From the NCBI GenBank assembly GCA_016182845.1, contig JACPFT010000010.1:62001-126000 (forward strand): a stretch of DNA of 64,000 nucleotides. Reading direction: 5' to 3'. Below the pieces are notes generated by a model. It worked only from the letters and a program-made list of their open reading frames with translations. It was not told the origin of the DNA and did not search any database. Shown here piece by piece: positions 1 to 64,000 of this stretch. Both the position numbers and the translations under genes were made by a program. The stretch is from Gammaproteobacteria bacterium (GTDB lineage: Bacteria > Pseudomonadota > Gammaproteobacteria > Enterobacterales > Permianibacteraceae). Every line of letters begins with the position of its first letter. Position 1 is the stretch's first letter.

Positions 1-936
1 ATGAGCACGGCCTTCGCGCGCGGCGCGTCCGTGGTGCTCTTCGAGTACCTCCTGCCCCGCGACGTGCTCAAGGCCTGCGCCCAGTACCGCATCACCGGCC
101 TGGCCGCCGTGCCGCCGCTTTGGGTCCAGCTGGCCCAGATGGATTGGCCGGAGGAGGCCAAGGCCAGCCTGCGCTATATCACCAACTCCGGCGGCGCCAT
201 GCCCACGGCCACCGTGGCGGCCCTGCGCGCCGGCCTGCCCAACACCCAGGTCTTCCTGATGTACGGCCTGACCGAGGCCTTCCGCTCCACCTATCTGCCG
301 CCGGAGGAGCTGGATCGCCGCCCCGGCTCCATGGGCAAGGCCATCCCCAACGCCGAGATCCTGGTGGTGCGCGAGGACGGCAGCCTCTGCGGCCCCAACG
401 AGCCGGGCGAGCTGGTGCATCGCGGCGCCCTGGTGGGCCAGGGCTATTGGAATGCCCCGGAGAAGACCGCCGAGCGCTACAAGCCGGCGCCCAACTGCTG
501 GCCCGGCTGCCAGCCCGAGATCGCCGTGTGGTCCGGCGACACCGTGCGCCGGGACGAGGATGGTTTCCTCTACTTCATCGGCCGCAAGGACGACATGATC
601 AAGACCTCCGGCTACCGGGTCAGCCCGACCGAGGTCGAGGAAGTGATCTACGGGCATCCGGACGTCGCCGAAGTGGCCGCCATCGGCATCGCCCACCCCC
701 AGTTGGGCCAGGCCGTGGTCCTGGTGGTAAAGCCCAGCGCCATGAACCTCTTCCGCGAGGACGCCGTGCTCAAGCACTGCAAGTCGCGCCTGCCGGGCTT
801 CATGCAGCCGTCGAAGATCGTGCTCAGGGAAGTCCTGCCGCGCAATCCCAACGGCAAGATCGACCGAAAGTCCCTGGCCGGCGAGTACGCGGAGCTGTTC
901 GCCGACTTGTTCGCGGCCTTGGGTGAGGCGCGATAA
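1..936 (+). CDS. Acyl-CoA ligase (AMP-forming), exosortase A-associated type, 5' part outside the window
   Basis: C-terminal 311 residues of an ANL-superfamily adenylate-forming enzyme that activates a carboxylic acid as acyl-AMP and then as a thioester. Visible motifs: the adenylate-binding MYGLTEAF region (about residue 88), the hinge GRKDDMIKTSGYRVSP (about 198-213) and the C-terminal catalytic lysine in NPNGKIDRK. Family members are usually 500 or more residues, so the ATG at base 1 is almost certainly internal and the gene begins upstream of the window. The next gene is a PLP decarboxylase of the kind that sits beside this ligase in XrtA/PEP-CTERM exopolysaccharide loci, which supports the exosortase association. 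The natural substrate is not evident. Confidence 0.85.
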   Translation: MSTAFARGASVVLFEYLLPRDVLKACAQYRITGLAAVPPLWVQLAQMDWPEEAKASLRYITNSGGAMPTATVAALRAGLPNTQVFLMYGLTEAFRSTYLPPEELDRRPGSMGKAIPNAEILVVREDGSLCGPNEPGELVHRGALVGQGYWNAPEKTAERYKPAPNCWPGCQPEIAVWSGDTVRRDEDGFLYFIGRKDDMIKTSGYRVSPTEVEEVIYGHPDVAEVAAIGIAHPQLGQAVVLVVKPSAMNLFREDAVLKHCKSRLPGFMQPSKIVLREVLPRNPNGKIDRKSLAGEYAELFADLFAALGEAR

Positions 937-937
937 A

Positions 938-992
938 ACGGATGTCCAGTGGACATCCGTAGCGCCGAACGCCTTGCCATGGATGGCAAGGC
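938..992. repeat. Two consecutive perfect hairpins after the ligase gene
   Basis: Bases 938-960 hold 10-bp arms ACGGATGTCC/GGACATCCGT around AGT. Bases 971-992 hold arms GCCTTGCCAT/ATGGCAAGGC around GG. Neither is followed by a T-run, so they look more like a paired palindromic element than a classical terminator. A third small palindrome, TGCATAC-C-GTATGCA (1033-1047), lies just before the ribosome binding site of the next gene. Confidence 0.6.
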
Positions 993-1059
993 CGGGGGTA
1001 TTTAGAAGCAGCGCGGTCGCGACAGGGATGTCTGCATACCGTATGCATCGAGAAGGACC

Positions 1060-2295
1060 ATGAGCGAAAAACCCCAACACTGGCCCATGAGCCAGTTCCA
1101 GTCCAAGGACGGCGAGCTCCTGGTGGGCGGAATTCCCCTGCGCCGCCTGGCGGCGCGGGTCGGCCAGACGCCGTTCTATGCCTATGACCGCCGCCTCTTG
1201 AGCGAGCGGGTCCGGCACTTGCGCGCCAGCCTGCCCGAGGGCATCCAGCTGCACTTCGCCATGAAGGCCAACCCCATGCCCGCCGTGGTGCAACACCTGG
1301 CGCCCCTGGTGGACGGCCTGGACGTGGCCTCGCTGAAAGAATTGCGCGTGGCCCTGGACACCGGGACCGACCCGGCCCATATCAGCTTCGCCGGCCCCGG
1401 CAAGGGCGAGGTCGAGATCCGCGCCGCCGTGGCCGCCGGCATCACCCTGAACATCGAGTCGGAACGGGAACTGCCCCTACTGGCCAAGGCCAGCGCCGAA
1501 CTGGGCGTCCCGGCCCGCGTCGCCGTGCGCGTCAACCCGGACTTCGAGCTCAAGGGCGCGGGCATGAAGATGGGCGGCGGTAGCCAGCAGTTCGGCATCG
1601 ACGCCGAGCGCGTGCCCGAGATCCTGGCCCGGATCGGCGAGCTTAATCTCGACTTCCAAGGCTTCCATATCTTCACCGGCTCCCAGAACCTGCGCTCGGA
1701 GGCCATCACCACGGCCCATGACGCCATCTTCGCCCTGGCCTACCGCCTGGCCGAGCATGCGCCCCAGGCCTTGAGTCACCTCAATATCGGCGGCGGCTTC
1801 GGCGTGCCCTATTTCCCCGGCGACAAGCCCCTGGATCTGGCGCCCATCGCCGCCAACCTGGCCCGCCATCAGGCCGAGGCCAGTGAGCGCTTGGGCGGGC
1901 AATGCGCTCTCGTCATCGAGCTGGGCCGCTATCTGGTCGCCGAGTCCGGCATCTATGTCTGCGAAATCCTGGACCGGAAGCTCTCGCGCGGCGAAGTGCT
2001 CCTGATCAGCAACGGCGGCCTGCACCACCACCTGTCCGCCGCCGGCCTGTTCGGCCAGATCATCCGCAAGAACTACCCGGTGGCCATCGGTACGAAGATG
2101 GGCAGTGCCGACATCGAGACTGCCAGCGTAGTCGGGCCTTTGTGCACGCCCCTGGATCTCCTGGCCAACAAGATGGAACTGGCCCGGGCCGAAGCGGGCG
2201 ATCTGGTGGTGGTCTACCAGTCCGGTGCCTATGGCATGAGCGCCAGCCCCAAGGATTTCCTGAGCCATAACTACCCGGTCGAAGTCCTCGTCTAA
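1060..2295 (+). CDS. PLP-dependent decarboxylase, exosortase A system-associated
   Basis: 411-residue fold-type III decarboxylase related to diaminopimelate/ornithine decarboxylases. The PLP lysine is in HFAMKANP (K69), the glycine loop that binds the PLP phosphate is NIGGGFGVPY, and the C-terminal half carries the conserved cysteine in VGPLCTPLDLL. The start is supported by AAGGA six bases before the ATG. This gene with the preceding AMP ligase is the pair often found in XrtA/PEP-CTERM loci, where the products are thought to supply a precursor or modification for exopolysaccharide; the exact substrate is unknown. It is separated from the ligase by 123 bases of hairpins and followed after 12 bases by a GAF protein. 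Confidence 0.88.
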   Translation: MSEKPQHWPMSQFQSKDGELLVGGIPLRRLAARVGQTPFYAYDRRLLSERVRHLRASLPEGIQLHFAMKANPMPAVVQHLAPLVDGLDVASLKELRVALDTGTDPAHISFAGPGKGEVEIRAAVAAGITLNIESERELPLLAKASAELGVPARVAVRVNPDFELKGAGMKMGGGSQQFGIDAERVPEILARIGELNLDFQGFHIFTGSQNLRSEAITTAHDAIFALAYRLAEHAPQALSHLNIGGGFGVPYFPGDKPLDLAPIAANLARHQAEASERLGGQCALVIELGRYLVAESGIYVCEILDRKLSRGEVLLISNGGLHHHLSAAGLFGQIIRKNYPVAIGTKMGSADIETASVVGPLCTPLDLLANKMELARAEAGDLVVVYQSGAYGMSASPKDFLSHNYPVEVLV

Positions 2296-2307
2296 CAGGA
2301 GAACCCC

Positions 2308-3006
2308 GTGAACGCCGCCGAATATCTACAAAAGACGGGCCTGAACAAGAACGCCCTGGACCTGGACCCGGCCCTGGTCGAGGATCTGGCCGAGGCCCTG
2401 CGCGAATTCGTCGCCGATGCCGGCGCGGCCATGCCCGCCCATCCGGACGAGGCCGCGCTCTACACCTATCGCGTGCCCCAACTGTCCGAGGACGGCGCCT
2501 GTTCGCTGGTCGAGGAACTGGCGGCCGAGCCCTATGATCTGGCCACGGCACTGGGCGGCCGCAGCCGCGCCGCGACGCGCAAGCTCTGGCTGCTCAACCA
2601 GCTGATCGGGGAAGTGCACGAGCGCCTGGGCGCCGACTGGCTGGGCGCCTACCAGCGCCTGGAACTCCCCAGCGGCCCGGCCCTGGTCAAGCTGGCCTAC
2701 CGGGGCCTGGAGAGCCGCGCCGAATTCCCCCTGACGGAAAGCTTCGCCGAGAAGAGCAACAACAGCCGCGTGGCCTTGAGCGGCCGGGGCGCGGTCATCG
2801 CCGACGTCCATGCCCATGCCCAGGCAGGCGGTAGCTACTACGTCTGCGACCCCAAGGTGAGCTCGGAAGTGTGCCTGCCGGTTTACGGCGAAATGAGCGA
2901 AGTTATAGGCATTATCGACGCCGAAGACGATGCCCAGGGCTTCTTCGACGGCACGCGCCAGGCCCTGGCCGCGGCCCTCTGCCTGGTCCTGCCGGATCTC
3001 TATTGA
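2308..3006 (+). CDS. GAF-domain protein
   Basis: 232 residues. The C-terminal half (about 100-232) resembles a GAF domain, with a VCLPVYGEMSEVIGIIDAED core like that of small GAF sensors and free-methionine-sulfoxide reductases. The N-terminal 90 residues are helical and without a recognisable family. The start is a GTG preceded by AGGAGA at good spacing. It follows the decarboxylase by 12 bases, and its stop overlaps the glpG start by one base, so the genes are probably co-transcribed. Without the full set of catalytic cysteines visible, a sensory or ligand-binding role is more likely than a reductase role; both are inferences. Confidence 0.7.
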   Translation: MNAAEYLQKTGLNKNALDLDPALVEDLAEALREFVADAGAAMPAHPDEAALYTYRVPQLSEDGACSLVEELAAEPYDLATALGGRSRAATRKLWLLNQLIGEVHERLGADWLGAYQRLELPSGPALVKLAYRGLESRAEFPLTESFAEKSNNSRVALSGRGAVIADVHAHAQAGGSYYVCDPKVSSEVCLPVYGEMSEVIGIIDAEDDAQGFFDGTRQALAAALCLVLPDLY

Positions 3007-3860
3007 TGCCCATGATCGGCCCCTTGGGACCGAAGGCGGCGGCCCAGGCCTTCGCCGACTACCTGGCGACCCAGGGCATCACCCTGCGCCTACACCCGGA
3101 CCCCTCCGGCCAGGACGCCTGCTTCCTGGAAAGCCAGGTCGCCGACGCCGACCGCGTTGAAGCGGCACTGGCCGAATTCCTGAGTAATCCCCACGCCGAA
3201 AAGTACCGCGCCGCGTCCTGGCGGACCGGCCGGCCCCACGCCGCGAGCTTCCACGGCTTCAGCCTGAAACCCCTCATGGCCCGCGCCGGCCCCCTGACCC
3301 GGAGCATCGCCGTCCTGGCCGTCCTGCTGACCCTCTATACCGGCTTCGGCCAGACCGACCGGGCCCTGCCCTTCATGTTCAGCAACCAACTGGAAGGTTT
3401 CTACAACCTGGCCCAGGGCCAGATCTGGCGGCTGTTCACTCCGAGCCTGCTGCACTACTGGCTGCCGGGCCTCGGACCTTTACACCTCTTGTTCAACCTG
3501 ATGATGTTCTGGGATCTGGCGGGCGCCCTCGAGCGCCGCCTGGGCAGCCGAACGCTTCTCGGGCTCTGCCTCGTGGTCGCCGCCCTCTCCAACACCGCCC
3601 AGTACCTGGTGTCCGGCCCCTTCTTCGGCGGCCTGTCCGGCGTGGTCTATGGCCTGTTCGGCTTCCTCTGGCTGCGCGGTCATTACGACCCGGCCAGCGG
3701 CCTGCACATGCCCAGGGCCATCGCGGCCCTGATGCTGGGCTGGCTGGCGCTGTGCTACACCGGCCTTCTGGGCTCCGTGGCCAATACCGGTCACACCGTC
3801 GGTCTTCTAGTCGGTATGATCGGAGGATACGGTACGGCCCTATTGGCCAAGCACAGGTGA
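3006..3860 (+). CDS. glpG: Rhomboid intramembrane serine protease GlpG
   Basis: 284-residue polytopic protease with the GlpG layout: a cytosolic N-terminal domain (1-95), then about six membrane segments. The catalytic serine is in GGLSGVVYG (S211) and the histidine in [12 protein letters not shown] (H263); HLLFN provides H160 and N164 of the oxyanion site. Spacing matches E. coli GlpG S201/H254/H150/N154. The ATG overlaps the stop of the GAF gene (TGATG). It cleaves transmembrane substrates within the inner membrane. Its position directly downstream of an exosortase locus may be accidental; the link with glpE four bases downstream recalls the enterobacterial glpEG pair. Confidence 0.93.
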
Positions 3861-3864
3861 TCCC

Positions 3865-4179
3865 ATGCCCTTCACGCGCATTTCCATCGACGACGTCCAG
3901 ACCAAGCTCACCGCCGGCCCGGTGACCCTGGCCGACATCCGCGATCCCCAGTCCTACGCCGCCGGCCACCTGGACGGCGCCCAGCATCTCACGAACCAGA
4001 ACCTGGACAGCTTCATCCGCGGCGCCGACCTGGACCTGCCCCTGGTGGTCTATTGCTACCACGGCAACTCCAGCCAGGGCGCGGCGGATTATTTGTCGAA
4101 TCAGGGATTTAGCGAGGTCTACAGCATGGACGGCGGCTTCGAGGCCTGGAAGCAGAAGTACCCGGCAGTGGGCGTGTAA
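3865..4179 (+). CDS. glpE: Thiosulfate sulfurtransferase GlpE (single-domain rhodanese)
   Basis: 104-residue rhodanese domain that transfers sulfane sulfur from thiosulfate to a thiol acceptor. The active-site loop is CYHGNSSQG with catalytic C64, matching E. coli GlpE C65 in position. The domain ends with the usual DGGFEAWK motif. It starts four bases after glpG and is closed by a strong intrinsic terminator, so it is the last gene of the transcription unit. Expected to be cytosolic. Confidence 0.93.
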
Positions 4180-4182
4180 AAC

Positions 4183-4205
4183 AAAAAAGGCCCGCTGGCC
4201 TTTTT
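4183..4205 (+). terminator. Intrinsic terminator after glpE
   Basis: AAAAAGGCC-CGCT-GGCCTTTTT hairpin ending in a T-run immediately downstream of the glpE stop. Confidence 0.85.
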
Positions 4206-4242
4206 GCACGACTCGCGCCTACTGAACCATCAAGCCAGTTAG

Positions 4243-4298
4243 GTAGGTCCGACTTCAGTCGGACGTTCGCGACGATGTCCCGCTGAAGCGGGACCTAC
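4243..4298. repeat. Paired REP element, GTAG-headed, copy 1
   Basis: Unit GTAG plus the palindrome GTCCGACTTCAGTCGGAC (4243-4264), then 12 bases and an inverted unit (4277-4298) ending in CTAC. The two units face each other as in BIME-type REP doublets. The same element recurs at 5956-6007 and 10591-10658. It lies in the convergent gap between glpE and the FliL-like gene. Confidence 0.8.
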
Positions 4299-4336
4299 GG
4301 TAGCATGCCGGGTTTGTCTGGAGCTCCGCCCCAGCC

Positions 4337-4780
4337 TCACTGGAACATAAACCCGGTAAACAAGATCCCTTCCAGGGCATCTTCCGGCCCGCCCACTTCC
4401 ACGATCAGCTTGCGCAACTCGGCGGCGGCACTCTTGCGCAAGGCCTCGCGCGCCTTCAGGTCCGCGACCTGTTCCTCGGTCATGGCCGACAAGAGGCTGA
4501 GCATCTTGTCGCGCAGCAGCGGCATATTGGCGAAGATCGCATCGACCCCGGCATTGGTCTTGCTCGTCAGCTGGATCTGAGCCTGGAGCACGCCCAGCTT
4601 CTTGCCGTCCTTGCGCTGGAAATTGGCGATGAGATTGGGCTCCATGGGCACGAAGCGCAGGGAGACATCTTCCTCGGATTTGTGGAACTTGGCGGCTTCA
4701 TTGCCGCCGCCCCCGGATGCCAGGGCGGCGCCGGAGGCCAGGGACAGGGCGAGACAGAGGACAAGCGGAAGACGTTTCAT
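4337..4780 (-). CDS. FliL-like secreted/periplasmic protein
   Basis: 147 residues when started at 4780, which places a signal peptide (MKRLPLVLCLALSLASGAALA) at the N-terminus. The mature part has the conserved pattern of FliL-type proteins: a strand-rich core with PNLIANFQ, then DAIFANMPLLRDKMLSLLSAMTEEQV and a C-terminal helix region. Classical FliL is anchored in the inner membrane at the flagellar basal body; this one is short and has no flagellar neighbours, so it may be a FliL paralogue with another role. Upstream in the same direction lies the rubredoxin gene, 50 bases away. A longer frame reaching to 4987 would run through rubredoxin and was rejected. Confidence 0.7.
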   Translation of the reverse strand: MKRLPLVLCLALSLASGAALASGGGGNEAAKFHKSEEDVSLRFVPMEPNLIANFQRKDGKKLGVLQAQIQLTSKTNAGVDAIFANMPLLRDKMLSLLSAMTEEQVADLKAREALRKSAAAELRKLIVEVGGPEDALEGILFTGFMFQ

Positions 4781-4830
4781 AGGCACTCCTGAAAAACTGC
4801 CCCTAAGCCTAGCCCAATCTCCTCGAGTCA

Positions 4831-4995
4831 TCACTCCGTCATCAGCTCGAAATCCGCCTTGGTCACCCCGCAGTCCGGGCACATCCAGTCGTCCGGGATG
4901 TCGTCGAAACGCGTGCCGGGCATGAGGCCCGTGTCCGGATCGCCGGCCGCTTCGTCGTACACATAGCCACAGGGCAAACAAATCCACTTGCGCAT
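4831..4995 (-). CDS. Rubredoxin
   Basis: A 54-residue protein with both metal-binding knuckles of rubredoxin: [18 protein letters not shown] near the N-terminus and [12 protein letters not shown] near the C-terminus. The four cysteines bind one Fe; the small redox protein carries single electrons in the cytosol. The start at 4995 has AGGT and purine-rich bases upstream. Length and cysteine spacing are typical of the family. It is transcribed divergently from queF and precedes the FliL-like gene. Confidence 0.93.
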
Positions 4996-5106
4996 CTTCT
5001 ACCTCGTCATCGGTGCACAGAAAACGCTCAATTCTACCATCGCCGCGCGCCGAGTTCAGCCCGCCTTCGGGCTATAATGCGGCCAATTCCAGCCAGTCCC
5101 CCGATC

Positions 5107-5937
5107 ATGAGCCACGAACTGTCCCACCTACCCCTGGGCAAGACCACCGCCTACACCAACCGTTACGCCCCGGAGCTGCTCTGCCCCGTGCCGCGCCGGC
5201 TCAAGCGCGCCGAGCTGGGGCTTAGCGACGAGGCCCTGCCCTTCCAGGGCGCGGATCTCTGGAACGGCTACGAGCTGTCCTGGCTCAACGCCAAGGGCAA
5301 GCCCGTGGTCGCCATCGCCGAGTTCACCGTGCCCTGCACCAGCCCGAACCTCATCGAATCCAAGTCTTTCAAGCTCTACCTGAATTCCCTGAACGGCACG
5401 CGCTACGCCGGTTTCGACGAGGTCCAGGCCGTCCTGGCCCGGGACCTGTCGGCGGTCGCCGGCGGCGCGGTGGGCGTGCGCCTCCTGCCCTGGCGGGACT
5501 TCGATACCCTGGTCATGGGCCGCCTGGAGGGCGAGTGCATCGACGAGCTGGACATCGCCGTCGAGGACTACGAGTTCAATGCGCAACTCCTGGCCGGCGC
5601 CGCGAGCGGCCCGGTCGTCGAGGAGGCCCTGGTCAGCCATTTGCTCAAGTCCAATTGTCTCATCACCTCCCAGCCCGACTGGGCCAGCGTGCAAATCCGC
5701 TACCGGGGCCCGCGCCTGGACCGGGAAGCCCTGCTGCGCTACCTCGTCTCTTTCCGCGAGCACAACGAGTTCCACGAGCAATGCGTGGAGCGCATCTTCC
5801 GCGATCTGCTGGAGCACGCCCGCCCCGAGCGCCTGAGCGTCTACGCCCGCTACACCCGGCGCGGCGGACTGGATATCAATCCCTGGCGCAGCAACTTCGA
5901 ACACATTCGAGACAACCCGCGCCTGGCGCGGCAATAG
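5107..5937 (+). CDS. queF: NADPH-dependent 7-cyano-7-deazaguanine reductase QueF
   Basis: 276 residues, the length of the long (E. coli-type) QueF. It reduces preQ0 to preQ1 in queuosine synthesis. The nitrile-binding cysteine is in [24 protein letters not shown], split here as FTVPCTSPN followed by the [12 protein letters not shown] signature; the C-terminal half keeps the NADPH-binding tunnel-fold region with [13 protein letters not shown]. The start at 5107 fits the family N-terminus ([12 protein letters not shown]). A TATAAT box at 5073-5078 is a good -10 element; no clear -35 was seen. No preQ1 riboswitch is apparent in the short leader. Confidence 0.95.
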
Positions 5938-5955
5938 GCGCAGGCAACGCTTCCC

Positions 5956-6007
5956 GTAGGTCCCGCTTCAGCGGGACATGAAAGCGTCCGGCTAAAGCCG
6001 GACCTAC
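5956..6007. repeat. Paired REP element, GTAG-headed, copy 2
   Basis: GTAG plus GTCCCGCTTCAGCGGGAC (5956-5977), eight bases, then an inverted unit GTCCGGCTAAAGCCGGAC plus CTAC (5986-6007). Same facing arrangement as the copy at 4243-4298. It lies between queF and a small gene. Confidence 0.82.
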
Positions 6008-6058
6008 GGGTCAACGCAGTGTTACACTGACCCCCGCCATCACGAGAGGAGGATGCCC

Positions 6059-6226
6059 ATGGCCAAACCCCGCAACCCCTATGTCGCCGCCGCACTCCTG
6101 CGCAAGGCCGGCGCCCATCAACCCACCAAGTCCGGACTGCGTTTCGCCGCCAAGCGCGAACTGGCCCGCCTGGTCGCCAAGACCGACCGGGACGGGCCAG
6201 CCCTCATCCTGCCCCTCGCCGCCTAA
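6059..6226 (+). CDS. Small basic hypothetical protein (55 aa)
   Basis: A 55-residue, Lys/Arg-rich protein beginning MAKPRNPYVAAALLRKAG. An excellent ribosome binding site, GAGAGGAGG (6044-6052), sits six bases before this ATG; an in-frame ATG at 6053 is too close to it, so 6059 is the better start. No family was recognised. The middle segment TKSGLRFAAKRELARLVAK could form a basic helix, compatible with nucleic-acid binding, but this is only a guess. The 222 bases that follow up to the transporter hold a weak promoter-like pair TTGTTG (6291-6296) and TTATTA (6314-6319). Confidence 0.55.
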   Translation: MAKPRNPYVAAALLRKAGAHQPTKSGLRFAAKRELARLVAKTDRDGPALILPLAA

Positions 6227-6448
6227 TCCCCGCCTCGTCCCAGCCCCCCGCTCCCGCCTACCTCCTTCGTTCAAGCCCTGTTCATTTGCCTTGTTGCTGC
6301 ACTGCGGTCTGTGTTATTAAGCCCCCCACTCTTGCTGCGCAGACGGCAGGCTGGTTTGTGCCCCCGACGGCTTCTTCCGCGCGGAAGGCTGGCCGACGCA
6401 TCCAGACCGATAAGACAGTTTTGGCATGACATCGATCCTGAGGTACTT

Positions 6449-7924
6449 ATGAGTTTGAACATTCCGCCCGGCACCCTGATGGGACATCCCAAGGGCCTGT
6501 TCCTGCTGTTCGCCACCGAGATGTGGGAGCGTTTCTCCTACTACGGCATGCGCGCCCTGCTGGTCCTGACCCTGGTGGCCGCCACCGACGCCGCCAACCC
6601 GGGTTTCGGCCTGACACGCGGCAACGCCATCGAGCTGTACGGCATCTACACCGGCCTCGTGTACTTCACGCCGCTGATCGGCGGCTGGATCGCCGACAAC
6701 TTTATCGGCCAGCGCAAGGCCGTGCTCCTGGGCGGTGTCCTGATGGCCGCCGGCCAGTTCACCCTGTTCGCCTCCGTGCCCCATTCCCTGAGCCTGTTCT
6801 ATGTGGGCCTCGGCCTCTTGATCGCCGGTAACGGCTTCTTCAAGCCGAATATCTCCACCATGGTCGGCGATCTGTACACCCAGGGCGATGCGCGCCGCGA
6901 CGGCGCCTTCACCATCTTCTACATGGGCATCAACGTCGGCGCCTTCTTCGCGCCGCTCATCACCTCGACCCTGGGCGAGAGCGCCGACTACGGCTGGCGC
7001 TGGGGCTATTTCGCCGCCGGTTGCGGCATGAGCCTCTCGGTCCTTATCCAGTTCTTCCTGGCCCAGCGCTTCATCGGCGATGTCGGCGTCGTCGCCGGCG
7101 CCAAGCGCTCCCTAGCCGCCGCCGGCGGCGTCAAGGAACCCCTGACCAAGGAAGAACGCGACCGCCTGCGCGTCGTCGCCTTCCTGTTCGTGTTCGTCAC
7201 CATGTTCTGGCTGGCCTTCGAACAGGCCGGCGGCCTCATGAACATCTATGCCCAGGACTACACCGACCGCCTGCTCGGCAGCTTCGAAGTCCCGGCCGGC
7301 TGGTTCCAGTCCCTGAACCCGCTGTACATCGTGGTCTTCGCCCCGATCTTCTCCTGGCTCTGGGTCAAGCTCAGTGCGGCCAATAAGAATCCGGCCGCGC
7401 CGGTCAAGATCGTCGGCGGCATGCTGCTCACCGCCGTCGGCTTCGGCTTCCTGCTCATCGGCGTGTTCCAGATGCAGGGCGGCGAAGGCATGAAGTCGTC
7501 CATGCTCTGGCTGTCCCTGGCCTATCTATTCCACACCCTGGGCGAGCTGTGTATCTCCCCGGTCGGCCTGTCTCTGATGACCAAGCTGTCCCCGATCCGC
7601 CTGGCCTCCCTGGTCATGGGCGTCTGGTTCCTGATGCCCTCCGTAGCCCAGTACCTGGGCGGCCTGGTGGGCGCCTTCTCCGAGCATGCCGGCGAATACG
7701 AGTCGGTGCGCAACTTCGCCGCCGACCTCGGCGTGCAACTGGGCCATTCCGGCCTCCTGGCCGTGTTCGGCGGCATCGCCCTCGCCCTGATCCTGTTCAG
7801 CGTTGCACTCTGGCTCTTGTCCGGCATGCTGGTGGACTGGATGCACGGCGCCGAGCAGCCCAAGGACTTGAATGAAACCCCCGCCAAGGATGCGACGGTG
7901 ATGACGGCGACGGCCACGGCCTAA
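6449..7924 (+). CDS. Proton-dependent oligopeptide transporter (POT/PTR2 family)
   Basis: 491-residue inner-membrane symporter for di- and tripeptides, similar to DtpT/DtpA. The family signature FATEMWERFSYYGMRALL is at about residues 23-40 (ExxERFxYY proton-coupling motif), and further POT motifs include FYMGINVGAFFAPL and the conserved loop EAADFIGQRKAV-like DNFIGQRKAVLLGG. About 12-14 membrane segments are expected. The start at 6449 is preceded by GAGG; the longer upstream frame has no family similarity. A single-gene unit, closed by a strong terminator at 7941. Confidence 0.93.
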   Translation: MSLNIPPGTLMGHPKGLFLLFATEMWERFSYYGMRALLVLTLVAATDAANPGFGLTRGNAIELYGIYTGLVYFTPLIGGWIADNFIGQRKAVLLGGVLMAAGQFTLFASVPHSLSLFYVGLGLLIAGNGFFKPNISTMVGDLYTQGDARRDGAFTIFYMGINVGAFFAPLITSTLGESADYGWRWGYFAAGCGMSLSVLIQFFLAQRFIGDVGVVAGAKRSLAAAGGVKEPLTKEERDRLRVVAFLFVFVTMFWLAFEQAGGLMNIYAQDYTDRLLGSFEVPAGWFQSLNPLYIVVFAPIFSWLWVKLSAANKNPAAPVKIVGGMLLTAVGFGFLLIGVFQMQGGEGMKSSMLWLSLAYLFHTLGELCISPVGLSLMTKLSPIRLASLVMGVWFLMPSVAQYLGGLVGAFSEHAGEYESVRNFAADLGVQLGHSGLLAVFGGIALALILFSVALWLLSGMLVDWMHGAEQPKDLNETPAKDATVMTATATA

Positions 7925-7940
7925 GCTCATCCGCTCCGAC

Positions 7941-7967
7941 AAAAGCCCCGCCCCACGCGGGGCTTTT
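7941..7967 (+). terminator. Intrinsic terminator after the peptide transporter
   Basis: AAAAGCCCCGC-CCCAC-GCGGGGCTTTT hairpin 17 bases after the stop codon; the A-run on the left also makes it workable on the opposite strand. Confidence 0.85.
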
Positions 7968-7993
7968 GCGTTTCTGGACGCTAGAATCAGCCC

Positions 7994-8593
7994 ATGGACA
8001 CGCCGCTTGCCTTAAGCCGTCTGGACGGCCGAATCGACTACTGGCCGCGCTTCCTCGCCCTGCCGGAACAGGCGGGCCTGTACGAGCGCCTGGCCGGGAG
8101 CCTGGCCTGGGAGCAGGAGGAGCTGGTCATCGCCGGACGGGCCGTGCGCGTGCCGCGCCTGGTCGCCTGGTACGGCGAGCCCGAGGCGCAGTACCGCTAT
8201 TCCGGGACCGACCACCCGCCCCTACCCTGGACGCCGGAACTTGCCGAGCTGCGCCGCCGGCTCGAGGCCGCCACCGGCCATGTCTATAACAGCGTCCTGG
8301 CCAACTGGTACCGGGACGGCCAGGACTCCATGGGCTGGCATGCCGACAAGGAGCCGGAGCTGGGCCGGGACCCGGCCATCGCCTCCCTGAGCCTGGGCGC
8401 CAAGCGCCGCTTCCTCTTGGAGCATGTACGGACCGGACAACGTCTGGAGCTGGAGCTGGGCGAGGGCGACCTGTTGCTCATGGCCGGCGCCTGCCAGCAC
8501 CACTGGCGCCACGCCCTGCCCAAGACGCGCAAGCCCTGCGGTCCGCGCATCAATCTCACTTTCCGCCTCATTCACCCGGGAGACCGCCCATGA
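7994..8593 (+). CDS. AlkB-type 2-oxoglutarate/Fe(II) dioxygenase (alkylated nucleic acid repair)
   Basis: 199 residues, similar to the short AlkB/ALKBH2-like class. It oxidatively demethylates bases such as 1-methyladenine and 3-methylcytosine. The Fe ligands are H and D in GWHADKEPELG (about residues 115-117) and the distal His in HHWRHALPKT; the 2-oxoglutarate arginine is in RINLTFR near the C-terminus. The NSVLANWYRDGQDSMGWHADKE block is characteristic of the family. The stop overlaps the next start by four bases (ATGA), so the two genes are translationally coupled. Confidence 0.92.
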   Translation: MDTPLALSRLDGRIDYWPRFLALPEQAGLYERLAGSLAWEQEELVIAGRAVRVPRLVAWYGEPEAQYRYSGTDHPPLPWTPELAELRRRLEAATGHVYNSVLANWYRDGQDSMGWHADKEPELGRDPAIASLSLGAKRRFLLEHVRTGQRLELELGEGDLLLMAGACQHHWRHALPKTRKPCGPRINLTFRLIHPGDRP

Positions 8594-9066
8594 GCACAGA
8601 CCTGACCCAGGCCATGAGCGAGGCCCTGCGCCTGGCCATCGCCGGCGTGCAAAACGACAGCGGCGGCCCCTTCGGCGCCGTGGTGCTCAAGGACGGCCGC
8701 ATCATCGCCCAGGGCGAGAACCGCGTGACCTCCACCAACGACCCCACGGCCCACGCCGAGGTCATCGCCATCCGCGCCGCCTGTGCCGCCCTCGAGGATT
8801 TCAAACTGGCCGGCTGCATCCTGGTCAGTTCCTGTGAACCCTGCCCCATGTGCCTGGCCGCCGCCTACTGGGCGGGAGTGGATGCCCTGTACTACGCCGC
8901 CAGCCGCGAGGACGCGGCGGCCGCCGGCTTCGGCGATGCGGATTTCTATGGGGAGCTGGCCAAGCCTCCGGAAGCACGGCGCCTGCCCTGCCGGGTCCTG
9001 GCCCACTCGGAGGCCGCAGCGCCTTTCGCGACCTGGCGGGACAAGGCGGACAAGATTCCCTACTGA
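8590..9066 (+). CDS. Nucleoside/guanine deaminase of the CDA superfamily
   Basis: 158-residue zinc-dependent deaminase. The catalytic motif is HAEV (in DPTAHAEVIAIRAAC) and the second zinc motif is PCPMCLAA. The overall pattern (GGPFGAVVLKDGRII near the N-terminus, long C-terminal tail ending WRDKADKIPY) fits the Bacillus-type guanine deaminase better than tRNA adenosine deaminase TadA, which lacks the tail. It overlaps alkB by four bases. Substrate assignment is by similarity pattern only. Confidence 0.82.
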   Translation: MSTDLTQAMSEALRLAIAGVQNDSGGPFGAVVLKDGRIIAQGENRVTSTNDPTAHAEVIAIRAACAALEDFKLAGCILVSSCEPCPMCLAAAYWAGVDALYYAASREDAAAAGFGDADFYGELAKPPEARRLPCRVLAHSEAAAPFATWRDKADKIPY

Positions 9067-9142
9067 AGCGGCTTTGATCAGGGTTAAATCCAGGTCCGCG
9101 CCACACACTACAATGGCTTGACCATTCCCGGAGCCTCCCCCC

Positions 9143-9547
9143 ATGAACATCGCCACCTTCGACGACCTGCTCAAGGCCGCCGCCGATCAGCCCGAGCCCC
9201 AGCGCCTGCTCCTGGTCTTCGTGGCCGCCGGGCTGCCCAAGAACCACACCCAGGCCCAAAAGGACCGTTTCCAAGCCGGCCAGGGCGGCCTGCTGAACCC
9301 TGTGCTCTGCGTCGACAAGCTCCCGGCGGAAATCAAGGACTTCGAGGGTCTGGTGGCCGAATCCGCCCAGACCGGCCAGTCCTGGGACATGGTGTTCGTG
9401 GCCGCTCTGTCCGGCCGCGCCGGTATTCCCCCTAGCAGCGACGAGGCCGACCAGCCCCTGCGCATGATGGTCGGCGCGGTGCAGAACGGCCAATTCCAGC
9501 ACTACCTGGCCTTCAAGCGGACCGGCGAGCCCGTGGCCTTCCACTGA
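9143..9547 (+). CDS. Conserved protein of unknown function
   Basis: 134 residues, cytosolic by appearance (no signal peptide or membrane segment). From memory, similar proteins are sometimes labelled ribonucleotide reductase subunit alpha; nothing here supports that, since the protein is far too short and has no catalytic cysteines or radical-site motif. Conserved-looking blocks are the N-terminal FDDLLKAAADQPEPQRLLLVFV, which reads as two shorter parts FDDLLKAA and EPQRLLLVFV, and the middle LNPVLCVDKLPAEI and MVFVAALSG. A single gene with its own space on both sides. Confidence 0.65.
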   Translation: MNIATFDDLLKAAADQPEPQRLLLVFVAAGLPKNHTQAQKDRFQAGQGGLLNPVLCVDKLPAEIKDFEGLVAESAQTGQSWDMVFVAALSGRAGIPPSSDEADQPLRMMVGAVQNGQFQHYLAFKRTGEPVAFH

Positions 9548-9600
9548 TCGGGCTATACTGGCGGCTTTCCCCTAACAGTTTCGCCCGATAAGGACCCGCC

Positions 9601-10584
9601 ATGAGCTTTCTCGCCTGCCGCGTTTACGACGATGGCGCCCGCCTGGAATCCCTGGAACTCGCCGACTTGTGCCCCGGCAATGTGGTGATCCGCGCCGAGT
9701 ATTCGGGCATCAACTACAAGGACGCCCTGGCCGTCACCGGACGCGGCAAGATCCTGCGCCGCTTCCCCCTCAATGCCGGCATCGACGTGGCCGGCACGGT
9801 GGAGAGCTCGGACGATCCCCGCTACCGCGTGGGCGATGCCGTCCTGGTCAATGGCATGGGCTTAGGCGAGAACCACGACGGCGGCTTCGCCCAGACAGTG
9901 CGCGTGCCCGGCGACTGGATCGTCCCCCTGTCCGCCGGCCTGTCCAGCCTGGACGCCATGACCTTGGGCACCGCCGGCTTCACGGCCGCCCTGGCCGTGC
10001 AGCGCATGGAGGTCAATGGCCAGGTCCCGGCCATGGGCCCCATCGCCGTCACCGGCGCCAGCGGCGGCGTGGGTTCGGTGGCCGTGGCCCTGCTCGCCAA
10101 GCTGGGTTACGAAGTGATCGCCGTTTCGGGCCGCCCGGAGCACGGCGAGTATTTGCGCGCCCTGGGCGCGGCCCGGGTCCTGACCCCCGAACAGCTGGAG
10201 CTGGGCGGCCGGCCTCTGGAGTCGGTGAAATTCGGCGGCGTTGTCGACAATGTCGGTGGTAGCCTGCTCGCCGGCCTGCTGCGCCATGTCCAGCTCTGGG
10301 GCAATGTGGCCAGTATCGGCATGGCCGGCGGCCATGGCTACGAGGCCTCGGTCTTCCCCCATATCCTGCGCGGCGTCAGCCTCCTGGGGATCAGCTCCGC
10401 CAACTGCCCCATGCCCCTACGTACGGCCGTCTGGCAGCGCCTGGGCGCGGACTGGAAGCTGGACGGCCTCGCCGCCCTGCGCCAGCGCGTGCTGGGCCTG
10501 GACGAGATCATCGCCGCCTGCCCGGCCCTGCTGGACCGGCAGAGCCATGGCCGGCTGGTGGTGGACTGTCAGAAGGTCGCCTAA
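9601..10584 (+). CDS. YhdH/AcuI-family quinone oxidoreductase (acryloyl-CoA reductase-like)
   Basis: 327-residue medium-chain dehydrogenase/reductase without zinc ligands. NADPH-binding loop TGASGGVGSVAVALL (about residues 150-164), N-terminal SGINYKDALAVTGRGKI, and the GGVVDNVGG block are characteristic of the YhdH/YhfP/AcuI branch. AcuI enzymes reduce acryloyl-CoA to propionyl-CoA; YhdH has been proposed for the same reaction. The start at 9601 directly follows an AAGGA-like ribosome binding site. Monocistronic; a REP doublet follows the stop. Confidence 0.88.
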   Translation: MSFLACRVYDDGARLESLELADLCPGNVVIRAEYSGINYKDALAVTGRGKILRRFPLNAGIDVAGTVESSDDPRYRVGDAVLVNGMGLGENHDGGFAQTVRVPGDWIVPLSAGLSSLDAMTLGTAGFTAALAVQRMEVNGQVPAMGPIAVTGASGGVGSVAVALLAKLGYEVIAVSGRPEHGEYLRALGAARVLTPEQLELGGRPLESVKFGGVVDNVGGSLLAGLLRHVQLWGNVASIGMAGGHGYEASVFPHILRGVSLLGISSANCPMPLRTAVWQRLGADWKLDGLAALRQRVLGLDEIIAACPALLDRQSHGRLVVDCQKVA

Positions 10585-10590
10585 CCGCCC

Positions 10591-10658
10591 GTCCGGCTGA
10601 AGCCGGACCTACAAGGCAAGCCCTCGCGGCCTCCCCGTAGGTCCGGCTTCAGCCGGAC
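10591..10658. repeat. Paired REP element, GTAG-headed, copy 3 (opposite arrangement)
   Basis: GTCCGGCTGAAGCCGGAC plus CTAC (10591-10612), a 24-base spacer, then GTAG plus GTCCGGCTTCAGCCGGAC (10637-10658). Here the GTAG heads point toward each other across the spacer, the reverse of copies 1 and 2. It sits in the convergent gap between acuI-like and the nucleotidyltransferase gene. Confidence 0.82.
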
Positions 10659-10663
10659 AAGCC

Positions 10664-11731
10664 CTAGCCCGCCAAAAACGCCTTGCGCAGCAGATGCGGA
10701 ATCAGCAAGTGCACCGGCATGCGCAACCAGTGCCCGCGCACATAGAGCCCGAAGCGCGCCAGGCCATCGAAGCTCCGGCGCGCCAGGGGATGGGGCGGCC
10801 GCATGCCCCGGCCTATGGCGAAATCCATGAGCATCAGCTTGGCCGCGCCGGGCCGCGCCGCCGCCAGGGCCGGCCACAGCGCGTCCGGCAGCGGCGTGTC
10901 CCAGGCCTGGTGCGCATAGCGCAGGGCGTAGAACAGCGGCCGGGCCAGCTCCAGCTCGTAGGCCCGCGCCGCCAGGTCCGCGAAGAAACCCTCCTCGGCG
11001 CCGAAATGGCGCAGCAGCCGGTCGAGATCGTAGAGATCGCGCAGGCCCTTGTCCCATTCGCCCTCGTGGAACAAATGGCAGGCGCTATGGATCACCATGT
11101 CCCGTGGCGCCAGTATCTGAACTCCGCTCAAGCCCGGAACCGGCACCGCCTCGGCTCGCAGCTTGGCCGGATCCGGGTGGTAGCGGGCCGTGGGCGGCAG
11201 GATGCTGTGATGCACATCGAGCACGCTCTGGCGCTTCTGGTGCATCAGGGGCGGTAGCTCGTGCATCCACTCCCGGTAATAACGCTGGTCGTAGGCATCG
11301 TGGTAAGTGCCCAGCCAACCCTGCCAGTACAGGGCCTGCTCCACCTCCGCCAGGCGCGCCTCGGGCACCAGGATATCCACGTCGGCGAACAGCCGGCCCT
11401 TGGCCGGCGGCAGGCCCGCCACGGCATAGGCCGCGCCCTTGAGCAGCAGCACCGGGATCCCCAGGGGCGACAAGGCACGCACCAGCCGGCTCGTCTCCCA
11501 GCTCACGCCCCGGGCATTGGCTTCGGCCAGGACCCGGGCCGATTCCAGTTGGGCGCGCACCGGCTCCGGCAGAGCCTCCAACACGCCCGCCTCGCGCAAG
11601 CTAGCCTCCAGGCTGGCCACCAGGAGACTGCCCTGGGCCAGGCGCAGCACGCCGTCCCATCGACCCAGTGGATAATCGGCCGCCCGCTCGGGCTGCAGCA
11701 GGGCCAGGCGCAGATCCTGCCAGGCCCTCAT
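10664..11731 (-). CDS. Nucleotidyltransferase-family protein of the HPr-rel-A gene set
   Basis: 355 residues. A nucleotidyltransferase-fold core is visible: IPVLLLKGAAYAVAGL, then the metal-binding pattern GRLFADVDILVPEARL (D-x-D) at about residues 112-127, followed by a helical C-terminal region with CHLFHEGEWDKGLRDLYDLDRLL. This is the type often placed with HprK-like kinases and PqqD-like proteins in exosortase loci and in some lasso-peptide-like clusters. The start ATG overlaps the stop of the kinase gene by four bases, so it is the last of three coupled genes. Its nucleotide and target are unknown. Confidence 0.78.
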   Translation of the reverse strand: MRAWQDLRLALLQPERAADYPLGRWDGVLRLAQGSLLVASLEASLREAGVLEALPEPVRAQLESARVLAEANARGVSWETSRLVRALSPLGIPVLLLKGAAYAVAGLPPAKGRLFADVDILVPEARLAEVEQALYWQGWLGTYHDAYDQRYYREWMHELPPLMHQKRQSVLDVHHSILPPTARYHPDPAKLRAEAVPVPGLSGVQILAPRDMVIHSACHLFHEGEWDKGLRDLYDLDRLLRHFGAEEGFFADLAARAYELELARPLFYALRYAHQAWDTPLPDALWPALAAARPGAAKLMLMDFAIGRGMRPPHPLARRSFDGLARFGLYVRGHWLRMPVHLLIPHLLRKAFLAG

Positions 11732-12660
11732 GCCGCCGCCTCGGCCAGGCACTCGCCCGCCGCAAGGCGCTCGAACAGGCTCAGGGCCTCGTCCGTGTCG
11801 CTGTACTCGAAACGCCAGGCCGAGACTCGATCCAGTAGGCCGCAGAGGGTCTCGTAGCCGCGCCGGCCATGCAGGCTGTAATTGAAGGCTTGTTCCGCCA
11901 GTTCCAGGCCCACCGGCGCCGGCGGCAGGGCCTCGAGCCGGGTCACCGCGCCGGCCCGGTACTTGGGAAACACCACCCAGCCCGGCGGCGGGCACTCGCC
12001 CTGGCGCGCCACGCTGTCCGCCGGCGGCCGGCCGTGGGCCACCGTGCCCTTGAGCGTGTCGTGCACCACCTTGGTGAAGGGCACTTCCGGGGCCAGGGCC
12101 TGGATCACGCCGATGGAGGCATTCTTCAGGCTGACCGGTCGCGGCAGGGGCTGGATCAGGCAGTCCCAGGGACGGATCAGGGTCAGCTCGTCGGACAGCA
12201 GGCGCCAACCGCCGCGATAGCACAGGGCCGCGCAGAGCGTGCTCTTACCCGAACCGCTGATCCCCGGCAGCAAGAGCGCCCGGCCGTTCTTCTCCAAGAC
12301 GGCGGCGTGCAGGATGAGATAGCGGTTGGCATGCTGGCTGACGCACCAGTTCATGCCCCATTCCAGGAGGGCATGGGCCTGAACGCGCGGCAGGGGCAGG
12401 AAGGGCGGATGTTGATCGAAATAGAACTGCACCTGGGGCGAAACCCAGCGCCGCAGCCAGTTCGGCGCGGCGACGCGCACATGAAAGTCGGCATAACCCG
12501 GCTCGGCCAAGGGATAGTCCGCGTAAGCCAGGCGCAGACCGGCCCGAACCCGGGGCAGACACGAGCGGATGCGGAAGATGAAGGGGCCGGAACTCAGGAA
12601 TAGACCCTCGCCTTCCAGGCGAGTCGCCAGCTCCCCCTCGCTTAGCGAGCCCAAGTTCAT
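11728..12660 (-). CDS. HprK-related kinase (HPr-rel-A system)
   Basis: 310 residues with a P-loop GISGSGKS at residues 133-140 and the HprK-like LLSDELTLI segment shortly after, as in the C-terminal domain of HPr kinase/phosphorylase and in the serine kinases of lasso-peptide clusters. The N-terminal 110 residues are a separate domain of unknown role. Start at 12660 overlaps the PqqD-like gene by four bases (ATGA). The partner genes on both sides define the HPr-rel-A set known from PEP-CTERM/exosortase bacteria; phosphorylation of a peptide or protein is inferred, not shown. Confidence 0.85.
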   Translation of the reverse strand: MNLGSLSEGELATRLEGEGLFLSSGPFIFRIRSCLPRVRAGLRLAYADYPLAEPGYADFHVRVAAPNWLRRWVSPQVQFYFDQHPPFLPLPRVQAHALLEWGMNWCVSQHANRYLILHAAVLEKNGRALLLPGISGSGKSTLCAALCYRGGWRLLSDELTLIRPWDCLIQPLPRPVSLKNASIGVIQALAPEVPFTKVVHDTLKGTVAHGRPPADSVARQGECPPPGWVVFPKYRAGAVTRLEALPPAPVGLELAEQAFNYSLHGRRGYETLCGLLDRVSAWRFEYSDTDEALSLFERLAAGECLAEAAA

Positions 12661-12998
12661 GCCTCGGCCTCGCCGATCCGGTAATCCAAGAGGCCGAGGC
12701 CATAGAGATCGGAAAGCAGGGCATGCAGCTCGGTTTGGCCGAATTCCTCGGGCGGCAGCTCCAGGTGCTGGGCGACCCGCCGGCACAGCTCCGCCACCCT
12801 CAGCCCCGGGGCCTTCAGGCTGCTCAGGACGAAAAAGCGAAAGGCGTCGACCGCGTGGGTATCCCCAGACCCGGTATGAAACACCAGGAATAGATCATCG
12901 GTTTCCATGCCGGCTTGGGCGGCAGCCTCCGGCCAATGCCGGCCCAGAATTTCGCAACCGGGAGTGACGAACCAGACTTCATTGGGAGAAAAGGACAA
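12657..12998 (-). CDS. PqqD-family protein, HPr-rel-A system
   Basis: 113-residue small protein with the winged-helix pattern of PqqD-like RiPP recognition elements: a strand-rich N-terminus, FRFFVLSSL, then AELCRRVAQHLELPPEEF and a C-terminal helix LHALLSDLYGLGLLD. PqqD proteins hold a substrate peptide for a modifying enzyme. The start is TTG at 12996-12998; AAGGAG lies seven bases before it, and no ATG fits. It is the first of three genes joined by two four-base overlaps (PqqD-like, kinase, nucleotidyltransferase). Confidence 0.8.
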   Translation of the reverse strand: MSFSPNEVWFVTPGCEILGRHWPEAAAQAGMETDDLFLVFHTGSGDTHAVDAFRFFVLSSLKAPGLRVAELCRRVAQHLELPPEEFGQTELHALLSDLYGLGLLDYRIGEAEA

Positions 12999-13104
12999 GC
13001 ACCACTCCTTGGCCGCAGGGAAAACGCCGTCAACCGGCCCGTTCCAGCAAGGCTACGAGGCGGGCCGGGCTTTTGCAACCGCCCGGCGGCGCCCCCACAA
13101 AGCA

Positions 13105-13126
13105 AGACCCCCGCGCTGGCGGGGGT
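13105..13126 (-). terminator. Hairpin between the Tat-exported protein gene and the HPr-rel-A genes
   Basis: GACCCCCGC-GCTG-GCGGGGGTC, a perfect 9-bp GC stem followed on the minus strand by TTGCTTTG. The T-tract is interrupted, so partial read-through into the three downstream genes is plausible. Confidence 0.6.
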
Positions 13127-13152
13127 CGGGGGATTTGGCGGGAAACGAGAAC

Positions 13153-13740
13153 TCAGTGATAGGTGTTCTCGAAAAAGGCCTTGGCATCCTGCTCGTACAT
13201 CTGCTGCCCGGTCGAGGTCGTGTAATAGCCGATCGTGTTGATGGCATTCCAGATGGCGATGACTTCCGCGCCCTTGAGCGCGTAATCGGGGAAATTACTC
13301 GCCGAATTCAGCAAGCAGGCGATGGTATGGAAGGCGAAGCTGCCCGGCTTGTTCTGCAAGACCCACATCATGGTCTTGCCGTTGTAGTTGTACTTGCCCT
13401 TGTTGAAGACGTCGTGGAACTTCGTGCCCGTGGTTACCCCCGACAGGTAGGGCGTGGGCCAGTTGGTATGGGTCTTCCAATAGCCCGGGCTCAAGCCACC
13501 GCAGCCCTGGTTGCTCACGGGCTGGGATACATTGCCCGACATGAAGCCGGAGGCCGTGCAATAACGGCGCGTCGTGGCCATGACCGGGCGGCTGGCCAGA
13601 CTCATGACAATGGGAGAGGCGATCAGGGCGCCCTTCAAAAAACTGCGGCGCGCAGCCAGACGCAGGGCTTCCGCGTCAGAACACTGGGCCGGCGGGGAGG
13701 TGTCGTCGGGGGTGATATGCGGCTGCTGATTCTCGTCCAT
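13153..13740 (-). CDS. Tat-exported protein with an SPGYWKTH motif, unknown function
   Basis: 195 residues. A twin-arginine signal is evident: ARRSFLKG (RR at 31-32) then a hydrophobic stretch ending near PVMA (residue 55). The mature part opens with a cysteine pair (C61, C80) flanking a short loop and then GLSPGYWKTH (82-91) followed by NWPTPYLSG. No catalytic family was recognised. GAGGG five bases before the ATG supports the start. It is the first gene, on the same strand, ahead of the HPr-rel-A genes with a GC hairpin between, so it is a candidate substrate or partner of that kinase/PqqD set. This link is an inference from position. Confidence 0.7.
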   Translation of the reverse strand: MDENQQPHITPDDTSPPAQCSDAEALRLAARRSFLKGALIASPIVMSLASRPVMATTRRYCTASGFMSGNVSQPVSNQGCGGLSPGYWKTHTNWPTPYLSGVTTGTKFHDVFNKGKYNYNGKTMMWVLQNKPGSFAFHTIACLLNSASNFPDYALKGAEVIAIWNAINTIGYYTTSTGQQMYEQDAKAFFENTYH

Positions 13741-14268
13741 AATACCCTCGCTGGGAATCCTTTTAACGCTCCTGGGGCCGGACGGACCGGCTGAGTAAAT
13801 CATAACCAATCGCCAAGCATCGGTATAGCGCGGCACGGATTACTCGTTGTCCCCTCAAGCGAAGCACATTGTATACCAAGAACAATTTTTTCACAGAAAT
13901 CAGCGGCGTTAATGTGATTCATTGCCCTGATTTCCATTCAGCGAACGCCAGTCGTAAAAAACTCCGACACCCATAGCCCCAACAGGCCGACAGCCATGCA
14001 GGCGACCCGCGCCACACTCTCTCAGGGCGGCCTGGGCCCGGCGGGCGGTCCGTCCCTTGCGCTACCACTCAAGGATTTCCACGGCTGAGGCATCGCTCCG
14101 GGGTGGCTCGTTTACCCATGGCGGCAAATTCGGCGCCACGGAGCAGGAAAACGAATTTAAACATCGATCATTAATAAATATCAAGCCGCTATGGCCGCGC
14201 TCTATTAGTAAAACTTAGGGGTTGTGGCTGAGCCGTAAGTTTTTCTGACAGTCGCCCGCCGTCAAAAA
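13741..14268. other. Intergenic stretch of about 530 bases
   Basis: No gene seen. The minus strand has an extended -10 box (TGG before TATACA at 13870-13875), suitable for the Tat-protein gene with a leader of about 120 bases. Bases 14150-14250 are unusually AT-rich for this window (AATTTAAACATCGATC and neighbours) and contain no repeat shared with other gaps. Confidence 0.45.
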
Positions 14269-14294
14269 AAACGCCGGCATCCAGGCCGGCGTTT
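14269..14294 (-). terminator. Intrinsic terminator after fabB
   Basis: AAACGCCGGC-ATCCAG-GCCGGCGTTT stem; read on the minus strand it is followed by a run of eight T. It lies 19 bases past the fabB stop. Confidence 0.9.
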
Positions 14295-14312
14295 TCGAGT
14301 CCGCGACGGGGC

Positions 14313-15527
14313 TCAGCCCTTGTAGCGCTGGAACACCAGCGTGGCGTTGGTGCCGCCGAAGCCGAAGCTATTGGACATGATGGTGTCGAGCTTGGCTTCG
14401 CGGGTCTGGCGCACCACCGGCAGGCCTTCGGCCGCCGGGTCCAGTTCCTCGATATTGGCCGAGGCGGCGATGAAGCCCTGCTCCATCATCAGCAGGCTGT
14501 AAATGGCCTCGTGCACGCCGGCCGCGCCCAGGGAATGCCCGGACAGGGCCTTGGTGGACGAGAAGGGCGGCACCTTCTCGCCGAAGACCTCGCGCACCGC
14601 CTTGAGCTCGGCCAGATCGCCGACCGGCGTGGAAGTGCCGTGGGTGTTCAGATAATCGATGGGACCCTGCACCGTGGCTAGGGCCTGCTGCATGCAGCGC
14701 ACCGCGCCCTCGCCGCTGGGCGCCACCATGTCGTAGCCGTCGGAGGTGGCGCCATAGCCCACCAGTTCCGCGTAGATCTTGGCGCCGCGCGCCTTGGCGT
14801 GCTCCAGTTCTTCGAGGACCAGCATGCCCGAGCCGGCGGCGATGACGAAACCGTCACGCTTGGCGTCGTAGGTGCGCGAGGCCTTCTCCGGGGTGGCGTT
14901 GTACTCGGTGGACAGGGCGCCCATGGCGTCGAACATGCAGGTCAGGCCCCAGTGCAGCTCTTCGCCGCCGCCGGCGAAGACGATGTCCTGCTTGTTGAGC
15001 TGGATCTGCTCCATGCCGGCGCCTATGCAATGGGCCGAGGTGGCGCAGGCCGAGGAGATGGAGTAGTTGACGCCCTTGATCTCGAAGGGCGTGGCCAGAC
15101 AGGCCGAGACCGTGGAGTTCATGGTGCGCGGCACCATGTAGGGACCGACGCGGCGCACGCCCTTGGCGCGCAGGATGTCGGCAGTCTCGATCTGGTTGGC
15201 GCAGGAACCGCCACCGGAGCCGGCGATAAGGCCGGTACGCACATTGGACACCATCTCGGGCGAGAGGCCGGCATCGGCGATGGCGTCGCGCATGGCCACA
15301 TAGGCATAGCCGGCGGCGTCGCCCATGAAACGCTTGAGCTTGCGGTCGATCTGGGCTTCGAGATCGATCTCGGGCTTACCGGCGACATGGCTGCGAAAGC
15401 CCATGTCGGCCTGAGCCTGCTGGAAGCGGATGCCCGACTTGCCCTCGCGCAGAGACTCGCTCACGCTCGCCTTGTCATTGCCTAGGCAAGACACGATGCC
15501 CAAACCCGTCACTACCACCCGTCTCAT
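14313..15527 (-). CDS. fabB: 3-oxoacyl-ACP synthase I FabB
   Basis: 404-residue condensing enzyme that elongates acyl-ACPs and is needed for unsaturated fatty acids. The catalytic cysteine is in [10 protein letters not shown] (C161), the two histidines in NTHGTSTP and SGHSLGAAG. Length and motifs match FabB rather than FabF; the pairing with fabA 26 bases upstream on the same strand confirms the unsaturated fatty acid operon. It ends at a strong terminator. Confidence 0.96.
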
Positions 15528-15553
15528 GGCGAAAACCTCAGAAAAACCGTTGA

Positions 15554-16066
15554 TTAAAAAGAGTCAGTGGAGGTGAACAAGCCCACTTTCAAGTCGCTCG
15601 CGCTGTAAATCTCGCGATCGTCCACCAGCACGCGGCCATCGCCGATGCCCATGATCAGCTTGCGCTCGATGAGGCGCTTCACCGTGATTTCGTAGCGCAC
15701 CGTCTTGGCGGTGGGCAGGACCTGACCGAAGAACTTCACTTCGCCGACGCCGAGCGCCCGGCCCTTGCCAGGGTTGCCGCGCCAGCACAGGTAGAAACCC
15801 AGGAGCTGCCACATGGCGTCCAGGCCCAGGCAACCCGGCATCACCGGATCGCCGCGGAAATGGCAATCGAAGAACCAGAGGTCCGGCGTGATGTCCAGCT
15901 CGGCGATGATCTCGCCCTTACCATGGGCGCCGGCATCGGAGACGATGCGGGTCACGCGGTCCATCATCAGCATATTGGGCAGGGGCAGGCGGCCGTTTTC
16001 CGCACCAAACATCTCGCCGCGACCGCAGGCCAGCAATTCTTCGCGGGTAAAGCTATTCTGATTCAT
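15554..16066 (-). CDS. fabA: 3-hydroxydecanoyl-ACP dehydratase/isomerase FabA
   Basis: 170-residue hotdog-fold enzyme that dehydrates 3-hydroxydecanoyl-ACP and isomerises the trans-2 to the cis-3 product, the branch point to unsaturated fatty acids. Catalytic H69 and D83 are in [21 protein letters not shown], matching E. coli H70 and D84. The start at 16066 gives the family N-terminus ([15 protein letters not shown]); an in-frame ATG at 16078 would add four residues. First gene of fabAB. No FabR/FadR-type site was identified in the 298 bases up to the tmRNA. Confidence 0.96.
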
Positions 16067-16364
16067 CAAGATTCCCATCGGATGACAGACCTGCGGACTG
16101 CCCGCAGGCCGCGCCGGGACTGGTCTACCGGCGAGGAGGTTGGCCGTCGAAACGGTGTTCGACCGGCGAAAGCGGCTCCGGATTATACGCGCCGCCGGGG
16201 CAAAGGCCCATCGAAAAGGGACTGGTAAGACCAATACGATCAAGCCCACTTGAAACTAATCACCCCGGGCCCCATCTAAGCTTTCGTGCGCTGGTGAAAC
16301 TCACCGAGTCTGTGCCATACTGCCCGTCTCTTGGCGGTGGGCTCATGGTCCGGCGCACAAGATT

Positions 16365-16719
16365 GGGGGCGACATGGCTTCGACGTGGATGCCAAACCCC
16401 GAGGTGCATGCCGAGGCGACAACAGGTCCTCGTTAATAATTTGTTGTAACTTTATAGTTGCCAACGACGACAACTACGCTCTAGCCGCTTAAGGCTGGAC
16501 CGTCGCCCCCGCGGTGCCTGTACCCGGGATCCCGACGGTAATATCTTACAGGATCGCACCAAAGTGGGCCCGACGCGGCGGTGCTAAAACCTACTGGGCT
16601 CGTGACTCAACAGCCTGTCCGCCGGCGGTTGGGAAGCTAAATCAAACGACGTGACTACGCATGTAGTACCAAAGGCAGAGGGTTTACGGACGCGGGTTCG
16701 ATCCCCGCCGCCTCCACCA
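16365..16719 (+). ncRNA. ssrA: Transfer-messenger RNA (tmRNA, SsrA)
   Basis: The 5' end GGGGGCGACATGG and the 3' end CGCCTCCACCA pair as a seven-base acceptor stem (one G-U). The T-arm reads GCGGGTTCGATCCCCGC, and CCA is encoded. Between them are the tag reading frame and pseudoknot-forming segments. It rescues stalled ribosomes with SmpB and marks nascent proteins for proteolysis. The length of 355 bases is normal. A terminator follows directly. Confidence 0.97.
16460..16492 (+). other. tmRNA proteolysis tag reading frame
   Basis: Resume codon GCC at 16460-16462; codons give ANDDNYALAA and a TAA stop. The ALAA end is the ClpXP degradation signal. E. coli has ANDENYALAA, so only one residue differs. 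Confidence 0.93.
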
Positions 16720-16724
16720 ACACT

Positions 16725-16756
16725 AAAAGGTCAACCAGCAATGGTTGGCCTTTTTT
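16725..16756 (+). terminator. Intrinsic terminator of the tmRNA gene
   Basis: AAAGGTCAACCA-GCAA-TGGTTGGCCTTT stem with one G-T pair, followed by further T residues. Confidence 0.85.
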
Positions 16757-16820
16757 CTTGCCTAAGTCCGCGTATTCATTGGGGTTCCTGCGAACGATTG
16801 CGGACTGCGAGGGCAGCTTC

Positions 16821-16961
16821 GGCGAACGGATCAGCGTGTTCGGCGATGCCAAGATGACCGCCGCCCTGCTGGACCGCCTCACCCACTACTGCGACATCCT
16901 GGAAACCGGCAACGACTCCTACCGCTTCAAGCAGCGCAAAAAGACCATGGAAACGACCTGA
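16821..16961 (+). pseudogene. IS21-family IstB remnant (C-terminal fragment)
   Basis: About 45 codons reading [19 protein letters not shown], then [16 protein letters not shown] and a stop at 16959-16961. This is the conserved C-terminus of the IstB/DnaC-like transposition helper (typically [22 protein letters not shown]...). The P-loop domain and the rest of the protein, and IstA, are absent. It begins about 65 bases after the tmRNA terminator, so the element was cut down to its right end. Confidence 0.82.
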
Positions 16962-16963
16962 GC

Positions 16964-17013
16964 CACTGGAAACTATTGGACGCTGTTACCTGGAAACTTT
17001 TGGGTGCTGATTG
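16964..17013. mobile_element. Probable right end of the IS21-family remnant: two tandem 25-bp repeats
   Basis: CACTGGAAACTATTGGACGC (from 16964) is repeated as CCTGGAAACTTTTGGGTGC (from 16989) with a 25-base period, directly after the istB stop. Tandem repeats at the ends are typical transposase-binding sites of IS21-type elements. The exact terminus was not determined. Confidence 0.6.
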
Positions 17014-17093
17014 ACGGGCGACCTTCTGCCGAAACTTCACACGGCCTCCCTTCGCCGGACCATTTCGACGCCCCCTCGCCGGCATCCTCTCGA

Positions 17094-18110
17094 CTATGAC
17101 GGCCCCGCCGCCTGTTGCTGGCGCCAGCGCGCCGGGGGCAGGCCGGTCCAGCGGCGGAAGGCGCGGTAGAAGGTGCTGGGCTCGGCGAAGCCCAGGGACT
17201 GGGCGATCTCGGCCAAGGCGCGCTGGGACTCGGCGACGGCACGCAGTGCGGCATCCTTGCGCACCTCGTCGAGCAGAGCCTCGTAGCTCTGGCCTTGCGC
17301 TTGCAGTCGCCGGGCTAGCGTGCGCTCGCTGAAAGCCAGCGCCTGCGCCGCCGTGGCGCGGGTCGGCAGGCCCGGTCCCAAATGGGCCTTCAGCCATTCG
17401 CGCAGCTGCACCGCGCTCACCGCCGATTCGCTGAGCGCGGCCAGCTGACTCGCGGCGTAAGCTTGGTGCAGCCGCGCGAGTTGCACGTCCGCTTGCGGCA
17501 AGGGGAGATCCAGCAGGGCGTTGTCGAGCAGCAGGCCGTTGAAGGCCTGTTCGAATTCGACCGCACAGTCCAAGGCCTCGCCATAACCCGCCAAGGGCCC
17601 GAGCCGGGCGTGAGTGCATTGCACCTTGAGCGGCCGTGCCGCCGTCGCCGTGACCCAGCGGGTGAAATTGACGACGGCGGCCAGCACGGCCTCGATCTGG
17701 TGCGGGCTGAAGGCCAATTCGCCCTGGCGCGGGTGATAGATCACCCAACTGGCGGTCTCGCCGGCCAGCAGTTGGAAGCGGCCGCCGTCCGACACCAGGC
17801 GCTGGTATTTCTGCAACAGCAGGATGGCTTCGCGCAAGCTGGCCGCCGATTGCAGCATGAAACTGACCACGTTGAGGCTGGCCGGGCCGACCCGCGCGCC
17901 GGCTTTCAAGCCGAAGCCGGGGTCGCCGGTACAGCGCTCCGCGGCACGCCACAAGCGGGTGATGGGGTCGATGGGCCAGCGCTCGCGCGCCAGCTCGCCG
18001 GAGGCTATGCCGGCGGCGGCCAGCAAGGCGTCGGGCTCGACACCGAGACGCTGGGCGGCGCCGATCACGGTGTTGACCCAGCTGATCGAGACAGTGGCCT
18101 GTAAAGTCAA
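17094..18110 (-). CDS. AraC-family transcriptional regulator
   Basis: 338 residues. The N-terminal 200 residues resemble the arabinose-binding-like domain of OruR/ArgR-type regulators (PITRLWRAAERCTGDPGFGLKAG). The C-terminal third has the two helix-turn-helix units: TRATAAQALAFSERTLARRL and ALAEIAQSLGFAEPSTFYRAFRRWTG. The most upstream possible start is TTG at 18108-18110 with AAGG before it; the real start could be a GTG 14 codons further in, because this TTG lies inside a direct repeat that looks like an operator. Divergent from the FAD dehydrogenase gene, which it probably controls. Confidence 0.88.
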   Translation of the reverse strand: MTLQATVSISWVNTVIGAAQRLGVEPDALLAAAGIASGELARERWPIDPITRLWRAAERCTGDPGFGLKAGARVGPASLNVVSFMLQSAASLREAILLLQKYQRLVSDGGRFQLLAGETASWVIYHPRQGELAFSPHQIEAVLAAVVNFTRWVTATAARPLKVQCTHARLGPLAGYGEALDCAVEFEQAFNGLLLDNALLDLPLPQADVQLARLHQAYAASQLAALSESAVSAVQLREWLKAHLGPGLPTRATAAQALAFSERTLARRLQAQGQSYEALLDEVRKDAALRAVAESQRALAEIAQSLGFAEPSTFYRAFRRWTGLPPARWRQQQAAGPS

Positions 18111-18133
18111 TTGCCTTGGCCTATAAGGTCAAT
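18095..18133. promoter_or_regulatory. Two 17-bp direct repeats, candidate AraC-type operator
   Basis: TGGCCTGTAAAGTCAAT (18095-18111) and TGGCCTATAAGGTCAAT (18117-18133), 15 of 17 identical and 22 bases apart start to start, two helical turns. This is the geometry used by many AraC-family dimers. It lies in the divergent control region of the regulator and the FAD dehydrogenase. Confidence 0.65.
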
Positions 18134-18196
18134 CATGCCGCCATCTTAACGGGCTATCGTCGGGGATGACAGCCGCCAGACATAGGAGAATTCCTC

Positions 18197-19822
18197 GTGG
18201 GATCGCGCAATGGCCCGTCATTGAGTGCTGACCTGCTGATCGCCGGCGGCGGCCTGGCCGGCATCGTGACCGCGCTGGAAGCCCTGCGCGCCGGCCAGTC
18301 GGTGATCCTGGTCGACCGCGACACGCCCGAGCGCTTCGGCGGTCTGGCGCGTTGGGCCTTCGGCGGCATGGCCCTGGTCGGCACGCCCTTGCAGGCGCGC
18401 ATGAAAATCCCGGACACGCCGGAGCTCGCGCTGCGCGACTGGCTGCGTTTCGGCGAGCTGGAGCCCGAGGACGCATGGCCGATGGCATGGGCACGCTACT
18501 ACGCCGAACAGTCGCGCACCGAGGTTTACGACTGGCTGCTGAACGAGGGCATCCGCTTCCTGCCGGCGGTGAACTGGGTCGAGCGCGGCCGCTTCGGCGA
18601 GGGCAACAGCCTGCCGCGTTATCACGTGATCTGGGGCAGCTCGCGCGAATTGATTCTCCGTTTAATCGACGCACTGCGGCGTGCCGATGCCGGCGGTCGC
18701 CTGACCGTGCTGCACCGGCACAGGATCGCGGCGCTCGATGCGGCCGCGGGCAGGGTCTGCGGCGCGCTGGCCGTCGACGAGGTCAGCGGCGCCGAGATTC
18801 GCTTGCGCGCACCCGCCGTCGTGCTGGCCATGGGCGGCATCAACGGTGCGCACGAGGAATGCCGCGCCAACTGGCCGGAGGATCGGCCTCAGCCGGCGAG
18901 CATGTTGAACGGCGCGCACCCGCTCGCCGACGGCCGCCTGCATCACCATGTTGCCGAGACGCTGGCCGGCCAGATCCGCCATGCCGGCGAGATGTGGAAT
19001 TACGCCGCCGGTTTTCCCCATCCCTATCCCCATTTCGACGGCCACGGCCTGTCGGCGATCCCCTGCAAATCGGCGCTCTGGCTCAATCACCGCGGCGAGC
19101 GCATCGGCCCCGAGCCGCTGGTCACCGGTTTCGACACGAACTGGCTATGCCAACGCGTCGCGGCCCAGGAAAAACCCTGGACCTGGCATCTGTTGAATTG
19201 GCGTATTGCCGCCAAGGAATTTGCCATCTCCGGCGCCGAACACAATCAACGCATTCGCGACAAACAGACCCTGGCTTTCCTGAAGGAAATGCTACTGGGC
19301 AATCACCGGTTGGTGAGACAGATGCAGCGGGAAAGCCGGCATTTTCTGGTGACCGACACCCTGGCGGAACTCGCCGGCCAGATGAACGCGCTGACCTGCT
19401 CGCACGACGTCGATCCGGCCGTGTTGCAGGCGACGGCCGATGCCTTCGACGCCAATTTCGCGAGCGGCGGCGCCTTGCACAACGACGATCAGCTCCGCCG
19501 CATCCTGCATGCGCGCCAGTGGCGGCCGGATCGCTGGCGTACCTGCGCGCCGGCGCCGCTGCAACTGCCGGGCGCCGGTCCGTTTATCGCGATCCAGATG
19601 CAGCTCATCACGCGCAAAAGTCTCGGCGGTTTGCACACCGATCTGCACAGCCGCGTGCTCGATGCGCACGGCGCGCCGATCCCCGGCCTGTACTGCGTCG
19701 GCGAGGCGGCCGGTTTCGGCGGCGGTGGCGCCAACGGCCGACGTTCGCTGGAAGGCACTTTCCTGCCCGGTTGCATACTGACGGCAAAAGCGGCCGCGCG
19801 GGCGATTGTTTCCGGCAGTTGA
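18197..19822 (+). CDS. FAD-binding dehydrogenase (fumarate reductase/3-ketosteroid dehydrogenase superfamily)
   Basis: 541 residues. N-terminal dinucleotide-binding motif LLIAGGGLAGIVTALEALRAG (about 12-32) with VDRD after it, and a C-terminal FAD-closing motif GLYCVGEAAGFGGGGANGRRSLEG, quoted as GLYCVGEAAGFGGGG followed by NGRRSLEG. Enzymes of this group desaturate ring ketones or related substrates; the substrate here is unknown. Start GTG at 18197 has AGGAGA seven bases upstream. A ThDP enzyme gene follows after 64 bases on the same strand, and an AraC regulator is divergent, which together suggest an inducible catabolic or modification pathway. Confidence 0.82.
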   Translation: MGSRNGPSLSADLLIAGGGLAGIVTALEALRAGQSVILVDRDTPERFGGLARWAFGGMALVGTPLQARMKIPDTPELALRDWLRFGELEPEDAWPMAWARYYAEQSRTEVYDWLLNEGIRFLPAVNWVERGRFGEGNSLPRYHVIWGSSRELILRLIDALRRADAGGRLTVLHRHRIAALDAAAGRVCGALAVDEVSGAEIRLRAPAVVLAMGGINGAHEECRANWPEDRPQPASMLNGAHPLADGRLHHHVAETLAGQIRHAGEMWNYAAGFPHPYPHFDGHGLSAIPCKSALWLNHRGERIGPEPLVTGFDTNWLCQRVAAQEKPWTWHLLNWRIAAKEFAISGAEHNQRIRDKQTLAFLKEMLLGNHRLVRQMQRESRHFLVTDTLAELAGQMNALTCSHDVDPAVLQATADAFDANFASGGALHNDDQLRRILHARQWRPDRWRTCAPAPLQLPGAGPFIAIQMQLITRKSLGGLHTDLHSRVLDAHGAPIPGLYCVGEAAGFGGGGANGRRSLEGTFLPGCILTAKAAARAIVSGS

Positions 19823-19886
19823 AAACCCTCGGAAAAATTTAAACAAAAACTCCGGCAGGCCGGAGCGAAAATCACCGGAGAACGCC

Positions 19887-21545
19887 ATGGCCAATGGAGC
19901 CCAAGCCCTGATCAAAACCCTGGCCGATGCCGGTATCGAGGTCTGCTTCACCAACCCCGGCACCAGCGAGATGCATTTCGTCGCGGCGCTGGACAGCGAG
20001 CCGCGGCTGCGCGCCGTATTGGCGTTGTTCGAGGGCGTAGCGACCGGCGCGGCCGACGGCTATGCTCGCATGGCCGATAAACCGGCGGCGACGCTGCTGC
20101 ATCTGGGTTGCGGGCTCGGCAACGGTCTCGCCAATCTGCATAATGCGCGCAAGGGCAAGGTGCCCATCGTCAATATCGTCGGCGATCACGCGAGCTACCA
20201 CGTGCCCCTCGATGCGCAGCTGCAATCGGATATCGAGACGGTGGCGCGCAATGTCTCGCCGGGTTTCGTGCGCACCGCGACCAGCACGCGCGAGCTCTGC
20301 CGCGATGCCGCCGACGCCATCGCCGCCGCGCGCGGTCTGCCGGGACAAGTCGCCACCCTGATCCTGCCGGCCGATGTGTCCTGGGGCGAGGGCGCCGAGC
20401 CCTGCCCGCCACCGCCGCTCCCGGCGCCGGCGCCGGCCGATGACGCGACGGTCGCGGCCATTGCCGAGGCCATTCGCTCCGGCAAGAAAACGGCCTTGCT
20501 GCTGGGCGGCCGTGCCCTGCGCGAAGCGAGCCTGCTGGCCGCGGCGCGCATCGCCGCGCACAGCGGCGTGCAGCTCTTGGCCGAGGTATTTCCGACCCGG
20601 CTAGCACGGGGCGCCGGCTTGCCGGCCGTCGAGCGCATAGCCTATCTCGCCGAACTGGCCGGCGTGCAGCTGGTCGCTATCGAGCAATTGATTTTGGTCG
20701 ATGCGAAGGCACCGGTGTCCTTCTTCGCCTATCCCGGCAAAGAAAGCATTCTCGTGCCGGAAACCTGCCGCGTGCTGAGCTTGGCGACGCCGGCCCAGGA
20801 TGCCGCCGCCAGCCTGGAAAAACTTGCCCAGGCGCTTGGCGCCGCGCAGACGCCGCCGGCCCTGCAACCTAGCCAGCGCCCGGGCCGGCCGCGCGGCAGG
20901 CTGACGGCGGAAAAGGTCTGCAAGGCGGTAGGCCATCTGCTGCCGGAAAACGCCATCCTGATCGACGAGGCGATCACCTCGGGCTTGCTGCTCTCGGCGA
21001 TGACGGCCGGTGCGCCGCGCCATGATCTGCTCACCCTAACCGGCGGGGCGATCGGCCAGGGCCTGCCCAATGCGATCGGCGCAGCCATCGCCTGCCCCGA
21101 GCGGCCGGTATTGGCCCTGGTCGGCGACGGCAGCGCGATGTACACGCTCCAGGCGCTGTGGACGATGGCGCGCGAGCGGCTGGACGTCACCGCAATCATT
21201 TTCAACAACGCCTCGTATTCGGTGCTCAACGTCGAGCTGGAGCGGGTCGGCGCCGAGGCGATCGGGCCGAAGGCCAAGTCGCAGCTCGATCTCGGCGGAC
21301 CGGTTTTGCATTTCGCCCAATTGGCGCAAGGCATGGGCGTGCATGCCATACGCGCAAACACGGCCGAGGATTTTGTCAAAGCGCTGGAATACGCGCTGGC
21401 GATGCCCGGCCCGCATCTTATCGAGGCGGTCGTGCCGGAAGCCCTGAACGGCGTCAAGCGCAAGCTGCTGCCGCATCTGCTGCGCTCGCTGCCGGGCCTG
21501 CCGCGACCGCTGGCGCGTGCGCTGAAACGCAAGATCGCGCCCTGA
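19887..21545 (+). CDS. Thiamine diphosphate-dependent enzyme (acetolactate synthase/benzoylformate decarboxylase-like)
   Basis: 552 residues with three ThDP-enzyme domains. N-terminal Pyr domain: VCFTNPGTSEMHFVAAL and the catalytic glutamate in LFEGVATGAADGYARM. C-terminal PP domain: VGDGSAMYTLQALWTMA and the metal-binding NNASY. These enzymes cleave or form C-C bonds next to a keto group. Sequence pattern is closest to the acetolactate synthase large subunit-like/MdlC-like group of uncertain substrate; no small regulatory subunit is nearby, which argues against branched-chain amino acid synthesis. Start at 19887 with GGAG upstream; an upstream ATG at 19806 overlaps the previous gene and was rejected. 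Confidence 0.85.
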   Translation: MANGAQALIKTLADAGIEVCFTNPGTSEMHFVAALDSEPRLRAVLALFEGVATGAADGYARMADKPAATLLHLGCGLGNGLANLHNARKGKVPIVNIVGDHASYHVPLDAQLQSDIETVARNVSPGFVRTATSTRELCRDAADAIAAARGLPGQVATLILPADVSWGEGAEPCPPPPLPAPAPADDATVAAIAEAIRSGKKTALLLGGRALREASLLAAARIAAHSGVQLLAEVFPTRLARGAGLPAVERIAYLAELAGVQLVAIEQLILVDAKAPVSFFAYPGKESILVPETCRVLSLATPAQDAAASLEKLAQALGAAQTPPALQPSQRPGRPRGRLTAEKVCKAVGHLLPENAILIDEAITSGLLLSAMTAGAPRHDLLTLTGGAIGQGLPNAIGAAIACPERPVLALVGDGSAMYTLQALWTMARERLDVTAIIFNNASYSVLNVELERVGAEAIGPKAKSQLDLGGPVLHFAQLAQGMGVHAIRANTAEDFVKALEYALAMPGPHLIEAVVPEALNGVKRKLLPHLLRSLPGLPRPLARALKRKIAP

Positions 21546-21708
21546 GCCGAAGCGTCTCCGGCTCGGGGAGTCATAGCCAAGTCGCTGTCCCGCCACGCAT
21601 GGTCCTACCAGTTCCGCCGAGTTCGTGCTATATGAACCAGGTTCATCGCAAACCCCATAAGTACAATAACGAGCCCGCGGTATCGGCTCCTCGTCTAGGA
21701 GAGCTGTT

Positions 21709-22641
21709 ATGCATTTGTTTTACCGATTGTTTCTGCTTTGCTGCGTCATCCTGCTCGCCGCCTGCACCCCGAAAGAAAAAATCCTGGATCTGCCCGACGC
21801 GGAAAATATGCTGTTCACGCCGGAGGGCCGGCTGATCGTCTCGGGCAAGGGCATTTACGAGATCCTGCGCGACAACGGCAGCTACCGCGCGGTTTCCCTG
21901 TACGACGGCGACTGCGCCTTCGCCGGCATCGCCCAGCGCGGCGACTGGCTGTACAGCGTGTGCGCTGGCGGTCCGATCTGGGCGATGAAGCGGTATTTGC
22001 TGGCAGCGGAATTGAAGCCGGACCAGAGTCCGCATTTCCAGATCCTGCGCGAGATCGACCTGGTGATCCCCAATGGCATGGCCTTCGATCGTCAGGGCGT
22101 TCTATTTCTCGCCGACGAGAATTTCTTCGGTGCCGGCAAGATCGTGCGCGTGGAGATTGCGGACGGCGATCCGCCGCGAGTGCTGCGCATCGACAGCTGG
22201 CTGGATGGCCGGCACGGCGTGAAGCACCCCAACGGCGTGCGCGTGGTCGGCGACGAACTCTATTTCACCGACGGCGGCGCCGTGAAGGTGTTCCGCTTCG
22301 ACGACTTTGGCAATGTCCTGGGCAGCCGCGAGCTCTATCAGCGGACCACGGTGTTCGACGATCTGCTGCCGGCCTGCGGCGGCGCCGTGGTGGCTGACTA
22401 TATCGCGGGCACGGTGCTGTACGTGGACCGTAACGGCGTCAAGCAATACGAGAGCACGCCGCAGAGCTTTCCCGGCGCGTCCTCGATGCAGATCGGACGG
22501 CCGCCCTTGTTCGCGACGAATCAGCTTTTGATCACCGAGAAGGGCATGCTGCTGGAGACCGACAGCACCCTCGGCGACAAGCTGGTGCGCATCGACGCCG
22601 GTTTCGACCTCGCGGCCTACGCGGCGAACTGCCCGCAGTAG
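21709..22641 (+). CDS. Lipoprotein with an SMP-30/NHL-like beta-propeller
   Basis: 310 residues. Lipoprotein signal peptide with lipobox LLAAC (Cys at about 20), so it is anchored to a membrane facing the periplasm. The mature protein shows repeated short blocks typical of propeller blades (PNGMAFDRQGVLFLADENF, HPNGVRVVGDELYFTDGG), as in gluconolactonase/SMP-30 and vgb-type lyases. No enzymatic metal-site set was confirmed by eye. TAGGAGA before the ATG supports the start. It follows the ThDP gene by 163 bases and could belong to the same pathway. Confidence 0.75.
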   Translation: MHLFYRLFLLCCVILLAACTPKEKILDLPDAENMLFTPEGRLIVSGKGIYEILRDNGSYRAVSLYDGDCAFAGIAQRGDWLYSVCAGGPIWAMKRYLLAAELKPDQSPHFQILREIDLVIPNGMAFDRQGVLFLADENFFGAGKIVRVEIADGDPPRVLRIDSWLDGRHGVKHPNGVRVVGDELYFTDGGAVKVFRFDDFGNVLGSRELYQRTTVFDDLLPACGGAVVADYIAGTVLYVDRNGVKQYESTPQSFPGASSMQIGRPPLFATNQLLITEKGMLLETDSTLGDKLVRIDAGFDLAAYAANCPQ

Positions 22642-22788
22642 GCGGCGCCGTCACGAGGAGGGCGCCCACGGCCCTCCCCTTCGGCCGGTACCGAAGCCGG
22701 CACACACGGGCCGCTAACGGAAACGGGCCCGGACGAGCGCGACTCCCGAAGCCTATGACGGCAGGTAGCACATGCCACGCGGTTGGCG

Positions 22789-23433
22789 TCAAACGGCGGG
22801 GAATATGGCGTGAAACACCGCAAAAAAATGCAGCGTGGAGGCGACCAACACGAACAAATGCCAGATCGCATGATGGTATGGCAGGCTGCGCCAGACATAA
22901 AAAACGACGCCGAGCGTGTATGTCAGGCCGCCGGCGAGCAGAAAGCTCAGACCCGTGGCGTTGAGACTGGCCAGCAGTGGTTTGAGCGCGAACACAATCA
23001 GCCAACCCATCACGACATAAACCGCCACGGCAGCCGCTTTTCGGGTGCGCCCAAGCCACAGACGCAGCGCAATACCGACCAGCGCCAAAGTCCAAATCGC
23101 GGCGAGCAAGGACAGGCCCCATGCGCCTTGCAATGTCAGGAGACAGAATGGCGTGTACGTGCCGGCGATCAGCAGATAGATCGCCGAATGATCCAGTGCG
23201 CGTAGCGCCTGTTTGACGCGCTCCTGCGTAACGCTGTGGTATAGCGTCGAGGCTGCGTACAGCAATATCAGCGTCGTCGCATAGATCGAAACCGCGGTGA
23301 TATGCAGGGCGCCACCGAAGCGCGCCGCAAAACCGCACAGCACGCCGAGCGCAACGATGCCGAGCACGACTCCCAGCCCATGCGTCAATGCATTTGCGAG
23401 TTCTTCAGCAGGGGTGTAGCTGGCCGTTGGCAT
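22789..23433 (-). CDS. Hemolysin III/TrhA-family membrane protein (PAQR superfamily)
   Basis: 214-residue seven-helix membrane protein. Family motifs: EELANALTHGLG at the N-terminus, STLYHSV, LDHSAIYLLIAGTYTPF and the C-terminal HAIWHLFVLVAS with metal-ligand histidines. Related to adiponectin receptors; bacterial TrhA proteins have been linked to membrane energetics and homeostasis rather than true haemolysis. It is convergent with the lipoprotein gene. The 247 bases between this gene and chrA (23434-23680) hold no supportable gene. Confidence 0.9.
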   Translation of the reverse strand: MPTASYTPAEELANALTHGLGVVLGIVALGVLCGFAARFGGALHITAVSIYATTLILLYAASTLYHSVTQERVKQALRALDHSAIYLLIAGTYTPFCLLTLQGAWGLSLLAAIWTLALVGIALRLWLGRTRKAAAVAVYVVMGWLIVFALKPLLASLNATGLSFLLAGGLTYTLGVVFYVWRSLPYHHAIWHLFVLVASTLHFFAVFHAIFPAV

Positions 23434-23680
23434 GGTTTGACCTTACTGGTTGGTCCAGCAAGACTAAAGCCACGGGCGGGGCCGCGCAAATAAATGTTCT
23501 GGCTGCGCGCCGGGACCATGCCGACCCGGCCGTCGACGCCGCCGTAGCGGCGAAGATCGAGACACGCGGCAGCGCCGTGGGCGGGTCGACATCGACCGGA
23601 CGGCGTTCGAGCAGAAGCCGCGGGACCTGGAGTCGTGAGCGCCGGCGTTGGGAAGCAAGCTGCCGGTCTTCCACCCCGCC

Positions 23681-24886
23681 TCACCGAAGTACCGCCGGCA
23701 CCCATACCCCCAGGCCGCTCCCCACGACCACGAGCCAGGGCGGCAGCTTCCAGAACACCAGCGCCGTCCAGGCCAGAAGCGCGAGGCAAAAGTCCGCCGG
23801 TGTGCGGATCGCGCTTGTCCATACCGGCTGATAGAGCGCCGCGAGCAGCAGGCCCACGACGGCGGCGTTGACGCCGGCCAGGGCCGCCTGGACGGGAGTG
23901 CTGCGGCATAGGCGTTCCCAGAACGGCAGGGCGCCGGCGATGAGCAGGAAGGACGGCAGGAAGATGGCCGCGAGAGCGAGACCGCCGCCCAGCCAACCCG
24001 ACGGACCGCTCTGCGATGACGCGCCGAGAAAGGCGGCGAAGCTGAACAAAGGGCCGGGCACGGCCTGGGCGGCGCCGTAACCGGCGAGGAAGGCATCATT
24101 GCCGACCCAGCCGGTGGGAACGACCTCGGCCTGCAGGAGCGGCAGCACCACGTGGCCGCCGCCGAATACCAGGGCGCCGGCCCGGTAATAGGCATCCACC
24201 ATCGCGAGGGCGGGACTTCCCGACCAGGGCGCCAGCGCCGGCAGGAGGGCGAGCAGGGCGAAGAACAGCGCCAGCCAGCATGCGCCGGCGCGGCGGCCCA
24301 CCGCGATGGGCAGGGGCTCGTGCGCTTCGGTCCGGGCCGGCTTGAGCAGGGCGAGGCCGATGAGGCCGGCGGCGGCGATGACGCCGACTTGCGCCCAGGC
24401 CGAGGGCAACAGCAGGGCAAGGACCGCGGCGACGGCCATCAGGCTGACGCGGGGTGCATCCGGGCATAGGACGCGCGCCATGCCCCAGACCGCCTGGGCC
24501 ACCACGGCGACCGCCACGAGCTCGAGGCCGTGCAGCGTGCCCGGGGCGAGGGCGTCACCGGCGCCGGCCATGCCCAGGGCGAACAGCACCAGCGCGATGG
24601 CCGAGGGCAGGGTGAAGCCGGCCCAGGCCGCGAACGCTCCCGAGTAGCCACTCCGCATCAGGCCCAGGGCCATGCCGACCTGGCTGCTGGCGGGGCCGGG
24701 CAGGAACTGGCACAGGGTCACGAGATCCGCGTAAGCGCGCTCGCCGAGCCAGCGTCGCCTGACGACGAACTCCTGGCGGAAATAACCCAGGTGGGCGATG
24801 GGGCCGCCGAAGGAGCTCAAGCCCAGGCGCAGGAAGATCAGGAAGACCGTCCAGGGGCGGCGGTCGGACAGATTCGCGTCGCTCAT
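23681..24886 (-). CDS. chrA: Chromate transporter ChrA (CHR family, long form)
   Basis: 401-residue inner-membrane protein built of two homologous halves. The first has FLRLGLSSFGGPIAHLGYFRQEFV and the CQFLPGPASSQVG motif, the second FGGGHVVLPLLQAEVV and AQAVPGPLFSFAAFLG. These double CHR motifs are the family signature; long-form members export chromate. The start at 24886 gives the normal N-terminus; a longer frame to 25168 runs into the hemerythrin gene. It is the last gene downstream of the nitric oxide reductase group, so chromate export may not be its main task here. Confidence 0.92.
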   Translation of the reverse strand: MSDANLSDRRPWTVFLIFLRLGLSSFGGPIAHLGYFRQEFVVRRRWLGERAYADLVTLCQFLPGPASSQVGMALGLMRSGYSGAFAAWAGFTLPSAIALVLFALGMAGAGDALAPGTLHGLELVAVAVVAQAVWGMARVLCPDAPRVSLMAVAAVLALLLPSAWAQVGVIAAAGLIGLALLKPARTEAHEPLPIAVGRRAGACWLALFFALLALLPALAPWSGSPALAMVDAYYRAGALVFGGGHVVLPLLQAEVVPTGWVGNDAFLAGYGAAQAVPGPLFSFAAFLGASSQSGPSGWLGGGLALAAIFLPSFLLIAGALPFWERLCRSTPVQAALAGVNAAVVGLLLAALYQPVWTSAIRTPADFCLALLAWTALVFWKLPPWLVVVGSGLGVWVPAVLR

Positions 24887-24938
24887 GCTCGTCGTTTCGG
24901 GAATTACCGGGAAGTGGCGGCATGATAAACGAACTGTG

Positions 24939-25310
24939 TTACCGCGGATCCGTTCCCCGAGCCTCCAGGAAGGGGAAAAGCTCCCGTTCCTCGAAGCGCA
25001 CATGGGCGGCGAGACGCTCGCCCAGGGCGGGGTAACCTTCGGCCTCCGGGTGCTTGAGAGCCTCGCGCAGGGCAGCGTGTTCGGCGAGCAGGCGCTCGGC
25101 GAGCTCCGCCGCCCCCAGACGGCGCAGGCGCTCCGGCAGCACCTTTTCCTCCTCCTCCATGTGGGCAAGCAGCACTCGGCGCAGATCGCCGAGACGCAGG
25201 CGCGCCCGCGCCTCGGCCTCGGGACTACCGGCTTCGCGCAGGCTGCGCGCCAGGGAGAGGGCGGCGTGGTGTTCCCGCGACCAGGGAACGAATTCGGCGT
25301 GACGGCGCAT
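24939..25310 (-). CDS. Hemerythrin-like HHE-domain protein
   Basis: 123-residue four-helix-bundle protein. Candidate di-iron ligands: H in WSREHHAAL, H and E in LLAHMEEEEKVLP, H in LLAEHAAL, and H/E in AAHVRFEERELFPFLE. Proteins of this kind next to NO reductase and Ric genes are often part of nitrosative-stress or Fe-S repair functions. Ten bases separate it from the DUF2249 gene upstream on the same strand. Confidence 0.87.
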   Translation of the reverse strand: MRRHAEFVPWSREHHAALSLARSLREAGSPEAEARARLRLGDLRRVLLAHMEEEEKVLPERLRRLGAAELAERLLAEHAALREALKHPEAEGYPALGERLAAHVRFEERELFPFLEARGTDPR

Positions 25311-25320
25311 GACGTCGCGC

Positions 25321-25581
25321 TCAGGCGATGCGCAGGAAGTCGATCATGATGCGGCCCGGCTCGCGGGACAGGTACTCGATGCCGACCTGCTCGCCGTAAC
25401 GGTTCTGGAACTGGGCGAGCAGGGGTAGGGGATCGTGATCGTTGAGGAAGCGCATGGTCTCGCCGGGCTGCAGGCTGTCGAAGGCGCCGAAGATGGCGGC
25501 ATGGCGGAAGCGCTTGGCGACACCGCGGGCGTCGAAGGCGTGGATGGTCTGGCCTTGGATGGGAAGGGAACAGTCGTGCAT
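25321..25581 (-). CDS. DUF2249-domain protein
   Basis: 86-residue small protein with the DUF2249 pattern: TIHAFDARGVAKRFRHAAIF and the central LQPGETMRFLNDHDPLPLL, then FLRIA at the end. Proteins with this domain frequently adjoin hemerythrin-like and NO-metabolism genes; their biochemical role is not settled. It lies between the NO reductase gene (91 bases upstream, with a GC hairpin) and the hemerythrin-like gene (ten bases downstream). Confidence 0.82.
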   Translation of the reverse strand: MHDCSLPIQGQTIHAFDARGVAKRFRHAAIFGAFDSLQPGETMRFLNDHDPLPLLAQFQNRYGEQVGIEYLSREPGRIMIDFLRIA

Positions 25582-25634
25582 GGCGAGTTTCCTCGGATGG
25601 ATTGAAAAGGGGTTATCGAATCGTCGTGCCTAGC

Positions 25635-25659
25635 CCCCTCCCCCGCCAGGGGGGAGGGG
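25635..25659. repeat. GC-rich palindrome, CCCCTCCCCC type
   Basis: CCCCTCCCCC-GCCA-GGGGGGAGGGG between the NO reductase stop and the DUF2249 start. A near-identical palindrome occurs at 42128-42153 inside the end of an ACP gene, so it is a dispersed element. Confidence 0.65.
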
Positions 25660-25672
25660 AGGAAGAGAGGCC

Positions 25673-27949
25673 TCACCCCCGCTCTGCCGCCGGGACGCCC
25701 ACTGCCCCGCGCGGTTCACGCGCCGCGAAGGCCAGGCGGAGCATGAACCCGGCGAGCAGGACGACGCCGAGGGAGAACAGGATGTCGCCGGGCACGCGCA
25801 GCCAGACGGCGGTTTCCATGAAGGTCGAATGGATCACCTCCGCCGAGCGGGCATACCACAGGCCCTGGCTGACGCTGGCCCAGGCCTGGTAGATACCGGC
25901 CGGCAGCAGCGAGATGAACACCATCATCGCGAGGCCGATGTTCAGCGACCAGAAGGCGCCCTTCAGCAGGCCGTCGTTCCACTTGAGGCGCGGCTTCAGG
26001 CCGCGCAGGCAGAACAGCATTAGGCCTATGCCCAGCATGCCGTACACGCCGAACAGGGCGGCGTGGCCATGAGCGGCGGTCATGTTCAGACCCTGCACGT
26101 AGTAGAGCGAGATGGGCGGGTTAATCGCAAAGCCCAGGAGGCCGGCGCCAACGGTGTTCCAGAAGCCCACAGCCACGAAGCAGAGGATCGCCCACTTGTA
26201 ATTGGCCACCCAGGGCGCGACCTGGCTGCGCCGGTAGTTGCGGTAAGCCTCCATGCCCACCAAGGCCAGGGGCACGACTTCCAGGGCCGAGAACACCGCG
26301 CCGATGGCGATGATCGAGGTGGGCGTGCCGGTGAAATACAGGTGGTGCAGGGTGCCCAGGATGCCGCCGAACAGGAAGACGATGGTCTCCAGCACGATGG
26401 CGCTGTTGGCGGCGGCCTGGCGGATGAGGCCTAAGCGGGAGAACAGCAGGGCGATGACCGCCGTGGCGAACACCTCGAAGAAGCCTTCTACCCACAGGTG
26501 CACCAGCCACCAGCGCCAGTATTCGATCATCGAGTAATGGCTGTGCTGGCCCCACATCAGGGAGCTGGCGTAGAAGCCGCCGATGCAGGTCGCCGACAGG
26601 AAGACCATGACGACGAGGCCGCGGCCCTCGCCGGGACGGGTCAGCGCCGGCCACAGGCCGCGGCCCATCAGGACCAGCCAGAGCATCAGGCCGGTGAACA
26701 GGCCGTATTGCCAGATGCGGCCCATGCTGGTGTATTCCAGGCCCTGGTTGCCCAGCCAGAACGCGAAGTCGGTGCCCAGGCGTTGCAGATTGCCGATCCA
26801 GCCGAAGGCGATGGAGCCGCCGACCACCAGCAGCAGGGCGTAGAACAGCAGGTCGACGCCCAGCTTCTGGTACTTGGGCTCGCGGCCTGACAGGATCGGC
26901 GCGATATAGAGGCCGGTGGCGAGCCAGGCCGTGGCGATCCACAGCACGCCGAGCTGGGTGTGGATGGTGCGGCTGACCACGAAGGGCAGGATGTCCGCGA
27001 GCGGCAGGCCGAAGAAGGTCTGGCCTTCCACGGCGTAGTGGGCCGAGATGATGCCCATGCCGACCTGGACCAGCATCAGGGCGAGCACCACGTAGAAATA
27101 CTTGCCCGTGGCGCGCATGGAGGGCGTCAGCGTCAGCTTGAACAGCGGGTCGTCCTTGGGCGCGGCCGGGTCGGTCTCGTCACCGTGCGCCGTGTGGAAC
27201 CAGAGCATGGCGGCGATACCGGCGATCATCAGGATGATGCTGACCAGGGACCAGACGCCGTTGCCGGTGGTCGGCACATTGTCGATCAGCGGCTCGTGGG
27301 GCCAGTTGCTGGTGTAAGTGAGTTCGGTCTCGCCCGGGCGGTTGGTCGCCGCCGACCAGGACGACCAGAAGAAGAAGGCCGGCAGGGCCTGCAGATCCGT
27401 GGGGTCCTTCAGCGTGTCAGGCACCATGGCGTACTGCTCGCGGAGTTGGTCCAGCGAGGCGTCATTGCCGAACAGGCCCGTGTAATGGCGCGACAGCTCG
27501 GCGATCACCGTGGCCCGCTCCGGGCTGAGGGTGAGCCGGCCGGTTTCGGCGTCATAGCGGTTAAGGCGCATTTCCTCCTGGGTGCGCGCGGCGATGACCG
27601 CCTGCTCGTCGGGACCTAGCTGGTCGAAACCCTTGTGGTACTGCTTCCGGGCCAGGGCGTCGCGCAGGCCGAGGATCTCGCGGTGCAGCCAGTCGGCCGA
27701 CCAGTCGGGAGCGATATAGCTGCCATGACCCCAGACCGAACCCAGTTGCTGGCCGCCCGCCGACAGCCAGGACTCCTGGCCATGCTGAATCTGCTCGCCG
27801 GTGTACAGCAGCGCGCCGTCGCTGCTGACGATTTGCGCAGGGATCGGCGGCGCCGAGAGATAGATCTCCCTGCCTGTCCAGCCCAATACGGCGAAGGACA
27901 GGAGGAATATCACGGCTAGCGTGCGCCAGAGGCGGTGCGTTTTGCTCAT
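25673..27949 (-). CDS. norZ: Quinol-dependent nitric oxide reductase (qNOR)
   Basis: 758 residues, one chain that reduces two NO to N2O with electrons from quinol. The N-terminal 220 residues are the qNOR extension (a cytochrome-c-like fold without a CxxCH, as expected). The remaining part has the heme-copper oxidase-like helices with histidine motifs SRTIHTQLGVLWIA, LVHLWVEGFFEVFATA, TLHHLYFTGTP and AAHGHAALFGVYG. Located in the inner membrane. Divergent from nsrR across 112 bases with palindromic candidate NsrR sites, and followed by DUF2249 and hemerythrin-like genes. Confidence 0.95.
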   Translation of the reverse strand: MSKTHRLWRTLAVIFLLSFAVLGWTGREIYLSAPPIPAQIVSSDGALLYTGEQIQHGQESWLSAGGQQLGSVWGHGSYIAPDWSADWLHREILGLRDALARKQYHKGFDQLGPDEQAVIAARTQEEMRLNRYDAETGRLTLSPERATVIAELSRHYTGLFGNDASLDQLREQYAMVPDTLKDPTDLQALPAFFFWSSWSAATNRPGETELTYTSNWPHEPLIDNVPTTGNGVWSLVSIILMIAGIAAMLWFHTAHGDETDPAAPKDDPLFKLTLTPSMRATGKYFYVVLALMLVQVGMGIISAHYAVEGQTFFGLPLADILPFVVSRTIHTQLGVLWIATAWLATGLYIAPILSGREPKYQKLGVDLLFYALLLVVGGSIAFGWIGNLQRLGTDFAFWLGNQGLEYTSMGRIWQYGLFTGLMLWLVLMGRGLWPALTRPGEGRGLVVMVFLSATCIGGFYASSLMWGQHSHYSMIEYWRWWLVHLWVEGFFEVFATAVIALLFSRLGLIRQAAANSAIVLETIVFLFGGILGTLHHLYFTGTPTSIIAIGAVFSALEVVPLALVGMEAYRNYRRSQVAPWVANYKWAILCFVAVGFWNTVGAGLLGFAINPPISLYYVQGLNMTAAHGHAALFGVYGMLGIGLMLFCLRGLKPRLKWNDGLLKGAFWSLNIGLAMMVFISLLPAGIYQAWASVSQGLWYARSAEVIHSTFMETAVWLRVPGDILFSLGVVLLAGFMLRLAFAAREPRGAVGVPAAERG

Positions 27950-27999
27950 GATGGCTTTCCTGAGTGAGGTTGGAGGGGTTTACGAAGATGAATGGTAAA

Positions 28000-28043
28000 T
28001 ACATCTTATAAAAGATGCAAACTTAATGTATCTTATAAATATC
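28000..28043. promoter_or_regulatory. Candidate NsrR operators between norZ and nsrR
   Basis: TACATCTTATAAAAGATGCA (28000-28019) is a good palindrome of the type ACATCTT/AAGATG-A. A second related half-site block, AATGTATCTTATAAATATC, follows at 28025-28043. Both match the general AAGATGYATTT-type half-sites reported for NsrR. The AT-rich block contrasts with the GC-rich surroundings and sits where both divergent promoters must lie. Confidence 0.7.
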
Positions 28044-28061
28044 CCCTAAACAGCGCCTGCC

Positions 28062-28523
28062 ATGCACATCACCCAATACACCGACTACGCCCTGCGCGTA
28101 CTCATCTACCTGGGCGCCAGCCCGGAACGCGCCACCATCGCCGAGATCGCCGAGCGCTATCAGATCTCGCGCAGCCATTTGATGAAGGTGGTCAACCAAC
28201 TGGTCCAGGAAGGCTATGTGGAAGGCACGCGCGGCAAGGGTGGCGGCATCGCCTTGGCGCGGCCGGCGGCCCAGATCGTGATCGGCGAGGTGGTGCGCAA
28301 GGTCGAGGGGGATTTCACCCTGGTGGAATGCTTCGGCGCCGACAACCAGTGCAGGATCGCGCCGGCCTGCCGGCTGAAGGGCGCGCTGTACCAGGCCCTG
28401 CAGGCCTTTCTGGCCGTCCTGGACGGCTACACCCTGGCGGATTTCCTGCCCAATGCCGAGGCCCTCATGGCCCTGATGCAGGTGCCGACCGCCCATCCCG
28501 TTCAACTGCACCGCCCGGCCTGA
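28062..28523 (+). CDS. nsrR: NO-sensing Rrf2-family repressor NsrR
   Basis: 153-residue winged-helix regulator. N-terminal MHITQYTDYALRVLIYLG and the recognition region ISRSHLMKVVNQLVQ are characteristic; cysteines C90, C97 and C103 (LVECFGADNQC...PAC) match the [Fe-S] ligands. NO destroys the cluster and relieves repression. It is divergent from qNOR and followed by ytfE after 36 bases, so its likely regulon is on either side of the candidate operators, including itself. Confidence 0.93.
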   Translation: MHITQYTDYALRVLIYLGASPERATIAEIAERYQISRSHLMKVVNQLVQEGYVEGTRGKGGGIALARPAAQIVIGEVVRKVEGDFTLVECFGADNQCRIAPACRLKGALYQALQAFLAVLDGYTLADFLPNAEALMALMQVPTAHPVQLHRPA

Positions 28524-28559
28524 GCCCGGGCGATTTTCTATCGACTAGAGGTAAGCACG

Positions 28560-29249
28560 ATGAACACTTCCCTGACCGAGACCTCCCTGGGCCAGATCGC
28601 CCGCGAACTGCCGGGCGCCACGGCGATCTTCCATAAGCACAAACTGGACTTCTGCTGCGGCGGCGCCAAGTCCCTGGCCGAGGCGGCGGCCAAGCGCGGC
28701 CTGGATGCCCAGGCCATCGCCGCCGAGCTGACGGCGCTGCGGCCCGAGGACGCGGATGGCGAGAGGCTGGCCGAGCTGCCCGATGCCGAGCTGATCGCCC
28801 ATATCCTGGAGCGCTACCACGAGGCGCACCGCGCCGATCTGCCCGAGCTGATCCGCCTGGCCCGGCGCGTCGAGGCCGTGCACCGCGAGCACCCGCTCTG
28901 CCCCACCGGCCTCGCCGAGCACCTGGAGACCATGCTCGACGAGCTGGCCATGCACATGCACAAAGAGGAGCAGATCCTCTTTCCCATGATTGCCCAGGGC
29001 ATGGGCGGCATGGCCGTCCCGCCCATCACCATGATGCGCCACGAGCACGACGACCATGCCGAGGCCTTGGCCCTCATGGAGGCACTAGCCCATGGCATGG
29101 CGATCCATGCCGAGGCCTGCAACACCTGGCGCGCCTTGTACCTGGGCCTGGACCGGCTCAAGCGCGAGCTCATGGAACACATCCACCTGGAGAACAATGT
29201 CTTGTTCACCCGCTTCGACGGCCGACTGGGCAGCTTCGCCCAGGCTTGA
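28560..29249 (+). CDS. ytfE: Iron-sulfur cluster repair di-iron protein (RIC/YtfE/ScdA)
   Basis: 229 residues. N-terminal ScdA_N domain with the paired cysteines in LDFCCGGAKSL (C32, C33) and a C-terminal hemerythrin-like di-iron domain with H in HMHKEEQILFP, HEHDDHAEAL and HIHLENNVLF. The protein helps restore Fe-S clusters after NO or oxidative damage. It lies directly downstream of nsrR and is expected to be under the same control. Confidence 0.95.
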   Translation: MNTSLTETSLGQIARELPGATAIFHKHKLDFCCGGAKSLAEAAAKRGLDAQAIAAELTALRPEDADGERLAELPDAELIAHILERYHEAHRADLPELIRLARRVEAVHREHPLCPTGLAEHLETMLDELAMHMHKEEQILFPMIAQGMGGMAVPPITMMRHEHDDHAEALALMEALAHGMAIHAEACNTWRALYLGLDRLKRELMEHIHLENNVLFTRFDGRLGSFAQA

Positions 29250-29274
29250 GCCCCGTCTCCTCCCGCAACAACTT

Positions 29275-29317
29275 CTTACAAGTAAGCGTTGACTCATTAC
29301 TTGTAAGCGCCTAAATT
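29275..29317 (+). promoter_or_regulatory. Promoter of the yjf operon with two overlapping palindromic operators
   Basis: A -35 box TTGACT (29289-29294) and a -10 box TAAATT (29312-29317) are 17 bases apart. Two palindromes flank or overlap the -35: CTTACAAGTAAG (29275-29286) and ATTACTTGTAAG (29296-29307), 21 bases apart, two helical turns. The second lies between -35 and -10, so a bound protein would block polymerase. No regulator gene for it is seen in the window. Confidence 0.75.
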
Positions 29318-29369
29318 GTGCTCATGGCCGGCGGCAATCCCGCCGCCGGCTCGCAAACGCCGAAGCGAC

Positions 29370-29981
29370 ATGAGCAAATCCGCCGACTACCAGCGCGCCT
29401 ACCGCGAACGCATGAAGGCCTCGGGGCTAGTGCAAAAAGCCGTGTACATCCTGCCCGAGCACGCGCGCCTCCTGTCCCGTGTGGAAAAAGCCCTGCAACG
29501 TCCCGGCGCCCGCGTTTCCATCACCGAGGAAGGAGAAGCCAATCCCATGGGCACGACGCAATGGACCACCCGCAGTCTCTATGACGCCCTGGCCACCAGC
29601 AGCCTGGTGCAGGGCCAACAGGCCAGCCTGGAGCTGATCGAGGGCATAGACCCCGCCATCAACCTGGAACTGCGCGAGTACGGCGAACTGCCGGTACAGA
29701 TCTCGGTCTCGGGCGAGCAGATCTTCGTGTCCACGCCGCTCTGGGACGAGAGCCAGGTGCGCGACCCGGCGCGCTTTAACGAGCTGGCCCTGATGCTGAA
29801 TCCGCTCAACCCGCTGTCCAACCTGGGCCTGACCCAGGTGAACGGGCGCAAGACCTACATCATGTTCGGCGAGCTCTCCAGCACCTCCCTGCTGTCCCAC
29901 GTCATCGAGGAGATCGAGATGTTGGCCGAAAACACCCTGGAAGCCGCCGAAGCCTTCGGCGACGAACTCGTCAGCGCCTAA
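29370..29981 (+). CDS. yjfI: DUF2170 protein, YjfI-like
   Basis: 203 residues, cytosolic. The N-terminal 45 residues are basic and helical (SKSADYQRAYRERMKASG), followed by a DUF2170-like core with ELREYGELPVQISVSGEQIFV and a C-terminal acidic helix. First gene of a six-gene set in the same order as E. coli yjfIJKLMC; assignment rests on that order and on the sequence pattern. Eleven bases separate it from the PspA-like gene. Its role is unknown, but the context suggests a membrane-stress function. Confidence 0.82.
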   Translation: MSKSADYQRAYRERMKASGLVQKAVYILPEHARLLSRVEKALQRPGARVSITEEGEANPMGTTQWTTRSLYDALATSSLVQGQQASLELIEGIDPAINLELREYGELPVQISVSGEQIFVSTPLWDESQVRDPARFNELALMLNPLNPLSNLGLTQVNGRKTYIMFGELSSTSLLSHVIEEIEMLAENTLEAAEAFGDELVSA

Positions 29982-29992
29982 GGAGCACGACC

Positions 29993-30682
29993 ATGAGCAT
30001 TCTGAAGAAACTGTTCACCGCCCTGCGCGGCGGCGCTACTGAAGTTGGCGAAGCCATCGTCGACTCCCAGGCCCTGCGCATCCTGGATCAGGAGATCCGC
30101 GACGCCCATGCCGAACTGGACCGCTCGCGCGGCGATCTGACCAAGATCATGGCCCAGCGCAAGCTGACTGCCGACAAGCTGGAACCCAAGCAGGCCAAGG
30201 CCGCCGAGTACCAGGGCTATGCCAAGGCCGCCCTGGCCAAGGGCGACGAGGCCCTGGCCCTGGAAGTGGCCGGCAAGCTCGCTGAGCTGGAGGGCGAGAT
30301 CGCCCAGGAAGCCGCCATCGTCGGCGAGTACGAGCGCTCCATCGAGACCCTGAAGCGCTCCATCAAGCAGGCCGAGACCACCATCGCCCGCCTCAAGCAG
30401 CAGGTCGACACGGTCAAGGCCACGGAGAGCGTGCAGCGCGCCCAGAGCGCCATCGCCGCCCGCCACAGCGGCCACAATGCGTCGTTGCGCACGGCCCTGG
30501 ATTCCCTGGAACGCATCAAGTCCAAGCAGAAGGAGGCCGCCGCCCAGATGGATGCCGCCGCCGAGCTGGCCAGCGAAGCCGGCGCCGACACCGACCTGGA
30601 GGCCAAGCTGCGCCAGGCGGGCCTGAAACCCGAGGCGTCCAGCGCCCAGGCGGTGCTGGAACGCTTGAAGAGCCAGGCTTAA
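29993..30682 (+). CDS. yjfJ: PspA/IM30 family protein, YjfJ-like
   Basis: 229-residue, almost entirely helical coiled-coil protein with the PspA/Vipp1 layout: N-terminal amphipathic helix (MSILKKLFTALRGG), long heptad-rich helices (RILDQEIRDAHAELDRSR) and a small C-terminal segment. PspA-like proteins polymerise on damaged inner membranes. Clear ribosome binding site AGGAG before the ATG. Flanked by DUF2170 and DUF2491 genes as in yjfIJK. Confidence 0.9.
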   Translation: MSILKKLFTALRGGATEVGEAIVDSQALRILDQEIRDAHAELDRSRGDLTKIMAQRKLTADKLEPKQAKAAEYQGYAKAALAKGDEALALEVAGKLAELEGEIAQEAAIVGEYERSIETLKRSIKQAETTIARLKQQVDTVKATESVQRAQSAIAARHSGHNASLRTALDSLERIKSKQKEAAAQMDAAAELASEAGADTDLEAKLRQAGLKPEASSAQAVLERLKSQA

Positions 30683-30686
30683 GGCC

Positions 30687-31349
30687 ATGTTCGCCTTCTT
30701 GGCTAAAGCCTTGGGCACGGCGCTGCGCCGCGAGGAACCGAAGGGGCCGGCGACCCCGGCCTCCGAGGCCTGTCTGGGTCTCGCCCGTGGCCGCATGGTG
30801 GCCGTCGACCCCTTGCCCTTCCAGTTCCTGGCCGGACGCATGCTGGTCGTCCCGCCGGAGGGCGATCAGCGCATCGAGAGCCGGGGTCTGGCCGACTTGG
30901 GCGCCGGCTGTGCCCTGCATCGCTACTACGTGAGCGACGACGCCTTCATCCAGATCGGCACGACCAACGGCCTGCGCGAGGACCTGAAGCTCTTCGTCTT
31001 CCACGAGACCCGCAACCCGGGCAGCTTGGCGGAGTTCCAGACCTGGCTGGGCAAGACCAGCCAAATCGGCCGTTCCGAGCTGGACTACGGCGGCTACCGC
31101 TATGCCCGGGTCTGGGGCGGCGACGAGGTGCATGCACCGCCAGTCCTGTTCGAGGAGGCGGTATACACCGACTCGGACACGTTGGCCGCCTACACCGTGC
31201 GCCACCATTGCATGCTCTACGAGCGGACGGTGGAGGGCGCGGAGCGCCAGGAGTACCTGCTGATCTCGGCGGAACAGACCGGCGAGGACTATTGCGTGGT
31301 ATTTTCCGTGGGCGCGGATCTGAGCTCGGCGGATCTGCAGATCGTGTGA
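30687..31349 (+). CDS. yjfK: DUF2491 protein, YjfK-like
   Basis: 220 residues, cytosolic, no signal peptide. Pattern of the DUF2491 family: PFQFLAGRMLVVPPEG, then YVSDDAFIQIGTTNG and the C-terminal YERTVEGAERQEYLLISAEQ. Starts four bases after yjfJ. It is separated from yjfL by a 230-base gap holding a long inverted repeat. Molecular function unknown. Confidence 0.85.
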   Translation: MFAFLAKALGTALRREEPKGPATPASEACLGLARGRMVAVDPLPFQFLAGRMLVVPPEGDQRIESRGLADLGAGCALHRYYVSDDAFIQIGTTNGLREDLKLFVFHETRNPGSLAEFQTWLGKTSQIGRSELDYGGYRYARVWGGDEVHAPPVLFEEAVYTDSDTLAAYTVRHHCMLYERTVEGAERQEYLLISAEQTGEDYCVVFSVGADLSSADLQIV

Positions 31350-31367
31350 ACCGGAAGATTGGGAACG

Positions 31368-31546
31368 GCCGCCAAGGCGCCAAGAACGCCAAGGGAAGAA
31401 AAAGAGTTCTTAACCGCGAAGGCCGCCAAGGCCACGAAGGGAAGACCTCATGGAAGGTTTCGTTGTGTTCTAAACACTTTGCGGCCTTAGCGGCCTTCGC
31501 GGTTAATATCTTCCGGTTTTCCTTGGCGTTCTTGGCGCCTTGGCGG
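31368..31546. repeat. Long nested inverted repeat between yjfK and yjfL
   Basis: The outer arms are GCCGCCAAGGCGCCAAGAAC (from 31368) and its complement ending at 31546. The inner arms are TTAACCGCGAAGGCCGCCAA (from 31410) and its complement ending near 31505. The transcript could fold into a hairpin of about 180 bases. The modular AAGGCGCCAAG/CCGCGAAGG units look like a dispersed noncoding repeat rather than a coding remnant. It could attenuate or stabilise the two halves of the operon differently. Confidence 0.75.
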
Positions 31547-31579
31547 TAAATCTCCAACATTTTCCAGGAAGGAGCTCCC

Positions 31580-31993
31580 ATGCTCGAACAAGCCCTCGCC
31601 TATCTCACCGACGTGCCAACCTTTCTCAGCTATTTCGGCCTGGCCGTGCTGCTCACCGTGTTGTTCGTGGTCATCTACACGGCGCTGACGCCCCATAGCG
31701 AATGGTCGCTGATCAAGGACAATAAGCCGGCGGCGGCCCTGGCTTTCGGTGGCGGGCTCGTGGGCTTCGTGCTGCCCCTAGCCAGCGCCATCGCCCATTC
31801 CATCAACCTCCTGGACTGCCTGGTCTGGGGCCTGGTGGCCTGCGCCGTGCAGCTCGCCACCTTCTTCGGCCTGCGCCTCGTCATCCGCGATCTGCCGGGG
31901 CGCATCGCCCGCGACGAGATCGCCAGCGGCATCTTCGTGGCCTTCGCCGCCATCGCCGCCGGCCTGCTCAATGCCGCCAGCCTGAGCTATTGA
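31580..31993 (+). CDS. yjfL: DUF350 membrane protein, YjfL-like
   Basis: 137 residues with about four hydrophobic segments (YFGLAVLLTVLFVVIYTAL; AALAFGGGLVGFVLPLASAI; CLVWGLVACAVQLATFFGL; SGIFVAFAAIAAGLLNAA). The internal duplication of two helices is typical of DUF350. AAGGAG before the ATG. Inner membrane; function unknown. Confidence 0.88.
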   Translation: MLEQALAYLTDVPTFLSYFGLAVLLTVLFVVIYTALTPHSEWSLIKDNKPAAALAFGGGLVGFVLPLASAIAHSINLLDCLVWGLVACAVQLATFFGLRLVIRDLPGRIARDEIASGIFVAFAAIAAGLLNAASLSY

Positions 31994-32003
31994 GGTAAAC
32001 ACC

Positions 32004-32558
32004 ATGAAGCGATCCCGATTGCTGCGCCTGGTGCTGATGGGCACGGCCCCATTCGCGCTCACCGCCTGCGACGAGCCGCAGCCGGCCGTGGTTTATGGCT
32101 CGGTGGAGGAATGCGTCAAGGACGGGACCCTCAAGCCGGAGGAATGCCAGACCGAATACGCCCGCGCCGCCGAGGCGCATGAGCGCGTGGCGCCTCGCTA
32201 TACCAGCTACCAGGCCTGCGTCGCCGATTTCGGCGCGGACCAATGCCAGGCCGCACCTAGCGGCGGCGGTTGGTTCATGCCCGCCATGGCCGGTTTCATG
32301 GCGGCGCGCCTGCTCGACAACCGGCGGGACCGGGACGAGCGTTATTACGGCAGCTCCGGCTTCTACACCAGCCAGCCCCTGTACCGCTCGCGGGCCGATC
32401 GCGGCCATTGGCGCACCGCCGCCGACGTGCCCGTGGCCTCGCGCTCGGGCAAGGTCGAAGTGAGCCGTTACGACGCCAAGCCGCCGGCCAAGGCGGTCAC
32501 GGTCAACCGGGGCGGCTTCGGCTCCCAGGCCGCCGCGCGCGGCTTCTGGGGGGGCTGA
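32004..32558 (+). CDS. yjfM: DUF1190 lipoprotein, YjfM/YgiB-like
   Basis: 184 residues. Signal peptide with lipobox LTAC (Cys about 22). Mature part: conserved YGSVEECVKDG, ECQTEYARAAEAHERVAPRY, YQACVADFGADQC with several cysteines, and a glycine/arginine-rich C-terminus (HWRTAADVPVASRSG). The pair DUF1190 lipoprotein plus glutathionylspermidine-synthase-like enzyme matches both yjfMC and ygiBC of E. coli. Its stop overlaps the next start by one base. Confidence 0.88.
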   Translation: MKRSRLLRLVLMGTAPFALTACDEPQPAVVYGSVEECVKDGTLKPEECQTEYARAAEAHERVAPRYTSYQACVADFGADQCQAAPSGGGWFMPAMAGFMAARLLDNRRDRDERYYGSSGFYTSQPLYRSRADRGHWRTAADVPVASRSGKVEVSRYDAKPPAKAVTVNRGGFGSQAAARGFWGG

Positions 32559-33718
32559 TGCGCCGTATCGCCCTTCCCGAGCGCCCGCACTGGCGCCGCC
32601 AAGCCGAGTCCTTGGGCTTCCGCTTCCACACCTTCGACGGCGAGCCCTACTGGGACGAGACGGCGTACTACGCCTTCGACCGCCGGCAGATCGAGGAAGA
32701 CATCGAGGCGCCCACGGAGGAATTGCACCAGATGTGCCTGGACCTGGTGGCGCGGGCCGTGGCCGACGAGGCCATGCTCAAGCAGCTCGCCATCCCCGAG
32801 GCCTATTGGGACTATGTACGCGACAGCTGGCTCTCGGGCCAACCGCATATCTACGGGCGCATGGACTTCGGCTACGACGGCACCGGCCCGGCCAAGCTCT
32901 ACGAGCTCAATTACGACACGCCCACCTCGCTCTACGAGAGTGCCTTCTTCCAATGGCTGTGGCTGGAGGAGCAGCTGGCCGCCGGCACCCTGCCGGCCGG
33001 TGCCGATCAGTTCAACAGCCTGCAAGAGCAGCTCATCGCCGTGTTCGGATACCTGCGCGAGCGGATGCCGGCGCCCTTTTATTTCGCCAGCTGCCGGGAT
33101 TCCCTGGAGGACCGGGGCACGGTGGATTATCTGCGCGACTGCGCCGCACAAGCCGGCTTCGATGCGCGCTGGATCGCGGTGGAGGACATCGGCGCCAGCG
33201 TGGACGGGCGCTACACGGATCTGGAGCACACGGTCCTGCCGGCCCTGTTCAAGCTCTATCCCTGGGAATATATGTTCCGCGAGGAGTTCGGGCCGCTGCT
33301 GCCCCGTGCCGACACCCTGATCTTCGAGCCGCCCTGGAAGGCGATCTTGAGCAACAAGGGCGCACTGCCCCTGCTCTGGGAACTGCACCCGGGCCACCCG
33401 AACCTGCTGCCGGCCCACTTCGAAGCGCCGGGCGCCGAGCTCAAGCCCGGCTGGGTGCGCAAGCCCCTGTTCTCCCGCGAGGGCGCCAATATCAGCCTGC
33501 GCAAGCCCGACGGCGAGACCGAGACCGTCGACGGCCCTTACGGCGACATCCCTACCATCGTCCAGGCCTTCCATCCCCTGCCGCGCTTCGGCGACAGCTA
33601 CACGCTGATCGGCTCCTGGATCGTGGCCGACAACGCGGCGGGAATCGGCATACGCGAAGACGCGAGCCTGATCACCAAGGACAGCTCGCGGTTCTTGCCG
33701 CATATTTTTGTGGACTGA
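32558..33718 (+). CDS. yjfC: Glutathionylspermidine synthase-like ATP-grasp protein (YjfC/YgiC)
   Basis: 386 residues resembling the C-terminal synthetase domain of glutathionylspermidine synthase without the amidase half. Visible blocks: RMDFGYDGTGPAKLYELNYDTPTSLYES, quoted as RMDFGYDGTG and YELNYDTPTSLYE; SNKGALPLLWELHPGHPNLLP; and WVRKPLFSREGANI, an ATP-grasp-like segment. It presumably ligates an amine to a carboxylate; the substrate is unknown. It overlaps yjfM by one base (TGATG) and ends at a strong terminator. Confidence 0.9.
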   Translation: MRRIALPERPHWRRQAESLGFRFHTFDGEPYWDETAYYAFDRRQIEEDIEAPTEELHQMCLDLVARAVADEAMLKQLAIPEAYWDYVRDSWLSGQPHIYGRMDFGYDGTGPAKLYELNYDTPTSLYESAFFQWLWLEEQLAAGTLPAGADQFNSLQEQLIAVFGYLRERMPAPFYFASCRDSLEDRGTVDYLRDCAAQAGFDARWIAVEDIGASVDGRYTDLEHTVLPALFKLYPWEYMFREEFGPLLPRADTLIFEPPWKAILSNKGALPLLWELHPGHPNLLPAHFEAPGAELKPGWVRKPLFSREGANISLRKPDGETETVDGPYGDIPTIVQAFHPLPRFGDSYTLIGSWIVADNAAGIGIREDASLITKDSSRFLPHIFVD

Positions 33719-33732
33719 TTCCGGGACCATGA

Positions 33733-33758
33733 AAAAGGGGCTCCGAAGAGCCCCTTTT
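33733..33758. terminator. Bidirectional terminator between yjfC and efp
   Basis: AAAAGGGGCTC-CGAA-GAGCCCCTTTT, a perfect stem with A- and T-runs on either side, serving both convergent units. Confidence 0.92.
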
Positions 33759-33773
33759 ACCATCGCCGGAAAC

Positions 33774-34340
33774 TTAGGCCTTGATACGGGCCTTGTATTC
33801 GCCGGTGCGGGTGTCGATTTCGATGCTGTCGCCGATTTCGCAGAAGCCGGAGACCTGCAGCTCGGTGCCGTTGGTCAAACGGGCGGTCTTCATGACCTTG
33901 CCGGAGGTGTCGCCGCGCACGGCCGGTTCGGTGTAGGCGATGGCGCGCACGATGGTGGTGGGCAGTTCCACGGAGATGGCCTTGCCGTTGTAGAACACGG
34001 CTTCGCAGACATCGGTCATGCCGTCTTCGATGAACTTGATGATGTCTTCCATGTTCTCGCCCTCGACTTCGTACTGCTCGTAGTCGGCGTCGACGAAGAC
34101 GTACAGCGGGTCGGCGAAATAGGAATAGGTGACGTCCTTGCGCTCCAGGAACACCGGCTCGAACTTGTCATCGGCCTTGTACACGGATTCGGCGGCCGAA
34201 CCGGTCAGCAGGTTCTTGAGCTTCATCTTGACCACGGCGGCGTTGCGGCCGGACTTGCTGAAGTCAGCCTTCTGCACGATCCACGGATCGGCGCCGATCA
34301 TGACAACGTTACCGGAGCGGAGTTCTTGAGCGATTTTCAT
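33774..34340 (-). CDS. efp: Translation elongation factor P (Arg32 type)
   Basis: 188-residue three-domain protein that relieves ribosome stalling at polyproline. The loop that reaches the peptidyl transferase centre reads [10 protein letters not shown] with arginine at position 32, rather than the lysine seen in E. coli. Arg32 is rhamnosylated by EarP in the bacteria that use this form; the adjacent gene encodes that enzyme. Same strand, 43 bases downstream of earP, closed by a terminator. Confidence 0.97.
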
Positions 34341-34383
34341 AGGTCAAACCTGGAGTTCGGGGGACTGAATCAAAAGCGGGGCA

Positions 34384-35529
34384 TTATACGCGAACTGAAC
34401 AAAATTGCACCAGGTTTGTGGCGAGATCGCCGGTCCGTGCCAGCTGCTCAGCCCAGGTTTGGGCATGCTCCCGCCAGCGGGGCAGGGCCGGTTCGAAGAC
34501 CCGCCAGGCCAGGGCCATGTCGCCGCCGCCGTTCCAGGTGCGCATCAGCTCGCGCAGAGCCTCCGCCTGAGCGTCGCTCGCCCCCCGGGTATACAGGGCG
34601 AGGAAGGCCTCCAGCTTGTCCAGGTGGACCCCGTCTTCTTGACGATAGGCCTGCCAGATCAAGGGTTTGCCCGCCCACTGGGCGCGCACGAAGGAGTCCT
34701 CGCCGCGCACGACATTGAGATCCGACAGCCACAACAGGCGGTCGTAATCGTCCTGGGCCAGCATGGGCAGGAGCTCGATGCGCAGGCGCCCGCGCGCATA
34801 GGCCTGTCCGGCGCCGGCCCCGGGCTCGGCCAGCCAGGCCAGCAGCTCGGGCCAGAGCTTGGACTCGGGCACGCGGCAGACCACGGGCCGGGGCCCGTCC
34901 GCCCAGGCGTCCAGGAGGCCGGCCAGGGGCGAGGCCTCGTAGGCGAACAGGGAGACCTGCAGGGCCTCGGGCGCGGCGACGGGCATGCCCAGGCTTTTCA
35001 GGAACTCGGCCTGGGCCGCCGGGTCGGCCTGGAAGGCGGCGAGCCGCGCCGGCAGATTGTGCTCGGCCAGGAGGCCGCCGGTGCCGGCAACGAAGCCGGG
35101 GAAGAAGAAGTGCTTGGTCAGCGGCAGGGAGGGGTGTAGGGACGGCAGGCCGTGGCAGCCCAGGACCCAGTCCTCGGCGGACAGGTATTCCAGGTTCAGC
35201 CACACCGGCTTGACGGGCGTGGCGGCCATGGCCTGGACATAGCTCGCGGGCAGCTCGCAAGCCAGTGCCTCGATCACCACCTGGGCCGGCACGACCTCGG
35301 GGAAGGGCGAGCCCCAGCGACGCACCCTCACGCCTTCCAGCACCTGCTCGTCGCGGCTAGGATCCACCGCCGGCCAGAGGCGCCGGAAGCTGGCCAGATC
35401 ATCGACCCAGAGCGTGAGGGCGAGGCCGTGCTCGGCGACCAGCTGGCGCGCCAGGCGCCAGCAGATGCCGATGTCGCCGTAGTTGTCGATGACGGTGCAG
35501 AAAATGTCCCAACGCCGCGCCTCGGCCAT
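34384..35529 (-). CDS. earP: EF-P arginine rhamnosyltransferase EarP
   Basis: 381-residue GT-B glycosyltransferase that transfers rhamnose from dTDP-rhamnose to EF-P Arg32. Motifs: N-terminal DIFCTVIDNYGDIGICWRLA with the catalytic aspartates (D15, D19) and the C-terminal nucleotide-sugar site NVVRGEDSFVRAQWAGKPLIW. Start chosen at 35529, two bases after the mipA stop; a longer frame would enter mipA. Directly upstream of efp, as expected. Confidence 0.96.
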   Translation of the reverse strand: MAEARRWDIFCTVIDNYGDIGICWRLARQLVAEHGLALTLWVDDLASFRRLWPAVDPSRDEQVLEGVRVRRWGSPFPEVVPAQVVIEALACELPASYVQAMAATPVKPVWLNLEYLSAEDWVLGCHGLPSLHPSLPLTKHFFFPGFVAGTGGLLAEHNLPARLAAFQADPAAQAEFLKSLGMPVAAPEALQVSLFAYEASPLAGLLDAWADGPRPVVCRVPESKLWPELLAWLAEPGAGAGQAYARGRLRIELLPMLAQDDYDRLLWLSDLNVVRGEDSFVRAQWAGKPLIWQAYRQEDGVHLDKLEAFLALYTRGASDAQAEALRELMRTWNGGGDMALAWRVFEPALPRWREHAQTWAEQLARTGDLATNLVQFCSVRV

Positions 35530-35531
35530 GC

Positions 35532-36332
35532 TCAGTCGTCCTTGGACGACTTGAAGATCCAAGCCATGGCGGCGCCTGCCACCAGGGAATGGTCGGTCCG
35601 CACCAGGGGCGAGTCGGCGAAGGCCGCGTCATTCAAGTCATACCAGCGCAGGAAGGCGCCATACCAGAGCCGGCCCTGACGGTGAGTCCAGCCGATCGAG
35701 GCGCGCCAGCCGCCATAGCCCTTGTCCGCCTCGTAGGCGGGGCGGTCGGCGGTCGCGTAGCGCGGCAGCACGGTGTAGAAATAGTCGTGGTAGGCGCTGG
35801 TGGCCCAGACCGGGCCGCCCACCAACTCCAGGCTCTGCCGGCCTTCCTTCACCGCCCATTCGTGCTTGTAGCGGGCCTGGGGATTGACGAACCAGCCGTG
35901 CTCATCCAAGGAACGCAGGTCGGTGGACCAGGCGCTGCGCACCGGCAGCTCCAGGTTCAGGCTGGAACCGTCGTCCTGCCAGGCGCTGTAGATGAGGGAA
36001 GGGCCGATCTCGCCCATGGCATCCAGATCGGGCATGCCCGCCCGCGCCTCGTCGTCCTCGCTGTCCACCGGCAGGGAACCCGAGGCCGAGATCTCCAGCC
36101 GCCAGTCGCCCCGCCGCCAGAGATGGCCGTGGGCGGCATTGCGGTCCACGGACAGGCGCTCGCTCTCGTAGCTGATATAGGGAAAGGGCAGCAGCCAGTT
36201 GGTGCGCTGGTCAGAGCCGGTGTAATGGGGGAAGGAGAGGGCGGTGGCGCCCACGCCCAGTTCCCACAGGGCGTCTTCGGCCTGGGCGCCGGCCGACCCA
36301 GCCAGCGCCAGAAGCAGCAGCGACTTATGCAT
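35532..36332 (-). CDS. MipA/OmpV-family outer membrane protein
   Basis: 266 residues. Signal peptide MHKSLLLLALAGSAGAQA, then alternating strands typical of a small outer-membrane barrel: WELGVGATALSFPHYTGSDQ at the start, PYISYESERLSVDRN, and aromatic final strands ending near AMAWIFKSSKDD. MipA is a scaffold for murein hydrolases in E. coli; OmpV homologues are general barrels. One-base overlap with the upstream lipoprotein gene; two-base gap to earP. Confidence 0.85.
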   Translation of the reverse strand: MHKSLLLLALAGSAGAQAEDALWELGVGATALSFPHYTGSDQRTNWLLPFPYISYESERLSVDRNAAHGHLWRRGDWRLEISASGSLPVDSEDDEARAGMPDLDAMGEIGPSLIYSAWQDDGSSLNLELPVRSAWSTDLRSLDEHGWFVNPQARYKHEWAVKEGRQSLELVGGPVWATSAYHDYFYTVLPRYATADRPAYEADKGYGGWRASIGWTHRQGRLWYGAFLRWYDLNDAAFADSPLVRTDHSLVAGAAMAWIFKSSKDD

Positions 36333-36733
36333 CAACCTTCCACGCGCTGCATTTCGTAGTTGATGGCCCGCACGAGGTTGCCGATCCACTCGTTGTACTT
36401 GGGATGGATCTTGCCGTCCTCGTACTTGAGGTTGCTGCTGTCGCGGTAGTGGATTCCCATGCTATTCGCCGTGTAGTCGATGTCGACGGTGGCCGAGTGC
36501 TTGCCGCGTACTTCCACATAGCCCAGCAAGCGGCCGTCGGCGGCCGGGGTGATGCGCCAGCCATGCATGGCGCCGCCACGGATGATGGCCAGCTTGACCT
36601 GTTCGGCGCTCAGGGGCTTACCGTCGTAGCGGGCTACGGGGTAATTGCTGACGTTCTTGACGACTGGCAGGTGGCGACAGCCCAGGGCCGACAGGGCCAG
36701 GATGGAACACAGGGCGAGGGTACGGATCTTCAT
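36332..36733 (-). CDS. Small putative lipoprotein
   Basis: 133 residues. Signal peptide with lipobox-like LSALGC (Cys about 19). Conserved-looking text: NYPVARYDGKPLSAEQVKLAII, RGGAMHGWRITPAADG and DYTANSMGIHYRDSSNLKY. No enzyme motif. First gene of a unit that continues with mipA, earP and efp. Divergent from darA across 164 bases. Confidence 0.72.
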   Translation of the reverse strand: MKIRTLALCSILALSALGCRHLPVVKNVSNYPVARYDGKPLSAEQVKLAIIRGGAMHGWRITPAADGRLLGYVEVRGKHSATVDIDYTANSMGIHYRDSSNLKYEDGKIHPKYNEWIGNLVRAINYEMQRVEG

Positions 36734-36835
36734 GGGGAACTCCCTTTCAACGGGTTACAGCGAGGCCGTAGGGCCAGGAAACGGCGTATTTTTACCAGCC
36801 GAGCCCACCTTGTCCAGCCGCCATCTGAACAAGTT

Positions 36836-36865
36836 TTGACAAGCCCCCATAGCAGAGGCTAGTCT
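36836..36865 (+). promoter_or_regulatory. Candidate promoter of the dar operon
   Basis: TTGACA (36836-36841) with TAGTCT (36860-36865) at 18-base spacing, about 30 bases before the darA start. The -35 is perfect and the -10 weak, so an activator may assist. Confidence 0.5.
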
Positions 36866-36897
36866 CGCGGCCTTTCTTCACGCCAGCGGTTCCGGCC

Positions 36898-37839
36898 ATG
36901 AAACGGATTTTGGTCGTTCAGTATTCCCAAACCGGGCAGCTAAGCTCGGCGATGGCTCATTGCCTGGCGCCGCTCCTGGCCGATCCCGATATCTCGGTGT
37001 ATGTGGAGACCCTCAAGCCGGTCACGCCCTACCCCTTTCCCTGGCCCTTCTTCCGCTTCCTGGACGTGTTCCCGGAGACGGTGTATCAGGACGCACCGGC
37101 CTTGCAGTCCCTGTCGCTGCGCGGCGACGAGGACTTCGATCTGGTGATCCTGGCCTACCAGGTCTGGTTCCTGTCCCCGGCCCTGCCCATGGCGGCCTTC
37201 ATGCAGAGTCCGGAAGCAGCCAGGCTCTTGCGCGGCAAGCCGGTGGTGACCCTGATCGCCTGCCGCAATATGTGGCTGATGGCCCAGGAGCGCATGAAGC
37301 AGTACCTGGACGGGCTAGGCGCGCGGCTCGTCGACAATATCGCCCTCACCGACCAGAGCGGCGCCCTGGCCAGCTTCATCACCACGCCGCGCTGGATGTT
37401 CACCGGCCGGCGCGAGGCCTTCTGGGGCCTACCGGCGGCGGGGGTTTCCGAGACCGATCTGCGAGGCAGCGCCCGCTTCGGCGCGGCCATGGCGGAAGCC
37501 TTGCATGCCGGACCAATCGCGGGTCCCATGCTGCACGGTCTCGGCGCGGCGGTGGTGGACGAGCGCCTGATCGCCAGCGAGCGCATAGGCACGCGCTCCT
37601 TCCGGCTCTGGGGCAAGCTGCTGCGCGCCGCCGGCCCGCAAGGCAGCGCCCGTCGCCGGCCGCTCCTGGCGATCTATGTCTGCTTCCTGTTCTGCCTGAT
37701 CGTGACCGTGGTGCCGCTGAGCATGGCCCTGCGCGCCCTGCTCCACCCCCTGGTCAAGCGGCGGCTCCTGGTCCAGAAAGCCTATTTCGAGCAGCCTTCC
37801 GGTTCGGCCACTCACCACCTGTCGCCCAATCCGCAGTAA
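36898..37839 (+). CDS. darA: Dialkylresorcinol biosynthesis protein DarA
   Basis: 313 residues. N-terminal flavodoxin-like segment ILVVQYSQTGQLSSAMAH, then TLKPVTPYPFPWPFFRFLDVFPE, which reads like the signature region of proteins labelled dialkylresorcinol condensing enzyme. The C-terminal 70 residues include a membrane segment (LLAIYVCFLFCLIVTVVPLS). In characterised DAR pathways DarB forms a cyclohexanedione from two beta-keto acyl chains and DarA gives the aromatic resorcinol. It is followed after six bases by darB. Placed at the start of the pigment locus. Confidence 0.88.
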   Translation: MKRILVVQYSQTGQLSSAMAHCLAPLLADPDISVYVETLKPVTPYPFPWPFFRFLDVFPETVYQDAPALQSLSLRGDEDFDLVILAYQVWFLSPALPMAAFMQSPEAARLLRGKPVVTLIACRNMWLMAQERMKQYLDGLGARLVDNIALTDQSGALASFITTPRWMFTGRREAFWGLPAAGVSETDLRGSARFGAAMAEALHAGPIAGPMLHGLGAAVVDERLIASERIGTRSFRLWGKLLRAAGPQGSARRRPLLAIYVCFLFCLIVTVVPLSMALRALLHPLVKRRLLVQKAYFEQPSGSATHHLSPNPQ

Positions 37840-37845
37840 ACCACC

Positions 37846-38994
37846 ATGCCCCGTCCCGTCTATATCACCCGCACCGCCAGCTTCCTGCCCCATGCGCCCC
37901 TGGACAACGAGGCCATGGAACCGGCTCTGGGGCTGGTGGGGGGCAAGCCCTCCCGCGCCCGGCGCATCGTCCTGCGCAGCAACGGCATCAAGTCGCGCCA
38001 TTATGTACTGGACCCGGCCACCGGCGAGCCCAGCTACAGCAATGCCCAGTTGACCGCCGAGGCGGTGCGCGGCCTGACCGACGAGGGCTTCGACCTGGAC
38101 GGTATCCAAGTCCTCGCCACGGGTACGACCATACCGGACCAACTAGCCCCCAATCACGCGGTGATGGTGCACGGCGAGCTGGGCCTGCCGGTCTGCGAGG
38201 CCGTGTCCACCGCCGGCATCTGCCTGTCCGGCACGGCGGCGCTGAAATACGCCTATCTGGCGGTCAAGGCCGGCGAGGCCGATGCGGCCGTGGCCACCGG
38301 CTCGGAGGTGAGTTCACTATTGCTACGCGCCCAAAACTTCGAAGCCGAGACCGAGCACAAGCTCAATGAGCTGGCAGAGCGCCCGGAGATCGCCTTCGAG
38401 AAGGATTTCCTGCGCTGGATGCTCTCCGACGGCGCGGGCGCCGTGCTGCTTCAGGACCGGCCAAGGTCCGAGGGGCCGTCCCTGCGCATCGACTGGCTGG
38501 AGCTGTTCTCCTATGCCCATGAGCTGCCCGCCTGCATGTATGCCGGTGCCCATAAAGATGCCAAGGGTCATCTCAAGGGCTGGCTGAGGCACAAGCCGGA
38601 GACGCTGCGACACGACTCGGTGTTGGCGATTAAACAGGACGTCAAGCTACTCAACGAAAACGTAGTGACCTACACCCTAAGCAAGCCCCTCCAGGCGCTG
38701 ATGGCCAAGCGCGGCCTGCGCGCCGCTGAGCTGGACTGGTTCCTGCCCCATATGTCCTCGGAGTATTTCCGCGAGCCCATAGGCCAGTGTCTGGACGAGA
38801 TCGGCCTGCCCATCCCGGCCGAGCGCTGGTTCACCAATCTGACGGAGAAGGGCAATACCGGCTCGGCCTCGCCCTACATCATGCTCGACGAATTGTTCCG
38901 CAGCGGCCGCCTGAAGGCCGGTGAACGGCTCCTGATGTTCGTGCCCGAGAGCGGGCGCTTCTCCAGCGGTTTTATCCATCTGACGGTGGTCTGA
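37846..38994 (+). CDS. darB: Dialkylresorcinol ketosynthase DarB (KAS III-like)
   Basis: 382-residue thiolase-fold enzyme with the C-H-N triad of the KAS III group: cysteine in STAGICLSGT (C126), histidine in FLPHMSSEYF and asparagine in TEKGNTGSASPYI. It condenses two acyl units to a cyclic dione that becomes the resorcinol ring. The one-base stop/start overlap (TGATG) couples it to the next gene. Together with darA it marks the dialkylresorcinol half of a flexirubin/arcuflavin-type product. Confidence 0.9.
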   Translation: MPRPVYITRTASFLPHAPLDNEAMEPALGLVGGKPSRARRIVLRSNGIKSRHYVLDPATGEPSYSNAQLTAEAVRGLTDEGFDLDGIQVLATGTTIPDQLAPNHAVMVHGELGLPVCEAVSTAGICLSGTAALKYAYLAVKAGEADAAVATGSEVSSLLLRAQNFEAETEHKLNELAERPEIAFEKDFLRWMLSDGAGAVLLQDRPRSEGPSLRIDWLELFSYAHELPACMYAGAHKDAKGHLKGWLRHKPETLRHDSVLAIKQDVKLLNENVVTYTLSKPLQALMAKRGLRAAELDWFLPHMSSEYFREPIGQCLDEIGLPIPAERWFTNLTEKGNTGSASPYIMLDELFRSGRLKAGERLLMFVPESGRFSSGFIHLTVV

Positions 38995-39389
38995 TGCGTA
39001 TCGAAGACGTGCCCCAGGAGGGCAATGACACCTTAGGGGGTCTGCGCAAGGCCCAGTATGCGGTGGACGAGAACGGGCAGTACCGCCTGGTGACCTCGGC
39101 CGGCTGGGAGGTCGAACAGACCGTCACCCGCCAGGCCCTCGACCATCTGGAACATCTGGCCGCCGAGGCCAGGGACCGGGCGCTGCGCGGCGAGGCTTCG
39201 CCCCTGGAATACCATATGTACCGCCGGCGGATGGATCTGGCCCTCCTGGCCCAGACCACCGGCCTGTTCCAGTGGCGCATCCGCCGCCATTTCGACGCCA
39301 GGCGTTTCGCCGGACTCGGGCCGGCCCTGCTGGAACGCTATGCCGAGGCCTTGGGCCTGAACCCCGCCGAACTCTCCCGCCTGGATTGA
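38994..39389 (+). CDS. Conserved protein of unknown function in the dar operon
   Basis: 131 residues, cytosolic. N-terminal half: LGGLRKAQYAVDENGQYRLV and SAGWEVEQTVTRQALDHLE. C-terminal half is helical and basic (YRRRMDLALLAQTTGLFQW, RIRRHFDARRFAGL, then LERYAEALGLNPAEL), reminiscent of a helix-turn-helix, so a small regulator or a protein partner of DarB is possible. Overlaps darB by one base and precedes the BtrH-like gene by four bases. Confidence 0.68.
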   Translation: MRIEDVPQEGNDTLGGLRKAQYAVDENGQYRLVTSAGWEVEQTVTRQALDHLEHLAAEARDRALRGEASPLEYHMYRRRMDLALLAQTTGLFQWRIRRHFDARRFAGLGPALLERYAEALGLNPAELSRLD

Positions 39390-39393
39390 TGCC

Positions 39394-40413
39394 ATGAACG
39401 CCGCCCCGGATCTGAACACATCCCCACGGAACGAGTTCCAGCACCGCCATGCCGCCCACTGCGAGAGCGGGGTCATGGCCAACCTGCTCAGCCACCACGG
39501 CTTGGCACTGAGCGAGGCCATGGCCTTCGGCCTGGCCTCCGCCCTGGCCTTCGCCTACATCCCTTTCGTCAAGCTGGGCGGCCTGCCGCTCATCGCCTAC
39601 CGCATGCCGCCCAAGGCCATCATCAAGGGCCTGTCCAAGCGCTTAGGCCTGCGCATGCGCTTCGAGACCTTCCGCTCGCCCGCGGCCGGCCAGGCGCGGC
39701 TGGATGCGCTCCTTGCCCAGGGCCGGCCGGTGGGCCTGCAGACCTCGGTGTTCTGGCTGCCTTATTTCCCGGAGGACATGCGCTTCCATTTCAATGCCCA
39801 TAACCTCCTGGTCTATGGCAAGGACGGCGGCGCCTACCGGATCAGCGATCCGGTGTTCGAGACACCGGTGAGCTGTGCCGCCGCCGATCTGCAGAAGGCG
39901 CGCTTCGCCAAGGGCGCACTGGCGCCCAAGGGCCTGCTCTACTTCCCGGAGCGGCCTCCGGCCACCGTGGACCTGGCGCCGCTGGCCTTAAACGCCATCC
40001 GCAGGAACGCCAAGGCCATGCTCGCGCCCTTTCCCCTGGTTGGCTGCAAGGGCATCGCCTATATGGCCAAGCGCATCGCCCAGCTGAAAGCCGGCGAGCA
40101 CGAGGCCGAGAGCCTGCGCTTCATCGGCCATGTGGTACGCATGCAGGAAGAGATCGGCACCGGCGGTGCCGGCTTCCGCTTCCTCTATGCCTCCTTCCTG
40201 CAAGAAGCCGCGGAACTGACCGGTCGAGCCGAGCTGAGCGTAGCCAGCCGCGAGCTGACCGCCATCGGCGACCATTGGCGCGAATTCGCCCTGGCGGCGG
40301 CGCTGATGGTGCGCGGACGCAAGCCCTTCGCGCCGGCGGCCCTGGCCGAGAGTCTGAAGGGCATCGCCGAGGCGGAACGGGGACTGTTCGGGGGCTTGGC
40401 GAAACTGGCTTGA
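39394..40413 (+). CDS. BtrH-like N-terminal domain protein, candidate acyltransferase
   Basis: 339 residues. The N-terminal 160 residues resemble the butirosin BtrH papain-like acyl-transfer domain: cysteine in RHAAHCESGVMANLL (C23), histidine in FNAHNLLVYG (H136) and aspartate in RISDPVFE (D152) form a plausible catalytic triad. The C-terminal 180 residues are helical (DUF4872-like region). BtrH moves an acyl chain from an ACP to an amine; here the context suggests transfer of the polyene acyl to the resorcinol hydroxyl, an inference. Last gene of the plus-strand dar unit, convergent with the ketosynthase-like gene. Confidence 0.72.
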   Translation: MNAAPDLNTSPRNEFQHRHAAHCESGVMANLLSHHGLALSEAMAFGLASALAFAYIPFVKLGGLPLIAYRMPPKAIIKGLSKRLGLRMRFETFRSPAAGQARLDALLAQGRPVGLQTSVFWLPYFPEDMRFHFNAHNLLVYGKDGGAYRISDPVFETPVSCAAADLQKARFAKGALAPKGLLYFPERPPATVDLAPLALNAIRRNAKAMLAPFPLVGCKGIAYMAKRIAQLKAGEHEAESLRFIGHVVRMQEEIGTGGAGFRFLYASFLQEAAELTGRAELSVASRELTAIGDHWREFALAAALMVRGRKPFAPAALAESLKGIAEAERGLFGGLAKLA

Positions 40414-40430
40414 CGACGAAGAGACCCGGA

Positions 40431-40997
40431 TTACGGCCTTGGGCCTTCATCCAGGCTATGCAGGAATTTTCGCGCATCCAGCGCTAGGGTGTCCGGTATC
40501 TCGGTGCCCTCGCCGTCCAGGGCCAAGAGCAGGCTCACGGCCTCGCCCCGCTCCCCCTCCCAGTCCAGTACCGACACCAGCACGGCCGGCGCCGTGCCCG
40601 ATTCCAGGACATTTCTCGCCAGCCACATTCCCGCCGCCAAGGCATCGCACTCGCCCGATACCAGGAGCGCGGGGCCATGCGCGCCCACTTGCTGGGCCAG
40701 GGCCTGCAGCACCGTGGTCGGCTGGGTATTGATGAAGCTGACCGGCATGGGCGGCTCGTGGAGCTCCAGGACGGACCGCAAGGCCTCCTCGGTCTCGGCG
40801 CGGGCGGCGTAGCGGCTGGCCAGGACCAGGCCGGTCTCGGCCAGCAGGCTCACGTCCCCCAGGCAACGCCAGGCGCCGGCCAAGGCCAGCTCGGCCAGGG
40901 GCCCCAGGCGGCGCGGCGGATTGGGCGCGACGCGCTTGAGCTCGGCGCGCAGTTCGGTAAGAGGCAGTTCCAGGACATCGCGGCGTAAGAGCCTCAT
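40431..40997 (-). CDS. Short ketosynthase-like protein (chain-length-factor-like, no catalytic Cys)
   Basis: 188 residues, only the N-terminal half of a condensing-enzyme fold. Its PVSFINTQPTTVLQALAQQV resembles the pattern of beta-ketoacyl synthase chain length factors (compare FSLSVHNTASGLHSIVA of the ApeC-like protein in this window), and no active-site cysteine is present. The start at 40997 overlaps the upstream ketosynthase stop by four bases (ATGA), so the two are made together and probably form a heterodimer. A longer frame reaching into the neighbour was rejected. Confidence 0.72.
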   Translation of the reverse strand: MRLLRRDVLELPLTELRAELKRVAPNPPRRLGPLAELALAGAWRCLGDVSLLAETGLVLASRYAARAETEEALRSVLELHEPPMPVSFINTQPTTVLQALAQQVGAHGPALLVSGECDALAAGMWLARNVLESGTAPAVLVSVLDWEGERGEAVSLLLALDGEGTEIPDTLALDARKFLHSLDEGPRP

Positions 40998-42100
40998 TCC
41001 GGCCTCCCGCTGGCCAGCACGGCACAGGCCAGGCTGCCGCCGAAGCCCAGGATCTGGAACAAGGCATGCCGAGGGATGGCCGGCGCGTTCCCGGCCGGCA
41101 GTTCCAGACCCAGCTCCGGGTCCCTGTCCAGCTCGCAGCCCGTGCCCGGCGTGAAGCCGGCCCGCCAGCAGCCCAGGAGCAGGGCCAGCTCGGCGGGACC
41201 GCTGGCGCCCAGGCAATGCCCCAGCCAGGGCTTGAGGGACAAAAGGCGCGGCGGCGCGGCGAAGACCCGGGACAAGGCCCTGGCCTCGATAACGTCGTTG
41301 GCGGGAGAACCGGCGGCCTGGAGCTTGACCAGGTCCAGGGCCTCGGCGGGCAGCCCGGCGGCGGCCAGGGCCTGGCCTATGGCCTGGGCGACGGGAGCGC
41401 CGTCCGGATTCAGGCCGGTGGCGCTGTGACTATCGGTTCGCTGGACCAGGCTGAGCAACCGCTCGCCGGTCCCATCCTCGGCGGCTTCCACCAGCAAGGC
41501 CGCCGCCGCCTCGCCCAGGACCAGGCCGTCGCGCGCCGGATCCAGGGGCCGGCAGGCCGTCGTCGAGAGCAGGCCCAAGGCGGCGAAACCCGCCAGGCTC
41601 AAACGGTTCTCGAACTCCAGGCCCAGGACCAGGACCCGGCGCAAGCGGCCCAGGGACAGGGCCTGCTGCGCGGCGGCCAGGGCCGAGAGGCCGGAAGTGC
41701 AGGCGCTGGACAGGCCCAGGGCCGGGCCGACCAGCCCCAGTTCCCGGCGCAGGACCTCCGCCATTCCACCGAAGCTGCCGGCGGCCGGGCCGTAAGCGGG
41801 CCAGGCCTGCTCGATGGCGTTCACCGTATAGGACGAGGAGCCGACGAAGACCGCGGTTTCGGCCCGCTCGGACCAACTCAGCCCCGCCAGGGCTTGCTCG
41901 GCGGCGGCCCGGCTCAAGTCTAGGTTGCGCGTCCAGGCATCGTCGCCGGCCCGGGCGATGGCCCGGTAGGGCCGCTCCACGCCGTCGATCCGCCGCCAGG
42001 CCGGCTCGGGCATACGCCCCGCCGCCACGGCCGCCACGGCGGCATCCAGGTCCGGCCCCAGGCAGGAGACCAGGCCCAGGCCGCGAAAGGCGATGCTCAT
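40994..42100 (-). CDS. Ketosynthase with the first catalytic histidine replaced
   Basis: 368-residue FabF/ApeO-like condensing enzyme. The nucleophile is kept (LSSACTSGLS, C134) and the second histidine is kept (KPWLGHCLGAS, H295), but the usual NLHGTATP motif reads KLQAAGSPAND, with glutamine at 261 where the first catalytic histidine should be. That histidine supports decarboxylation of the extender, so this enzyme may be non-decarboxylating or act as an acyl-transfer/Claisen partner. It is coupled to a short ketosynthase-like protein and preceded by an ACP gene 18 bases away. Confidence 0.82.
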   Translation of the reverse strand: MSIAFRGLGLVSCLGPDLDAAVAAVAAGRMPEPAWRRIDGVERPYRAIARAGDDAWTRNLDLSRAAAEQALAGLSWSERAETAVFVGSSSYTVNAIEQAWPAYGPAAGSFGGMAEVLRRELGLVGPALGLSSACTSGLSALAAAQQALSLGRLRRVLVLGLEFENRLSLAGFAALGLLSTTACRPLDPARDGLVLGEAAAALLVEAAEDGTGERLLSLVQRTDSHSATGLNPDGAPVAQAIGQALAAAGLPAEALDLVKLQAAGSPANDVIEARALSRVFAAPPRLLSLKPWLGHCLGASGPAELALLLGCWRAGFTPGTGCELDRDPELGLELPAGNAPAIPRHALFQILGFGGSLACAVLASGRPE

Positions 42101-42118
42101 GAAGACCCTCTCCCGGCG

Positions 42119-42415
42119 CTACGCGCCACCCTCCCCCGCCTGGGGGGGAGGGTAAGACAGCGATGCCGCTTCCAGGCGCTCGGCCAGGCTGGCCACGGAG
42201 GCCAAGACGCGCCGGGTTTCCTTGCTGTCCGCCAGACGCAGGCCATAGCGTTTCTGAACGGCCATGGAGATCTGCAGGACATCCAGGGAATCCAGCTGCA
42301 AGAAGGAATCCGTGCCGAACAAGGGCGCATCGTCCGGGATCGTGTGCGGATCCACCGCCTTGTCGCAGGCCTCGACGATCAGTTCCTTCAAGGCCAGCCT
42401 CAGCGCCTCGCTCAT
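42119..42415 (-). CDS. Acyl carrier protein of the dar/export operon
   Basis: 98 residues with the 4'-phosphopantetheine serine in LQLDSLDVLQ (S43). Acidic helices as in other ACPs. The last 11 or so residues (PPPQAGEGGA) are encoded by a dispersed GC palindrome (42128-42153), not by ACP sequence. It overlaps the ABC permease gene by four bases. A dedicated ACP of dar loci is a known arrangement, so this may carry the chains used by DarB or by the adjacent unusual ketosynthase. Confidence 0.85.
   Translation of the reverse strand: MSEALRLALKELIVEACDKAVDPHTIPDDAPLFGTDSFLQLDSLDVLQISMAVQKRYGLRLADSKETRRVLASVASLAERLEAASLSYPPPQAGEGGA
42128..42153. repeat. GC-rich palindrome inside the 3' end of the ACP gene
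   Basis: ACCCTCCCCC-GCCTG-GGGGGAGGGT-type palindrome. Same family as 25635-25659. It supplies the ACP stop-proximal codons. Confidence 0.65.
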
Positions 42416-43608
42416 GCTTCCACTCCTTTAAACCGATAAACCAGCACCGCCAAGGCCCCCGCCGCCAGGGCGAAGCCCAATAGGGCGCCCGCCTGGGGCA
42501 GGACGCTGAAGGCATCGCCGCCGCGCAAGAAGACCTTCAGATAGCCGTCCAAGCCCCAGGCCATGGGCGAGAGGGCGGTCAGTTCCTGCATGAACTCCGG
42601 CATGACGAACTTGGGCACCATGATGCCGCCCAGGGCGCCGAACAGGATGTTGCTGAGGCCCCCCAGGGTCGTGGCCTGCTCGGTGGTCTTGACCAGGACC
42701 GCGATCAAGAGGGCATAGGCGATGGCTGCGCAGCTCACCGCCAGGGTCATCAGGCCCAGTGCGGCCCAGGATTCGCCCAGGCGCAGGGCATCGCCGCCCA
42801 GGCGCGGCACCAGGTACACGCCCACCAGGCCCATCAGCACGGCCTGGACCTGGTTGATCAGGAAGAACGGTCCGAACTTGCCCAGGAACAGCTGCCAGGC
42901 CGGCAGGCCCATGGTCTTGAGCCGCGCCAGGGTGCCCTGTGTGCGCTCGGTGAGGAAGAGGGTGGAGATGGGGATGACCACGAAGAACATGGAGAACACC
43001 AGCCAGGCAGGCACGCTCTGCTGGACCGAGGTGGGCGCGGCGCCACCGGCGCCGGGCAGGTAGCGGGTGCTCACCGCCGCCCTGGCCATCAGGGCATCCA
43101 GGCGCGCGGGCTCTAAATCCTCCTGCCCGGCCTCGGTCAGCAGGGCCTTGAGCCGCAGCCGGCCCAGGCGCGCCTGGACCTCGGCGCGCAGCAGGGCCAG
43201 GGCCTGGGCATTGGCCCCCGGCTCGGCCAGGATCTCGACCAGCCCCCGGGGCTCGGCCTCGCTGTCGGCCACGGCCCGGCCCAGGCCAGGCGCCAGCACC
43301 AGGCCGAAGCTGGCCTCGCCCCGGGCGAGTCGGGTCCGCAAGGCCGGCTCGTCGCCGGCGAAGTCCAGGCGCCGGTAATTCTCGGCCTCGGCGAGGCCGG
43401 CCAGCAGGGCAGCGCTCTCCCCCGTGCCGTCCCGGTCCAGGGCCAGGTAGTCGAAGCGCGGCGCCTGGCCCGGCCCGAAGGCGTTCTTCAGGGCGAGCGA
43501 CATGATCAGGATGAAGACCGTGGGCATGGCGAAGAGCACGAGCAGGCCGTGCCAATCGCGGCTCAGGGCCAGGATTTCCTTGCGCCAAAGGGCGAACAGC
43601 CTGTGCAT
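42412..43608 (-). CDS. ABC-2 type transporter permease
   Basis: 398 residues. One N-terminal membrane helix (WHGLLVLFAMPTVFILIMSLA), a large periplasmic domain (about 50-220), then five helices with RTQGTLARLKTMGLPAWQLFL, typical of ABC-2 exporters (YhhJ/DrrB-like). Pairs with the ATPase gene one base upstream. Gene order ATPase-permease-ACP-ketosynthase-CLF-like makes export of a polyketide-like or pigment product likely. Confidence 0.88.
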   Translation of the reverse strand: MHRLFALWRKEILALSRDWHGLLVLFAMPTVFILIMSLALKNAFGPGQAPRFDYLALDRDGTGESAALLAGLAEAENYRRLDFAGDEPALRTRLARGEASFGLVLAPGLGRAVADSEAEPRGLVEILAEPGANAQALALLRAEVQARLGRLRLKALLTEAGQEDLEPARLDALMARAAVSTRYLPGAGGAAPTSVQQSVPAWLVFSMFFVVIPISTLFLTERTQGTLARLKTMGLPAWQLFLGKFGPFFLINQVQAVLMGLVGVYLVPRLGGDALRLGESWAALGLMTLAVSCAAIAYALLIAVLVKTTEQATTLGGLSNILFGALGGIMVPKFVMPEFMQELTALSPMAWGLDGYLKVFLRGGDAFSVLPQAGALLGFALAAGALAVLVYRFKGVEA

Positions 43609-43609
43609 A

Positions 43610-44416
43610 TCAATCCCTCAGCGAACGGTGGGTCAGGCGCATGAACAAGGCTTCCAGATCCTGGGCGCCGGACTCCCGGGCCAGGACCGGCACGCCGGCG
43701 CCGGCCAGGGCGGCGCGGGCGGCCTGCTCCTTCGCACCGGGAATGCGCAACCCCAGGCTGCCGTCGCCGCTAGCGAGCAGCGCGTCCAGACGGCCCTGGG
43801 CCAGGACCCGGCCCTGATCCAGGATGGCCAGGGACTCGCAGAGGTATTGCACCTCCTCCATGTAATGGGAGGTGTAGAGCACGGTCTTGCCTTCCGCCGG
43901 CAGGGCCTTGATGGCCTCGAGGATGAAGCTGCGCGACTGGGGATCGACGCCCACGGTGGGCTCGTCCAGGAGCAGGAAGTCCGGGTCGGCCAGCAGGCCG
44001 ATGGCCAGGTTCAGGCGGCGCTTGAGCCCCCCGGAATACTGCCCGGCCCGCTGCGCCCAGACCTTTTCCAGGCCGGCGAAGGCCATGGCCAGTTCCAGTC
44101 GTCGGGCGCGCAGGGCCTGGGGCACGCCCTGGACATCGGCGAAGAACTCCAGGTTCTCCCGGCAGCTCAAGCTGGGGTAGAAGGCGTATTCCTGGGGCAC
44201 CAGGGCCACGCGCGGCCGGGCGCCGCCGGACCAGGCCAGTGAACCGCCGCCCGGCGAGCGCAGGCCAGCCAGGATACCGATCAGGCTGGTCTTGCCGGCG
44301 CCGTTGGGGCCCAGCAGGCCGAAGATCCGCCCGGCGGGAACGGTCAGGGACACCCGGTCCAGGGCGGGACCGGAGGCCCCGGGATAGCGGTAGGACAGCT
44401 CGTGGATGCTTAGCAA
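43610..44416 (-). CDS. ABC transporter ATP-binding protein
   Basis: 268 residues, single nucleotide-binding domain. Walker A GPNGAGKT (36-43), signature YSGGLKRRLNL, Walker B FLLLDEPTVGVD and the switch histidine in YTSHYMEEV. DrrA-like ATPases with a C-terminal extension of 60 residues. First gene of the minus-strand unit; divergent from the ape operon across about 300 bases. Confidence 0.93.
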   Translation of the reverse strand: MLSIHELSYRYPGASGPALDRVSLTVPAGRIFGLLGPNGAGKTSLIGILAGLRSPGGGSLAWSGGARPRVALVPQEYAFYPSLSCRENLEFFADVQGVPQALRARRLELAMAFAGLEKVWAQRAGQYSGGLKRRLNLAIGLLADPDFLLLDEPTVGVDPQSRSFILEAIKALPAEGKTVLYTSHYMEEVQYLCESLAILDQGRVLAQGRLDALLASGDGSLGLRIPGAKEQAARAALAGAGVPVLARESGAQDLEALFMRLTHRSLRD

Positions 44417-44488
44417 GACGCCGATCCTTGTGCGAAAAAGTCGGTCATGATCGGCTATCGCCTGGGCCTAAGCAAGCGCCGGCACCAA

Positions 44489-44517
44489 TTGCCGCCGCCT
44501 CGGGCTTCCGGTATGAT
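44489..44517 (+). promoter_or_regulatory. Candidate promoter of the ape operon
   Basis: TTGCCG (44489-44494) and TATGAT (44512-44517) with 17-base spacing. Transcription from here gives a leader of about 190 bases to the first gene. The 44417-44712 gap holds no supportable coding sequence. Confidence 0.6.
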
Positions 44518-44712
44518 ACGCCGCTCAAAAAATCGCCAATCAGATGGGGGCCAGGAGGGTCGCCGGTGTCGATGGCGATGCGTTGTCGGAGCGCGCGCAA
44601 GGCGCGTGGACCGCGACGCGCAAGGAGGCGGCACTTATTTACTGCACGGTCCCCCGACCACGGGGTCCCGGCGGCGCCGTATCGTTCAACCCGTTCCGCA
44701 GGTACAGCGAAA

Positions 44713-45423
44713 GTGTCAGCTCCTGTCCTCCCCTTTTCCCTAGCCGCTTGGGCCGCCTGGGCGCCGGGCCTCAACACGCCCGAGGATTGGGCTGTCTGGG
44801 CTAGCGGCGGGAAGACGAGCGAGGGCGAGACCAAGCCGGACCTGCCCTTCGTGGACGCCATGACCCGCCGCCGGCTCTCGCCCCTGTCGCGCATGAGCCT
44901 GTGGGCCGCGCACCAGGCCTTGGGCGGCCGTACCGGCATCGCCTCGGTGTTCGCCAGCCGCCACGGCGAGCTGCCGCGCAGCGCCGAGCTCCTGGCCCAG
45001 CTGGCGGCCGGCGAACCGCTCTCGCCCATGGGTTTCTCCCTGTCCGTGCACAACACCGCCTCGGGCCTGCACAGCATCGTGGCACGCGACACCGCGCCGT
45101 CCACGGCCATCGCCGGCGGAGCCGACAGCCTGACGGCCGGCCTGCTGGAGGCCCTGGGCCGCTTGGCCGAGAACCCCGCGGCGCCGGTGCTCCTGGTCTA
45201 TGGCGACGACCGGATGCCCGAAGTCTACGGCGAGTTCGACAGCGCCAAGCTCATGCCTCATGCCTTGGCCCTGCTCTTGTCCAGCGGGGACACGCACCGA
45301 CTCAGCCTGGAAACCGGCGCCATCGGCGAGGCCGAGCGCGAGTGCCAATCCCTGGAGCTGCTGCGAACCCTGGCCTGCGGCGGCGCGGCCCGGCTCGGCG
45401 ATTGGCGCTGGCAGGGGGCATGA
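44713..45423 (+). CDS. apeC: Aryl polyene ketosynthase chain length factor ApeC
   Basis: 236 residues, ketosynthase-like fold without an active-site cysteine. N-terminus FSLAAWAAWAPGLNTPEDW is typical of aryl polyene chain length factors; SLSVHNTASGLHSIVARDT replaces the usual nucleophile region. In characterised systems ApeC pairs with the ketosynthase ApeO and sets polyene length. GTG at 44713 fits the family N-terminus better than any upstream start, although the ribosome binding site is weak. Overlaps apeD. Confidence 0.82.
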   Translation: MSAPVLPFSLAAWAAWAPGLNTPEDWAVWASGGKTSEGETKPDLPFVDAMTRRRLSPLSRMSLWAAHQALGGRTGIASVFASRHGELPRSAELLAQLAAGEPLSPMGFSLSVHNTASGLHSIVARDTAPSTAIAGGADSLTAGLLEALGRLAENPAAPVLLVYGDDRMPEVYGEFDSAKLMPHALALLLSSGDTHRLSLETGAIGEAERECQSLELLRTLACGGAARLGDWRWQGA

Positions 45424-46235
45424 TGTCGCGTCTCGGCTATAACCTGAATTACGCCTGGCGCGTCCTGGCCACCGGCTGGTGCTTCCTGTCCTTCAGCCTG
45501 GGCGGGCTGTTGATGACCTTGACGGTCTTCCCCTGGATCCGCCTGACCAGCCGCGATCCGGAACTCCGCCTGGCCCGCACCCAGCGCGCCATCCACCGGA
45601 GCTTCCGTTTCTTCATCGGCCAGATGTGCGCCTTGGGCATCATGCGGGTCAGCCTGGAGAACGCAGAGGCGCTGGCCGAGGCCGAGGGCTGCCTGGTGCT
45701 CGCCAACCACCCGACCCTGATCGACGTGGTCCTGATGATCTCCCTGATGCCGCGCGCCGATTGCGTGGTCAAGGAAGCCCTGTGGCGCAACCCCTGGCTG
45801 GGCGGCGTGGTGCGCGCCGCCGGCTATCTTCCCAATGGCGCCCCCGAGCGCCTGGTCCAGGACTGCGCCCAGGCCGTGCGGGGCTGCCGTCCCCTGATCA
45901 TTTTCCCCGAGGGCACGCGCACGACGCCGGGGCAGGCCCTGAAATTCCAGCGCGGCCCGGCCCATATCGCCCTGGCCGCCGGCCGGCCGCTCCTGCCCGT
46001 GCTCATCGATTGCCAGCCCTCCACCTTGACCAAGGACAGGCGCTGGTATGAAATTCCGCCCCGCCGTTTCCACTTGCGCCTCAAGGTCCTGGAACCCCTG
46101 GCCCTGGAAACCCTGGTCGACGCCAGCGAGCCCGTCAGCCTGGCCTCGCGCCACCTGACCTCCGCCCTGGAACAGTTTTTTTCCCACGCGTTAAGCGATT
46201 TCAACCACGAGTCCGAAGCCTATGTCCACGCTTGA
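45420..46235 (+). CDS. apeD: Lysophospholipid acyltransferase-like protein ApeD
   Basis: 271 residues. PlsC-family acyltransferase: NHPTLID (HX4D) and FPEGTRT motifs, one N-terminal membrane helix (FLSFSLGGLLMTLTVFPWI). It may load the polyene onto a lipid or sugar. Start ATG at 45420 overlaps the apeC stop (ATGA). Overlaps apeE by 14 bases. Confidence 0.85.
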   Translation: MMSRLGYNLNYAWRVLATGWCFLSFSLGGLLMTLTVFPWIRLTSRDPELRLARTQRAIHRSFRFFIGQMCALGIMRVSLENAEALAEAEGCLVLANHPTLIDVVLMISLMPRADCVVKEALWRNPWLGGVVRAAGYLPNGAPERLVQDCAQAVRGCRPLIIFPEGTRTTPGQALKFQRGPAHIALAAGRPLLPVLIDCQPSTLTKDRRWYEIPPRRFHLRLKVLEPLALETLVDASEPVSLASRHLTSALEQFFSHALSDFNHESEAYVHA

Positions 46236-46503
46236 TATGCCCTCCCTTGAGCTGGAGATCAAACAGCTCATCATCGCCACCCTGGATCTGGAAGATCTGA
46301 GCCCGGACGATATCGCCAACGACACCGTTCTGTTCGGCAGCGGCGAAGGCCTGGGCCTGGACTCCATCGACGCGCTGGAGCTGGGCGTGGCCCTACAGAA
46401 GAAGTACCAGATCAAGCTGGATGCTCACGACGCGGAAGCCAAGGAGCATTTCCAGACCGTGGACCGCCTCGCCGCGTTCATCCGCGCCAATCCGCCGGCC
46501 TGA
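46222..46503 (+). CDS. apeE: Acyl carrier protein ApeE
   Basis: 93 residues; phosphopantetheine serine in GLGLDSIDALELG (S48). First of two adjacent ACPs in the aryl polyene cluster; these carry the growing polyene. Twelve bases before apeF. Confidence 0.88.
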   Translation: MSTLDMPSLELEIKQLIIATLDLEDLSPDDIANDTVLFGSGEGLGLDSIDALELGVALQKKYQIKLDAHDAEAKEHFQTVDRLAAFIRANPPA

Positions 46504-46515
46504 GGTAGCACGATC

Positions 46516-46761
46516 ATGACCCCCAACGAGATTCTCGTTCACCTGAAGAGCATCCTGGCCGACAACTTCGAGATCGCGCCGGAGCAGGTCAGTCCCGAGG
46601 CCCATCTCTACCAGGACCTGGATCTGGACTCCATCGACGCGGTGGACCTGGTGATCAAGCTCCAGGAACTGACCGGCAAACGCATCAAGCCCGAGGAATT
46701 CAAGAGCGTGCGCACCGTCCAGGACGTGATGAACGCCGTGCAGGCCCTGAGCGCGGCTTGA
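46516..46761 (+). CDS. apeF: Acyl carrier protein ApeF
   Basis: 81 residues; phosphopantetheine serine in DLDLDSIDAVDLV (S39). Closely resembles fatty-acid ACPs. Together with ApeE it matches the paired ACPs of characterised aryl polyene clusters, where each ACP serves different enzymes. Confidence 0.88.
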   Translation: MTPNEILVHLKSILADNFEIAPEQVSPEAHLYQDLDLDSIDAVDLVIKLQELTGKRIKPEEFKSVRTVQDVMNAVQALSAA

Positions 46762-46772
46762 GTGCCCGGAGT

Positions 46773-46863
46773 GCTTCGATACGCGGCCTAAAGGCCGCTA
46801 CTCAGCACGAACGGCCTCCTTCAAACCGTTCGCCCTGAGTAGGCGCCTAGCGCCGTATCGAAG
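46773..46863. repeat. Dispersed inverted repeat (CTTCGA...CACGAACGG family), copy 1
   Basis: Left arm GCTTCGATACGCGGCC with CTCAGCACGAACGG; right arm CCGTTCGCCCTGAGTAGG to GCCGTATCGAAG. Two other copies lie at 55959-56076 and 59071-59150, all within the ape operon. Confidence 0.75.
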
Positions 46864-46920
46864 GGCTCTAAGAACGACACGAACTGAAAGCACTACCGAC
46901 ACGAGCCTTGTAGATCGATC

Positions 46921-47508
46921 ATGCGCCGCGCCCTCAACCTGCTCCTGGCCCTGCTGACCCTCGCCTATCCGGCGGCGGTGTATTTTGGCCTGGAGCACCT
47001 GCGCCCGCGCGAGCTGGGCCTGATGGTCTGTTTGCTGCTGGCGGCTCGCTTGGCCCTGGGACTCAAGGGCCGGGGCCGGGAGCTGCGCGGCCTCGTCGGC
47101 CCGGCAACCGTGCTGTTCACGGGCCTGGGCTCCCTGAGCCTGGGGGTCTGGCTCACCGACAACGAGCTCCTGCTGCGCCTCTACCCGGCCTTGGTCAATG
47201 CCGGCTCCCTCCTGGTCTTCGCCTTGAGCCTGTGGCGTCCGCCCAGCCTGATCGAGCGCCTGGCCCGGCTGACCGAACCGAACCTGCCGCCCGAGGGCGT
47301 GGCCTATACGCGCAGGGTCACACTCGCCTGGTGCTTCTTCCTGGCCGGCAATGGCCTCATCGCCGCCTGGACCGCCCTGTTCGCCAGCCGCGAAGCCTGG
47401 GCCCTGTACAACGGCGCCATCGCCTATGGCCTGATGGGCCTGATGCTGGGCGGCGAATGGCTGATCCGCCGGCGCGTGCGCGACCGCATGGCTTTGAAAG
47501 CGGTATGA
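46921..47508 (+). CDS. apeG: Membrane protein ApeG
   Basis: 195 residues with five to six hydrophobic segments (NLLLALLTLAYPAAVYFGL; MVCLLLAARLALGL; YPALVNAGSLLVFALSLW; WCFFLAGNGLIAAWTALFA; NGAIAYGLMGLMLGGEWLI). Conserved but uncharacterised inner-membrane protein that always sits between the ACPs and the ligase in aryl polyene loci. Overlaps apeH by four bases. Confidence 0.82.
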   Translation: MRRALNLLLALLTLAYPAAVYFGLEHLRPRELGLMVCLLLAARLALGLKGRGRELRGLVGPATVLFTGLGSLSLGVWLTDNELLLRLYPALVNAGSLLVFALSLWRPPSLIERLARLTEPNLPPEGVAYTRRVTLAWCFFLAGNGLIAAWTALFASREAWALYNGAIAYGLMGLMLGGEWLIRRRVRDRMALKAV

Positions 47509-48914
47509 GCATGGAAACAGCCATGAACAGCCTGAGCACCCTGCTGAGCGCGCCGGAACTGGCGGCGCGCCGGGTCTGCGCCGACACCGGCCGGCGCGGC
47601 GGCGAGCTGCGGGCCGGGGTCCAGGCCCTGGCCGCCCACCTGCGCGGCCTGCCCGGCGAGCGCGTGCTCCTGGCCTGTCAATCCAGCTACTCCTTCGCCC
47701 TGGGCCTCTTCGCCCTCTGGCAGGCCGGCAAGATCGCCGTGCTGCCGCCCAATGCCCAGGCCGGCAGCCTGGAAGCCCTGGGCCCGGAGGTGGCCGGCGT
47801 GCTCAGCGACGAGCCGGCCCGGCCGGGTTTTGGCTTCTGGCTGCATCCGGAAACCGCACCCGCCACCCAAGCCAATCCGGCCGACCTGCCCCCCCTGCCG
47901 GCCGATGCCGCCTTGGAGCTCTGGACTTCGGGCAGTAGCGGTAGCCCTAAGCGCATCGCCAAGACCCTGGCCCAGTTGGACGCCGAGCTCGCCGCCCTGG
48001 AAGTCCTGTTCGGCGCGGGCCTTTCGGGCTGCACAGTGCTCTCCGGCGTGCCCCATGGCCATATCTACGGCCTGCTGTTCCGGGTCCTCTGGCCGCTCTG
48101 CGCCGGCCGGCCCTTCCTGGAACAGACTAGCCTGCAACCCGAGGCCCTGGTCCGCGACCTGGCACGCCATGCCCCGGCAATCCTGGTGAGCAGCCCGGCC
48201 CAGCTCAAGCGCCTGCCGGAATGCCTGGACCTGCACGAGCTAGCCGGGCTCACGCAGATTTTTTCCTCCGGCGGCCCCCTGGCCGCCGAGACCGCCCGAG
48301 CCTGGCAAGAAGCACTCGGCCTCGCGCCCGTCGAGGTCCTGGGCTCCACCGAGACCGGCGGCGTGGCCTGGCGCCGGCAGAGCGCCGGCCCGGCCTGGAC
48401 GCCTATGCCCGGCGTTCTGGCCGATGGCGACGAGCAGGGCGCCCTGCGCGTGCGCTCGGTCCAGGCCGGCACCGAGGCCCTGGTCATGGGCGATGCCGTG
48501 GAATTCCTCGCCGACGGCCGCTTCGCCCTGGGTGGCCGCCTGGATCGCATCGTCAAGGTGGAAGAGAAGCGCCTGTCCCTGCCCGACATGGAGGCGCGCC
48601 TGACCGCCCTGCCGGAGGTGGCCGAGGCGGCAGTGACGGTGCTTAAGACCCGGCGCAGCGAAGTGGCCGCCGTGATCGTGCTCAGGCCCGAGGCCCAGGC
48701 CGCCCTGCTGGCCGCCGGTAAGCCGGCGCTCAATGCCCGCCTGCGCGCGGGGCTAGCCGCCCATTTCGAGGCCGTGCTGCTGCCGCGCCGCTGGCGCTAT
48801 GTGGAGGCCCTGCCCTATAACGAGCGCGGCAAGCTGCCCACCGCCGTGCTCAGCCAGTTATTCGAGGCACAGGACATGAGCGCCGCGCAGCGCCGGGAGA
48901 GGCGAAATGACTGA
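47505..48914 (+). CDS. apeH: Aryl-ACP ligase ApeH (AMP-forming)
   Basis: 469 residues. ANL-family motifs: LWTSGSSGSPKRIAKTL (P-loop), LGSTETGGVAW, GRLDRIVKVEEKRLSLPDME and the catalytic lysine in YNERGKLPT. In known systems it activates 4-hydroxybenzoate or a 4-coumarate-type acid and loads it on the ACP as the polyene starter. ATGA overlap with apeG. Overlaps apeI by eight bases. Confidence 0.9.
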   Translation: MSMETAMNSLSTLLSAPELAARRVCADTGRRGGELRAGVQALAAHLRGLPGERVLLACQSSYSFALGLFALWQAGKIAVLPPNAQAGSLEALGPEVAGVLSDEPARPGFGFWLHPETAPATQANPADLPPLPADAALELWTSGSSGSPKRIAKTLAQLDAELAALEVLFGAGLSGCTVLSGVPHGHIYGLLFRVLWPLCAGRPFLEQTSLQPEALVRDLARHAPAILVSSPAQLKRLPECLDLHELAGLTQIFSSGGPLAAETARAWQEALGLAPVEVLGSTETGGVAWRRQSAGPAWTPMPGVLADGDEQGALRVRSVQAGTEALVMGDAVEFLADGRFALGGRLDRIVKVEEKRLSLPDMEARLTALPEVAEAAVTVLKTRRSEVAAVIVLRPEAQAALLAAGKPALNARLRAGLAAHFEAVLLPRRWRYVEALPYNERGKLPTAVLSQLFEAQDMSAAQRRERRND

Positions 48915-49266
48915 CGTTCTGGAATTACCGGAAATTCTTTCCCAGAGCCAGGATGGGTTGAACGCCAGCTTCCGTCTGCGCATCCCGGCGGACTCGCCCT
49001 ATTTCCAGGGCCATTATGCGGGCTTTCCCATCCTGCCCGGCGTCGTGCAAATCGGCTGGGCCGAGCAGCTGGGCCGCCGGCTCTTCCCCCTGCCACCCCG
49101 TTTCGTCGCCTTGGAGGCCCTCAAGTTCCAGGAACTGATCCGTCCGGGCTACGAGGTGGAACTGAGCCTGGCCTTCAAGCCCGAGAAGGGCAAGCTGGAA
49201 TTCGCCTACCGCTGCGCCTCTGGCCAGTATTCCGCCGGTCGCCTGGCCTACACCGAGGCCGAGTGA
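48907..49266 (+). CDS. apeI: Dehydratase ApeI (FabZ-like hotdog)
   Basis: 119 residues with the FabZ-type motif YFQGHYAGFPILPGVVQIGW (catalytic H36). In characterised systems it forms a heterodimer with ApeP and removes water from the beta-hydroxy intermediates to build the conjugated chain. GAGGCGAA before the ATG. It lies inside the overlap with apeH. Confidence 0.88.
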   Translation: MTDVLELPEILSQSQDGLNASFRLRIPADSPYFQGHYAGFPILPGVVQIGWAEQLGRRLFPLPPRFVALEALKFQELIRPGYEVELSLAFKPEKGKLEFAYRCASGQYSAGRLAYTEAE

Positions 49267-49270
49267 GCCC

Positions 49271-50974
49271 ATGGCGAGTACACCCCTGATGTTCCGGCCC
49301 GTCGCCCTGATCCCTCATTACAACCACGGCCGCGCCATCGCCGGGACGGTGGCGGCGGTGCGCGCCCACGGCCTGCCCGTGCTCCTGGTGGACGATGGCT
49401 CGGCGCCCGAGGACCGGGCGGTGGCGGCCGGCCTGGCGGCCCGGGACGCCGGCGTCACCCTGATCCAACGCGCCGAGAACGGCGGCAAGGGCGCGGCGGT
49501 AATGGACGGTTTCCGCGCGGCGGGACAGGCCGGCTACAGCCATGTGCTGCAGATCGATGCCGACGGCCAACACGACTTCGCCGACATCCCGCGCTTCCTG
49601 GCCTTGGGCGAGAGCAACCCGGCCGCCGTGGTTTCCGGCGAGCCCATCTACGACGCCTCCATTCCCAAGTCGCGCCTCTACGGCCGTTACATCACCCATT
49701 TCTGGGTGGCGGTGGAGACCCTGGGTCGGGCCATCGGCGATTCCATGTGCGGCTTCCGCCTCTACCCCTTAGGCCCAACCCTGGCGCTCATCGACCAGGA
49801 GCCGGTGGGCCGGCGCATGGACTTCGACATCGAGATCATCGTGCGCCTGTACTGGCGGGGTCTCGCCATCGTCAACCAGCCGACCCGGGTCACTTACCCG
49901 GCCGACGGCCAGTCCCATTTCGATACCTGGCGCGACAATCTCAAGATCTCGGCCATGCACACCCGGCTCTGCCTGGCCATGCTGCCACGCCTGCCGGGCC
50001 TGCTGGCACGCCGTTTCCGCGGCCAGGGCGGCGGCCACTGGCTTAGCCAAAGCGAGAAGGGCAGCGTGCTGGGCATCCAGATCCTCTTCGCCGCCTACCG
50101 GCTCCTGGGGCGGCAAGTATTCCGCGCGGCCCTGGCGCCGGTCATCGCCTGGTATGCCCTGAGCGCCAAGACCGCGCGCCGGGTGTCCGAGGACTTCCTG
50201 GGCGCGGTCTGGGAGCGCTACGGTCCGCGCCCCGGCCTGCCGGCCGAGCCCGGGCTCGCCAGCACTTACCGGCATCTGTTCAGCTTCGCCGAATCCTCCC
50301 TGGACAAGCTGGCCGCCTGGGCCGGGCGCTTCCCGGCCTCGGCCGTGCGCATCGCCGATCCGCAAACCGTGACGCAGATGCAACAGGACCCGCGCGGCGC
50401 CGTGCTCATCAACTGCCATCTGGGCAATATCGAGCTGGTGCGCGCCCTGGCCGCGCAGATGGGCGCCCGGCGCATGCACATCCTGGCCCACCGGGACCAC
50501 GGCGCCCGCTACCACGCGTTCATGCAGCGCCTGAATCCCGAGGTCGCCGCCCATCTGATCCCCATCGCCGACTTGGGCCCGGAGACGGCCCTGCGCCTCA
50601 AGGCCCTGGTGGACGCCGGCGACTGGCTGGTGATCGCCGGCGATCGCACACCCATGAACGAGGCGGGCCGCGTGCTGCATGCGCCCTTCCTGGGCCGGCC
50701 GGCGCCCTTCGCGCAAGGCCCCTGGATCCTGGCCCATGTCCTGGAATGCCCGGTCTACCTGTTGTTCTGCCTAAAGGAAGAAGCCGGACACACGCTCTAC
50801 CTGGAGCCCTTCGCCGAGCAGCTGCGCCTGCCGCGCAAGGGCCGCGAGACGGCCTTGGGCGAGGTGATCGCCCGCTACGCGGCACGCCTGGAGCACTACG
50901 CGGCCCAGGCCCCGCTGCAATGGTTCAATTTCTACGATTTCTGGCAACGGGCAAAACCCGCGCCGGAGCAATGA
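49271..50974 (+). CDS. apeJ: Bifunctional glycosyltransferase/acyltransferase ApeJ
   Basis: 567 residues with two domains. N-terminal family 2 glycosyltransferase (1-230): VALIPHYNHG, LLVDDGSAPED, and QIDADGQHDF (DXD-type). C-terminal LpxL/HtrB-like acyltransferase (about 300-567) with INCHLGNIELVRAL (HX4E) and GDRTPMNEAG. Together they could attach the polyene to a lipid or glycolipid in the membrane. Followed after seven bases by the ammonia lyase. Confidence 0.9.
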   Translation: MASTPLMFRPVALIPHYNHGRAIAGTVAAVRAHGLPVLLVDDGSAPEDRAVAAGLAARDAGVTLIQRAENGGKGAAVMDGFRAAGQAGYSHVLQIDADGQHDFADIPRFLALGESNPAAVVSGEPIYDASIPKSRLYGRYITHFWVAVETLGRAIGDSMCGFRLYPLGPTLALIDQEPVGRRMDFDIEIIVRLYWRGLAIVNQPTRVTYPADGQSHFDTWRDNLKISAMHTRLCLAMLPRLPGLLARRFRGQGGGHWLSQSEKGSVLGIQILFAAYRLLGRQVFRAALAPVIAWYALSAKTARRVSEDFLGAVWERYGPRPGLPAEPGLASTYRHLFSFAESSLDKLAAWAGRFPASAVRIADPQTVTQMQQDPRGAVLINCHLGNIELVRALAAQMGARRMHILAHRDHGARYHAFMQRLNPEVAAHLIPIADLGPETALRLKALVDAGDWLVIAGDRTPMNEAGRVLHAPFLGRPAPFAQGPWILAHVLECPVYLLFCLKEEAGHTLYLEPFAEQLRLPRKGRETALGEVIARYAARLEHYAAQAPLQWFNFYDFWQRAKPAPEQ

Positions 50975-50981
50975 GGACGCA

Positions 50982-52538
50982 ATGGTTTCCGCACAGACGA
51001 ATCCCCACGAAACCGTGACCGTGGACGGTCGCCCCTTACGCATCGAAGACGTGGTGGCCGTGGCCCAGGGCGCCTCCCTGGCCCTGTCCAACGATCCGGC
51101 CTATGTCCGGCGCATCCAGGCCGGCGCCGAGTTCATCGAGCGCCACCTGGCCGAGGACGGCATCATCTACGGCGTGACCACCGGTTACGGCGACTCCTGC
51201 ACGGTGAGCGTGCCCGAGGCCCTGGTGCGCGCCCTGCCCCTGCACCTGACCCGTTACCACGGCTGCGGCCTGGGCGAGTACTTCAGCCGCGAGCAGGGCC
51301 GCGCCATCCTGGCGACGCGCCTGCAGTCCCTGGCCCAGGGCTTCTCCGGCGTGCGCTACGCCCTCCTGGAACGCCTGGCGGCCCTGGCCTGCGCGGACAT
51401 CGTGCCTCTGATCCCGGAAGAAGGCTCGGTGGGCGCCTCCGGCGATCTGACACCCCTGTCCTATGTGGCGGCGGCGGTAGTCGGCGAGCGGCGCGCCCTG
51501 TGGCGCGGCGAAGTGCATGAAATCGCGGACATCTACCGGGAACTGGGGTGGAACAGCCTGGAACTGGCGCCAAAAGAGGGCCTGGCCATCATGAACGGCA
51601 CGGCCGTCATGACCGCCCTGGCCTGCCTGGCCTGGCGGCGCGCCGATTACCTGTCGCGCCTCTCCACGCGCATCACCGCCCTGGCCAGCGTCGCCACCGG
51701 CGGCAACCGCGATCACTTCCACCCGCGTTTGTTCGCGGTCAAGCCCCATGCCGGCCAGCAGGAAGTCGCGAACTGGCTCTACCACGACCTCAACCCCCAT
51801 GCCGAGCCGGCCGAGCAGCGCCGCCTCCAGGACCGCTATTCCCTGCGTTGCGCGCCCCATGTCATCGGCGTCTTGCGCGACGCCCTGCCCTGGATGCGCC
51901 GCGACATCGAGCACGAGCTGAACAGCGCCAACGACAACCCCATCATCGACGTCGAGGCCGAGCTGGTGCTGCACGGCGGGCATTTCTATGGCGGCCATAT
52001 CGCCTTCGTCATGGACTCCATGAAGAACCTGGTCGCCAACCTCGCCGATCTCATGGACCGCCAGCTGGCCCTGATGGTGGACCCCAAGTTCAACCACGGC
52101 CTGCCCCAGAACCTGTCCGGGGCACGCGGCGCCGAGGCCGCCATCAATCACGGCTTCAAGGCCGTGCAGATCGGCGCCTCGGCCTGGGCCGCCGAGGCCC
52201 TCAAGCTGACCATGCCGGCCTCGGTGTTCAGCCGCTCCACCGAATGCCATAACCAGGACAAGGTGAGCATGGGCACCATCGCCGCCCGCGACGCCCTGCG
52301 CGTCCTGCAGCTGTCCGAGCAGGTCGCCGCCGGCAGTCTCTTGGCCGCCGTCCAGGGCGTGGAGCTGCGCCTCAAGTCCGGCGAAATCCGCCGCGAAGAC
52401 CTGGCGCCGGAACTGCTGGCCTTCGTCGCCCAGGTGCGCAAGGCCTCGCCCTTCCTCGCCGAGGACCGGCCCCTGGAGCATGAGCTGCGCGCCGTGGTCG
52501 CCGCCATCCAGACCGAGACCTGGGATCTCTACCCGTGA
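50982..52538 (+). CDS. Aromatic amino acid ammonia lyase (tyrosine/phenylalanine type)
   Basis: 518 residues of the HAL/PAL/TAL family. The MIO cofactor-forming triad is in GSVGASGDLTPLS (A152-S153-G154), with catalytic tyrosine in IIYGVTTGYGD. The substrate-selectivity pair reads Tyr92-His93 (TRYHGCGLGEY), not the Ser-His of histidine ammonia lyases. It would make 4-coumarate or cinnamate, the starter for a flexirubin-like polyene. No histidine-utilisation genes are near, and it is embedded in the ape operon between apeJ and apeK. It overlaps apeK by four bases. Confidence 0.9.
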   Translation: MVSAQTNPHETVTVDGRPLRIEDVVAVAQGASLALSNDPAYVRRIQAGAEFIERHLAEDGIIYGVTTGYGDSCTVSVPEALVRALPLHLTRYHGCGLGEYFSREQGRAILATRLQSLAQGFSGVRYALLERLAALACADIVPLIPEEGSVGASGDLTPLSYVAAAVVGERRALWRGEVHEIADIYRELGWNSLELAPKEGLAIMNGTAVMTALACLAWRRADYLSRLSTRITALASVATGGNRDHFHPRLFAVKPHAGQQEVANWLYHDLNPHAEPAEQRRLQDRYSLRCAPHVIGVLRDALPWMRRDIEHELNSANDNPIIDVEAELVLHGGHFYGGHIAFVMDSMKNLVANLADLMDRQLALMVDPKFNHGLPQNLSGARGAEAAINHGFKAVQIGASAWAAEALKLTMPASVFSRSTECHNQDKVSMGTIAARDALRVLQLSEQVAAGSLLAAVQGVELRLKSGEIRREDLAPELLAFVAQVRKASPFLAEDRPLEHELRAVVAAIQTETWDLYP

Positions 52539-52972
52539 ACCAAGCCCGCATGAGTACCCAGCCCCTGCGCCAAGCCAGCATCGAACTGTCGCCGCCCTTC
52601 CACGACGTGGACTCCATGCGCGTGGTCTGGCACGGCAACTACCTGCGCTATTTCGAACTGGCGCGCTGCGAGCTGCTCAAAGGCTTCGGCTACGACTACC
52701 TGGACATGGAGGCCTCGGGCTATTTCTGGCCCATCGTCGACACCCGCCTGAAGTTCGTGCGCTCGGCCCGCTACGGCCAGACCATCCGCGTCTGCGCCTC
52801 CCTGGTGGAATGGGAAAACCGCATGAAAATCAACTACCTGATCACCGACGCGGCCAGCGGCGAGAAGCTCACCGAGGGCTATACCATCCAGGTGGCGGTG
52901 CACAAGGACACGGGCGTCATGGAGTTCGTCTCCCCGCCCATCCTGGGCCAGAAGCTGGGACTGAGCGCATGA
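52535..52972 (+). CDS. apeK: Thioesterase ApeK (4HBT/hotdog)
   Basis: 145 residues, YbgC-like acyl-CoA thioesterase fold with HDVDSMRVVWHGNYLRYFELAR (the nucleophile region includes the D in HDVDSMRVVWHGNY). GTG at 52535 overlaps the lyase stop (GTGA); an ATG at 52550 is the alternative start. It probably releases or edits acyl intermediates in the pathway. Overlaps apeL by four bases. Confidence 0.85.
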   Translation: MNQARMSTQPLRQASIELSPPFHDVDSMRVVWHGNYLRYFELARCELLKGFGYDYLDMEASGYFWPIVDTRLKFVRSARYGQTIRVCASLVEWENRMKINYLITDAASGEKLTEGYTIQVAVHKDTGVMEFVSPPILGQKLGLSA

Positions 52973-53607
52973 AGCGGATATTCGCCGCCGCCCTGCTGGG
53001 GCTCAGCACGTCGAGCTGGGCGCTGACTCCCGCCGAGCTGGCCGCCCAGCTCAACGGCTCGCCCTTCGTGGAAGCGGACTTCGTCCAGGACAAGCAGGTG
53101 GCGGGCCTGTCCCGGCCCCTGACCAGCCGGGGCCACATGGTCCTGGCCCGGGACGGCGGCGTGCTCTGGCGCATCGACACCCCTTATGCGGTCAGCTACT
53201 TCCTGTCGGAGCACAAGCTCGTCGAGCTGGCCGAGGGCCGGCGCGAGGACAAGGACGCCGACGCCCTGCCCTGGCTGGGCCAGATCGCCAAGCTCATGCA
53301 CGCCCTCCTGGCCGCCGATCTGGCCACCCTGGAGCAGCAATTCAAACTGGAACTGTCCGGCACGGCCGGGGACTGGAGTCTGGTCCTGGCGCCTAAGGAC
53401 GAGCGCATGGGCGCCGTCCTGCGCCGCATCGAGGTCCAGGGCGGCCAGGGCATAGCCCGCCTGGCCCTGGACGAGGCCTCGGGCGACACCACGCGCATCC
53501 GCTTCGCCGGCACGGTCAAGTCCGCCACGGCCCCGGCGGCCCTGCTCCCCTTCCAGGAACAATCCCCCGTCCGAGAAGAGCCCCCCGTCCGAGAAGAACC
53601 CCGCTGA
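52969..53607 (+). CDS. apeL: LolA-like periplasmic carrier ApeL
   Basis: 212 residues. Signal peptide MKRIFAAALLGLSTSSWA, then a LolA/LppX-like beta-barrel fold with SPFVEADFVQDKQVAGLSRPL and HMVLARDGGVLWRI. It is expected to move a lipid-linked product across the periplasm. The C-terminus carries a short in-frame duplication (PVREEP twice), a sign of slippage. Overlaps the MMPL gene by one base. Confidence 0.85.
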   Translation: MKRIFAAALLGLSTSSWALTPAELAAQLNGSPFVEADFVQDKQVAGLSRPLTSRGHMVLARDGGVLWRIDTPYAVSYFLSEHKLVELAEGRREDKDADALPWLGQIAKLMHALLAADLATLEQQFKLELSGTAGDWSLVLAPKDERMGAVLRRIEVQGGQGIARLALDEASGDTTRIRFAGTVKSATAPAALLPFQEQSPVREEPPVREEPR

Positions 53608-55943
53608 TGCTGCGCCTGGCCCCGCGCTTCCGCTTCGGCCTGTGGCTGGCACTCATGCTGGTCCTGGCCGGCGTGGCCTGGCGCGGCTATGGCCAGGCCG
53701 GCGCCGTGCAGACCGATCTCATGGCCCTGCTGCCGGCCACCGAACACAACCCCCGCGCCGAACAGGCCGCCGCCGCCCTGGCCCGCGAGGGTGAGCGCCG
53801 CTCCCTGTTCCTGGTAGGAGCATCCAGCCGCGCCGCCGCCCGCCGGGGCGCCGAAGTCTTCCACGCCAGCCTGGAGCGCAGCGGCGTCTATGCCGCCCTG
53901 CGCTTCCGCGTCCCGCCCCTGCAGGCCGCCGCTCTCCTGACGCCCTTCGCGCCCTACCGCTTCGGCCTGCTGGGCGAGACCGACCGCGCCGCCTTGCAGG
54001 TCGGCGACACCCAGGCACTGGCCCAGCGCAGCCTCAAGCGCCTGTTCAGCCCCCTGGCCGGCGGCGTCGGCCTGCCCCTGGCCCAGGACCCCTACGCCAC
54101 GCTCGCCGACTGGCTCGCCGGCCGGGCCTGGCGCGCCGGGCGCCTGCAGCTGGACGAGGGCCTGCTGGCTGCCCAGGACGGGGACAGACACTACGTCTTC
54201 CTGAGCGGCGAGCTCGAGGGCTCGGCCTTCGACGGCGAGCTCCAGGCCCGGGTCGCGACCGCCGTGGCCGCCGCCGAGGCCGAGTTGAAAGCCGCCCAGC
54301 CGGACGCCGAGCTGCTGCGCCTGGGCGCCGTGCACTATGCCGCCGCCGCCCGCGCCCAGGCCGAGGACGAGATTTCCACCATCGGCCTGGGCTCGGGTCT
54401 GGGTATCGCCCTGCTCATGCTGCTGGTGTTCCGCCGCTGGCAGCCCCTCGCCCTGTCCTACCTGCCCGTCGCCGCCGGCGTCCTGGCCGGCGCGGCGGTC
54501 TGCGTCGCGGTCTTCGGCCGGGTGCATGTGATCACCCTGGTGTTCGGCGCCAGCCTGATCGGCGGCGCCGTGGACTATGCCCTGCATTATTTCGTCGCCC
54601 AGCTGGAAGACGGCCGGCGCTGGGACGCCCAGGCCGGCCTCAGGCGCATTTTCCCGGGCATCAGCTTCGGCGTGGCGGCGGCCTCCCTGGGCTATGCCGG
54701 CCTGGTCTTCGCGCCCTTCGCGGCCCTGCAGCAGATCACGGTCTATGCCGTGGCCGGCCTCGCCGCCGCCTGGCTGACCACGGTCGCCGCCCTGCCACTC
54801 CTGCTGCGCCGTCCCGGCCGGGACGGTTCGGCCCTCTTGGCCGGGACCTTAGCCCTGGCGGAACGCCTGGAACGGCCCCTGGCCGGCGCCCGGCTCTGGC
54901 TGTTGTTCGCCGCCATCGTGCTCGCCTGCCTGCCGGGCCTGGCCCGGCTCCAGGCCGACGACGACATCCACCTGCTGCACCAGCCGCCCGCCGATCTCAA
55001 GGCCCAGGAAGACCGGCTGCGCCAGCTCGCCGGCGGCACGGCCGGCGGCCAGTTCTTCCTGGTGGAAGCCGGCAGCGCCGGGGAGCTGCTGGAACGTGAG
55101 GAAGCCCTGGGCGCGCGCCTCGACCCCCTGGTGGCCTCGGGCAGCCTGAGCGAATACACCGCCCTGACCCGCTTTCTGCCCTCGCCGGCCCGCCAGGCGC
55201 AAAACCGCGCCCTCTATGCCGGCCTGCTGGACGGCGCTGCCGCCCAGAGCCTGCTGGATCTGGGCCTGGAACCGGCGGTGCTGGAGCGACTGCGCGCCGA
55301 GCTGGGCCAGGCCAAGGACCTGGAGCTGAACGAATTCCTGGGCATGGCCGGCGCGACGCGCGTGCGCCCGCTCTATCTGGGCGTCCTGGACGGCCGCCAT
55401 GCCAGCCTGGTCATGCCCGGCCGGAGCACGGACTTCGCCGCCCTGGCGGCCGCCGCCCAGGGCCTGGCGGGCGTCAGCTACGTGGACAAGGCGGGGTCGG
55501 TGTCACGGTTGTTTACCGCCTACCGGGAAAACGCCAGCCTCCTGGTCAGCCTGGCCTTCGCGGCGGTCTTCGGCCTCCTGGCCTGGCGCTACGGCCCGCG
55601 CCTGGGCCTGGTGGCCATGTTGCCTTCGCTCGTGGCCGTGGCCTGCGCCTTGGCGGTCCTGGGCTATGCCGGCCTGCCCCTGACCCTGTTCAATATCATC
55701 GCCCTGATGCTGGTCCTGGGGATCGGCATCGACTATGCCGTGTTCATGCTCGAAGGCGGGGCCCACGAGGCCGCGACCCTGCTGGCCGTCAGCCTCTCGG
55801 CCCTCACCACCATGCTGTCCTTCGGCCTGCTGGCCCTGTCCCAGACCCCGGCCCTGCGCACCTTCGGCCTCTCGGTCCTGGTGGGCATCGCCGTGGCCCA
55901 TACCCTGACGCCGCTGATCCGCAACCGGAGGAAGGTGGGATGA
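53607..55943 (+). CDS. apeM: MMPL/RND-family exporter ApeM
   Basis: 778 residues with two repeats of a large periplasmic loop plus six-helix bundle, as in MMPL/HpnN-type transporters. First bundle: ISTIGLGSGLGIALLMLLVFR...GAVDYALHYF; second: FNIIALMLVLGIGIDYAVFML. The central aspartates in both GGAVDYA and GIGIDYA match the RND proton relay. Probably lifts the polyene lipid out of the inner membrane to ApeL. One-base overlap with apeL and four-base overlap with apeN. Confidence 0.9.
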   Translation: MLRLAPRFRFGLWLALMLVLAGVAWRGYGQAGAVQTDLMALLPATEHNPRAEQAAAALAREGERRSLFLVGASSRAAARRGAEVFHASLERSGVYAALRFRVPPLQAAALLTPFAPYRFGLLGETDRAALQVGDTQALAQRSLKRLFSPLAGGVGLPLAQDPYATLADWLAGRAWRAGRLQLDEGLLAAQDGDRHYVFLSGELEGSAFDGELQARVATAVAAAEAELKAAQPDAELLRLGAVHYAAAARAQAEDEISTIGLGSGLGIALLMLLVFRRWQPLALSYLPVAAGVLAGAAVCVAVFGRVHVITLVFGASLIGGAVDYALHYFVAQLEDGRRWDAQAGLRRIFPGISFGVAAASLGYAGLVFAPFAALQQITVYAVAGLAAAWLTTVAALPLLLRRPGRDGSALLAGTLALAERLERPLAGARLWLLFAAIVLACLPGLARLQADDDIHLLHQPPADLKAQEDRLRQLAGGTAGGQFFLVEAGSAGELLEREEALGARLDPLVASGSLSEYTALTRFLPSPARQAQNRALYAGLLDGAAAQSLLDLGLEPAVLERLRAELGQAKDLELNEFLGMAGATRVRPLYLGVLDGRHASLVMPGRSTDFAALAAAAQGLAGVSYVDKAGSVSRLFTAYRENASLLVSLAFAAVFGLLAWRYGPRLGLVAMLPSLVAVACALAVLGYAGLPLTLFNIIALMLVLGIGIDYAVFMLEGGAHEAATLLAVSLSALTTMLSFGLLALSQTPALRTFGLSVLVGIAVAHTLTPLIRNRRKVG

Positions 55944-56674
55944 TGAGCAAACCATCACCGTTCGTCCTGAATGGGGACGCACGGCGTCCCGTATCGAAGG
56001 ACTCCCCGGCGAGACCCACCGCTTTCCGCTCATGGTTCGATACAAGCGGCCTCGCCGCTTTACTCACCACGAACGGAAAGCGGGCGTGGCGTCGAGGGCA
56101 AGCAGCCTGTTGCGCCTTGCTCCTCACGGCCTGCGCCGGCACGCCGCCGGCTCTGCCGGAGCGCTGCGTCTGGCTCGCCCCCCGCGCCTCCTGGTGCCTG
56201 GCGCCGGTGAGCGCCATGCCCCGGCTCGCCGTCGTGCAGCGGCTGGAGGCCGAGCTGCCGGAGCGCCGGGAGCGCTTCATCGGCCAGCTGGAGCTCACCG
56301 GCGACGCCCTGCATCTGGCCGCCCTCAGCCCCCTGGGCCAGCGCCTGTTCGTCCTGCACGACGACGGCCGGCGCCTGGACTACCGGCCCTTCGCGCCCCT
56401 GGCGGGGCAGTTCGCCCCGGGCTATGTGCTGGCCGATCTGCAGCTGATGCACTGGCCCTTCGACGCCCTGGCCCCTGGCCTCGCCGCCGCCGGCCTGCGC
56501 CTCACGCAGAGCGGCGGCGAGCGCCGGCTCTGGCAGGGCCCCCGGCTGCTCGCCCGCGTGCGCTACAGCCCCGGGCCCCGCTGGCCGGCCCGCGTCGAGT
56601 ATGAGAACCTGGAACGCCGTTACCGGCTGACCAGCACCACCCTGGAAGTGCAGCCTTTGGAGAACCGGCCATGA
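55940..56674 (+). CDS. apeN: Lipoprotein ApeN (DUF3261) with a repeat-encoded N-terminal extension
   Basis: 244 residues. The lipobox LLTAC (C65) follows a hydrophobic stretch, but that stretch starts at residue 53; residues 7-46 are encoded by a dispersed inverted repeat (55959-56076). No in-frame ATG or GTG exists between the repeat and the lipobox, so the natural start seems lost to the insertion unless this long leader works. The mature part has RFIGQLELTGDALHLAALSPL and FAPGYVLADLQLMHWP, typical of DUF3261. Overlaps apeM and apeO by four bases each. Confidence 0.78.
   Translation: MMSKPSPFVLNGDARRPVSKDSPARPTAFRSWFDTSGLAALLTTNGKRAWRRGQAACCALLLTACAGTPPALPERCVWLAPRASWCLAPVSAMPRLAVVQRLEAELPERRERFIGQLELTGDALHLAALSPLGQRLFVLHDDGRRLDYRPFAPLAGQFAPGYVLADLQLMHWPFDALAPGLAAAGLRLTQSGGERRLWQGPRLLARVRYSPGPRWPARVEYENLERRYRLTSTTLEVQPLENRP
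55959..56076. repeat. Dispersed inverted repeat, copy 2, inside the apeN coding sequence
   Basis: CCGTTCGTCCTGAATGGGGA to CGTATCGAAGG, a spacer, then GGTTCGATACAAGCGG to CACCACGAACGG. Same family as 46773-46863 and 59071-59150. It lies in frame directly after the apeN start codon. Confidence 0.78.
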
Positions 56675-57840
56675 CCCGCGCCCCGGTCTATCTGTCCAGC
56701 TACAGCCTGGTCAACGCCCTGGGCGACAGCCCCGCAACCATCGCCGCCCGGCTGTTCGCCGGCGACAGCTCATCCATGGTGGCCGACGACGCCAGCGTGC
56801 CGGGCAAGCGCGTGGTCAAGGGTCCGGTGAGTTCGGCCCTGCCGGAGTTAGCAGGACCTTATGTCACCCGCACCCACCGGCTCCTGGCCCGGGCTGCCGA
56901 GGCCCTGCGCCCCGCCCTGGCCCGCTACGGCGCGGCGCGCGTCGGCGTGGTGCTGGGCACCTCCACCTCCGGCATCGCCGAGGGCGAGCTCGCCCTGGCC
57001 GAGAAGCTCAGGACCGGCGCCTTCCCCGCCGGCTACGACTACGCCATGCAGGAAATGGCCACACCGGCGCGCTTCCTGGCCGCCCACCTGGGATTGGCCG
57101 GCCCGGTCTATACCGTGTCCACGGCCTGCACCTCCTCGGGCAAGGCCCTGCTCTCCGCCCGCCAGCTCCTCGCCTTGGGGCTCTGCGACGCGGTCGTCAC
57201 CGGCGGCGCCGACAGCCTGTGCCGGCTGACCCTGAACGGCTTCTCGGCCCTGGAATCCACCTCGCCGGAACTCTGCCAGCCCTTCTCGGCGAACCGACGC
57301 GGCATCAATATCGGCGAGGCCGCCGGCCTGTTCCTGCTGAGCCGTGACGAAGCCGAGCTGCGCCTGGCCGGCATCGGCGAATCGGCCGATGCCCACCATA
57401 TGTCGGCCCCCGAGCCGGAAGGCCGGGGCGCGGAGGCGGCCATGACCATGGCCCTAGCCGAGGCCGGCCTCCAGCCCGCCGACATCGCCTACGTGAACCT
57501 GCACGGCACGGCCACGCCCCTCAACGACGCCATGGAGGCCAAGGCCATGGCCCGAGTCTTCGGTTTGGATACCCCGGCCAGCTCCACCAAGCCCCTCACC
57601 GGCCACACCCTGGGCGCCGCCAGCGCCACCGAACTGGGCTTCTGCGCCCTCGCGCTCTCGGCGTACAATGCCGAGGGCCGGCTGCCGCCCCAGGTCTTCG
57701 ACGGCGTCCGCGATCCGGCCCTGCCGGCCATCCGCCTGGCGACGCGCGACGATCGCCTGCCGGCGGGCAGACTGGCCCTCATGTCCAATTCCTATGCCTT
57801 CGGTGGCAGCAACATCAGCCTGATCCTCTGCCGTGACTAA
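56671..57840 (+). CDS. apeO: Aryl polyene ketosynthase ApeO
   Basis: 389-residue condensing enzyme with an intact triad: VSTACTSSGKAL (C153), NLHGTATPLND and LTGHTLGAAS. In characterised systems it partners with ApeC and performs the main elongations. Overlaps apeN by four bases; the apeP start follows its stop by one base. Confidence 0.92.
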   Translation: MTRAPVYLSSYSLVNALGDSPATIAARLFAGDSSSMVADDASVPGKRVVKGPVSSALPELAGPYVTRTHRLLARAAEALRPALARYGAARVGVVLGTSTSGIAEGELALAEKLRTGAFPAGYDYAMQEMATPARFLAAHLGLAGPVYTVSTACTSSGKALLSARQLLALGLCDAVVTGGADSLCRLTLNGFSALESTSPELCQPFSANRRGINIGEAAGLFLLSRDEAELRLAGIGESADAHHMSAPEPEGRGAEAAMTMALAEAGLQPADIAYVNLHGTATPLNDAMEAKAMARVFGLDTPASSTKPLTGHTLGAASATELGFCALALSAYNAEGRLPPQVFDGVRDPALPAIRLATRDDRLPAGRLALMSNSYAFGGSNISLILCRD

Positions 57841-57841
57841 G

Positions 57842-58306
57842 ATGATGAGTTTTCCCCCCATTGAAGCGCTGGTGCCGCACCAGGCGCCCCTGCTGCATAT
57901 CGAGGCCATCGAGTCCTGGGAGGACGACAAGGTCACGGCGCGCATGCGGGTGCGTCCCGACTCGCTCTTCGTGGCCGACGGGCAGATGCCCGCCTGGGTC
58001 GCCATCGAGCTCATGGCCCAGGTCATCGCCAGCTACGCTGGCCTCAAAGCCTGGCAGGCCGGCCAGGCCATCAAGAAGGGCTTCCTGCTGGGCACCCGCG
58101 ACTACAAGGCCGCCGTCCCGGCCTTCCCGGTGGGCATGGAACTGCGCATCGCCGTCCAGCCGCTCTACCAGGAAGACTCGGGCCTGTCGTCCTTCGACTG
58201 CCGGGTGCTGGACGCCGGCAGCGGCGCCGAGCTCGTCGCGGCGCGGCTGAATGCCTTCGAGCCCCCGGATTTCGATGCCTACGTCAAGGGCGAACGCCCC
58301 CGTTAG
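57842..58306 (+). CDS. apeP: Dehydratase ApeP (hotdog partner of ApeI)
   Basis: 154 residues, hotdog fold related to FabA/FabZ but without a full catalytic set: N-terminal FPPIEALVPHQAPLLHIEAI and AWVAIELMAQVIASYAGLKA. In known systems it is the partner subunit of ApeI. A GTG at 57833 is an alternative start. The apeQ start is 25 bases further. Confidence 0.85.
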   Translation: MMSFPPIEALVPHQAPLLHIEAIESWEDDKVTARMRVRPDSLFVADGQMPAWVAIELMAQVIASYAGLKAWQAGQAIKKGFLLGTRDYKAAVPAFPVGMELRIAVQPLYQEDSGLSSFDCRVLDAGSGAELVAARLNAFEPPDFDAYVKGERPR

Positions 58307-58331
58307 AGACACCATCACAAGGATTTCGCCC

Positions 58332-59054
58332 ATGAAACGCGTCTTGGTAACCGGCTCCAGCCGGGGAATCGGTAAGGCCATCGCCCTGAAACTCGCCGCC
58401 GAGGGCTACGCCGTCACCGTGCACTGCCGCAGCGGCCTGGCCGAGGCCGAGGCGGTCGTGGCCCAGATCCGCGAGGCCGGCGGCACCGCCTCCCTGCTGC
58501 AGTTCGACATCGCCGAGCGCGAGGCCTGCCGCGCCGCCCTGGAAGCCGAGCTCGCCGCCCACGGCGCCTTCTGGGGCGTGGTGCTCAACGCCGGCATCGC
58601 CCGCGACAACGCCTTCCCGGCCATGCCCGGCGAGGACTGGGACGCCGTGCTGCACACCAATCTGGACGGCTTCTACAATGTCCTCAATCCGCTCGTCATG
58701 CCCCTCGTGCGGGCCCGCTCCGGCGGCCGCATCGTCACCCTGTCCTCGGTGTCCGGCCTGGTGGGCAATCGCGGTCAGGTCAACTACTCAGCCGCCAAGG
58801 CCGGTATCATCGGCGCCACCAAGGCCCTGGCCCTGGAGCTGGCCAGCCGCAAGATCACGGTCAACTGCGTGGCCCCCGGCCTGATCCAGACCGAGATGCT
58901 GGGTCAGGTGGAACTGGACGAGGCGCTCAAGCTGGTGCCCATGGGCCGCATCGGCCAACCCGAGGAGATCGCCGGCACCGTGGCCTTCCTGCTCAGCGAC
59001 TGCGCGGCCTATATCACCCGCCAGGTGATCGCGGTGAATGGCGGGATGGTGTGA
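58332..59054 (+). CDS. apeQ: 3-ketoacyl-ACP reductase ApeQ (FabG-like)
   Basis: 240-residue short-chain dehydrogenase with TGSSRGIGKAI (NADPH loop), VLNAGIARDN, and the catalytic serine and YxxxK in SSVSGLVGNRGQVNYSAAKAG. It reduces beta-keto intermediates of the polyene. AAGGATT before the ATG. A repeat copy separates it from apeR. Confidence 0.93.
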   Translation: MKRVLVTGSSRGIGKAIALKLAAEGYAVTVHCRSGLAEAEAVVAQIREAGGTASLLQFDIAEREACRAALEAELAAHGAFWGVVLNAGIARDNAFPAMPGEDWDAVLHTNLDGFYNVLNPLVMPLVRARSGGRIVTLSSVSGLVGNRGQVNYSAAKAGIIGATKALALELASRKITVNCVAPGLIQTEMLGQVELDEALKLVPMGRIGQPEEIAGTVAFLLSDCAAYITRQVIAVNGGMV

Positions 59055-59070
59055 ACACCTGCGCCAACCT

Positions 59071-59150
59071 CCGTTCGTCCTGAGCCTGTCGAAGGATGAA
59101 CGGAACACAGGGACTTAGAACCGTGCTTCGACAGACTCAGCACGAACGGG
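59071..59150. repeat. Dispersed inverted repeat, copy 3, between apeQ and apeR
   Basis: CCGTTCGTCCTGAGCCTGTC (59071) and the complement CTTCGACAGACTCAGCACG up to 59150. The most regular of the three copies in the ape operon. Confidence 0.8.
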
Positions 59151-59169
59151 ATTCAAGTAGGTTTACCGT

Positions 59170-60399
59170 ATGAAACGCGTCGCCATTACCGGCATGGCCG
59201 GCATCTCGCCCCTGGGCTCGGACTGGGCCACGGTGGAAGCGCGATTGCGCGGCGGGCAGAACGCCGTGCGCCGGATGCCCGAATGGGAGCGCTTCCCCGA
59301 GCTGCACACCCGCCTGGGCTGCCCCGTGGACGATTTCACCACCCCCGCCCATTACCCGCGCAAGAAAGTGCGCGGCATGAGCCGGGTGTCGCTTCTGGCC
59401 GTGCGCGCCAGCGAACTGGCCCTGGCCGACGCCGGCCTGCTGGACGCCCCGTCCATCCAGGATGGACGCATGGGCGTCAGCTACGGCTCCTCGGCCGGCG
59501 GCCTGGAGCCGGTGCAGGTCTTCGGGCGCATGCTCGACACCGGCTCCATGGCGGGCGTGACCTCCACCAGCTATATCCAGATGATGGGCCACACCGCCCC
59601 GGTCAATATCGGCCTGTATTTCGGCCTCAAGGGCCGGGTCATCCCGACGTCGAGCGCCTGCACCTCCGGCTCCCAGGGCATAGGCTATGCCTACGAGGCC
59701 ATCAAATACGGCCGCCAGGCCCTGATGCTGGCCGGCGGCTGCGAGGAACTGACACCCCTGGCCGCCGCCGTCTTCGACACCTTGTTCGCCACCTCCACCA
59801 AGAACGACGCCCCGGGCACCACGCCCCGCCCCTTCGACAGGAACCGCGATGGCCTGGTGGTGGGTGAAGGCGCCGGGACCCTGGTGCTGGAAGACCTGGA
59901 CCATGCCCGGGCACGCGGCGCGCGCATCCATGCCGAAATCCTGGGCTTCGGCTGCAACAGCGACGGCGCCCATGTCACCCAGCCGGAGGCCGCCACCATG
60001 GCGGTGGCCATGCGTCTCGCCCTGGCCGATGCCGGCCTGCCGCCCGAGGCCATCGGCTATGTGAACGCCCATGGCACGGCCACCGACAAGGGCGATATCG
60101 CCGAATCCACCGCCACCGCCGCCGTGTTCGGCAGGCGCATGCCCATCTCCTCCCTGAAGAGCTATATGGGCCATACGCTCGGCGCCTGCGGTGCCCTTGA
60201 GGCCTGGATGAGCGTGGAGATGATGCGCAACCGCTGGTTCGCGCCCACCATCAACCTCGACGAAGTCGATCCGAACTGCGCCGAACTTAACTACATCCGC
60301 GGCGAAGGCCAGGTCATCGACACCGAGCTCGTGATGAGCAACAACTTCGCCTTCGGCGGCATCAACACCTCCCTGATCCTGAAGCGCTGGAGCGAATGA
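59170..60399 (+). CDS. apeR: Ketosynthase ApeR
   Basis: 409-residue condensing enzyme with an intact triad: PTSSACTSGSQG (C164), NAHGTATDKG and YMGHTLGACG. In characterised systems ApeR supports the elongation or initiation steps as a second ketosynthase. It stands last in the canonical ape order. The next gene starts at the base after its stop. Confidence 0.92.
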   Translation: MKRVAITGMAGISPLGSDWATVEARLRGGQNAVRRMPEWERFPELHTRLGCPVDDFTTPAHYPRKKVRGMSRVSLLAVRASELALADAGLLDAPSIQDGRMGVSYGSSAGGLEPVQVFGRMLDTGSMAGVTSTSYIQMMGHTAPVNIGLYFGLKGRVIPTSSACTSGSQGIGYAYEAIKYGRQALMLAGGCEELTPLAAAVFDTLFATSTKNDAPGTTPRPFDRNRDGLVVGEGAGTLVLEDLDHARARGARIHAEILGFGCNSDGAHVTQPEAATMAVAMRLALADAGLPPEAIGYVNAHGTATDKGDIAESTATAAVFGRRMPISSLKSYMGHTLGACGALEAWMSVEMMRNRWFAPTINLDEVDPNCAELNYIRGEGQVIDTELVMSNNFAFGGINTSLILKRWSE

Positions 60400-61119
60400 A
60401 TGACGGTTAATGCAGACCTGCGCTTCGTCCCCGAGACCCGCTTCGGCACCTGGTTCCTGAAGACCGAGACCTGGCGCGTGCACGTCCTGCAGCGCGCCAT
60501 GAACGATCTGGAGCGGCTGCTGCCCGCGCCGCGCCCGGCCTTCAAGCGCATCCTCGACATCGGCACCGGCCACGGCTATTCCCTGACCGAGCTGGCCAGG
60601 CGCTTCCTGCCCGAGGAAATCATCGCCCTGGACCCGGACCCGACCATGCCCGGGCGCGCCGCCGAACGTATCGCCGCCTGCCCTGCGCCGGTGCGCGTCC
60701 TGCCCTGCCACGCCGAGGCCATGGACCTGGCCGACGCCTCGGTGGACCTGGTGTTCTGCCACCAGAGCTTCCACCACATCGTCGAACAGGAAAAGGCCAT
60801 GGCCGAGTTCTACCGGGTGCTCAAGCCCGGCGGTTGGTTGCTCTTCGCCGAATCCACCCGCGCCTATATCCATTCCTGGCTGATCCGCTACCTCTTCGCC
60901 CACCCCATGGAGGTCCAGAAGAGCGCCGAGGAATACTTAGGCATGGCGGCGCGAACCGGTTTCGAGGTCGACCCGGCGCGTTGCTCTTTCCCCTATCTGT
61001 GGTGGAGCCGCTCGGACTTGGGGCTCCTGGAATGGCTGGGCTTCACGCTGCCGCCCCAGGGCCAGCGCGAGGAGACCCTGGTCAACGCCGCTCTGCGTAA
61101 GCCCGGGACGCTCCGCTGA
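60400..61119 (+). CDS. Class I SAM-dependent methyltransferase of the pigment locus
   Basis: 239 residues with the SAM motif ILDIGTGHGYSLTEL, DPDP loop (IIALDPDPTMP), and VLKPGGWLLFAEST. In many aryl polyene loci a methyltransferase (ApeB-type) methylates the aryl head group; here the gene is at the far end of the operon, directly after apeR. The target is inferred from position. modB starts two bases after its stop. Confidence 0.8.
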   Translation: MTVNADLRFVPETRFGTWFLKTETWRVHVLQRAMNDLERLLPAPRPAFKRILDIGTGHGYSLTELARRFLPEEIIALDPDPTMPGRAAERIAACPAPVRVLPCHAEAMDLADASVDLVFCHQSFHHIVEQEKAMAEFYRVLKPGGWLLFAESTRAYIHSWLIRYLFAHPMEVQKSAEEYLGMAARTGFEVDPARCSFPYLWWSRSDLGLLEWLGFTLPPQGQREETLVNAALRKPGTLR

Positions 61120-61120
61120 G

Positions 61121-61777
61121 ATGGATATCCAGGCCATAGGCTTGAGTCTGCGCCTGGCGGCGCTGACCACGCTCCTGCTCCTGGCCTTGGGCCTGCCCCT
61201 GGCCTGGTGGCTGGCCATGAGCCGCTCGCGCCTGGTGGTCTGGGTCCATGCCCTGGTGGCCCTGCCCCTGGTGCTACCGCCCACGGTCCTGGGTTTCTAT
61301 CTGCTCCTGGCCCTGAGCCCCGAGGGTCCCTTGAGCGCCCTGGGCCTGCCGGGCCTGGCCTTCAGTTTCGGCGGCCTGGTCATCGGCTCCATGCTCTATT
61401 CCCTACCCTTCGTGGTCCAGCCCCTGGCTCAGGGCTTCGAGCAGCTGCCGGCCGCGCCCCTGGAGGCCGCCGCCACCCTGGGCGCCGGGCCCCTGGACCG
61501 CTTCGTCACGATCGCCCTGCCCCTGGCCTGGCGCGGCGCGCTCACCGCCGCGGTCCTGGGCTTCGCCCACACCCTGGGCGAGTTCGGCGTGGTGCTGATG
61601 ATAGGCGGCAACATCCCGGGCGCGACCCGCGTGCTGTCCATCGCCCTCTACGACCACGTGGAGGCCCTGGAATACGGCCAGGCCCATGCCCTGGCGGCGG
61701 GCCTGCTACTGTTTTCCCTCGTGGTATTGGGTCTGCTCTATACCGTACTGCGCCGGCCCCGGGAGCCTCGAGCATGA
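61121..61777 (+). CDS. modB: Molybdate ABC transporter permease ModB
   Basis: 218 residues, five or six helices, with the EAA-type loop EAAATLGAGPLDRFVTIALPLAW and the conserved HTLGEFGVVLMIGGNIPG of ModB. Paired with modC by a four-base overlap. No modA or modE was found within the window on either side, so the binding protein must be elsewhere. Confidence 0.93.
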   Translation: MDIQAIGLSLRLAALTTLLLLALGLPLAWWLAMSRSRLVVWVHALVALPLVLPPTVLGFYLLLALSPEGPLSALGLPGLAFSFGGLVIGSMLYSLPFVVQPLAQGFEQLPAAPLEAAATLGAGPLDRFVTIALPLAWRGALTAAVLGFAHTLGEFGVVLMIGGNIPGATRVLSIALYDHVEALEYGQAHALAAGLLLFSLVVLGLLYTVLRRPREPRA

Positions 61778-62841
61778 GCCTGAGCGCGCGCATCCGCGCC
61801 GACCTGCCCGGCTTCGCCCTGGAACTGGACTTCGACTGCGGGACAGGCATCACGGCGGTCCTGGGCCATTCCGGGGCCGGCAAGAGCACGCTCTTGCGCG
61901 TCCTGGCCGGCCTGGCGCCGGCCCGGGGCGAGATCCGCGTCGGCCAAACCACCTGGCTGGACAGCGCGCGGGGCCTGGATCTCAGGCCGGAGCAGCGCCG
62001 GGCGGGCCTGGTGTTCCAGCACGCCGCCCTCTTTCCCCATCTCTCGGTGCGCGCCAACCTGGACTACGGCTACCGGCGCCGGCCGGCCGGCGCCGCCGGC
62101 CCCGAACCGGTGGCCATCATCGACGCCCTGGGCCTGGCCCCTATGCTGGAGCGGCGCCCCGACAGCCTGTCCGGCGGCGAGCGCCAGCGCCTGGCCCTGG
62201 GCCGCACCCTCCTGGCCGCGCCGCGCCTCTTGCTCCTGGACGAACCGCTCTCGGCCCTGGACGGGCCGACCCGCCGACAGCTCGCGGACGCGCTCGCCGG
62301 CCTGTGCCGCCAGTACGAGCTGACCGCCTTGCTGGTCAGCCATGACGTGGACGAGGCCATGCACTTGGCGAACGATGCCCTGGTCCTGGAGCGGGGCAGG
62401 CTCCTGGCCCAGGGTCGGCTCACCGACTTGCTGGCCGACCTGGACTCGCCCCTGAGCGCGGAACCGGATGCCGGCGTGGTCCTGGAGACCCGGGTCGCCG
62501 AGCGCCACCAGGCCTGGGGCCTGCTGCGCCTGGAGTTCGCCGGCGGCGCGCTATGGCTGCCGGACGGCGGCCAGGCCCCGGGCCAGGCCTTGCGCGTGCG
62601 CCTGCATGCCCGGGACATCAGCCTGGCCCTGAGCCGCCCCGCCGATAGCAGCATCCTCAATATCCTGCCGGCCCGAGTCGAGGCCCTGCGCGAGGACGGC
62701 GTGGCGCAGGTGTTGGTGCGCCTGGATTGCGCCGGCCAACCGCTTTTGGCGCGCATCACCAAGAAGTCGGCACAGGACTTGGGGCTAGCCCCGGGCCGCG
62801 AAGTCCATGCCCAGATCAAGGGCCTGGCCGTCGTCGCCTGA
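61774..62841 (+). CDS. modC: Molybdate ABC transporter ATPase ModC
   Basis: 355 residues. Walker A GHSGAGKS, signature SLSGGERQRLALG, Walker B LLLLDEPLSALDG and H-loop LLVSHDVDEAMH. The C-terminal third (about 290-355) is the molybdopterin-like Mop domain (LPARVEALREDG, LLARITKKSAQDLGL) that binds oxyanions for feedback control. ATGA overlap with modB. Confidence 0.94.
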   Translation: MSLSARIRADLPGFALELDFDCGTGITAVLGHSGAGKSTLLRVLAGLAPARGEIRVGQTTWLDSARGLDLRPEQRRAGLVFQHAALFPHLSVRANLDYGYRRRPAGAAGPEPVAIIDALGLAPMLERRPDSLSGGERQRLALGRTLLAAPRLLLLDEPLSALDGPTRRQLADALAGLCRQYELTALLVSHDVDEAMHLANDALVLERGRLLAQGRLTDLLADLDSPLSAEPDAGVVLETRVAERHQAWGLLRLEFAGGALWLPDGGQAPGQALRVRLHARDISLALSRPADSSILNILPARVEALREDGVAQVLVRLDCAGQPLLARITKKSAQDLGLAPGREVHAQIKGLAVVA

Positions 62842-62888
62842 GCACCGGCTCGGCCGCCAGGCCTCTAGCCATCGGCTAGGCTTGGATC

Positions 62889-63368
62889 ATGAACATCCTG
62901 CTGGTGGTCCTGCTACTCCTGGTCGCCAACGGCAGCCCCCTGCTGTTGGGCCGTGCCCTGCCCGCGCGCTGGCAGCCGGCCCTGGATGGCGGCATGCGCC
63001 TGGCCGATGGCGAGCCCCTGTTCGGCGGCAATAAGACCTGGCCCGGCCTGGCCGCCGCGGTCCTGGCCACCGGCCTGGCCAGCCTCGCCCTGGAACTCGA
63101 TCCCCGCCTAGGTCTGGCCATGGGGGTAGCGGCCATGTTCGGCGATCTCCTGTCCAGTTTCTGCAAGCGCCGCCTGCGCCTGGCCCCCGGCGCCCGGGCG
63201 CCCTTCCTGGATCAGTTGCCGGAATGCCTGCTGCCCACGGCCCTGGCGGTGTGCTGGCTGGGACTCGGTTGGCGCGAATTCCTGCTGGTGCCGCTGCTGT
63301 TCCTGCCGGCCAGCCTGCTGATCCGCCGCCTGCTGCATCGGTTAAGAGCCCAAACCCCTGCTCACTGA
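62889..63368 (+). CDS. CDP-archaeol synthase-family (CarS/DUF46) membrane protein
   Basis: 159 residues with four or five hydrophobic segments. Motifs: LFGGNKTWPGL, AAMFGDLLSSFCKRRL and APFLDQLPE, which are those of the CarS/CDP-diglyceride synthetase-like family. Archaeal members make CDP-archaeol; bacterial homologues are common but of unknown function. Convergent with the metallophosphoesterase, with a seven-base overlap at their ends. Confidence 0.85.
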   Translation: MNILLVVLLLLVANGSPLLLGRALPARWQPALDGGMRLADGEPLFGGNKTWPGLAAAVLATGLASLALELDPRLGLAMGVAAMFGDLLSSFCKRRLRLAPGARAPFLDQLPECLLPTALAVCWLGLGWREFLLVPLLFLPASLLIRRLLHRLRAQTPAH

Positions 63369-64000
63369 GGCAGTAGACGGTGCAGGGTCACTTCCGGCGG
63401 ACAGGCATAACGCAGGGGTACGATGGAGGAGCCGCAGCCGGCCGAGGTATAGCCCTGGAGTCCGTGATAGCGCCAGGGGCCGCGCGCGTAGCGGCGCGGG
63501 CAATTGGCATTGAGCATGAGGGGCATGCCGCCGGGCAGGCAGATCTGGCCGGCGTGGCTGTGCCCGGCCAGCATCAGATCGAAGCCGGCATGGGCCGCCT
63601 GGCGGTAGAGCTCCGGGGAATGGCTGAGCAGGATGCAGAAGCGCTCGAAATCCAGGTCCACGCAGGCCTTGTCCAGGTTGTCCACCCGGTAGTAATGCGC
63701 ATCGTCGATGCCCACCAGGGCCAGGCGCTCGCCGCCCCGGCTCAAGTACGCGGTCTCGTTGACCAGGACGCGCAGCCCTGAGGCCTCCATGGCCGGCACC
63801 ATGCTCAGGCTGTCGTGGTTGCCGAGGATGGCGTAGATCGGGTCCTTGAGATGCAAGCGCAGCCGGCGCAGCCCGTCCAGGGCCGGCTCCCAGTCGCCTG
63901 CGGTGCGGAAGCGGAAATCGCCGGTCAAGACGCAGGCATCGTAGTCCAGGTCGCGCACGGCCTCGGCCAGGGCATGGGGGAAATCCGGGTGCATGTCCAT
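63362..64000 (-). CDS. Calcineurin-like metallophosphoesterase, 5' part outside the window
   Basis: C-terminal 212 residues are in view; the gene continues beyond base 64000. Metal-binding motifs: VLTGDFRF, ILGNHDSLS, and the C-terminal AGHSHAGQICLPGG. The pattern fits the YkuE/LpxH-like membrane-associated phosphoesterases. Ends in a convergent overlap with the CarS-like gene. Confidence 0.87.
   Translation of the reverse strand: MDMHPDFPHALAEAVRDLDYDACVLTGDFRFRTAGDWEPALDGLRRLRLHLKDPIYAILGNHDSLSMVPAMEASGLRVLVNETAYLSRGGERLALVGIDDAHYYRVDNLDKACVDLDFERFCILLSHSPELYRQAAHAGFDLMLAGHSHAGQICLPGGMPLMLNANCPRRYARGPWRYHGLQGYTSAGCGSSIVPLRYACPPEVTLHRLLPQ

Follow-up and report, generated by a model that had tools for sequence, protein, structure and literature searches.

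The window, the 64,000-nucleotide stretch of DNA analysed here, carries on its minus strand (positions 13740-10664) four genes that encode, in order, a protein with a Tat-type signal, an RRE/PqqD-like protein, an HprK-like kinase and an NTP_transf_5 protein. The arrangement is best explained, with a probability of about 0.7, as a four-gene HPr-rel-A protein-modification cassette that would act on the Tat-exported protein. The sequence-only reading had proposed that the last three genes form a modification module with the Tat-type protein as its candidate substrate, and this core idea is strongly supported by gene linkage and by the RRE fold of the PqqD-like protein. HPr-rel-A is a known but unexplained system, and a literature search returned no paper mentioning it or its models. 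We can now name, with good confidence, a candidate substrate for this annotated enzyme set, which occurs in diverse Pseudomonadota and in one Malonomonas genome.

The four genes and their coordinates match the earlier description, and the PqqD/kinase and kinase/nucleotidyltransferase junctions are each a 4-base overlap (ATGA). The PqqD-like protein (12657-12998, minus strand) scores 43.4 bits against TIGR04353 (cut-off 35), the kinase (11728-12660, minus strand) 345 bits against TIGR04352, HprK-related kinase A (cut-off 200), and the adjacent nucleotidyltransferase (10664-11731, minus strand) 197 bits against PF14907 (cut-off 31). By these curated NCBIfam and Pfam cut-offs, the trio is assigned to the HPr-rel-A system, with the same three enzymes in the same order; the family models of that system describe enzymes only, and none covers an exported substrate. 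The kinase is only a distant relation of HPr kinase, scoring 14 bits against the HPr kinase/phosphorylase model TIGR00679 (cut-off 240). Active-site residues are at least 99% conserved in both enzymes: H118, the P-loop residues G136, G138, K139, S140 and T141, and D157/E158 in the kinase (129 sequences), and K98-G99 and D117-x-D119 in the nucleotidyltransferase (111 sequences). TTG is a credible start for the PqqD-like gene, since it lies behind AGGAG and the N-terminal beta-hairpin that it encodes is well modelled. Structure prediction gives a model (pLDDT 89) with a lasso-peptide-type RRE fold, its best PDB match being TbiB1 with bound leader (E 7.7e-4), followed by PqqD.

The exported protein (13153-13740, minus strand) is a 195-residue precursor composed of a Tat-type signal, a flexible SGxxSGN segment and a helical SPGYWK...LLN domain. 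It contains RRSFLKG, a short h-region, VMA at the likely cleavage site, and C61 and C80, the two cysteines previously noted ahead of SPGYWKTH. The twin arginines, R31-R32, are followed by SFLKG; R32 is invariant and R31 nearly so among 65 relatives, and the protein is presumably a Tat substrate. They lie in the leader region (residues 28-55, LAARRSFLKGALIASPIVMSLASRPVMA; 13576-13659, minus strand), which is proposed to be the RRE-binding leader as well. The C-x2-S-G-x2-S-G-N segment follows (residues 61-70; 13531-13560, minus strand) and is the proposed phosphoacceptor region; its Ser64 and Ser68 fall within a low-confidence, probably flexible segment of the model (residues 61-78). The SPGYWKTH motif (residues 84-91; 13468-13491, minus strand) lies where the confidently modelled helical domain (residues 81-195) begins and occurs once in the window's genome.

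Conservation across the 65 family members places R32, S64 and S68 as invariant, and on this evidence the most conserved part of the family is not SPGYWKTH. The motif also fails as a defining feature, because alpha-type substrates lack it yet keep the leader. These form a second substrate type (loci L153-L183), with four conserved cysteines, a C-terminal CWxS, a similar leader and no SPGYWK. The exported protein has no family match in Pfam or NCBIfam, and its 64 relatives have none but one weak match. Its model has no PDB match by Foldseek or VIA-align, and a literature search on PGYWK proteins gave unrelated matches only. A single-protein query against genome contigs and plasmids was likewise empty, the sequence being too divergent for such a search.

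Linkage of the exported-protein gene to HPr-rel-A loci carries most of the argument. In a relatives sample of 99 genomes, mostly of the same order, the kinase occurs in 15, and a small RR-signal protein is encoded upstream of it in all of them. Whole genomes and named contigs (Massilia, Thiobacillus, Noviherbaspirillum, Methylomonas, Malonomonas and others) supplied 135 kinase loci. In 126 of them the exported-protein gene stands directly upstream of the kinase, as found by searching the kinase's strand upstream with a model derived partly from the searched loci. Because of this overlap, the model was retrained on 15 same-order loci and the other 120 served as a hold-out; across their six frames it matched at the expected spot in 96 of 120. 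Elsewhere among the 22,220 six-frame segments it matched only at L100, L105 and L122, all adjoining the cassette, and nowhere away from one. Eight of the nine loci outside the 126 carry the gene downstream, inverted (L168) or on another contig, and at four (L169, L170, L181, L186) the genome's best leader match is a small ORF on a different contig. L073 is the sole locus of the 135 with no exported-protein candidate in the sequence examined. Two loci, L105 and L122, have two tandem substrate genes downstream of the nucleotidyltransferase gene and an unrelated gene in the upstream slot.

The reverse comparison gives a similar picture. The family profile matches 15 of the 99 genomes in the relatives sample, 14 of them with the kinase, and 22 of 398 genomes at phylum scale, 19 of them with the kinase. 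One match in a genome without the kinase (G217) looks spurious. Two kinase-less genomes, G017 (L041) and G361 (L237), encode larger secreted proteins that have only the C-terminal PGYWK/LLNA domain in common with the family. Genome-wide co-occurrence of the family with HPr-rel-A, a check set beforehand, is clearly positive (126/135; 14/15; 19/22). Since its gene almost always adjoins the trio, the exported protein is very likely the target of the enzymes, and by this linkage it appears to be the missing fourth member of the HPr-rel-A cassette.

The leader provides a second line of evidence. A leader-only profile of 31 positions, to which some of the scored genomes had supplied leaders (G370, G104, G129, G063 and G347 had not), gives the cassette gene 28-49 bits, higher than for ordinary signals, in 20 of 26 kinase genomes. 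Its scores do not exceed 23 bits anywhere else in the 34 genomes searched, of which eight lack the kinase. In the other six kinase genomes the cassette leader is weak (20 bits in G076, 14 bits in G421) or unlisted (G097, G393, G412, G114). The signal across types is weak: a profile built solely from beta/gamma leaders puts the cassette gene at rank one in 12 of the 33 alpha-type and similar genomes (E 1e-4 to 0.3) and misses several. Alpha and beta/gamma leaders have an identity of 0.32, against 0.19 when shuffled, whereas the mature parts have no detectable identity (0.24 against 0.25). Within the limits of that weak cross-type signal, the family thus has the RiPP-like combination of a conserved leader and a variable remainder. 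Leaders that are alike where the mature proteins are not suggest that the Tat signal doubles as an RRE leader. This pattern fits a leader under a constraint of its own, to which Tat export, through a basic residue in the c-region, and common descent could contribute in part. Co-variation between leader and PqqD-like protein exceeds the kinase background (partial r 0.23; none of 300 permutations reach r). Co-variation between leader and kinase is higher (0.35), and the former is therefore not used as proof.

In the mechanism that we propose, the PqqD-like RRE would bind the N-terminal leader of the exported protein, which would also be its Tat signal peptide. The kinase may then phosphorylate the held precursor in the cytoplasm, at Ser64 or Ser68 of the flexible SGxxSGN segment behind the leader, and the NTP_transf_5 enzyme would put a sugar or nucleotide on that phosphate. 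The folded, modified protein would exit via Tat and lose its leader. That phosphorylation and decoration precede export is suggested by analogy with LPP and lasso peptides, described below. The acceptor may not be the same in every type, as SGxxSGN is missing from alpha-type substrates. In a variant of this mechanism, the kinase would modify the exported protein not behind the leader but at a C-terminal site rich in Cys and Ser (CWxS in alpha types), as the invariance of C178-W179-x-S181 in 21 alpha-type members and the C-terminal Ser target of the paeninodin kinase might indicate. This variant is unlikely, given that beta/gamma types have no conserved C-terminal Ser and have the invariant S64 and S68.

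Split cassettes bear on a different role for the PqqD-like protein. In four genomes (G162, G215, G345, G117) a TIGR04353 gene (41-51 bits; cut-off 35) comes after the exported-protein gene, and the kinase is on a different contig from this pair; in a fifth, G174, the exported-protein ORF is on another contig with no TIGR04353 gene behind it. By staying together when the cassette is split, the two genes form its tightest pair, as expected of a substrate and its recogniser. The same pairing would suit a PqqD-like protein that chaperones the Tat leader until folding, with the kinase and nucleotidyltransferase acting elsewhere, for example on a polysaccharide precursor; the cassette is also often near polysaccharide genes. 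We consider such a division of labour improbable, because the three genes are joined by 4-base overlaps in the window, peptides are the substrates of the same trio in lasso and LPP clusters, and an invariant Ser-rich segment stands behind the leader. Least likely is an exported protein that stays unmodified as a regulon and operon partner of the trio, whose true substrate would be another peptide: although the proposed modification is putative and the secreted proteins of G017 and G361 have related PGYWK domains where the trio is absent, the linkage persists where the exported-protein gene lies downstream, is inverted or has split off together with PqqD, and no other short ORF family recurs at the HPr-rel-A loci.

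The intergenic sequences of the window were also considered. A GC hairpin with a stem of 9 pairs is present between the exported-protein and PqqD genes (13106-13127, minus strand), and it had been read as a possible expression valve allowing partial read-through. The hairpin is not conserved, and as a conserved valve it is rejected: the region holds no more terminator-like sites than chance predicts (3 found, 3.2 expected), and the 154-nt gap in which it lies is atypical, the median gap being 15 nt across 117 loci. A paired palindromic repeat, GTAGGTCCGGCTTCAGCCGGAC, occurs at 10591-10658 and also at 4243-4298 and 5956-6007. Six copies lie in the window when as many as 2 mismatches are allowed, against none expected, and the genome has 33 exact forward or reverse matches; it is a REP-like intergenic repeat.

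Once mature, the protein would act beyond the inner membrane, probably together with the XrtA/PEP-CTERM exopolysaccharide machinery. Of the 135 loci, 79 have one or more genes of the XrtA/PEP-CTERM polysaccharide set within 9 kb, a count that drops to 59 when the glycosyltransferase family is not considered. In the relatives sample, every one of the 15 genomes with the kinase encodes an exosortase, as do 16 of the 84 others, counts that shared ancestry inflates. Universal dependence on exosortase is rejected, as only 30 of 61 kinase genomes encode one at phylum scale. In the window's genome, the exosortase is on another contig than the cassette. A literature search found no paper linking HprK with PEP-CTERM. 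Separately, at 29 loci a trypsin-like serine protease gene stands beside the cassette, in most cases some 2.4 kb upstream of the kinase (for example at positions 1637-2401 of L185). It is a possible processing enzyme and is not seen beside the window's cassette.

The closest relatives of the cassette are the linear polyphosphorylated peptides (LPP) of Bacillota and phosphorylated lasso peptides. LPP loci combine an RRE, an HprK-like kinase and an NTP transferase, have no cyclase and lie near polysaccharide loci; LppK phosphorylates Ser3 of the core, just behind the RRE-bound leader, and LppN was inactive in its heterologous host (PMC13381572). The HPr-rel-A cassette resembles them in its discrete RRE, HprK-like kinase and NTP transferase, in the polysaccharide loci nearby, in precursors with a conserved N-terminus and a variable C-terminus, and in the proposed phosphorylation of a Ser directly after the leader. 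In contrast, LPP systems have a SipW-like leader peptidase, an MsbA-like exporter and a YxxP leader motif, whereas the window protein combines a Tat-type signal with a helical domain some 115 residues long. The YxxP motif is absent from its leader, and, judged by eye, neither such a peptidase nor such an exporter is among the gene calls around the cassette. In lasso peptides, a phosphate and then a hexose are added (PMC9266682, PMC8498205), with PsmK and PsmN phosphorylating and glycosylating a Ser (PMC9266682). Phosphorylated or glycosylated lasso peptides such as paeninodin and pseudomycoidin share the RRE fold, kinase and nucleotidyltransferase with the window cassette. The latter differs in having no macrolactam cyclase or B2 protease, judged by eye among the gene calls of window 5-20 kb, and in its large protein substrate. 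Tentatively, and at somewhat less than even odds, the Tat signal may serve as an RRE leader for phospho- and glyco-modification of whole folded proteins, and the cassette would be a widespread proteobacterial counterpart of LPP serving the XrtA/PEP-CTERM extracellular matrix. If true, this would be an instance of RRE-guided modification acting on a Tat-exported protein, and would add a new component to the XrtA polysaccharide and matrix machinery.
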